Shown in pieces: positions 1 through 51,259 of a DNA stretch of 51,259 bases. This DNA comes from Candidatus Protochlamydia sp. Lineage in GTDB: Bacteria; Chlamydiota; Chlamydiia; Chlamydiales; Parachlamydiaceae. Made by a program: the position numbers and the translations under genes. The stretch is taken from the NCBI GenBank assembly GCA_013695355.1, contig JACDAQ010000033.1, positions 1 to 51,259 of the forward strand. The letters are read 5' to 3'. The stretch's first letter is position 1. Each line of letters opens with the position of its first letter. The notes beneath the pieces are model-generated. The model searched no databases and was not told the DNA's origin. It saw only the letters and a program-made list of their open reading frames with translations.

Positions 1-1
1 G

Positions 2-115
2 TACGAACATATTCTAGATATTTGTTGTGAAGCTTGGAACGCCTTTACTTCAAAGGCTGGAGCGGTGCGTCAATTGTGTACAAGAGAATGGGCAAGAACT
101 AAAAGTTATTTTTGA
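2..115 (+). CDS. IS630-family transposase, C-terminal fragment (runs off left edge)
   Basis: The frame beginning at base 2 is open to a TGA at 113-115 and gives 37 residues beginning YEHILDICCEAW and ending CTREWARTKSYF. This pattern (D-x-CC-x-AW, then a short stretch ending in R-x-WA) is the usual extreme C-terminus of IS630-family DDE transposases. Only the tail is inside the window, so whether the element is intact cannot be judged. No terminal inverted repeat is obvious just downstream. IS630 elements insert at TA dinucleotides, which matters for the TA-flanked palindromic elements at 10735-11068. Confidence 0.75.
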   Translation, partial: YEHILDICCEAWNAFTSKAGAVRQLCTREWARTKSYF

Positions 116-118
116 TAA

Positions 119-421
119 ATGGTATTAAATCATTCAGAGATGGAATTAGAATATGAATTTTTGCCAAAAATCTTTGACAGAATCAAGATTATTGAGAACT
201 TAATCATTGAGAAACAGAAAAACCCAAAAAATTATTTTAAGCTAATCCTTAAAAACAATGAATGGGAGGGGGATTTCCAAGTAGTCCCTTCAAATCAACT
301 CTTACACTTGAATCACAAAGATATTATTAAACAATATGACAAAGTTATAATTTTGGAGCGCCATTATCAAAAAATGTACGCCAGAAAAATTATGGATTAT
401 TTATCTAATCAAAAGCTTTAA
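119..421 (+). CDS. Hypothetical protein, 100 aa
   Basis: This short ORF begins three bases after the transposase stop codon. The product is charged and probably helical, with no signal peptide, membrane segment or motif I recognise. No convincing Shine-Dalgarno sequence precedes the ATG. It could be a passenger or leftover reading frame next to the insertion sequence, or not a gene at all. Confidence 0.3.
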   Translation: MVLNHSEMELEYEFLPKIFDRIKIIENLIIEKQKNPKNYFKLILKNNEWEGDFQVVPSNQLLHLNHKDIIKQYDKVIILERHYQKMYARKIMDYLSNQKL

Positions 422-623
422 AAATGATCGCGTTTAAGGCAGCTCCTTTGCTGTCTTAGATTCAAATTTTAATCTATAGGCCTGAAATCTTTTTGCTTTA
501 GCTCGGTTTAATAGGAGCGAACTTTGGCAACAATTCTCATGGGTGTAATTTTTTGAAATTACCCTACTTATAAAGTCTTTAGACACGAGAAATCAATTTT
601 TGTTAGGCATTATGCCTAATACT

Positions 624-1157
624 TCACTTAATATTAATAGCACCAGGTATTTGATTTTTTCTATTTTTTTCAACTAAATAGAGCTCGCCCCAAGAAAGTA
701 TCCCCAAAATGATGAAGAAATAAAAAATATAAGGATGTATAAATAGATGAAATGTAAGGCCAAGTAAAACAAAAAATTGAAGCGTAGTCACAAGTTTTCC
801 GCACAATATCGAACGGAATTTAAATGTACCCCATTTTCGACACAAGGCTAAATATAAACCAAAAAGCAATACGGCAAAATCTCTGGAAATTAGTGATAAT
901 GCTTCCCAAATCTGCATTCCCCCTTCCTGAATTATGATTATAGAAGCGGTAATAACAAAAATTTTATCCATTAGGGGGTCTAAAAAGGCCCCAAGCTGGC
1001 TTGTCATTTTAAAGCGTCTGGCAAGGTAGCCATCCAAGTAATCGGTAATCATTGCCAAAATTATAGCTAATGCCCGGAAAAAAACATTATCTGAAAAAAA
1101 TAGAAGGGCCAGCGGGGCTCGCATTAAAGAAAGAAAATTTGAAGGGGTGAATACCAT
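624..1157 (-). CDS. CDP-alcohol phosphatidyltransferase (PgsA-like)
   Basis: Integral membrane enzyme that transfers a phosphatidyl group from CDP-diacylglycerol to an alcohol, most likely glycerol-3-phosphate in phosphatidylglycerol synthesis. The family signature D-x2-DG-x2-AR-x8-G-x3-D-x3-D is complete (DYLDGYLARR, then G, D and D; residues 52-77 counted from the upstream TTG at 1196). Several hydrophobic segments surround it. I prefer the ATG at 1157, which has GGA six bases upstream; the TTG at 1196 is too close to its purine tract. The acceptor cannot be read from sequence, so PgsA is the likely but not the only option. The gene is convergent with the transposase end and lies downstream of mscS on the same strand. 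Confidence 0.85.
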   Translation of the reverse strand: MVFTPSNFLSLMRAPLALLFFSDNVFFRALAIILAMITDYLDGYLARRFKMTSQLGAFLDPLMDKIFVITASIIIIQEGGMQIWEALSLISRDFAVLLFGLYLALCRKWGTFKFRSILCGKLVTTLQFFVLLGLTFHLFIHPYIFYFFIILGILSWGELYLVEKNRKNQIPGAINIK

Positions 1158-1287
1158 GGATTTTCCAATATAATTCAAATGACTGCGTATATGCAATCCT
1201 TAAGCTGCGAAATTATAGGTATTCATTACGATAAAATCAACTTCTCTATTCGTTCTGAAATACTTAACAAAATAACATTTTCTTTTT

Positions 1288-1320
1288 TAAGAACCTGATA
1301 GATATTAAACAGGTTCTAAG
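1288..1320 (-). terminator. Stem-loop at the end of mscS
   Basis: AGAACCTG (1290-1297) pairs with CAGGTTCT (1310-1317) around a 12-base loop, overlapping the last codon of the mscS gene. On the minus strand the stem is followed by a mixed A/T tract rather than a clean T run, so termination is uncertain. The same half-site occurs near 20618-20655 and 48238-48250. Confidence 0.4.
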
Positions 1321-2455
1321 AAAGAGTGGGCATTAATTCGGATGTGAGCAGCTTTCTTGGAGTGATTTCCATTTCAATCGGATAACGGACTATGGCAAAT
1401 TCGGCTCCCTGCGATTCGATGATCTCACCAATTTTTAAAAGAATATTTTGCTTAATGATATTAAAATCTTCGCCCCCTAGATTAATATAGGCAGAGATCG
1501 TGAGAGTTAAGGAAGTAGGTTCAAAACCTGCAAAATAGACTTCTACTTTTAAATGATGATCGACGTCTGGATGTTTCAAAAGCATCACTTTAATCGCATT
1601 GACCACTTCGTTCATCACAGGAAGGGAGGAATGGCGCAGGCCAATAGAATAAAAAAAGCGATTATGGCTCATGCGGGAAAAGTTTACCATAATCGTTTGC
1701 GTAAAGATTGAGTTGGGGATATAAATAGGTTTTTTATCCAAACTCCTAATGCAGGTCATATACCAGCCAATTTCTTCAATATTTCCTTCTATTTTTTTGT
1801 CAGGGAGGTTTACAAATTCCCCAATTGTAAAGGGTTTAGTGAAATAAACCATAACGCCGCCAAAAAAATTGGAAATGACTTGCTGAGAGGCAAAAGCTAA
1901 TGCCAGTCCGCCAATTCCGCCAAAAGCAATGATTGCCTGGATGTCTCTTTCAGTCACATCCATAATTAGAAAAATTGTCACAAAAATAATAATAATAGTG
2001 GCAAGCTTGCTTAGCATGTCCAATTTTCCTGGGCTTAAAGCGATTCTATGCTCTTGGCTCATCTCCAACATATAATGCACAACTTTTTGGTTCCAACGTA
2101 ATAGAAACCAACTAAAAGCTAAGACTCCTCCTAGGCTGAGTATCAAATGCATGTTGATCAAACGAAAATCAGACAAACGGCCGATTAAAAAATCAGTCGT
2201 GCAAACAAGCGCCACAAACCAAACAAAATAATTCAACGGTTTATAAAGCGCTGAGACAAAGCTCAAAGACCATATATTTTTACTTTGTAAAAAATAGGCT
2301 TTTAATTTTGCCAGAGCTGTTCTTATAAGAAAATTAAAGATTAGGACAAAAAGTATTATGCCAAAAGCCTGAATGGCTGTGCCATAGCCTCCTTCCAATG
2401 CTTTCGAGCAAAAAAAGAGGTAGCTTAATTGGTTGTCTGGTGTTGTTTCCATCAT
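1316..2455 (-). CDS. Small-conductance mechanosensitive channel, MscS family
   Basis: Membrane channel that opens under membrane tension and releases solutes during osmotic downshock. At 379 residues it is longer than E. coli MscS (286), with extra N-terminal transmembrane helices. The pore-lining TM3 region is clear: GGIGGLALAFASQQVISN followed by FFGG, then the beta domain with the IPNSIF motif and the C-terminal alpha/beta region. It lies one base downstream of gltX on the same strand, so the two are probably cotranscribed. The family assignment is secure; the exact subfamily is not determined. Confidence 0.92.
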   Translation of the reverse strand: MMETTPDNQLSYLFFCSKALEGGYGTAIQAFGIILFVLIFNFLIRTALAKLKAYFLQSKNIWSLSFVSALYKPLNYFVWFVALVCTTDFLIGRLSDFRLINMHLILSLGGVLAFSWFLLRWNQKVVHYMLEMSQEHRIALSPGKLDMLSKLATIIIIFVTIFLIMDVTERDIQAIIAFGGIGGLALAFASQQVISNFFGGVMVYFTKPFTIGEFVNLPDKKIEGNIEEIGWYMTCIRSLDKKPIYIPNSIFTQTIMVNFSRMSHNRFFYSIGLRHSSLPVMNEVVNAIKVMLLKHPDVDHHLKVEVYFAGFEPTSLTLTISAYINLGGEDFNIIKQNILLKIGEIIESQGAEFAIVRYPIEMEITPRKLLTSELMPTLS

Positions 2456-2456
2456 T

Positions 2457-3968
2457 TTACTCCTTTGTAGCTAGCAAAGCCTGTCCACTTTTCTCTTGCC
2501 AGGATTTTTTGAGCGCATGCATTTGTTTATTAGAAATGCCTCCTAAAAATTCGATTGCTTTTAGAAAGCGTGCCCGCGTTCGATCCTTGCCTAAAATTGC
2601 GACTGAGTCAAAGAGGGGAGGTCCCTGTGTTTTACCCATCAAGGATGCAAATAAAATAGGCATGATGCCCTTTTTATGGTTCACACTAAAAATTTCGGCC
2701 ACTTCGCGAGAAGCCTGATTAATCCCTGTGCTTCCCCAATTTTCCAGTTCGTCAAGCCTCCATAAAATCCCCTGAATGACGGCGCAGATCTGCTCTTTTG
2801 ACAAATCTTTTATGGTGAAAATGGCGTCATTATAGCGAATATGATTGATAAAAATAAAATCAAACAAGTCCATAAAATCGCCAAATGTCTTAATACGTGC
2901 ATGGCAAAGCGGCATCAATGTTTGCATAAAGGCATCGTTAAAGCTCCATTCCTTCATGCGGTCCCATAATTTCTCTACAGGGATATTGTTAATCAAATAC
3001 TGCTGATTGACCCAATCAAGCTTTTGCACGTCGAATACAGCTCCGGATACGCCGATCCGTTTATAATCAAATTCACGCACAACATCTTCAAAGGAATAAA
3101 TTTCTCTATCGCCTGTCATGCTGTATCCCATTAAGGTGAGAAAATTGACCAACGCTTCGGGTAGATAACCACTGTCCCTATAAAAGAAAATAGACGTGGG
3201 GTTTTTCCTTTTTGACAATTTTTTTCCGTCTTTTCCCAACAAAAGTGGCATATGCATGAAGGTAGGCACCTTCCAGCCGAATGATTCATAAAGTAAAATG
3301 TGCTTTGGGGTTGAGCTCATCCATTCATCGCCCCGTATCACATGGGATATTTTCATCAAATAGTCATCCACAACATTGGCAAGATGGTAAGTAGGAAAGC
3401 CATCCGATTTTAAAAGCACCTGATCATCAATATCCGCCCATGGGAAAGTAATCCGTCCTTTAATGGCATCCTCATAGACGCATTCGCCCGTTAAAGGGAC
3501 TTTAAGCCGAATAACAAACGGAAGTCCTGCCTCTTCCCTTTCCTTTACTTCAGAAGGGGAAAGGTTGCGGCAGCGCCGGTCATATCCCTGCCGTCCTCCC
3601 TGTTTAGCATTCATTTCACGCATTTCTTCAAGATCTTGCGGAGTACAGAAGCATTTATAGGCTTTTTCTTTTGAGAGAAGTTCATCGGCATATTGTTTGT
3701 AAATGCCAAAACGTTCCGATTGGCGATAGGGGCCATAAGGACCTCCGACATCTGGTCCCTCGTCCCATTGGATCTTAGCCCAATGCAAAGCTTTGTAAAT
3801 ATTTTCTTCATATTCAGGCCGACTGCGTGTCTGGTCCGTATCTTCTATACGTAAGATAAATGTGCCTTGATGATGCTTGGCAAAAATCATATTAAAAAGG
3901 GCGATATAGGCTGTACCAACATGTGGATCGCCTGTAGGAGAGGGAGCAATGCGGACTCGAACTGACAT
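2457..3968 (-). CDS. gltX: Glutamyl-tRNA synthetase
   Basis: Class I aminoacyl-tRNA synthetase that charges tRNA(Glu), and in organisms relying on GatCAB also tRNA(Gln). The HIGH-type motif is seen as APSPTGDPHVGTA at residues 8-20 and the KMSKS-type motif as KKLSKRKNP. A CxC (KCFCT) with a later Cys (DRRCR) resembles the GluRS zinc site. The length of 503 residues is normal. The gene is CT445 in the C. trachomatis order, beside euo (CT446), and that neighbourhood is largely kept here, with tsp lying between the two. Confidence 0.97.
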   Translation of the reverse strand: MSVRVRIAPSPTGDPHVGTAYIALFNMIFAKHHQGTFILRIEDTDQTRSRPEYEENIYKALHWAKIQWDEGPDVGGPYGPYRQSERFGIYKQYADELLSKEKAYKCFCTPQDLEEMREMNAKQGGRQGYDRRCRNLSPSEVKEREEAGLPFVIRLKVPLTGECVYEDAIKGRITFPWADIDDQVLLKSDGFPTYHLANVVDDYLMKISHVIRGDEWMSSTPKHILLYESFGWKVPTFMHMPLLLGKDGKKLSKRKNPTSIFFYRDSGYLPEALVNFLTLMGYSMTGDREIYSFEDVVREFDYKRIGVSGAVFDVQKLDWVNQQYLINNIPVEKLWDRMKEWSFNDAFMQTLMPLCHARIKTFGDFMDLFDFIFINHIRYNDAIFTIKDLSKEQICAVIQGILWRLDELENWGSTGINQASREVAEIFSVNHKKGIMPILFASLMGKTQGPPLFDSVAILGKDRTRARFLKAIEFLGGISNKQMHALKKSWQEKSGQALLATKE

Positions 3969-4482
3969 AAGAAAACCTTACAAATTAATGACCTAAAAAG
4001 TCAATTTTGATCGATTCAATGATAGATTTCAAGGGGTTTATTCGATTATTAACCCAATTAAAAGGAATGAAAACACATTGAGCAAGTGAAGGAGCAAATG
4101 ACTAAATAAGTTTAAATTGTAAGCACTACTTAAGAGGATATAGGGCCGGGAACATGGAAGTAATTAAAAGCAACTCGTTTTAAATATAGACCAAAGAGAA
4201 GAAGAATGATTTAAATTACGCTTCACTTCACTAAAGAAATCCATTTGGAGTTCGCACTTAATTTAACGCTGAGACGATTAGATGGGGAAACGCAGAGTCA
4301 TGCGTCGTTCCGTCTCACTGCCTCTGCGTTATTATTTAATTTATTTTCAAAACTGTCTCTTTACTTTATGAAGGGATGTAACATAAGCATTTTAAATTTT
4401 AACTTTTTTAAAATAATTAAGTTGTTTTCCAATACTAAATAAATTGTAATATAAATTTTGTTGTTTTGATGTTAATAAACTA
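3969..4482. other. Intergenic region with a CTCTGCG-type inverted repeat
   Basis: This 514-base gap lies upstream of gltX and downstream of tsp. Its only clear structure is the imperfect inverted repeat at 4264-4331, described separately. The one plus-strand ORF (4245-4442) runs across that repeat and has no ribosome binding site, so I do not regard it as a gene. The rest is AT-rich with nothing recognisable. Confidence 0.6.
4264..4331. repeat. CTCTGCG/GAGACG imperfect inverted repeat (REP-like)
   Basis: The left arm has AACGC-TGAGACG (about 4264-4276) and the right arm reads, in reverse complement, AACGC-AGAGGCAG-TGAGACG (4311-4331), so the left arm lacks 8 bases. An internal AACGCAGAG (4289-4297) is a further copy of the motif. 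It resembles the CTCTGCGT/CTCTGTGT repeats found scattered in many bacterial genomes, and is similar in style to the repeat at 32420-32481. Confidence 0.55.
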
Positions 4483-6474
4483 TTAAAAAAATGGGATTAA
4501 TGACAGGCTCGTTTTCCTTTTCGTCTGATTTAAAGTAATTCCTTTTTCCTGCATCATTACCAGTAAATCCTTCATTAAATTATAGGCTTCTTCAAGTTGG
4601 AGATCATTTTGTCCGAAATCTTCCATGTGTTCCAGGTCAATGTCATCCTTCTTTTTGATTTCCTTTAACATATTCTGATAATTTTGATTGGTATTAACAC
4701 GTTCCTCGGCATTTTTCTTCAGTTTATTAATGTAAGAGACGTATGTGTCGACTTTTTCCTGGAGTCCATATTTATAAAGCTTGCGGATTTTATCTCTTTG
4801 TAAAAAAGAAATGTCTGTTAAGTCATCTTCGAAATTTGACTTAATATGGTCATTTTCTAATGGATATTTTGTGAAGCGTTCTCCAATTTCACTTTCGGTT
4901 AAAGGGCCTGGGACTGTGATATCGCTCAATACGCCGGTTAATTGAGGAGTTTTACCCGAGACAGTATAATACCTTCCCCGAGTGACTTTATATTCACCTT
5001 GCGGGTTCACCTGTTCATGGTCTGTCGTGGTTAAGGTAAACGTTTGATAAGATCCTTTGCCATATGTGTGGTCATCCCCTATAACAATCGCCCGGCCGTA
5101 ATCCTGAAGGGTTTGGGCGACAATTTCAGAAGCTGAAGCGCTCATCCGGTTGACCAGGACAATCAGAGGGCCATCCCACGTAATTGTTCCATCTAAATCG
5201 CGTAAATGTTGTATGCGTCCATTTTCATCTTTAATTGAGACCACAATGCCTTTTGTAATGAACAATCCGGTCACTGACACTGCCTGCGATAATAACCCCC
5301 CTGAATTATAGCGCAAATCAAGGATCAAGCCCAGGAGCTGATGCTCTTCTTTTAACTTATTGATCTCTTTTTCGAGATCAGTCGCTGAGGAGCTGTCTTT
5401 ATCTTGATAAAAAGAATATAACTTTAAATAGCCAATAACCCCTTCGCCAAATGGTTCATAAGAAGTCTTAAAACGGCTTTCCTTAAGTACAACTTCTCCT
5501 CGCAGGATAGTAATGTCGAGCTTTACTTCAGTCTTTACTCCTTCCGCAGAAACAGTATCCCGGATAACAGTAAGTACAACAGGGGTATTTTCTTCTCCCC
5601 TGATTAAATCGACTGCATCTGTAATATCCATACCTACGACTGGTTCGCCATTGACCGCAATAATGCGGTCTTTCACTTTAAGTTCTTTACTTAAGGCTGC
5701 CGGACCTCCTTCAACTACTTTTATTATTGTAAAACCATTAATGTCATCCCTTAATTGGGCCCCAATTCCAAAAAGACGTTGCTGAACATTGATCATAAAT
5801 TGAGTAGCTTCACCAGGTGTAAAATAAGATGTATGCGCATCAAGGGCAGAGGCAATGGCTTTAAGTACATTGGAAAGAATTATTCTTTGTTTTTCCTGCG
5901 CGTCATTTGTAAGTCCCTCTTCCTCGAATTTTGTCTGGCGTTTTTTTATTCTTTGCATCGCATTTTCTTTCATGCTATCGCTTAGTTTAGCGGCTGTTTC
6001 GATTTGCAACGACCGGATCCTTCTTAACCGCTCAGCCAGTTCTTCTTGGGATTTAGACCATGGAATATCTTTAAATTCTTCGGCTCTGACATGCTTTGGC
6101 AAATTCTCATAATCTATGGTCGCTTCCAATCCTTTTCTTCGATGAATGGCTTTTGCCATCTCTCCCTGGATCTGTTCAAACACTGCGAATTTGTCATGAT
6201 TAAAATCTTCTATAATTTGTGACAATAGCTCATCTGAAGCGTGGGTCCATTCATGGATATCAGACTCTATAAAATATGTTTTATTAGGGTCCAAATTTTC
6301 CAAATAATTATTCAAAACCCTTTGAACAAGGACAGGTGTCAGCTCTTTTTGTGCAGCATGGGCCTTCATGATTTCTTTTGCCTTCGCCGTCACATTTTCA
6401 GGAGTCAGATCTGGAAGTTTAGCTTCAAGGGAATAACAACTGATAAGAATAAATGCGATAATGAATTTGTACAT
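4483..6474 (-). CDS. tsp: Tail-specific (C-terminal processing) protease, S41 family
   Basis: Periplasmic Ser/Lys-dyad protease of the Prc/Tsp type (CT441 in C. trachomatis). The order is a signal peptide (MYKFIIAFILISCYSLEA), an N-terminal helical region, a PDZ domain beginning around GIGAQLRDD, the S41 core with YNSGGLLSQA, the catalytic-serine motif MSASASE and the catalytic-lysine motif TYGKGSYQ, then a charged C-terminal helical region. I start at the ATG at 6474, which begins directly with the signal peptide; the longer ORF adds 17 non-signal-like residues. Its length, about 663 residues, matches Prc proteins. Chlamydial Tsp degrades host and bacterial proteins in experimental work, but the substrates here are unknown. 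Confidence 0.93.
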   Translation of the reverse strand: MYKFIIAFILISCYSLEAKLPDLTPENVTAKAKEIMKAHAAQKELTPVLVQRVLNNYLENLDPNKTYFIESDIHEWTHASDELLSQIIEDFNHDKFAVFEQIQGEMAKAIHRRKGLEATIDYENLPKHVRAEEFKDIPWSKSQEELAERLRRIRSLQIETAAKLSDSMKENAMQRIKKRQTKFEEEGLTNDAQEKQRIILSNVLKAIASALDAHTSYFTPGEATQFMINVQQRLFGIGAQLRDDINGFTIIKVVEGGPAALSKELKVKDRIIAVNGEPVVGMDITDAVDLIRGEENTPVVLTVIRDTVSAEGVKTEVKLDITILRGEVVLKESRFKTSYEPFGEGVIGYLKLYSFYQDKDSSSATDLEKEINKLKEEHQLLGLILDLRYNSGGLLSQAVSVTGLFITKGIVVSIKDENGRIQHLRDLDGTITWDGPLIVLVNRMSASASEIVAQTLQDYGRAIVIGDDHTYGKGSYQTFTLTTTDHEQVNPQGEYKVTRGRYYTVSGKTPQLTGVLSDITVPGPLTESEIGERFTKYPLENDHIKSNFEDDLTDISFLQRDKIRKLYKYGLQEKVDTYVSYINKLKKNAEERVNTNQNYQNMLKEIKKKDDIDLEHMEDFGQNDLQLEEAYNLMKDLLVMMQEKGITLNQTKRKTSLSLIPFF

Positions 6475-6525
6475 CAATAACCTAAGCGTGCAGAGTATAG
6501 CTTCATTTCTTGCTACTCTATCCAA

Positions 6526-7019
6526 TTTTCAATTATCTGGAAAGAGACAAGAAGGGTGAATTAAGTACCGAAGTGAATTCTAAATTTGATTTGCGCAAAC
6601 TTGATGCCTTTGAGGATGCTAATTAAGCCAATTTAATTTATTGCACCCAGCTATGAAATTTAGCTAAATTCGCAAAAGGCATTTAAATTTGAAAGTCAAT
6701 TTAAAAAATGTTCTTGTTTTTTTTCCTGCATATAATTATTATATTTTTTTAAACTACAAAATTTTGGATAAATCTCATGAACTTGAGATTCAAACCATGT
6801 ATAATTTTTTAAATGGATATTCTTTAAAGATTGAATTATCCAAGTGTTTATCCTTTATAAAAATTTTACAAAAAAAGTACAATTACTAAAAAAATTATAA
6901 AAAAAGGTTGATTTAAATTCTTTATTATGCAAAAATAAGTAATTCCTTAGGTATAAATTATTGGATTTATTAAAGGGATTATATATAAGAAAAAAATAAT
7001 TTTTGAATGGAGGACAATA
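6526..7019. other. Long AT-rich leader region between tsp and euo
   Basis: This divergent intergenic space of about 490 bases is very AT-rich. A 66-codon ORF at 6689-6889 lacks a ribosome binding site and looks like low-complexity translation, so I do not call it a gene. The euo promoter and ribosome binding site lie at its right end. Confidence 0.5.
6961..6989 (+). promoter_or_regulatory. Candidate sigma-70-type promoter of euo
   Basis: TTGGAT (6961-6966) and TATAAG (6984-6989) are separated by exactly 17 bases, about 30 bases upstream of the euo start. The surroundings are AT-rich, so chance matches are possible. A strong Shine-Dalgarno sequence, GGAGG at 7009-7013, lies six bases before the ATG. 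Confidence 0.4.
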
Positions 7020-7427
7020 ATGTCTCAAGATAAAAAAGTAGTTTCTATTACTGAAGCTGCTAAATTAAATAAAGTAACGCGACAAGCTATTTATGTTGCG
7101 ATTAAACTAAACAAATTGAAAGCAACAAAAGAAACTACACGTTGGACAATCAGTTTAGATGACTTAGAAGATTACCGTCAGCAAAAATATTCTAGAACAA
7201 AGTCTGTTTTTGATGGGGAACTTTTATTTGATAATAATAAGGGATATTTCTCTGTTAACCAAGTCGCTAAAATTTTGAGCGTTCCTGCTCAAAAAATTTA
7301 TTATGCTACCCGAATTGGCTTATTGAAAGCCGAGCGCAAAGGGGCTGCTTGGGTCATTCATTCCGATGATATGAAAGAATATCAAGAAAAGCATACGCAG
7401 AAAAAAATTCGCCGTCAAGCAGGCTAA
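7020..7427 (+). CDS. euo: Euo-type developmental repressor, two excisionase-like HTH domains
   Basis: Small DNA-binding protein. In Chlamydia, EUO is an early-expressed repressor of late genes and so helps control the switch from replicating to infectious forms. The protein is two repeats of one winged-helix fold: SITEAAKLNKVTRQAIYVAI followed by LKATKETTRWTISLDDLEDY (about residues 9-54), and SVNQVAKILSVPAQKIYYAT followed by LKAERKGAAWVIHSDDMKEY (about 79-121). The basic tail is KKIRRQAG. At 135 residues it is shorter than Chlamydiaceae EUO (about 180 from memory). Its position near gltX, tsp and recJ agrees with CT446, which with the sequence makes the assignment strong. Confidence 0.88.
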   Translation: MSQDKKVVSITEAAKLNKVTRQAIYVAIKLNKLKATKETTRWTISLDDLEDYRQQKYSRTKSVFDGELLFDNNKGYFSVNQVAKILSVPAQKIYYATRIGLLKAERKGAAWVIHSDDMKEYQEKHTQKKIRRQAG

Positions 7428-7448
7428 TTATCTGGTATTTAATTTTTT

Positions 7449-7497
7449 AACCGTCAATTCGTTGTTAATTTTTTCATTAGCAATGAATTGACCGGTT
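7449..7497. terminator. Bidirectional terminator between euo and rlmD
   Basis: AACCGTCAATTCGTTG (7449-7464) pairs with CAATGAATTGACCGGTT (7481-7497), a stem of about 16 bases with one mismatch and one bulge. It sits between convergent euo and rlmD and overlaps the last codons of rlmD. T-rich tracts lie in the loop and next to the stem. Confidence 0.6.
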
Positions 7498-8793
7498 ATT
7501 TTCTCTTATTTTTAGATGAACAAGGGTCTCTACATGGGCCGTCTGCGGAAACATATCATATACAGTACATTGTCTGAATTCATAATTTTTCTCACAGAAG
7601 AGCGCAAGATCGCGGGCTAAAGTTGCAGGCATGCAAGAAACATAAATCAATTCCTTCACATTTGCTCGCAATAGCATTTCTATGATTTTTTTTGAAAGTC
7701 CAGTGCGGGGAGGGTTCATTAACACTAAATCAAAATTTGTTTTTTTAAGGATATTAGGTAATTCTTTTTCTACATCCCCCTGAATAAAATTCACCTGCTT
7801 CAAATGATTTAAATGAGTATTTTCCTGAGCAAATTGGACTGATGCCCGATTGAATTCTATACCTGTGACATGATGTCCCAGGCGGGCAAGCAAAAGAGAA
7901 GTCATCCCAAAGCCGCAATAAAGATCTAAAATGTGTTTGACCGGATGCTTCAGGGCAAGCTCGCAAATTTCCTTATAGATATTGGCGCTTTGTTCAGGAT
8001 GGTTTTGAACAAAAGCCTGCGGAGTGAAGCGGAATACAATATCATCTTGTTTCTGTTCGCAATATAAATTTCCATAGGCAAAGTCTTCTTCAGGAGTATG
8101 GATAAAAATTCCTGCAAAAGCAGGATATTTTTGTAAGCCCTTTTGAAAATCAAGCAATTTGAGGCCGGAAAGAGAGTCAAATTGAAATGAAAGTATAAAT
8201 TGCTCTTTTTCATTTTTTAATACTGTCACTCTGCCTGTTAACTGAGAGGTGTTTGAAAGTTGGCTTATGAATTCCTGCAGTTGTTGAATAATTGGATCGT
8301 CAGACAAATTAAAAATCGGACAAGTCTGTACAATAATAAGGGACTGATGGTCGGTCCCAATATATCCGGCTTTAAAGCTGCCTTCCTCAGGCTTGAGGTG
8401 AAGGGTGATATGCCTACGGTAGCTCCAAATTAAGTTAGCAGGGACCATTTTTATATCTGGAAGGGTAAGATGGCCGATCCTTTTTAAGGCATCCTTGACA
8501 GCATTGAGCTTATAGTTCAATTGTAGGGGGGAGGTCAAATGCTGCAGCTGGCACCCACCACATGTTCCGAAATACGGGCATAAAGGGGTGGCCCGGCCTG
8601 AAGCGGGCTGGATCACTTTAACAATTTCACCTTTGGCGAAATTTTTTTTTATCTCAATAACCCTGCAGGTAATTTGATCGCCAGGAGCAGTAAAGGGGAT
8701 AAAGACAACCAGGCCTAAATGGCGTAAAATTCCTTCACCTCCAAATGCTATTGTTTGGATGGTACCTTCAATAATATCATTTATCTTGATCAC
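7477..8793 (-). CDS. rlmD: 23S rRNA (uracil-5-)-methyltransferase, RumA/RlmD family
   Basis: SAM-dependent enzyme that makes 5-methyluridine in rRNA. The N-terminus is a TRAM domain (residues about 1-60). Next come the [4Fe-4S] cysteines C72, C78 and C81 in LCPYFGTCGGCQ, with a fourth Cys in VQTCPIF. The SAM-binding motif is DLYCGFGMTSLLLA and the catalytic cysteine is in YVSCMPATLARDL. The start is GTG at 8793, preceded by AGG. The gene begins 9 bases after the recJ stop on the same strand, so it is probably translated from the recJ transcript. Within the family, RlmD rather than TrmA or RlmC is a best guess from the TRAM and cluster arrangement. Confidence 0.88.
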   Translation of the reverse strand: MIKINDIIEGTIQTIAFGGEGILRHLGLVVFIPFTAPGDQITCRVIEIKKNFAKGEIVKVIQPASGRATPLCPYFGTCGGCQLQHLTSPLQLNYKLNAVKDALKRIGHLTLPDIKMVPANLIWSYRRHITLHLKPEEGSFKAGYIGTDHQSLIIVQTCPIFNLSDDPIIQQLQEFISQLSNTSQLTGRVTVLKNEKEQFILSFQFDSLSGLKLLDFQKGLQKYPAFAGIFIHTPEEDFAYGNLYCEQKQDDIVFRFTPQAFVQNHPEQSANIYKEICELALKHPVKHILDLYCGFGMTSLLLARLGHHVTGIEFNRASVQFAQENTHLNHLKQVNFIQGDVEKELPNILKKTNFDLVLMNPPRTGLSKKIIEMLLRANVKELIYVSCMPATLARDLALFCEKNYEFRQCTVYDMFPQTAHVETLVHLKIRENNRSIHC

Positions 8794-8802
8794 ATTACCT
8801 GG

Positions 8803-10566
8803 TCAATTTCTGATTTCATTGGATGTAGAATGATCTTCTAGTATTTTAAAATCTTTAATCAGTAATTGTATACTTGATTTGTTGATTTGGGGGGTAAAAG
8901 CAATTCTTAGCTTAAGGTTTTTTTTTCTAAGATGGATGCTATGGGCTGCCTTTCCCAAAGCGACTCCTTCCAATACCCGGTCTCCTTGCTCTAAATAGAG
9001 TTTAAGGTGAGTTTTGCCAACGACTTTGGGTGGCCAGGTTTGCCACGCATCGCAGTAAAGGATAGGCTGGGGATTTTCATTGCCATAAGGTTCCAAAAGC
9101 CTGGCAGATTCCATAAAATCAAATGTAAGCTCGCTAAATTTAATCTCAGCATCTAAAGAAAGCTTGCTCATGACGTCTGAATCATTAAGGGTCTGATTAG
9201 CCTCGCTGATAAAATGGCTTTTAAATTGATCAATATGCTCTTCTTTTACAGTTAAACCTGCAGCAAAATCATGTCCGCCAAAATTGATTAGTATGCCTGA
9301 GCATTTTTTTAATGTAGGCAGTAAGGGAAATTCGCGGATTGATCGAACAGACCCTTTACCAATGCCCTTATCAATTGCGATCATGACAGTTGGGCGGTTA
9401 TACTGCTTTGAAATGCGGGTTGAAATAATTGCGATGACTCCGGGGTGCCATTTTTCAGATTCCATCACGATTGCTTTGTTATCTAAAATCATGGGATTTT
9501 CCAAAATAGTCGTATCCACATCAAGAGACATGGTCCTTTCAATTTTCTGCCTTTCAATATTATTAAGATCTAATTCTAAGGCCATTTTTTCAGCCAGCTC
9601 CGCATTTTTTACCAGCAGCATCTGGACACCTTTGCGAGGATCGTCAATGCGCCCTAAGCTATTAAGCCGGGGAGCGATTTTAGAGGCGATGGTAAAAGTC
9701 GTTAGGTCATTCAGGTCGACATCGCAGATTGAAAACAATTTATACAGTCCCATCCGCTTACCTTTGCGCAACTGACGCAAGCCATACCGGACAAGGATGC
9801 GATTTTCTGTATCAATTAGAGAACCCATGTCTGAAATTGTTCCAAGAGCGACAAGATCCAGATATTTTTTTAAATCGATTTTATTTGGGGGAATTGTCCC
9901 TTCTGAAGTCAGACGGTTGGTAATTCCATGGGCTAATTTAAAAGCCACGCCAACCCCTGTTAAATCCCTATTAGGATAAGCATTATTGACAAGCTTAGGA
10001 TTGAGCGTTGCAACGCAATGAGGTATTTTATCGGTTGGTTCATGATGGTCGGTAATAATCACATCCACATTTTGGGCTGCAACTTTGGCGATCTCAGCGG
10101 CCGCAGTAATGCCGCAATCGACTGTAATAAGAAGTTTGCATTCATTCATTAAAGCATATTCAAGCGCTTCGACAATTAGGCTTTGGCGTAGTGTGCCACG
10201 ATTGGATACATAAAAAAAAACATTAGCCCCCAGGTCCTGCAAAAACTCGGTTAATAGCGTGGTCCCGGTCATTCCATCAACGTCATTGTCGCCATATATT
10301 AAAATATTTTCTTTTTGCTGAATGGCATTGCAGACCCTTTCGACAGCTTGTGGCATTTCAGCCATTAAAAGCGGGTCATGCAATTCAGGCAGCTTGGCAT
10401 AGAGGTAATCATGAATTTGCTCAAATGATGTAAAACCGCGTGAAACTAGAATCTGTGCGATCACAGGGTGGAGTTTAAATTCTTTGATGATTCTGTCTCT
10501 AAGTTCATTGTCAATGGCAGGGTAGACCCATATCGGATCCTCTTGGGCATGCGCGTTGGAATGCAT
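8803..10566 (-). CDS. recJ: Single-stranded-DNA-specific 5'-3' exonuclease RecJ
   Basis: DHH-family exonuclease acting in recombination and repair of single-stranded ends. The metal-binding motifs are in place: YGDNDVDGMTG (residues 91-101), TVDCGI (Asp 150), TDHHEP with DHH at 173-175, and the DHHA1 motif GGHDFAAGLTV in the C-terminal half, followed by the OB-fold domain. Its 587 residues are normal for RecJ. The neighbourhood agrees with CT447. It is transcribed away from the nucleotide translocase gene, with 543 bases of repeat-filled spacer between them. Confidence 0.96.
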   Translation of the reverse strand: MHSNAHAQEDPIWVYPAIDNELRDRIIKEFKLHPVIAQILVSRGFTSFEQIHDYLYAKLPELHDPLLMAEMPQAVERVCNAIQQKENILIYGDNDVDGMTGTTLLTEFLQDLGANVFFYVSNRGTLRQSLIVEALEYALMNECKLLITVDCGITAAAEIAKVAAQNVDVIITDHHEPTDKIPHCVATLNPKLVNNAYPNRDLTGVGVAFKLAHGITNRLTSEGTIPPNKIDLKKYLDLVALGTISDMGSLIDTENRILVRYGLRQLRKGKRMGLYKLFSICDVDLNDLTTFTIASKIAPRLNSLGRIDDPRKGVQMLLVKNAELAEKMALELDLNNIERQKIERTMSLDVDTTILENPMILDNKAIVMESEKWHPGVIAIISTRISKQYNRPTVMIAIDKGIGKGSVRSIREFPLLPTLKKCSGILINFGGHDFAAGLTVKEEHIDQFKSHFISEANQTLNDSDVMSKLSLDAEIKFSELTFDFMESARLLEPYGNENPQPILYCDAWQTWPPKVVGKTHLKLYLEQGDRVLEGVALGKAAHSIHLRKKNLKLRIAFTPQINKSSIQLLIKDFKILEDHSTSNEIRN

Positions 10567-10734
10567 TAATCATTCTCCTAAATCTTTATATAGTGAACAT
10601 TGTAGGGTTCAAAGTCTCAAAGTCAAGTTAAATGATCTTCACATCGCCCATTTTTAGTTTTTTCTTGCATTTTTACCCTAAGGATTGAATAATTTAATTT
10701 TTCGAAAATAAAATTGCGGATTTCATGATGTTTT

Positions 10735-10910
10735 TATATCAAATGAGCTTAAAAATTAAAAATTAGGACATCTAAAAATTTTAAGGGATTGAGCCATTAA
10801 AAAGCGGTCAATATATGATATGGGACGCTTTTTGATGGTTCAATTCCGAAGTTTTTGACAGAGCCCAAAGCCCTGGTCCGAATTTCAATTTTTGAGTTCA
10901 ATTGGGTATA
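10735..10910. mobile_element. Degenerate palindromic MITE-like element, copy 1
   Basis: The 176-base segment folds as one imperfect palindrome. The left end TATATCAAATGAGCTTAAAA mirrors the right end (TTTTGAGTTCAATTGGGTATA at 10890-10910 read in reverse). Near the centre, AAAAAGCG (10799-10806) pairs with CGCTTTTT (10826-10833), and the flanking TTGAGCCAT (10789-10797) mirrors ATGGTTCAA (10835-10843). The right end is homologous to that of copy 2. It has no coding capacity. Confidence 0.65.
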
Positions 10911-11068
10911 CCCAAGTGAATTCAAAAGTTAGAATTTGGACTGCGTCAAAGCCCCGGGGTTGGCGTATCTAAATCGACCCATATTATAATATGGGGTCGT
11001 TTTAGATCCGTCAACCGCGGGAGCTTTCACGCTAGTCCAAATCCAATTTTTGAGTTCACTTGGGTATA
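10907..11068. mobile_element. Palindromic MITE-like element, copy 2, with TATACCC/GGGTATA ends
   Basis: The 162-base segment is an almost complete inverted repeat. The left arm from TATACCCAAGTGAATTCAAAA (10907 on) matches the reverse complement of the right arm ending TTTTGAGTTCACTTGGGTATA (11068), by eye at roughly 80-85 percent over about 78 bases. The centre is the hairpin CGACCCATATTA (10975-10986) paired with TAATATGGGGTCG. The element shares TATA with copy 1 at 10907-10910, as expected if one inserted at the TA end of the other. TA-flanked non-coding palindromes of this size resemble MITEs of the IS630/Tc1 class. Confidence 0.75.
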
Positions 11069-11109
11069 GATCCGCATTGCATAACAATTAACTAGTTTGA
11101 GGTTTTAAT

Positions 11110-12645
11110 ATGGCGCAAGATGCCAAACATGATTTTGGTAAATGGAGGGCTTTTTTCTGGCCCGTGCACGTTTATGAACTTAAAAAACTGCTTCCAATGT
11201 TTTTTATGTTTTTTTGCATTTCTTTCAATTACACTATCCTTAGAGATACAAAAGACAGCTTAATAGTTACCTCGGCTGGTGCCGAAGCTATTCCATTCTT
11301 AAAATCATTTGGAGTAGTGCCCGCAGCCATTCTTTTTATGATCATTTACGCTAAATTGAGTAATGTTCTAAGCAAAGAAAACTTGTTTTATGTGACTTTG
11401 CTCCCTTTCATTATTTTTTTTGGCCTCTTCGCTTTTTTTATCTATCCAAAGAGGGAAGCGCTAATGCCGATCGAGTCGGCTGAAGCACTGCGTGCTTATC
11501 TTCCAGGAGGTTGGAAAGGTTTGGCGGCAGCTTATGAAAACTGGATGTATTCTCTTTTCTATATTTTAGCTGAGCTATGGGGTAGCGTTGTCCTCTCTCT
11601 GCTTTTCTGGGGTTTTGCTAACCAGATTACTCGTGTAACAGAAGCGAAGAGATTTTACAGCTTGTTCGGCTTGGGAGCCAATCTGGCCCTTTTAGTTTCG
11701 GGTCCTGCAATTTATTATGCATCCGATATCAGAAAGCATTTGCCAGAGGGCGTTGATGCATGGCAAGTTTCCCTTAATTACCTGATGGGAATGGTTGTCG
11801 TTGCAGGCTTGGCTATTTTAGCTGTCTATTGGTGGATTAACCGCAACATTCTGACCGATGCCCGTTTTTATGATCAGGATGCTCCTGGCCTTCCTAAGAA
11901 GAAAAAAATGAAAATGTCGTTAGGAGATAGTTTCAAATTTATCTTTACATCAAAATACATCCTTTCTTTGGCTGTTTTGGTTATTGCTTACGGGATTGCC
12001 ATTAATCTTGTAGAAATTACATGGAAGAGCCAGTTAAAGGAACAGTATCCTAATCCAAATGATTATAGTGCTTTTATGGGCTTGTTCTCTACGATGACGG
12101 GTGCTGTTACCATATTAATGATGCTTTTTGTCGGTGGGAATGTGATCCGTCTCAAAGGGTGGGGATTTGCTGCTCAAATTACCCCAGTAGTCTTGCTGGT
12201 TACGGGGGTTGCCTTCTTTTCATTCGTTATATTCAAAGGCAGCTTGGCCGGGTATATTTCTGCGCTCGGCACAACTCCCTTGTTCCTGGCAGTGATATTT
12301 GGAGCGGCCCAAAATGTGATGAGCAAATCGGCCAAATATTCTTTATTTGATCCGACCAAAGAAATGGCTTACATACCTTTGGACGAAGATTCTAAAGTAA
12401 AAGGAAAGGCTGCTGTAGACGTGGTAGGTGCACGCTTAGGTAAATCAGGCGGATCTCTTATCCAAATGGGACTTTTGGCCTTTGGTACATTAGCACAAAT
12501 CACACCTTACATTGGCGCGATTTTGCTTGTTGTTATCGTGGGCTGGATCTACGCTGCCCGCTCACTGAGCAAGCAGTTTACCCAGCTAACAGCTGATCAG
12601 AGTGTTGCTAATGCTGTTCCTGATGCAAAAGCTAAAGTGATCTAA
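11110..12645 (+). CDS. ntt: ATP/ADP (nucleotide) translocase, TLC/NTT family
   Basis: Inner-membrane carrier that, in obligate intracellular bacteria, exchanges bacterial ADP for host ATP or imports nucleotides. It has about 12 hydrophobic segments. The family motif LRDTKDSLIV is at residues 44-53 and the FYSLFGLGANLALLVSGP region is typical. The length of 511 residues fits the ATP/ADP antiporter subfamily. A GAGG lies about 10 bases before the ATG and a strong terminator follows the gene. In this window it sits between recJ and secDF, genes that are adjacent in C. trachomatis as I recall. Substrate specificity cannot be read directly; ATP/ADP exchange is the most likely function. Confidence 0.93.
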   Translation: MAQDAKHDFGKWRAFFWPVHVYELKKLLPMFFMFFCISFNYTILRDTKDSLIVTSAGAEAIPFLKSFGVVPAAILFMIIYAKLSNVLSKENLFYVTLLPFIIFFGLFAFFIYPKREALMPIESAEALRAYLPGGWKGLAAAYENWMYSLFYILAELWGSVVLSLLFWGFANQITRVTEAKRFYSLFGLGANLALLVSGPAIYYASDIRKHLPEGVDAWQVSLNYLMGMVVVAGLAILAVYWWINRNILTDARFYDQDAPGLPKKKKMKMSLGDSFKFIFTSKYILSLAVLVIAYGIAINLVEITWKSQLKEQYPNPNDYSAFMGLFSTMTGAVTILMMLFVGGNVIRLKGWGFAAQITPVVLLVTGVAFFSFVIFKGSLAGYISALGTTPLFLAVIFGAAQNVMSKSAKYSLFDPTKEMAYIPLDEDSKVKGKAAVDVVGARLGKSGGSLIQMGLLAFGTLAQITPYIGAILLVVIVGWIYAARSLSKQFTQLTADQSVANAVPDAKAKVI

Positions 12646-12666
12646 GTTTTTTATTTTGAATCAAGT

Positions 12667-12702
12667 AAAACCCCTTCTTGGAAAAAAGAAGGGGTTTTTT
12701 TT
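12667..12702 (+). terminator. Rho-independent terminator of ntt
   Basis: AAAACCCCTTCTT (12667-12679) pairs with AAGAAGGGGTTTT (12686-12698) around a 6-base loop, and the T run continues to 12702. It starts 21 bases after the ntt stop codon. Confidence 0.92.
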
Positions 12703-12911
12703 AAATTTATGATTTACGTTTTAGCGATGAGTTAAAAGTTAAAACAATAGAGATCGCACAAGACATCAGAGGGAAGCTAAAAATCTTCTCCCATCCCTTC
12801 TTCGCTTTTTTCTGCGTTCTTCAATATTGATGTAATCATTTTGTATAGACATATCTATAGCAATTTGTTACACTACTTCTTCATTCATTTCATAGAAGGA
12901 ATCGTAGAAAT

Positions 12912-15900
12912 ATGGAAAAACAGAAGCGCTGGCAGTTCTATTTAATCGTTGCCGTCCTTATCATCACGCTTTACAACATTCTCCCTACTTTATTTTTTTA
13001 TTCTCAACCCTTAAAATCGCCGATTGACGCGCCGCGGGCTGAAAAAGTCGCTTCAGGTATTGTCGACCGTGTGAACGAGGTAGAGGAAGATTCGAGGGAA
13101 TGGTTATATTCGTTCAGCAAACTATTAGGGATCAAGCCGACTTCGATCGATTTGATGACTACAAATAGCGGAATGTTCCAGGTTTCATTCAAGAATGAAC
13201 AGGATGCAGAAACATTCAAACAGTTTTTACCAAAAGCCGGCGCTTTTATACCGTTTGTACCAGCTCAGTTAGAGCTTAGTTCCGAAACATCGACTATCGA
13301 TCCGGCACAAGTTTTTGTGCAGCGAAATGTAGCTGTGCGTCTCGATGCGACTGAAATGGATAAATTATTTCATTATACACCTAAATACTCTCAAGGCCAG
13401 CAGATTGCCGACCTTTATCGGGATATTGTGTATGACAGAGTAACTCAGGTGGCATTGGCAATCGGCGGGCCTAGCAAAGCAGCTCAGCAAATGGCCCTCA
13501 TCGTCAATCAGCCTGAAACAGATTCACGCTACAATGATGCGATGGTTACATTAGCTAAAGAAATTGTGGACATGGACCACATACTTGGAAAAAATAGCAG
13601 CATTGCCAAACGTTATTTTGCAAGCTATGCCCAAATCCCTTCAAATGAAAGTGACTCCCTTCTGCAAAAATTCACTGCAAGAATGGAACTTCTTAGCAAA
13701 AGTCTAAAAGACAAGCGGGACCAGCTTCGGACAAATCCTGCTTTAGATGAGACAGAAGAGCAATTAATGTCCGTGCTGAGCAATCAGGCGCAAGCCCTCG
13801 ACTCGGCCGTTGCTATTATCAAAAAAAATCCGAAAGAATTCGAAAAAGGGGAGACCCCGTTAACTGCCGCAAAAATTCAGCAACTGTTGGAGCAAAGCAA
13901 AACGGTTGGTCTTGTGCAAGAGCTTAATTTAACAGGCTACCATCCCTTAATCAAAGGTTTGACTATCAATTGGGACAATAGCCACTTGTTTGTCAATTTG
14001 TACGAAGATGTTCAGCAATTGCGCACAGCCGAAGGTAAGAGTGAGAAAGAGGCTTTCTTAAAAGATAAAACAAATCAATATGTCATTAATGACATTGCCC
14101 GGATTGCCCGTTTATCTGATGAGACGTTCAAGCCAAGCGAAGAGAGCTTTGTGGTTGACATGGACAAACTCACCAACAGCAGCAGCTATCTTGCGATGAA
14201 CCTAGGCTATCTGGCGCAAAAACGTGCCCAGCAAGTGAGCGATCAACTTTTACTTTCTTGGGTGCCGACACATACAGATTTTGTCAGGGAAGCATACCCT
14301 CTTCGCTCTTTCGACGCTTATAAAAATGAAGGGAGTGAAGACCAGAAACTAGGTCTTGTTGTCTATGCGCCGGCTGTTTATGCTGAAGCTGCCCCCTCGG
14401 GTTTTCGTAACGGATCTATCTATGTCATCGCAAAAGGGATGGACGCTATCGTTCAAAAATATCAGGAAGCACCTGAAGCTAAAGAAAGCCAGATTTTGGC
14501 CGAAGATTTTGGACAATTGAACCAGTTGCTTCAACAGATGGGCTTTATCGGATATCCAGGCTCAGCTTTCAATCTTCCCAAGGAATACAGCAAAGATTAC
14601 ATTTTTGAATTGAATGATTACTACAGTACTTTATTGCAGGCGACCAGAGAAGATTTTCAAGTGAAGGGGAGCAAGCGGTTTGGCGTCCTCGATTTTTCAG
14701 ATGTGGAACAGCGTCTTTTAACGCTTAATAAAATCGAAGACCGCATCCAAGAAGATTTGATCAAGTGGAAAGAATCGTACCATGCCGCACAGGTTGATTT
14801 GAACCTTACAAGCAAATACACAGTACCCGAACCGACAAAGAATGTTTTTTGGGAAAATTTAAAACTGACCGCTGTTAAGTATTTCAGGGGTGATGATCGT
14901 AAAGTTCTTAAATGGGGCTTGGACTTGTCCGGTGGAAAAACAGTACGTATCGGTTTGCTGGACCAAAATGGGCGCACGGTCACCGATCCAGAAGACCTCA
15001 AGCAAGCTGTCAACGAGCTTTATAACCGAGTCAATAAAATGGGCGTTGCGGAAAGAACGATCCGGATTGAGAATTCAAATATTCTCCTTGATTTTCCAGG
15101 ATCTCAGAATTTATCCGCATCAGAATTAGTCAAAGCATCAGCGATGTATTTTCACATCGTCAATGAAAAGTTTGGCCGTTATAACACACCTTTAACAGGT
15201 TCAGTCAATCAATTCCTGCAGGAAGTGTGGAATGAGGCAGTCGTTACGAACCGAAAAGATGTTGAAAACATCAATGAGATTGCTTATCAGCATTTAGGCG
15301 GCGACGTTACTGCAGCCGGAAGCATGCGACCTTTGAGCGATAATGCCAAGCTGCTTTATGATCAGGGTCTTCGTTTGGCCAATCCTAAGGACAGGGTTGT
15401 AGGACAAGCCTTCGACGATTCACTTTCAGCAATTGCCATGCTGCGGGGAGAAGACCCGGCAGAATGGGAACAGCAGACCCACCCGTTGCTTGTCGTATTT
15501 CATAACTTTGCCTTGGAAGGGTCTAATTTAGAAAATATCCAGGCCGGCTATGATTCGACTCAGGGAAATATTTTATCTTTTGGAGTCAAACGATCCTATG
15601 AAGGGTCGCAGGACCGAAGAAGCGGAAGCCCGCGTGAAGATTTCTACACATGGACCTCTCAATATGCCGAAGATAAAATTTCAGGAACTCCTAAAGAAAT
15701 TTATTCCAATGGACATGGCTGGAGAATGGCTGTGATCCTGAATGGAACGGTGATTACTTCTCCTTCTTTGAACGCAGCTTTACGTGAAGGCGGAACGATC
15801 AGCGGGCGCTTCTCACAACGGGAAGCAACACAGTTGGCTGCAGATTTAAAAGCGGGATCGCTAAGTTTTACTCCACGCATTTTATCTGAAGAAAATGTCA

Positions 15901-17462
15901 GCCCGGAATTAGGGCAGGAAGAAAGGTTTAGAGGAATAATGGCCTCTGTTGTTTCTTTGATTCTAGTGATCGTCGCTATGATCAGCTATTACCGCTTTGC
16001 CGGTTTGGTTGCATCATGTGCCCTGTTGTTCAATATATTGATCATGTGGGGCTTACTGCAAAATATTGGCGCTGCATTGACGTTGCCTGGTATTGCTGGC
16101 ATCGTACTGACCATAGGAATGGCGGTCGATGCAAACGTGCTTGTTTTCGAGCGTTTCCGTGAAGAATTTAGAATTTCCGGACGCATTGGTTCCGCCATTC
16201 AGGCTGCCTACCGAAAAGCCTTTAGCGCTATTTTTGATTCTAACATCACAACAATCATGGTAGCTATAATCTTGATCCAGTTCGATTCAGGACCGATCAA
16301 AGGCTTTGCTGTCACTTTAATCATTGGAATTGTTTCCTCCATGTTTACTGCATTGTTTATGACCCGCTATTTCTTTGCTGGATGGGTTAAAAATCCTGCG
16401 CATAAGACTTTGAGCATGGCGCAATTCTTGAAAGAGACCCGTTTTGACTTCCTAGGACAGGCAAAAAAGGCGATGATCATTACTTTGATTGTCATGGGCA
16501 TTGGAACCTATTTCCTTGTTGCTGAACGCAAAACGCTTTTTGGAATGGATTTCACAGGCGGTTATTCGTTAACTTTAGATGTTGCCGAACAAAGTGGTAA
16601 ATTGAATTACCGTGTGGATGCGATCAATGCTCTTCTTGATGAAGGAGCTTCGCGCAGAGACATTGAAGTACGGGAATTAAGCCGTCCAACGCAATTGCGC
16701 ATCCAGATGGGAACAAGCATGGATGAAAAAGGGCATCCCTTTTATCAAATGCCAGAAGTGAATCCTGCAGAAGGGCGTTACGCTTATGACTATCAAAAGG
16801 ATCCGCGTTTGAATTGGGTAGTGAATGCTTTGCAGGCGCATGGACTTGAAGTGCAGCCATCGCAGCTTGCCACCCTGCAAAAAAACTGGACCATCATGAG
16901 CGGACAATTTTCTGACGCTATGCGTAATAATGCTGCCTTAGCTTTGGGTGCGGCCCTAATTTCGATCCTGCTCTACATTACTTTCCGCTTCGAATTTAAA
17001 TTCGCAGTGGGAGCGGTTGCGGGCCTTGTGCATGATGTGATCATTACGCTTGGGTTCCTGGCCTTTTTCCATGCGATCGGGCTGCCAGTGCAGATCGACT
17101 TGCAGGTAGTGGGTGCTATTATGATGATCATTGGTTATTCTTTGAATGATACGATTATTGTGTTTGACCGGATACGCGAGGACACAAAACTTTTACGCCG
17201 TTTATCATTTAAAGAGATCATTAACCATGCGTTGAATGTAACCCTCAGCCGGACAATCATGACATCGGGCACAACATTGCTTGTATTGTTCACGCTTGTA
17301 CTGCTTGGCGGCCAATCGATCTTTTCATTCGCTTTGGTAATGACCATAGGTGTCCTGATCGGTACGCTTTCATCGCTCTTCATTGCATCTCCCGTTATGC
17401 TTTATTTCCACAACAAAGAATTGGAACAGCATAATGGCGAATCTGCCGTGAAAAAAGCCTAA
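12912..17462 (+). CDS. secDF: Fused SecD-SecF protein-export protein, greatly extended
   Basis: Membrane subunit pair that uses the proton gradient to help pull secreted proteins through SecYEG. TM1 lies at about residues 8-29. The SecD P1 motif GLDLSGG appears only at about residue 669, so roughly 630 residues of extracytoplasmic sequence are inserted after TM1. SecD TM4 (TIGMAVDANVLVFERFREE) is near 1065-1085. SecF follows with MDFTGGYS near 1212 and GYSLNDTIIVFDRIRE near 1408-1423. The 1516 residues are twice the usual fused SecDF length (about 750) and comparable to chlamydial CT448 (about 1400). The order recJ-secDF agrees with CT447-CT448 apart from the inserted ntt. Confidence 0.95.
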   Translation: MEKQKRWQFYLIVAVLIITLYNILPTLFFYSQPLKSPIDAPRAEKVASGIVDRVNEVEEDSREWLYSFSKLLGIKPTSIDLMTTNSGMFQVSFKNEQDAETFKQFLPKAGAFIPFVPAQLELSSETSTIDPAQVFVQRNVAVRLDATEMDKLFHYTPKYSQGQQIADLYRDIVYDRVTQVALAIGGPSKAAQQMALIVNQPETDSRYNDAMVTLAKEIVDMDHILGKNSSIAKRYFASYAQIPSNESDSLLQKFTARMELLSKSLKDKRDQLRTNPALDETEEQLMSVLSNQAQALDSAVAIIKKNPKEFEKGETPLTAAKIQQLLEQSKTVGLVQELNLTGYHPLIKGLTINWDNSHLFVNLYEDVQQLRTAEGKSEKEAFLKDKTNQYVINDIARIARLSDETFKPSEESFVVDMDKLTNSSSYLAMNLGYLAQKRAQQVSDQLLLSWVPTHTDFVREAYPLRSFDAYKNEGSEDQKLGLVVYAPAVYAEAAPSGFRNGSIYVIAKGMDAIVQKYQEAPEAKESQILAEDFGQLNQLLQQMGFIGYPGSAFNLPKEYSKDYIFELNDYYSTLLQATREDFQVKGSKRFGVLDFSDVEQRLLTLNKIEDRIQEDLIKWKESYHAAQVDLNLTSKYTVPEPTKNVFWENLKLTAVKYFRGDDRKVLKWGLDLSGGKTVRIGLLDQNGRTVTDPEDLKQAVNELYNRVNKMGVAERTIRIENSNILLDFPGSQNLSASELVKASAMYFHIVNEKFGRYNTPLTGSVNQFLQEVWNEAVVTNRKDVENINEIAYQHLGGDVTAAGSMRPLSDNAKLLYDQGLRLANPKDRVVGQAFDDSLSAIAMLRGEDPAEWEQQTHPLLVVFHNFALEGSNLENIQAGYDSTQGNILSFGVKRSYEGSQDRRSGSPREDFYTWTSQYAEDKISGTPKEIYSNGHGWRMAVILNGTVITSPSLNAALREGGTISGRFSQREATQLAADLKAGSLSFTPRILSEENVSPELGQEERFRGIMASVVSLILVIVAMISYYRFAGLVASCALLFNILIMWGLLQNIGAALTLPGIAGIVLTIGMAVDANVLVFERFREEFRISGRIGSAIQAAYRKAFSAIFDSNITTIMVAIILIQFDSGPIKGFAVTLIIGIVSSMFTALFMTRYFFAGWVKNPAHKTLSMAQFLKETRFDFLGQAKKAMIITLIVMGIGTYFLVAERKTLFGMDFTGGYSLTLDVAEQSGKLNYRVDAINALLDEGASRRDIEVRELSRPTQLRIQMGTSMDEKGHPFYQMPEVNPAEGRYAYDYQKDPRLNWVVNALQAHGLEVQPSQLATLQKNWTIMSGQFSDAMRNNAALALGAALISILLYITFRFEFKFAVGAVAGLVHDVIITLGFLAFFHAIGLPVQIDLQVVGAIMMIIGYSLNDTIIVFDRIREDTKLLRRLSFKEIINHALNVTLSRTIMTSGTTLLVLFTLVLLGGQSIFSFALVMTIGVLIGTLSSLFIASPVMLYFHNKELEQHNGESAVKKA

Positions 17463-17469
17463 GGCATGT

Positions 17470-17499
17470 GCAGAAGGGGAATCCACCAACCCCTTCTGC
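17470..17499 (+). terminator. Stem-loop after secDF
   Basis: GCAGAAGGGG (17470-17479) pairs perfectly with CCCCTTCTGC (17490-17499) around a 10-base loop, eight bases after the secDF stop. It is followed by CAAAATAC rather than T residues, so it may act as a 3'-end stabilising hairpin as much as a terminator. Confidence 0.6.
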
Positions 17500-17784
17500 C
17501 AAAATACAGATTCTAAAATAAAATTCCCCGCCCTCTTTGGTTCCTTTTTTATTTTTATAAAAACAAAATTTCTACCTCTCGATAGTTTAAACAATCCGAT
17601 TAATGATATTAATTCTAGATATTTTTGTGTTTTTACGTTTTTTATACATAAAATTTAGTTCAAAATTTGTTTTATTAAGAATAAATTAATTTTAATTCTT
17701 TAAAGTTTTTTAAAAAAACAGATACCAATCACTGTCTGAAAGTTAAATAATTTAAGCTATCCCTTTCCTTTACATACGTGAAAG

Positions 17785-17813
17785 TTGAAAAAGAAACTTC
17801 ACTAAACTATAGA
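17785..17813 (+). promoter_or_regulatory. Sigma-70-type promoter upstream of the ankyrin gene
   Basis: TTGAAA (17785-17790) and TATAGA (17808-17813) are separated by 17 bases. The expected start near 17820 gives a leader of about 90 bases before the GTG at 17910. Confidence 0.55.
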
Positions 17814-17909
17814 TATGGAGGAAGGCATTGATGCGTTCGTATGGGACAAGATGAAATTTGAAGAAAAAAGACTGATGTTTAATAAATTGAATCGATTGTT
17901 TTAAAATGC

Positions 17910-25819: not shown

Positions 25820-26610
25820 TCGAAGATTCAAAGATTCCTCTTTCAATTTTGCCTGCCCTTGAGATCAGCCAGATGTCGGTCAATTACGGCAAAACACCTG
25901 CGCTATGGGATATATCACTTTCCATTCCGCAAGGTTTGCTGGTGGGCATCATTGGCCCTAATGGCGCAGGAAAAAGTACGCTGGTCAAGGCGGCGCTTGG
26001 ATTGATAACGCCCCTTTCAGGCAATGTGGAATTTTTCGGAAAATCCCTCAAGCAGCAACGTCAAAAAATTGCTTATGTCCCTCAAAGAGAATCGGTTGAT
26101 TGGGACTTCCCCATCACCGTCGCAGAATTAGTTTTGATGGGACGCTATGGAAAGCTGGGACTGTGGAGGCGGCCAGGGGCTGCTGATAAAGCTGCTGCGG
26201 AGCATTATCTTGAAACTGTCGGCATGAGTGCCTATTCCCGCAGGCAAATCAGCCAGCTTTCAGGCGGGCAGCAGCAGCGTGTTTTTTTAGCCAGGGCGCT
26301 TTTGCAGGAAGCGGATGTCTATTTCATGGATGAGCCGTTTACCGGGGTCGATCTGGCTACCGAAACCACCATCGTTCAGCTATTGCAGCAGCTAAGGTTG
26401 AAAGGAAAGACGGTTTTTGTCGTACACCATGATTTAAATACCGTAGACCGGTATTTCGATTGGGTGATGATGTTGAACATCCGTCTGATAGCCTGCGGAA
26501 AAGTAGAGGATGTATTCAACCCTCAAAATCTTTATGCGTCTTTCGGCAAGAGCTATGCTTTATTTGACGAGGCCTTAAAATTATCACAACAGAAGCAAAG
26601 CGGAATCTAA
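25816..26610 (+). CDS. ytgB: Metal ABC transporter ATPase YtgB
   Basis: Cytoplasmic ATPase of the metal importer. Walker A GPNGAGKST is at residues 47-55, the Q-loop is in YVPQRESVDWDFP, the signature is LSGGQQQR, Walker B is VYFMDEPF, and the switch His is in FVVHHDLNTV. The VDWDFP stretch is typical of the manganese/iron/zinc importer ATPases. It overlaps ytgA by 4 bases and ends one base before ytgCR. Confidence 0.95.
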   Translation: MIEDSKIPLSILPALEISQMSVNYGKTPALWDISLSIPQGLLVGIIGPNGAGKSTLVKAALGLITPLSGNVEFFGKSLKQQRQKIAYVPQRESVDWDFPITVAELVLMGRYGKLGLWRRPGAADKAAAEHYLETVGMSAYSRRQISQLSGGQQQRVFLARALLQEADVYFMDEPFTGVDLATETTIVQLLQQLRLKGKTVFVVHHDLNTVDRYFDWVMMLNIRLIACGKVEDVFNPQNLYASFGKSYALFDEALKLSQQKQSGI

Positions 26611-26611
26611 A

Positions 26612-27964
26612 ATGGTTGAAGGACATCCGCTTTTGTCATTTTTTACAGATCCCATTCTGCGCGGGCCGACCATAGGTTGCATGTTGATGTGCTTTGCTGC
26701 AAGCCTGGTTGGCGTAATTGTTTTTCTACGCAAACAAATGCTTGTGGGAGAGACCTTGTCTCATGCGTCCTATCCAGGAGTAGTCCTGGGTATTCTTTTA
26801 GCTGGTTTTTTCTTGATCGAAGAAACTAACGAGGGCAAACTTGCCCTTTTTATTTTAGCCGGAGCTTTAACAACCTCCCTAATCGGACTCGCATTCATAC
26901 ATTTTCTAGAAAAGCGGATGAAGGTTCCAAATGATGCGGCCTTATGTTTTGTCCTGTCGACTTTTTTTGGCCTGGGTTTGATGCTGACAAGCGAAGTTCA
27001 ATTTAGCCATACAAGCTTATATAAACAGGTATTGACATATCTCTACGGTCAGGCTGCAACGATGTCCGATGTGCATATTGCCATTTATGGGGTGCTCTCT
27101 TTGGTTGTTTTGTTCATAGTTGTCCTATTCTATAAGGAAATTGAAGTGCTGACATTCGACCGCACTTTTGCTAAAAGTCTAGGCATTCCTGTCCGTACGA
27201 TTGATGCGATGCTGTTTATGCTCGTCACTCTTGCGGTCATCATAGGCATCCGTTCGGTTGGGGTTGTGTTGATGTCTGCCATGCTGATCGCTCCTGCGGT
27301 AGCTGCCAGGCAATTCACTAACCGGCTTTCTATCATGTTCATCCTTTCGGCATTTTTTGGCATGGCAAGCGGTTTTTTTGGAAATTATTTTTCTGTGCAG
27401 CTGACTCATTACTTTTCAGTCAATTTTCCATCTGCGCGCATTATTCTTCCTACGGGACCAATGATTGTCATAACCGCCTCGTTGATTTGCATGACAGCCC
27501 TTTTATTGTCATTTGAAAGAGGTTTGGCTGTCCGCGTGGGGAGAATTGCTTTTTTCCGCTATCAATGTGTGTGTGAAAATTTGCTAAAAACTATTTGGCG
27601 GCTGGATAAGGCAGTTTCTCTCTCAGAGCTGGCGAAGTTTCAGGCCTCTTCTTCTTTTTATCTTAAATTTTTACTCTGGAGAATGCGTTCGAACGGCTTG
27701 GTAAGCATTACAGGTGAGGGGTCTTATGTTTTGACCCAGCAGGGGAAATTCAAGGCTGAAAAAATTGTCCGTCTGCATCGCCTGTGGGAAGTATACCTGG
27801 TCAATTATTTAGGAGCCCGCACTGAGAGGGTCCATCATAATGCGGAAGAAATGGAGCATATTCTCACACCAGAGCTGGAGACAGAATTGACGCTTTTATT
27901 AAATGATCCCAAGCGCGATCCCCACCATCAGCTTATCCCTCCAAGAGGAAAATATGTTTTATAA
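26612..27964 (+). CDS. ytgCR: YtgCR: metal ABC permease fused to a DtxR-like repressor
   Basis: Residues 1-305 form an ABC-3-type permease with multiple transmembrane helices (GETLSHASYPGVVLG; IGIRSVGVVLMSAMLIAPA). From about residue 310 the protein is a winged-helix and dimerisation domain of the DtxR/MntR class (TIWRLDKAVSLSELAKF; LRLHRLWE-like RLHRLWEVYLVNYLG; VHHNAEEMEHILTPELE). In C. trachomatis the YtgR part is cut from YtgCR and represses transcription when iron is available. Candidate metal ligands are His and Glu in RLHRLWE and the E-E-M-E-H cluster, where DtxR has Cys 102, as in MntR-like sites. The fusion is a chlamydial hallmark. Confidence 0.95.
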   Translation: MVEGHPLLSFFTDPILRGPTIGCMLMCFAASLVGVIVFLRKQMLVGETLSHASYPGVVLGILLAGFFLIEETNEGKLALFILAGALTTSLIGLAFIHFLEKRMKVPNDAALCFVLSTFFGLGLMLTSEVQFSHTSLYKQVLTYLYGQAATMSDVHIAIYGVLSLVVLFIVVLFYKEIEVLTFDRTFAKSLGIPVRTIDAMLFMLVTLAVIIGIRSVGVVLMSAMLIAPAVAARQFTNRLSIMFILSAFFGMASGFFGNYFSVQLTHYFSVNFPSARIILPTGPMIVITASLICMTALLLSFERGLAVRVGRIAFFRYQCVCENLLKTIWRLDKAVSLSELAKFQASSSFYLKFLLWRMRSNGLVSITGEGSYVLTQQGKFKAEKIVRLHRLWEVYLVNYLGARTERVHHNAEEMEHILTPELETELTLLLNDPKRDPHHQLIPPRGKYVL

Positions 27965-28973
27965 TTTTTACAACCCTTATCAGGGAGTTGGTTTTTTTTC
28001 TTTTTTTAAACATTTTTTTTGCAGGATGGCTTTGTTTTTTACAGGCCAACTAAAACTAGACCAATTAATCGCGGATGAGATTCAAATTTTTGTTCTGGCC
28101 GGCGTAGCAGCTTCCTGTGCCCTCATTGGAACATTTTTGGTTTTAAGGCGAATGACCATGCTGGCAAATTCCCTTTCCCACACTATTTTGATGGGGATTG
28201 TGCTTGCCTTTTTTTTTACGGCGGGAAAGGGGGAGGATGGCAATTCCATTGCTCCGATGCAGGCTATGCTGATCGCCTCTTTAGCGACCGGTTTCCTTAC
28301 AACTTTTGTCACTGAATTTTTAACCAAGGCCGGAGGGTTGCAGGAAGATGCAAGCGTTGGGCTCGTGTTCACTAGTTTTTTTGCTTTAGGAGTCATCTTA
28401 GTTACTATTTTAACGCGCGACGCTCACGTGGGGACTGAAGCCGTAATGGGAAATGCCGATGCGCTGCATGCGGATGATTTGTTTTGGGTTTATTTAATTT
28501 TTGGTTTTAACTTCTTGCTGATTATCCTTTTCTTTAAAGAGTTTCAGCTCACTACATTTGATCCTTACTTAGCTTCTGCGTTAGGCTTTTCGCCCGTATT
28601 TTTTAATTATATTTTAATGGCGCAAGTTTCAATGACTACAATTACTGCTTTTCGGGCGATCGGCGTGATTTTGGTTTTAGCCTTTATGACGGGGCCTGTT
28701 CTGACAGCGCGTCTTTTTACCCATCGCCTGAAATATCTATTGGCATTATCTGTTGCGATCGGAGCTTTAGCGGTTTGCTGCGGAGTGGCCATGACCCGGC
28801 ATATTCTCAGTACTTACGGGATGGCCCTTTCCACTTCAGGGGTGGTCGTATCCACAATCTTGCTGTTTTATCTTTTGGCCGTTTGCTTTTCTCCCGAGCA
28901 GGGACTGTTTGCAAAGCTGTTTTACAGGAATAGCAAAAACTGGCAAAGAGAAAGAATTAGTTCTTTTTTATAA
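27954..28973 (+). CDS. ytgD: Metal ABC transporter permease YtgD
   Basis: This is the second permease of the metal importer, pairing with YtgC. Multiple hydrophobic helices include LRRMTMLANSLSHTILMG and IGVILVLAFMTGPVLTARL, the characteristic ABC-3 permease segments. I start at the ATG at 27954 (MFYNFYNP), which has AGAGGAAA directly upstream and overlaps ytgCR by 11 bases; the longer frame from 27903 adds residues read out of frame from ytgCR. It is the last gene of the mrp-DUF971-ytgABCD run; dxr has its own promoter. Confidence 0.93.
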   Translation: MFYNFYNPYQGVGFFSFFKHFFCRMALFFTGQLKLDQLIADEIQIFVLAGVAASCALIGTFLVLRRMTMLANSLSHTILMGIVLAFFFTAGKGEDGNSIAPMQAMLIASLATGFLTTFVTEFLTKAGGLQEDASVGLVFTSFFALGVILVTILTRDAHVGTEAVMGNADALHADDLFWVYLIFGFNFLLIILFFKEFQLTTFDPYLASALGFSPVFFNYILMAQVSMTTITAFRAIGVILVLAFMTGPVLTARLFTHRLKYLLALSVAIGALAVCCGVAMTRHILSTYGMALSTSGVVVSTILLFYLLAVCFSPEQGLFAKLFYRNSKNWQRERISSFL

Positions 28974-29039
28974 TTTGACCTATGTTCTCAAGTAAAATTT
29001 TTTTGTGTATCGGGAAATACAGCTCTCTTTCATCCCTTA

Positions 29040-29067
29040 TTGACTTTTTCGTTTAAAATGTTATACT
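29040..29067 (+). promoter_or_regulatory. Sigma-70-type promoter of dxr
   Basis: TTGACT (29040-29045) and TATACT (29062-29067) are separated by 16 bases and end 29 bases before the dxr ATG. It is the best match to a -35/-10 promoter in the window. Confidence 0.7.
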
Positions 29068-29096
29068 AGTTAATTAACTCTAAATGAATATTTAAT

Positions 29097-30248
29097 ATGA
29101 AACGAATTTCAGTACTGGGGAGCACCGGCTCAATTGGGCAGAATACTATGAAAGTAGCCCGTCATTTAGGCCAGGACATTCAAGTTGCCGCCTTGGCCGC
29201 GCGTGAAAATATTGATTTGCTGGAAGCCCAGGCCAAGGAATTCAATCCTGATTTGATCGCCGTCTATAACTCTGACCGCGCCCATGATTTGCAAAAGCGC
29301 CTTCCCGGAAAAACTGTCCTCGCTGGAATGGAAGGGTTAATAGCGGTAGCTTCTTATTCTGGCGCAGATATGGTAATTTCGGCGATTGCCGGAACGGTAG
29401 GCCTTCAGCCTACCATAGAGGCAATTTTGGCTGGAAAAGATATCGGCCTGGCGAATAAGGAAGCTCTTGTTTCCGGCGGCGCTCTTATTATGAAGCTCGT
29501 TGAGGAGAACGGGACCAGCCTAGTCCCGATAGACAGCGAACATAGCGCCATTTTCCAGTGTTTGAAAGGTGAACAAAGAGAAGCTGTAAGACGCCTTGTT
29601 TTAACCTCTTCAGGGGGTCCTTTTCGAACTTGGACCGAAGAACAGTTAAAAGGCGTCACGGTGGCAGATGCGTTGAACCATCCGACCTGGAAAATGGGCC
29701 CAAAAGTGACGGTCGACTCTTCCACTCTTATGAATAAAGGTTTGGAAGTTATCGAAGCGTATTGGCTGTTCAATATGCCTCTTGATAAGATTGAAGTGGT
29801 CATCCATCCTCAAAGCATTATACATAGCTTAGTGGAATTTAATGACTATTCAATTTTGGCTCAAATGGGAGAGCCTAATATGATTGTCCCAATCCAATTT
29901 GCATTGACTTATCCTGTGCGCCGTCCAGGTTTGCTGAAAGCATTTGATTTTGTAAAAAATGGCAAAATGGAATTTGCAGCGCCTGATCTTAGGGCTTTCC
30001 GCTGTTTAGGCCTGGCATATGAAGCTTTGCAAAAGGGCGGAAGCATGCCTTGTTATATGAATGCTGCTAACGAAGTTTTGGTAGAGCGGTTTTTAGCAGG
30101 TGAGATTGAATGGCGTAAAATAAGCGCTTATTTAGAATTTTTGATGGACCGCCACCCTGTCATTTCGATAGATTCTTTAGAAACCATTTTAGCTATCGAC
30201 GCGTTGGCTAGGGAAGAAGCTTCATGTTTTGAACAGGTTCTTAAGTGA
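29097..30248 (+). CDS. dxr: 1-deoxy-D-xylulose 5-phosphate reductoisomerase
   Basis: NADPH-dependent enzyme of the MEP pathway that converts DXP to MEP for isoprenoid synthesis. The nucleotide-binding loop LGSTGSIGQNT is at residues 7-17. The metal/substrate motif VPIDSEHSAIFQ and the loop LTSSGGPF are present, as are the PKVTVDSSTLMNKGLEVIEA and AANEVLVERFL segments. The 383 residues are normal. The order ytgD-dxr-rseP agrees with CT070-CT072. Confidence 0.97.
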   Translation: MKRISVLGSTGSIGQNTMKVARHLGQDIQVAALAARENIDLLEAQAKEFNPDLIAVYNSDRAHDLQKRLPGKTVLAGMEGLIAVASYSGADMVISAIAGTVGLQPTIEAILAGKDIGLANKEALVSGGALIMKLVEENGTSLVPIDSEHSAIFQCLKGEQREAVRRLVLTSSGGPFRTWTEEQLKGVTVADALNHPTWKMGPKVTVDSSTLMNKGLEVIEAYWLFNMPLDKIEVVIHPQSIIHSLVEFNDYSILAQMGEPNMIVPIQFALTYPVRRPGLLKAFDFVKNGKMEFAAPDLRAFRCLGLAYEALQKGGSMPCYMNAANEVLVERFLAGEIEWRKISAYLEFLMDRHPVISIDSLETILAIDALAREEASCFEQVLK

Positions 30249-30260
30249 GAGGGGAATGTA

Positions 30261-30278
30261 TGAGTTCACTTGGGTATA
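30261..30278. repeat. Solo end of the palindromic MITE-like element
   Basis: TGAGTTCACTTGGGTATA is identical over 18 bases to the right end of the element at 11051-11068. No second arm is evident in the dxr-rseP spacer, so this is a relic end or a chance conserved fragment. It starts 12 bases after the dxr stop. Confidence 0.6.
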
Positions 30279-30431
30279 AAAGCCTGTCAATTGATTTTGA
30301 CCGCTTTGACCGGGTTGATGACATTTGAAGCAAACCCTGTAGAAGTAAACTTCAACCCTGCAAGACCGACCTAAGATCAATCAGGCGGCTATTTTTATCG
30401 ACTGCCCTCGTAATAGAAAGGTTAAATTATC

Positions 30432-32393
30432 ATGATCATTAGTATTCTTTATATAGTGATTGCCATACTTGGCTTAAGCTTCCTAATCTTCATCCACGAA
30501 TTGGGCCATTATTTTATGGCAAGACGTTTGGGGATGCGCGTTGAGGTTTTTTCCATTGGTTTTGGCAAACCTGTTTACTCCTGGGTAAAAGATGGGGTTA
30601 AGTGGCAGATTGGCTGGCTCATTTTCGGGGGCTATGTCAAAATTGCCGGGATGGAAATGGATGATCAAAAAGACCTTTATGAAATTCCGGATGGCTTTTA
30701 TAGCAAAAGCCCGCTTAATCGGATCAAGGTGGCCTTTATGGGCCCCTTTGTCAATATTGTGTTTGCTTTGCTTATTTTTACGGCTTTATGGCTTTCAGGC
30801 GGACGTGAAAAGAATTTTAGCGAATATACAAGTAAAATAGGCTGGGTGGACCCTAAATCAGAGCTTTATCAAAAAGGGATCCGTCCCGGCGATGAGATTA
30901 CCTCTTATAATTTTCAGTCATTTCAAGGTGTGAAGGACCACTTGACGGCTCCGATGACTGCGGGTGGTGAGATAGCAGTCGCAGGAAATCATGTAGACTT
31001 CCATACTAAAGATCGGACTCCATTTTCCTATACCGTCAAAACTTATCCCCATCCCAGCGCGATCGAAAAAGATATCGTGACTTCCGGCGTCTTGCAGTCA
31101 GCCCGCTATGTGATTTATGACCGCCTACCAAATGGAGCGGAAAATCCGCTACCCGAAGGCTCTCCTTTAAGCTATAGCGGAATTCAGTATGGAGACCGGA
31201 TCGTATGGGCCGATGGAATGCCTATTTATTCGCTTGAGGAACTATCCCATCTATTAAATGATGAAAAAGTATTGCTAACGATCCGTCGAGGTTCGGATAT
31301 TCTTCTACGGCGCGTTCCGCGTGTGAGAACTGAAGAGCTCAAACTTGACTCGGAAGTTAAAGAAGAACTTATTGATTGGCAGTTTGAAGCCGAATTGAAT
31401 GGCATAAAAATCCAAAAGCTTTTCACGATCCCTTATAACCTAAATAATGAAAGCGTTGTTCAGGACAGAGTTAAATTTATTGACCGTGATAAAGAAGAAG
31501 AAGATTTTCCCGATCATCCTTTTTCAAGCCTGGAAACCCCGCTGCAAGAAGGGGATAAAATTTTGGCTGTCGGAGGCATTCCTGTGACCTATTCATTTGA
31601 GATCCTTTCGAGACTTCAGCAAAGGCAAGTGAATATAATTGTAGAACGATCTAATGCCGTCAATGAGGTCCCATCCTGGCAAGGGGCGGACAAGTTATTT
31701 GACGAGCAATTCAAACCGGAAGATTTAAATAAGCTAGCCTCTCAAATTGGGATTTCATCGGATCTTAAGTCAGCCGGGAACCTCTATTTGTTAGAACCGG
31801 TTGTTCCTAAGATGAGGAAAGATTTTCAGCTCGCTCCGGAAAGCCAGGCAGCTTATCAAAGCAGCCTTGAAGCGCAAAGGAAAGAAATTGAACAAATTGA
31901 CGATCCTGAAAAAAGGTCTTATGCCCGTCAATTGCTTGAAAATCGAGACCATCAGTTCCTGCTAGGATTGCCTGGCGACAAAGATCAAAGGGTGCAATTC
32001 AACCCTGGTCCTTTTGCTTTATTTGGAAAGGTTTTTGAAGAGATATGGATGACTTTAAAAGCCTTATTTACCGGATCATTAAATCCAAAGTGGATGAGTG
32101 GGCCCATTGGAATTGTACAAGTTGTGCATGATAATTCAATGGTAAGCATGAAGGAGTCCCTTTTCTGGTTGGGAGCGATCAGTTTGAATTTAGGGATATT
32201 GAATTTATTGCCTCTTCCAGTCTTGGATGGCGGTGGAATTTGCTTTGCCCTTTATGAATTAATATCGGGTAGAAGGCTGAAGCCGAAAACGATTGAAAAA
32301 CTGATCATTCCTTTTGCTATCTTACTGATTGGATTTTTCATTTTTTTAACCTATCATGATTTGAGCAGGCTGTTCTCGCATCTGTTCCATTAA
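30432..32393 (+). CDS. rseP: Site-2 metalloprotease RseP/YaeL with enlarged periplasmic region
   Basis: Intramembrane zinc protease that cleaves transmembrane segments of anti-sigma factors or signal-peptide remnants. The zinc motif HELGH is at residues 22-26 in the first helix, and the third ligand region PVLDGGG has Asp at 599. PDZ-like regions lie between (SGIQYGDRIVWADGMPI near 270; LQEGDKILAVGGIPV near 370). The 653 residues exceed E. coli RseP (450) and compare with chlamydial CT072 (about 620 from memory). The product of ytgCR needs cleavage to free YtgR, but no evidence here links the two. Confidence 0.93.
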   Translation: MIISILYIVIAILGLSFLIFIHELGHYFMARRLGMRVEVFSIGFGKPVYSWVKDGVKWQIGWLIFGGYVKIAGMEMDDQKDLYEIPDGFYSKSPLNRIKVAFMGPFVNIVFALLIFTALWLSGGREKNFSEYTSKIGWVDPKSELYQKGIRPGDEITSYNFQSFQGVKDHLTAPMTAGGEIAVAGNHVDFHTKDRTPFSYTVKTYPHPSAIEKDIVTSGVLQSARYVIYDRLPNGAENPLPEGSPLSYSGIQYGDRIVWADGMPIYSLEELSHLLNDEKVLLTIRRGSDILLRRVPRVRTEELKLDSEVKEELIDWQFEAELNGIKIQKLFTIPYNLNNESVVQDRVKFIDRDKEEEDFPDHPFSSLETPLQEGDKILAVGGIPVTYSFEILSRLQQRQVNIIVERSNAVNEVPSWQGADKLFDEQFKPEDLNKLASQIGISSDLKSAGNLYLLEPVVPKMRKDFQLAPESQAAYQSSLEAQRKEIEQIDDPEKRSYARQLLENRDHQFLLGLPGDKDQRVQFNPGPFALFGKVFEEIWMTLKALFTGSLNPKWMSGPIGIVQVVHDNSMVSMKESLFWLGAISLNLGILNLLPLPVLDGGGICFALYELISGRRLKPKTIEKLIIPFAILLIGFFIFLTYHDLSRLFSHLFH

Positions 32394-32419
32394 TTGAATA
32401 GTTTTGGAGCATTTTGCTT

Positions 32420-32481
32420 GCTCTCTGTGTTCTCTGTGATCTCAGTGGTGAAATATATCATTACCACAGAGTTCACAGAGC
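32420..32481. repeat. CTCTGTG imperfect inverted repeat (REP-like)
   Basis: The left arm GCTCTCTGTGTTCTCTGTG continues to AGTGGTGAA (32420-32452). The right arm TTACCACAGAGTTCACAGAG (32461-32480) is, in reverse complement, CTCTGTGAACTCTGTGGTAA, so the two arms pair except for an extra ATCTCAG in the left one. The loop is the AT-rich segment 32453-32460. It sits in the spacer after rseP and may terminate or stabilise its transcript. Confidence 0.6.
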
Positions 32482-32625
32482 CTGCAGGTAAGGAATTTTT
32501 CAAATCTGAAAATACCCGCATTATCAAATCCATCATTTTTAAAAAAAAAATGCGTAGAAGTAAGTTATGACTACATTAATAAATGGACATCCGTTTAAAT
32601 GGGCAAAACTTAACTTGATTACTAC

Positions 32626-34434
32626 ATGATAACTACTACGAAAAGACCGCGCAATGTAAATGCTGCCCAGGCTGCCGCCATTTTATATGGGGACTGGGGA
32701 ACGAGCAAGGCTTATGTCCTTGGATTGGCATTTGCACTTTTAGGCCACAGTTCTTTTTGGCTGATTTTGGCTGTTTGCATTTTAATGGCATTGGTTGGCT
32801 TTAATTACATTGTCATTTGCAAGTTCAATCCTATGGGAGGGGGGGTCTACGCTTCAGCCAGAAAGAAATCGCAAATTTTGGCCTTGATTGGGGCGTTTTT
32901 TCTCATTGCCGACTACTTAGTAACCGCAGCCTTAAGTTCAATCTCATGTTTCGCTTATCTTGGCGTAGCCCATCCTGTCTATTGGGCAATTGGTTCAATA
33001 TTATTCATCGGCTGCCTTAATTTCTTTGGTCCGCGCCATACTGGAAATCTTGCTTTGTTAATCGCCGGCATCACCATTTGTTCAGTTATTTTTCTTGGTA
33101 TTTTGGCGCTCCCTTATTTAAAAGATGCAGCCTATGCCATTAAGCCTCCTGAAGGAGGATTTTGGGAGAATTGGAATAATTTTGTTGTCGTCATTTTGGC
33201 ATTGTCCGGAATCGAGTCAATTGCAACGATAACAGGTGTGATGAAACTTGATCCAGGAACTACTGAAGATAACCCATCCATTCACCAAACATCCAAAAAA
33301 GCCATTTTATGGGTGATGTTTGAGGTGTGTTTCTTTACTGCATTGTTTGGGCTTGCAATGAATGCTCTGCCTCACCTGGAACTAAGCAACGGGAATATCT
33401 TAACAGCTGATGGAGAAAACATCCGCGACGCCATGCTTCGTTATATGGGAGAATATTTTGTGACCCATCATTGGGGGTCTGAAAATATGGGATTTATTGT
33501 GGGGGCCTTTATTAGTTTTGCCTTTGCCATGCTTCTTTTATCTGCAGTTAATACGGCTCTTAATGCGCTAGTCTCCCTGATTTTTGTAATGTCACGCGAC
33601 GGGGAGCTGCCACCGGTTTTCCAAAAATTAACTCCATTTGGAGTCCCTTTGTACCCTCTAATCGCGGCAGCTGGAGCCTCTGCCGTAGTTCTTGTGTTTG
33701 TATCTGATATTGCGGATCTGGCAGATCTTTATGCTGTAGGTTTTGTAGGTGCCATTGCAACCAATTTAGGGTCGAATGCTTTTAATAATAGCATACCCAT
33801 GACGAAGTGGGAACGGCGGTTAATGTGGCTGACCTGTGCTATTATGGTCGTCATTGAAATTACCCTTTTCATCGATAAACCGAACGCACGTCGCTTTGCC
33901 ATGACCTTAATGCTAGTAGGCCTGATTTTACGCTCCTTTGTGATCGAGCATAGGCAGCGGCAATGGGCCGCCAAAAAGGTCAAGCTTAAGCACGCCTCTA
34001 TTTTTTCAGGTGATACGCGTATTCCGCTTCATTACGGCGCTATTTTATGCGCGGTGCGAACGATAGGTAAAACCTTGAATTTTGCACTGCAGGAAGCCAA
34101 ATTGCATGAACAGCCGCTTTATATTTTATTTATTAGGGAACAAAGGGTTATCACGGAAGAGGATAAAAATAGGACCTGGCTTGATGATGATGAAGCCTGT
34201 CGCATATTTGATTATGTCAAGGAAAGTTCGCATGAGATGACGATCAAATTTTTTTATGCAGTGAGCGATTCGCCGGGCGATACCATCGTTGAAATAGCTA
34301 GCGAATTGCATGTTTCGCGCATTATCGTTGGACGGCCACGTTACAACGCCATGTTGCAAATGCTTCGCGGAAATGTCGTGCAGGAAATTTCAGAAATTCT
34401 CCCCCCGGAAATCGATTTGGTGGTCATTTCCTGA
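32626..34434 (+). CDS. APC-family amino-acid permease with C-terminal UspA-like domain
   Basis: Residues about 15-440 form a 12-helix amino acid/polyamine/organocation permease: the first helix region has AAAILYGDWGTSKAYVLG, followed by GGGVYASARKKS and ALSGIESIATITG. From about residue 467 (LHYGAILCAVRTIGKTLNFA) to 602 the protein is soluble and resembles a universal stress protein, ending SELHVSRIIVGRPRYNAML with EIDLVVIS. UspA-tailed APC permeases occur in other bacteria, where the tail is thought to bind nucleotide and regulate transport. The ATP loop GRPRYNA differs from the classical GxxGxxxxxxGS. The substrate is unknown. Confidence 0.88.
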   Translation: MITTTKRPRNVNAAQAAAILYGDWGTSKAYVLGLAFALLGHSSFWLILAVCILMALVGFNYIVICKFNPMGGGVYASARKKSQILALIGAFFLIADYLVTAALSSISCFAYLGVAHPVYWAIGSILFIGCLNFFGPRHTGNLALLIAGITICSVIFLGILALPYLKDAAYAIKPPEGGFWENWNNFVVVILALSGIESIATITGVMKLDPGTTEDNPSIHQTSKKAILWVMFEVCFFTALFGLAMNALPHLELSNGNILTADGENIRDAMLRYMGEYFVTHHWGSENMGFIVGAFISFAFAMLLLSAVNTALNALVSLIFVMSRDGELPPVFQKLTPFGVPLYPLIAAAGASAVVLVFVSDIADLADLYAVGFVGAIATNLGSNAFNNSIPMTKWERRLMWLTCAIMVVIEITLFIDKPNARRFAMTLMLVGLILRSFVIEHRQRQWAAKKVKLKHASIFSGDTRIPLHYGAILCAVRTIGKTLNFALQEAKLHEQPLYILFIREQRVITEEDKNRTWLDDDEACRIFDYVKESSHEMTIKFFYAVSDSPGDTIVEIASELHVSRIIVGRPRYNAMLQMLRGNVVQEISEILPPEIDLVVIS

Positions 34435-34457
34435 AGGGTAACAAAGTTGGTAGACAG

Positions 34458-34487
34458 CAACGCCGGAAACGTACATTTCCGGCGTTG
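34458..34487. terminator. Bidirectional terminator between the permease and KGG genes
   Basis: CAACGCCGGAAA (34458-34469) pairs perfectly with TTTCCGGCGTTG (34476-34487) around a 6-base loop, followed by ATTTATTTA. It lies between convergent genes and can serve both. Confidence 0.8.
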
Positions 34488-34493
34488 ATTTAT

Positions 34494-44078: not shown

Positions 44079-44869
44079 TTTTTGCCTTTCAGATATAAAT
44101 TTTCCCTGGCTCTGATTAAAGCCTGAGTATAAGAATGGGTGGGAGCATGCAAAATTTGCGCGGTTGTTCCCGACTCCACAATTTGCCCTGCATACATTAC
44201 AAGCAGCCTGTCGCAGCATTGGGCAGCGACCCCTAAATCATGAGTGATCAGGAGTAAAGCCATTTGGTGCTCCTGTTGTAGCTCTTTAAGAAGTTCCAGA
44301 ATTTGTGCTTGAATGGTCACATCTAAAGCTGAAGTGGGCTCGTCTGCAATCAAAAGATCAGGATGGCAGGCAAGGGTCATGGCAATGGCGACCCTTTGTT
44401 TCATTCCTCCGCTGATCTCATGGGGATATTGTTCCATTCTAAGGCTGGGCTCGCTAAGTCCCACCTTTCGCAACCATTCGACGCCTTGCTGCCAGGCCTG
44501 GCCGCGGGCCAAGCCTAAGTGCAGACGCATCCCTTCAGTCAGCTGTTTTCCCAGTTTTTTTGTAGGGTTGAGGGCAAGGGAGGGGTCCTGAAAGATTAGT
44601 CCGATCTTTTTCCCTCTAATTTTGCGCATCTCTTTATCCGAAAGGCTAAATAAGTTCTTTCCCTGAAAAAAAATGCTTCCTTGGCTAACCTGGGCGGAAA
44701 GGGGAAGAAGCCGCATTGTTGCAAAGGCTGTTAAGCTTTTTCCTGAGCCTGATTCACCAATTAGTCCTACCGTTTCGCCCGCATTAATTTGAAAATCTAC
44801 TCCATTTAATACAAATAGGTCTTTAAAGCTTAAATGCAGGTCTTTTACAGTGAGAAGAGGGTGGTTCAT
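44075..44869 (-). CDS. oppD: Oligopeptide ABC transporter ATPase OppD
   Basis: First ATPase of the peptide importer. Walker A is GESGSGKSL, the Q-loop is LIFQDPSLALNPTKK, the signature is ISGGMKQRVAIAM and Walker B is LLIADEPTSALD. It is shorter (264 residues) than many OppD proteins (about 330), lacking most of the C-terminal extension, and ends soon after TQALIRARENLY. It overlaps oppC by four bases (ATGA) and oppF by four. Confidence 0.95.
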   Translation of the reverse strand: MNHPLLTVKDLHLSFKDLFVLNGVDFQINAGETVGLIGESGSGKSLTAFATMRLLPLSAQVSQGSIFFQGKNLFSLSDKEMRKIRGKKIGLIFQDPSLALNPTKKLGKQLTEGMRLHLGLARGQAWQQGVEWLRKVGLSEPSLRMEQYPHEISGGMKQRVAIAMTLACHPDLLIADEPTSALDVTIQAQILELLKELQQEHQMALLLITHDLGVAAQCCDRLLVMYAGQIVESGTTAQILHAPTHSYTQALIRARENLYLKGKK

Positions 44870-45699
44870 ACAGTCTGTCCGCTTTTATCAAAGGCATATT
44901 TCAATCCTTCGCCGATGAGGTGGAAGGCGAACATTGTTAAACTGATCATGAAGGCAGGGAAAAAAAGGCGCCAGGGGTAAAACTGCAGAGAGGGAAGGCC
45001 CTCATGCGCCATTGTTCCCCAGCTTGCCTGGGGAGCCTGAATGCCAAGCCCTAAAAAACTTAAAAAGGCTTCAGCAAAGATAGCGGAAGGAATAGTCAAA
45101 GTTAGAGTCACCAAAATGGGGCCAAGGGCATTGGGTAAAATATGTTTCAATAATATGCGAAAAAAACCGGCTCCTAACGCGCGCGCTGCCAAAACATAGT
45201 CCATTTCTTTGATCAACATCACCTGCCCTCTTACAATTCTGGCCATGGTAATCCATCCGATCAACGTCAGGGCAAGGATAATTGAAAAGAGATTGGATCC
45301 CAGGACGACTATAATGAGAATGACCAGCAGCAAAGTGGGAATGGCATAAAGTATGTCGGCAAAGCGCATCATTGCCCCATCGACCTTGCCGCCGCAAAAT
45401 CCAGCGATCCCTCCCCAAAACAATCCGATGAAAAGGTCAATCAAGGCAGCACAAAGACCAACAGAAAGAGATAGGCGTGCCCCCATCCAAACGCGCGTGA
45501 ACAGATCGCGTCCCAGATCATCGGTTCCAAACCAAAATAAAAAAGAAGGGGGCTGGTTTTTTTGAGATAAATGCACTGCTTCAGAAGCATAACCTGAGAA
45601 TGAAGGCCCAAAGATAGTCATGAAAAGGATAAGCGCCAGCAGGCAACTTCCATAAATGCCAGGTGAGCAATTGCTGAATCGATGCCATAGATCATTCAT
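44866..45699 (-). CDS. oppC: Oligopeptide ABC transporter permease OppC
   Basis: Inner-membrane permease. It shows an N-terminal helix, then the DppC/OppC region FGTDDLGRDLFTRVWMGARLSL and the EAA loop YVLAARALGAGFFRILLKHILPNALGPILV, with six helices overall. Its ATG follows the oppB TAG without a gap. The 277 residues are normal. Confidence 0.95.
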   Translation of the reverse strand: MNDLWHRFSNCSPGIYGSCLLALILFMTIFGPSFSGYASEAVHLSQKNQPPSFLFWFGTDDLGRDLFTRVWMGARLSLSVGLCAALIDLFIGLFWGGIAGFCGGKVDGAMMRFADILYAIPTLLLVILIIVVLGSNLFSIILALTLIGWITMARIVRGQVMLIKEMDYVLAARALGAGFFRILLKHILPNALGPILVTLTLTIPSAIFAEAFLSFLGLGIQAPQASWGTMAHEGLPSLQFYPWRLFFPAFMISLTMFAFHLIGEGLKYAFDKSGQTV

Positions 45700-46629
45700 C
45701 TAACGCTCCCTAGTTTGTATGCGAAGGCGGGGATCAAGCCAGCCATAAGCCACATCAACCAAAAAGATCGAAAACATTAAAATGCCACTATAAAACAATG
45801 TTAGGCCCATAATCAAAGCATAATCGCGGTTCATGACGCTATTGATAAACCAGGCCCCAAGGCCTGGAATGCTGTAAATTTTTTCGATAATGAAACTGCC
45901 GACCAGGATATTTGCCAACAGAGGCCCAAGATAGCTTAAAACCGGAAGAAGGGCGTTGCGCAGCGCATGGGAAAAAATGACGCGGGAGGGAGCCAGCCCT
46001 TTGGCGCGGGCCGCTTTGATATAATCGGTTTGCAGTACTTCGTTCAGGCTTGTACAGACAAGTTTAGCGATGAAGGCCGCCGGAAGCGATGCCAAAGCTA
46101 TTGAAGGGAGAATGGCCTGCGGAAGGCTTCCCCAGCGGGCTAAAGGCAGCCATCCAAGCTGAATGGCAAAAAAATATTGCAGAAGGGGGGCCAGGATAAA
46201 ACTTGGAATGGACAAGCCGGCCGTAGTTAAAAAAATAACAAAATGTCCTTGCTTTTTCCCTTCCTTTAATGCACCCCATGCCCCTAAAAGCACTCCTCCT
46301 CCTAAGGCTAAGCAAAATGCAGTGAGCCCGAGCAAGGCTGAAACAGGGAAGTGTTCATTTATGATTGCATTGACTGAACGTCCCTGATGTTTGAGCGAGT
46401 ATCCTAGATCTCCCCTAAGAAGGGAGCTTATATAACGCCCATACTGGAGCAACAAGGGGTCGTTAAAACCTTGCTGCTGAAGCAGTTTTTCATGCATGTC
46501 GGCCCTCAAGGCCTGTTCTTCTGAAAAGGGATCCCCCGGAATCGTTTTCATCAGAACGAACGTCAAGGTTGCTACAATCCAGAGGGAGCAGATGAGGGAG
46601 AAAAGCTTTCTTAAACAAAATATAGGCAT
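45700..46629 (-). CDS. oppB: Oligopeptide ABC transporter permease OppB
   Basis: Inner-membrane permease with the typical start (first helix, then LMKTIPGDPF), the LLQYGRYISSLLRGDLGYSL segment and the EAA loop DYIKAARAKGLAPSRVIFSHALRNALLPVL. The 309 residues are normal. It overlaps the oppA stop by one base (TAATG). Confidence 0.95.
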   Translation of the reverse strand: MPIFCLRKLFSLICSLWIVATLTFVLMKTIPGDPFSEEQALRADMHEKLLQQQGFNDPLLLQYGRYISSLLRGDLGYSLKHQGRSVNAIINEHFPVSALLGLTAFCLALGGGVLLGAWGALKEGKKQGHFVIFLTTAGLSIPSFILAPLLQYFFAIQLGWLPLARWGSLPQAILPSIALASLPAAFIAKLVCTSLNEVLQTDYIKAARAKGLAPSRVIFSHALRNALLPVLSYLGPLLANILVGSFIIEKIYSIPGLGAWFINSVMNRDYALIMGLTLFYSGILMFSIFLVDVAYGWLDPRLRIQTRER

Positions 46630-48212
46630 TATTTTTCAATTAAAGCATTTTTAAAATCCAGATAGCCCAAGTCCGAAAAATAGATCCCTTTGATTTTAGG
46701 ATTTTTCAGATAGTTATATGACGAATAAAATAATGGAATAATGGGCATTTCCTGCATTAAAATTTTTTCTGCCTTGGCCATGGCCTGGTTTCTTTCCTTT
46801 GAATCTAAAGTTTGAGAAGAACGTGCCAGCAATTCGATAAATTGAGCGCTTTCCCATTGGGTGTTGTTAGTGCCATTGTTTTTGAACCTGAAGACATCTA
46901 GAAAAGAAATGGGATCGCGGAAATCAGCAAACCAGGAACCGATCCCTAATTGATAATCATGGTTCTTTATTCGGTCATAGAAAACCTTGCTTTCGCAGCT
47001 TTGAAGGTCGACATTGATTCCAAGAACCTCTTTCCATTGTTGCTGGGCAACTTGCGCGATCTTGTGCGCTCGCTCACCAGTCGCATAGCAGACCGAAATA
47101 AATGGAAAATCCTGTGCAGTCAATTGATCGTCCGCTAGGGCTTCTTCAAACAGTTGGCGGGCTTTCGTCGCATTCCCATCTATAAATTGAGAGCTGTTCT
47201 CAAGAAAGGAGGGGGGGATGTAGCGCATTGCAGGTTCCTGATTTCCTTGCAAAACGTGCTCAACAAGTTCATGCCTGTTCAAAGCAAGTGAAAAGGCCTG
47301 TCTCATTTTAACATTATTAAAAGGAGCTTTTTCAGTGTTAATACGAAACAAATATATTCCTGCCGCAGGTGAAATTTGTAGTTGATGCGTTTTCTTAAGG
47401 AAGGAAAGAGCATCGGTTGGCAGCGTGGAAAGAGGGGAGCCCGTCCATTCTAATTCACTCGCGTGAAAAAGATTTAGGGCCGTTGAGTTGTCGAGAATGA
47501 TAAAAACAATTTTGTCCAGTTTAACAGAAGATCGGTCCCAATAAACGGGATTGGAAGCGACAGACAACTGATTATTTTTTGACCATTCGGTTAAAAGGAA
47601 AGGGCCGTTAGAAATTAATGGCTCAGGGGAAGCATTTTTTGAAATCCGCAAACTTTGATGGACCGGAAAAAAAAAATGGGTCGATGTTAATTGCAAAAAA
47701 TGAGGCGTTGGCTGTTCGAGTTCTACTTGCAAAGTGCGTTCATCGAGCGCTTTGACCCCTACTGTTTCAAGCGCCCCCTTCCCTTCTTTGGCAGCCTGGG
47801 CCCCTTTGATCACATACAATTGATAGGCATTGGGAGAAGAAAAGTCAGGATCAAGCGTGCTTTTCCATGTTTGTTCAAAGTCATGGGCGGTGACAGGGTG
47901 ACCGTCAGACCAGGCTGCTGCACGTAATGTAAAGGTATACGTCTGACTTTCTGGGTCGAAAGTGATGGATTCTGCGAGGGCAGGAATCGGCTGTCCATTA
48001 ATTCCTGCTCGGGTAAGCCCTTCATAGAGTAAATGCAGGTAAGTTGTGGAGGCTAGATCGCGTGCTTGCCTTGGATCGAGTGATTGAGGATCTCCTTCAG
48101 CGCTTATGCGAAGGACTGCCTGATGATCGCGCGGCGGCTCGACTTTTCTGTCGCATCCTTGAAAAAGAAATAGCAGAGGAAGAAAAAGAAAAGAGAAAAA
48201 ACAATAAGGCAT
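46629..48212 (-). CDS. oppA: Oligopeptide-binding lipoprotein OppA
   Basis: Extracytoplasmic peptide-binding protein (SBP family 5). The lipoprotein signal peptide ends LFQGC, giving a Cys around position 19. The mature sequence shows the family motifs ISAEGDPQSLDPRQARDLAS, AAWSDGHPVTAHDFEQTW and MRQAFSLALNRHELVEHVLQG. The 527 residues are normal. In Chlamydiae, OppA-type proteins bind peptides, and some have altered ligands; specificity is not readable here. It is the first gene of oppABCDF on the minus strand. Confidence 0.95.
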   Translation of the reverse strand: MPYCFFSFLFLPLLFLFQGCDRKVEPPRDHQAVLRISAEGDPQSLDPRQARDLASTTYLHLLYEGLTRAGINGQPIPALAESITFDPESQTYTFTLRAAAWSDGHPVTAHDFEQTWKSTLDPDFSSPNAYQLYVIKGAQAAKEGKGALETVGVKALDERTLQVELEQPTPHFLQLTSTHFFFPVHQSLRISKNASPEPLISNGPFLLTEWSKNNQLSVASNPVYWDRSSVKLDKIVFIILDNSTALNLFHASELEWTGSPLSTLPTDALSFLKKTHQLQISPAAGIYLFRINTEKAPFNNVKMRQAFSLALNRHELVEHVLQGNQEPAMRYIPPSFLENSSQFIDGNATKARQLFEEALADDQLTAQDFPFISVCYATGERAHKIAQVAQQQWKEVLGINVDLQSCESKVFYDRIKNHDYQLGIGSWFADFRDPISFLDVFRFKNNGTNNTQWESAQFIELLARSSQTLDSKERNQAMAKAEKILMQEMPIIPLFYSSYNYLKNPKIKGIYFSDLGYLDFKNALIEK

Positions 48213-48341
48213 AAAGATTAATTCCCACTAAAAGGTTTAAGAACCTGTTCAAGGCTCTAACGCTTGGTATAGATGCATTATGGGGATTAGGATAAATAGA
48301 TGAAAGGGTAAAATGAAGATTATTGTTACCTGACTTTTTTG

Positions 48342-48383
48342 CACGCAAATGGAGAAAAGTCTTGACTTTTTTCCATTTGCGTG
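48342..48383. promoter_or_regulatory. 20-bp-arm palindrome upstream of the DUF4143 ATPase
   Basis: CACGCAAATGGAGAAAAGTC (48342-48361) and GACTTTTTTCCATTTGCGTG (48364-48383) are inverted repeats with one mismatch in 20 and a 2-base centre. The site overlaps the upstream ATG at 48349 and ends 13 bases before the ATG at 48397, so it could be an autoregulatory operator or an attenuator. Confidence 0.55.
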
Positions 48384-48396
48384 GATATTAGTCAAT

Positions 48397-49518
48397 ATGG
48401 AAAGAGCACAAAAAAAACCAATTATTCGTGATTTATATAAAAAAATGGTCTTGCTTGCCGGTCCCAGACAAGCGGGTAAAACAACTCTTGCCAAATCGAT
48501 TGCTGAAGAATTTAATTCGGCTATTTATCTCTCCTTTGACCGGTTGGCTGATCGGAATATTATTTACGAAGAAGCATGGCTCCCTTCGGTCGAGCTTGTT
48601 ATCCTGGATGAAATTCACAAAATGGATAATTGGAAAAATTACTTAAAAGGTGTGTTCGATACAAAGCTTCCACATCAAAAAATTTTAGTTACAGGCAGTG
48701 CGCGGCTTGAAATTTTTAATCAGGTAGGGGATTCGCCCGCAGGGCGTTTCTTTTTGCACAGATTGATGCCGCTTTCTCCAGCAGAATGCGAACAGATGAC
48801 GGTTAGCTATACGATTGAGCAATTTCTTGAAAGAGGGGGTTTTCCGGAGCCCTTTTTCGCCGAAAACGCCATTGATGCCAAACGGTGGCGTTTACAGTAT
48901 GTAGATAGTCTTACAAGGCAAGATGTTTTAGAATTTGATAATATCCAGAATATCAAAGCCATCCAATTAATTTTTGAACTCTTGCGAAATCGAGTGGGCT
49001 CGCCAATTTCCTATTCTTCGCTTGCTGAAGATACCCATCTTTCTCCTACTACTGTAAAAAAATATATCCAAATTTTAGAAGCGCTTTATATTATTTTTTT
49101 AGTGACGCCTTTTTCAAACAATATTGCCAGAAGTCTTCTGAAGGAGCCCAAAATCTATTTTTTTGATACAGGACTGGTGAGTGGGGATGAAGGCGTACGC
49201 TTTGAAAATTTGATTGCAAGTTGCCTTTTAAAGCATGTTTTCGGAAAAATAGATTATGAAGGAGAAATGTATTCACTTAATTATTTGCAAACCAAAGAAA
49301 GAAAAGAGGTAGACTTTGCCATAATTAAAGATTACCAAATAGAAAGAATCATTGAAGTCAAGCTATCAGATCCGAATCCTTCCAAAGGCCTTTGCTATTT
49401 TCATAATAAATACAACTTGCCCGCTATCCAGATTGTCAAAAATTTAAAAAGAGAAAAGAAAGAAGGGGGTATAGAAGTCCAGGATGCGAAAAATTTTCTC
49501 AAGACCCTTTTTATTTAG
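48397..49518 (+). CDS. AAA+ ATPase with DUF4143 domain
   Basis: It belongs to the AAA_14/DUF4143 family, common in bacteria and archaea and of unknown function. Walker A is LLAGPRQAGKTTLA and Walker B LVILDEIHKM. A sensor-like VTGSARLEIF and the DUF4143 C-terminus (YFFDTGLVSG; KERKEVDFAII, then IIEVKLSDPN, a restriction-endonuclease-like D-x-E-x-K fragment) follow. I start at 48397; the ATG at 48349 lies inside a palindrome and adds residues the family does not have. The gene stands alone and is divergent from oppA. Such genes move between lineages often, so recent acquisition is possible. Confidence 0.88.
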   Translation: MERAQKKPIIRDLYKKMVLLAGPRQAGKTTLAKSIAEEFNSAIYLSFDRLADRNIIYEEAWLPSVELVILDEIHKMDNWKNYLKGVFDTKLPHQKILVTGSARLEIFNQVGDSPAGRFFLHRLMPLSPAECEQMTVSYTIEQFLERGGFPEPFFAENAIDAKRWRLQYVDSLTRQDVLEFDNIQNIKAIQLIFELLRNRVGSPISYSSLAEDTHLSPTTVKKYIQILEALYIIFLVTPFSNNIARSLLKEPKIYFFDTGLVSGDEGVRFENLIASCLLKHVFGKIDYEGEMYSLNYLQTKERKEVDFAIIKDYQIERIIEVKLSDPNPSKGLCYFHNKYNLPAIQIVKNLKREKKEGGIEVQDAKNFLKTLFI

Positions 49519-49567
49519 CAAAAAAATTATTGATATTTATCCAGCCATTTAAATATATATCCCGAAT

Positions 49568-50848
49568 ATGAGAAAAACAATCGTCCCCCTACTTCTGCTC
49601 CTCTGCTGCCCTCCAATGGCTATTCTTATGTGGTACACCAACGTCCACTTAGACGGATCGTTATTGCAGCTTTTACGCCTGTTTCAATTGGGCGGCGTTT
49701 TTCCTGTCGTGACAACGATATGGAAGCCCATATTTTTCGGCTCTACTACAGCTTGGACTATTCTTGGAATTTTTGCCGCCATTCAGCTTTTTTTCATGAA
49801 GATGATACCTGGGAAAACGATCGAAGGACCTGTAACCCCGCAAGGAAACATACCTCTTTATAAAGAGAACGGGCTGCCCTCTTTTATTTTAAGCCTTGTT
49901 TTCTTTTATTGCGCCACCGAAATTTTTCATTTGTTCCCAGCCACAATTATTTATGACAATTTTGGACCTCTTTTAGGCGCGCTCAATCTATTTAGCCTGC
50001 TATTTTGTTTTTTTCTTTATATTAAAGGATGCATTTCTCCCTCTTCAACTGACAATGGTTCAGCTAGTAATTTTATTTTTGATTATTTTTGGGGCATGGA
50101 GCTATACCCGCGCCTTTGGGGCTGGGATATTAAGATGTTTACCAATTGCCGCTTCGGAATGATGAGCTGGAGCCTGATTATTCTTTCATTTGCTGCTAAG
50201 CAAAAGGAACTTTATGGCTTAAGCGATGGGATGGTCGTTTCGGTCCTGTTGCAATTGCTTTATATCGGTAAATTCTTCCTTTGGGAAGGGGGCTATCTCC
50301 GTTCTATGGACATTATGCATGATCGAGCCGGCTACTATCTTTGCTGGGGGTGCCTTGTCTGGGTTCCGGCCATCTATACTTCGCCAAGTCTTTATCTTGT
50401 AAACCATCCGATCCATTTGGGCATGGCAGCGCCAGTTCTTTTTATCGTTGGTGCATCGGCCATCTTGGTCAATTATTTTGCCGATCGGCAGCGGCAAAAA
50501 GTACGCGCAACCAATGGGAATTGTTTGATCTGGGGAAAAAAAACCCAGCTTATCACAGCCAATTATACCACCTATCAAGGCGATACGCAGCAAAATCTGC
50601 TCTTAGCTTCCGGCTGGTGGGGCATTGCCCGCCATTTTCACTATATACCTGAGCTAATTGGGGCGCTGTGCTGGACACTGCCAGCCCTTTTTCATCATAT
50701 CTTGCCCTATTTTTATTTCATTTTTTTGACAGCCCTCCTTTTGGACCGGGTCTTCCGTCAGGAGAGGCGCTGCCAAAATAAATATGGTGAGGCATGGTCG
50801 GCTTATTGTCAAAAAGTGCCTTATAAAGTCATCCCCTACTTTTTCTAA
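49568..50848 (+). CDS. 7-dehydrocholesterol reductase-like sterol reductase (ERG4/ERG24 family)
   Basis: Polytopic membrane enzyme of a family that reduces C7 or C14 double bonds of sterols with NADPH. Family segments are clear: WGMELYPRLWGWDIKMFTNC (matching GIEFNPRxxxFDFK), IMHDRAGYYLCWGCLVWVPA, LLLASGWWGIARHFHYIPEL near residue 343-362, and the C-terminus RRCQNKYGEAWSAYCQKVPY. The HDxxGxYLxWGxxVWxP pattern is closest to DHCR7. Bacteria normally make no sterols, so the substrate would come from the host amoeba. Homologues have been noted in Coxiella and in Protochlamydia (from memory). Its 426 residues and roughly nine to ten helices fit the family. Confidence 0.9.
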   Translation: MRKTIVPLLLLLCCPPMAILMWYTNVHLDGSLLQLLRLFQLGGVFPVVTTIWKPIFFGSTTAWTILGIFAAIQLFFMKMIPGKTIEGPVTPQGNIPLYKENGLPSFILSLVFFYCATEIFHLFPATIIYDNFGPLLGALNLFSLLFCFFLYIKGCISPSSTDNGSASNFIFDYFWGMELYPRLWGWDIKMFTNCRFGMMSWSLIILSFAAKQKELYGLSDGMVVSVLLQLLYIGKFFLWEGGYLRSMDIMHDRAGYYLCWGCLVWVPAIYTSPSLYLVNHPIHLGMAAPVLFIVGASAILVNYFADRQRQKVRATNGNCLIWGKKTQLITANYTTYQGDTQQNLLLASGWWGIARHFHYIPELIGALCWTLPALFHHILPYFYFIFLTALLLDRVFRQERRCQNKYGEAWSAYCQKVPYKVIPYFF

Positions 50849-50921
50849 AGGTCTTTTACTTTTAATAGCTATTTTGTGTTAGTATCTTTTTTTAAACTAA
50901 TGAATAATAAAGGATATTTTA

Positions 50922-51259
50922 ATGCTTAATTTAATCGGTAATCTTTGCAACAATTTTATAGACACTAGTCATAACAATGAAACTGTCATTGAAAAAGTCA
51001 AAGAATTACGATCGAGCGGGATCGAAGTCAATGTTTTTATCGGCAAAACGCCTGCGGCGTCTGATTGTTACCGTGAGCTGCCAAAAGCCCAATATAAGGA
51101 AAAATGGATTTCTCTAAGTTTGGAATTCCCTGACCTGGATTATTATTTAGACGCTGATCGATTGCATCTTGTGCTTGATTGCAATAAATCAAATGATATG
51201 CAACGGATCTCCGGTTTATTTGATAACGTTGTCATTGATTCATCTGTAACAAAAGGTTT
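50922..51259 (+). CDS. Hypothetical protein, N-terminal 112 residues (runs off right edge)
   Basis: An ATG at 50922 preceded by AAAGGA with about nine bases of spacing opens a frame that stays open to the window end. It reads MLNLIGNLCNNFIDTSHNNE at the start and continues with SLSLEFPDLDYYLDADRLHL and LDCNKSNDMQRISGLFDNVV. The alternating beta/alpha pattern and SGLFDNVVIDSS suggest a Rossmann-like fold, but I do not recognise the family and no motif is complete. Confidence 0.7.
   Translation, partial: MLNLIGNLCNNFIDTSHNNETVIEKVKELRSSGIEVNVFIGKTPAASDCYRELPKAQYKEKWISLSLEFPDLDYYLDADRLHLVLDCNKSNDMQRISGLFDNVVIDSSVTKG

Follow-up and report, generated by a model that had tools for sequence, protein, structure and literature searches.

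The elements that most resemble those described here are the CMITEs of corals (Wang et al. 2010, PMC2872659), our nearest precedent, in which interiors are more conserved between families than ends, tandem arrays occur, and a new element has formed by insertion. They are eukaryotic, and one piggyBac motif is found in all of their ends, indicating a single transposase superfamily; the ends of the chlamydial family, in contrast, span IS630-type (TA) and IS5-like (TNA) forms, and its core is a covarying palindrome. The MITEs of IS630/Tc1-mariner elements (Stowaway in plants; those of bacterial IS630 and of ISY100; PMC2170065) are likewise short and non-coding, with inverted ends shared with IS630 and a TA target. 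Ends are normally common and interiors different in such MITEs, and the chlamydial family reverses this. MITECca01 of Cardinium (PMC9769881) is also a high-copy MITE of an obligate intracellular bacterium, but is derived from IS982 and confined to one strain. The REP/BIME repeats associated with RAYTs (PMC3733652) are palindromes with conserved imperfections, like the elements studied here; they are, however, 20–40 bp long with a GTAG/CGTC tag, whereas the chlamydial element is 160 bp long, has target duplications of the DDE type and shows no local link to Y1 genes. TIMEs, mosaic miniature elements derived from Tn3 (PMC4133298), are miniature bacterial elements that form mosaics, but belong to the Tn3 family, and their abstract mentions no conserved hairpin core. 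A search of openly accessible literature found no account of MITEs in Parachlamydiales. To judge from sequence comparison, the present family departs from these bacterial MITEs in that the interior has been kept and the ends have changed.

The window, by which we mean the whole stretch of 51,259 nucleotides of Candidatus Protochlamydia sp. that was analysed, contains two abutting palindromes, E1 and E2, in the intergenic stretch between a 587-aa frame (8803–10566) and a 511-aa frame (11110–12645). The initial annotation had described two long non-coding palindromes in tandem here; both are present, without ORFs, and the tandem arrangement was borne out (Table 1). Folded as a single DNA strand, E2 gave one 162-nt hairpin (z = -15.9), and E1 a less perfect structure; none of 200 shuffled sequences was equally stable in either case. 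The end TTCACTTGGGTATA, allowing up to two mismatches, matched at four places in the window, where 0.32 would be expected. Recurrence of this end after dxr, which had also been proposed, was confirmed for the end itself, but it is a lone end where the core model gives no match. The junction of E1 and E2 is GGGTATACCC, one TA shorter than expected from two intact TA duplications, and other tandem pairs in the same genome (L082 and L024, GGGTATATACCC; L089 similar) have one TA more. When E1 was searched for in its own genome no second copy was found, and its right end alone recurred. Because it matches the core model although it is otherwise unique, E1 is, on sequence grounds, a decayed homologue of E2. 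It would be an older copy, beside which E2 landed. Elsewhere in the window, a 694-aa protein (17910–19994, + strand) looks ankyrin-repeat-like by eye, and a 400-aa ORF of low complexity (34494–35696, - strand) contains repeats such as RGGRAVSEEYGPEFYREIGQRGG and AGRRGAEARWG; we take the latter to resemble KGG-repeat stress proteins.

Table 1. Positions in the window of E1, E2, their parts and the solo end
Feature	Position	Strand	Remarks
E2, full-length MITE	10907–11068	+	162 bp including TA on each side; element proper 10909–11066; about 40 places in own genome
E1, decayed MITE of the E2 superfamily, abutting E2	10735–10910	+	hairpin z -7.0; core model E 1.5e-8
E2 left terminal inverted repeat	10907–10933	+	TA target duplication 10907–10908; 22/27 against left end of L250
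E2 right terminal inverted repeat	11042–11068	-	TA target duplication 11067–11068; 23/27 against left end of L250
E2 conserved hairpin core	10936–11039	+	model R1, 97.1 bits, E 2.9e-25
E1 decayed hairpin core	10763–10868	+	core model 38.4 bits, E 1.5e-8
E2 invariant block, left half AAAGCCCCGGGGTT	10948–10961	+	
E2 invariant block, right half AACCGCGGGAGCTTT	11013–11027	+	unpaired A 11022; G-G mismatch 11017/10957
Solo right end of E2 MITE family, after dxr	30261–30278	+	end-motif match 30265–30278

A search of the 3.14-Mb draft genome with E2 found copies at about 40 places, comprising 30 near full length, one split by a further insertion and nine cut by contig ends, among which copies may have been counted from both sides. 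Nearly all were bounded by TATACCC...GGGTATA, and the flanks outside the TATA were unrelated; the multi-copy palindromic MITE family foreseen in the initial annotation is thereby supported. The 15-base end GTTCACTTGGGTATA, with at most one mismatch, occurred at 87 sites, compared with one for a reversed control pattern. Many of these sites are very short elements of about 25–72 bp (for example 35, 41, 42 and 72 bp) with little beyond two E2 ends. Such elements were seen at L085, L095 (6819–6860), L093, L060, L083, L077 and L079; they are apparently deletions from the hairpin centre, and in some a short remnant of the core stem persists. Contigs C11, C13, C22, C36, C37, C39, C40, C41 and C44 of this genome (G000) end within E2 copies (matches of 124–127 bases). 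Nearly every E2 copy is bordered by TATA on either side, which fits either a TA duplication around an element that itself ends in TA or a 4-bp TATA duplication, and the TATATA at tandem junctions favours TA. The elements are short (about 159–171 bp across genomes, below the limit of about 300 bp for MITEs), have terminal inverted repeats and lie in many copies at unrelated sites, with apparent target duplications as read from the flanks. By the features tested they form a MITE family, which would be moved in trans.

The partner was sought among IS630 elements. An intact IS630 element of 1,119 bp (L250, positions 831–1949) in a relative, G016, encodes a transposase that matches NF033545 at 223 bits and PF13358. 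Its right end, TATACCGAACGTGATTCAAAAATTGGC, is identical at 27 of 27 positions to the end of a core-bearing MITE (L124) in G011, and its left end is identical at 24 of 27 positions to several E2 copies (for E2 of the window see Table 1); G016 itself also has a core-bearing MITE with L250-like ends (L359). A second IS630 element, L253, has C TA|GTACCC ends like those of the MITEs in its own genome. The earlier assignment to the IS630/Tc1 class is upheld by these shared ends, and mobilization of E2 by a transposase of this class is well supported at the level of sequence. Such a transposase would bind the ends of about 27 bp and insert E2 at TA, duplicating the TA. The IS630 tail at 2–115 of the window, to which the initial annotation had pointed, is not supported as partner: its 37-aa frame matches nothing in NCBIfam or Pfam, and the end motif is absent there. 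The catalytic domain found in IS630 transposases, DDE_3, is commoner in relatives than in the own genome, where its single instance is a half-deleted relic on contig C27. This relic has a surviving end that resembles that of E2 (16/19) and is homologous to L250; it is the better candidate for a partner. In this draft, TATACCC ends were not found on any intact IS; short-read assemblies often lose multi-copy IS. Sharing of ends with an autonomous transposon was seen in relatives, with the relic alone in the own genome. Across genomes, the presence of DDE_3 or DUF4096 did not track that of the core, a probable reason being that draft assemblies lack IS copies.

Matches to E2 were found in 17 of 32 genomes searched, many of them to the interior only, and in the copies read from relatives the interior was retained and the ends differed. 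A covariance model of the centre (about 106 bp), built from 65 diverse cores, found the core in 27 of 49 related genomes and 24 of 43 genera, with counts per genome that are lower bounds. A pattern for the two interior halves matched at least 99 GTDB stretches; among the matches listed, all titles were chlamydial except for three MAGs, one of which (SZAS-4, our G031) belongs to the same order as the window. The interior pattern was absent from IMG/VR, plasmids and phages. Outside the family, the half-block AACCGCGGGAGCTTT was not found in five other genomes, of which four gave no match to the core and the fifth (G002) gave just one, to a decayed copy. The initial annotation had spoken of a MITE family of this chlamydia: a family exists in the own genome, but its core also occurs across chlamydial genera and families, with unrelated ends. 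The core is older and more widespread than the ends, a palindrome of about 106 bp that has spread through Parachlamydiales and allied lineages.

Among 167 unique copies with flanks, palindromic ends could be measured in 150, whose length was near-constant; a script assigned the end types. The outer 27 bp or so fell into three types. Ends of the first, IS630-type, begin with TATAC and are accompanied by TA. Those of the second, also IS630-type, begin with GTGCTCTG, GTACACC or GTACCC and lie within C-TA...TA-G, which a paper cited in PMC2170065 is quoted as giving for the preferred IS630 target. The third type, IS5-like, begins with GGAACTGTNCAACAATAA or GAGGGTRTTTGATAAAT and is flanked by direct duplications of TTA, TAA or TGA. 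Duplications of the form TNA are also found on IS5-like (DUF4096) elements of relatives, and characterize the IS1031 group within IS5. They accompany GGAACTG and GAGGGT ends in 11 copies flagged by the script, although one of these (L220) is of the CTAG type, and in further cases besides. One MITE, L162, shares GAGGGTRTTTGA with an IS5-like element of a relative (L313), and no IS with exactly GGAACTG ends was found; the link to IS5 is drawn from duplication size and this one shared end. The own genome holds all three types, represented by E2, by L133, L366 and L370 (GTGCT-like) and by a relic, L365, whose ends resemble GGAGCTGGGCAATAATAA. A search based on the core favours conserved cores, and most positions of the block had been specified in the GTDB pattern. 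Elements were therefore also collected independently of the core, by IS5-like ends alone, from eight genomes. This gave 23 elements: 19 had the core (159–164 bp, one decayed), three were deletion forms of 88–97 bp with half a core, and one had another interior. The right half of the block was intact (15/15) in 15 of the 19. IS5-like GGAACTGTTCAGAAATAA ends were also seen around an unrelated interior at L289/L300 (G006:C12:20670–20836), which suggests that these ends move other cargo as well.

On a tree of 147 cores, end type changed at least 12 times, as against 26–31 times with shuffled labels. A single clade of CTAG-type cores was rejected (p = 0.012); a single clade of TNA-type (IS5-type) cores was not (p = 0.52), so that changes from IS630 to IS5 could number one. 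Because the cores are short, we limit the claim to these minima: ends switched between the IS630 and IS5 types once or more, and among the IS630 types more than once, as far as sequences can tell. A conventional MITE family belonging to a single transposon group, with ends that drift fast under the same transposase throughout, would account for the clustering of end types on the tree, for similarity within a type that is well above shuffled, and for TATACCC, TATACCG, TATACTG and TATACAC ends, which look like variation within one IS630 group. It fits poorly, however, with the three end types inside one genome, the rejected CTAG clade, and IS5-like ends that are no closer to TATAC ends than shuffled sequences (0.38 versus 0.37) and carry 3-bp TNA duplications rather than TA, and we consider it unlikely. 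The similarity of CTAG to TATAC ends (0.41 versus 0.36 for shuffled ones) was likewise read as a sign of unrelated ends. The best reading is a MITE chassis: its hairpin core is conserved and its ends, and probably the transposase too, have changed several times, so that the core may have used different transposases in different lineages. A likely route is suggested by L005 in the own genome, where an E2 copy interrupts a GTGCTCTGTAAAT palindrome at its midpoint, forming a 201-bp composite with outer ends of the CTAG type. New ends could arise in this way: one element would insert into a second short palindromic element, at its AT-rich centre, and the outermost ends would then take over. The centre of E2 itself serves as a target at L101 (G000:C15:114412–114742), where an E2 copy is split by another palindrome of about 170 bp, ACCTGAGTTTTGAG...CAAAACTCAGGT, with TATTA duplicated; the insert represents a second, unrelated MITE-like family in this genome. 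Other routes to new ends, for example template switching, are alternatives. The explanation as a whole, with E1 and E2 as IS630-moved MITEs built on a shared core whose ends have been changed repeatedly, we hold to be very probable.

What holds the core constant bears on the remaining explanations. Its stem has 41 pairs, 30 with compensatory changes on both sides, and 93% of cells are Watson-Crick. Within it, the block AAAGCC[C/T]CGGG[G/A]TT / AA[C/T]CGCG[G/A]GAGCTTT (14 + 15 bases) has a mean conservation of 96%, compared with 65% in the stem next to it; an A is left unpaired in 65/65 cores and a G-G mismatch is present in 54/65, figures partly biased by the core-based search. Such covariation, and a fixed unpaired base of the kind frequent in RNA motifs, would be expected of an RNA gene or regulatory hairpin (a UTR element, terminator or processing site) that is mobile only incidentally. 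Yet the core matched no Rfam family above the gathering score, the G-T and A-C mismatches are near balance (60 versus 38, or 37 versus 36 without two columns) where constraint on RNA would favour G-U, and the elements are not preferentially oriented with respect to flanking genes (25 versus 32, p = 0.43); this explanation retains only a very small probability. The near balance of mismatches and the absence of strand bias favour constraint at the level of DNA, or upkeep of the palindrome by template switching. The unpaired A and the G-G mismatch in the stem could also mark a hairpin recognized by a Y1 (HUH) transposase, as REPs are by RAYTs, which would move as single-stranded DNA into the centres of other palindromes and so account for the exchange of ends. 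Y1_Tnp genes do co-occur with the core (20/27 genomes with it versus 6/22 without; Fisher p = 0.0016, uncorrected for kinship). Three near-complete genomes (G031, G032 and G043), however, have many intact cores and no Y1_Tnp, only seven cores lie near 40 Y1 genes (250 kb), which is not clearly above background, and there is no GTAG/CGTC foot, the pair outside the block being T-A or C-G equally often, which leaves a Y1 mechanism highly unlikely. Words resembling GTTRRRY/RYYYAAC of integron attC sites occur in some copies, but in reversed order, and are absent from E2; this candidate was rejected. Production of the palindromes by assembly or local inverted duplication, without transposition, has next to no credibility: template switching can create palindromes and many contigs end within copies, but some 40 copies at unrelated sites, whose ends are nearly identical, and a core in 27 genomes already refute it.

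Arm-to-arm correction alone would erase a fixed asymmetry, and for this reason the block itself is probably selected. Its invariance and asymmetry suggest a role of the core in DNA binding or DNA folding, for example as a transposition enhancer or a site for a host factor. We tentatively put forward, as a possibility short of even chances, that the core is a selected DNA-hairpin module with a fixed unpaired A, needed for spread with any transposase, that has repeatedly taken over the ends of resident IS. If so, one selfish sequence exploits unrelated transposases in turn.

The E2 family breaks short-read assembly in its own genome, and assemblies of environmental chlamydiae more generally are interrupted at this family, a repeat that has gone unannotated. 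The usual definition of a MITE relies on its ends, and a MITE is taken to depend on one parental transposon and to die with it. A core that outlives its transposases by swapping ends would explain how this family stayed abundant in many chlamydial genera. It would also allow the part played by conserved MITE interiors to be tested in bacteria.
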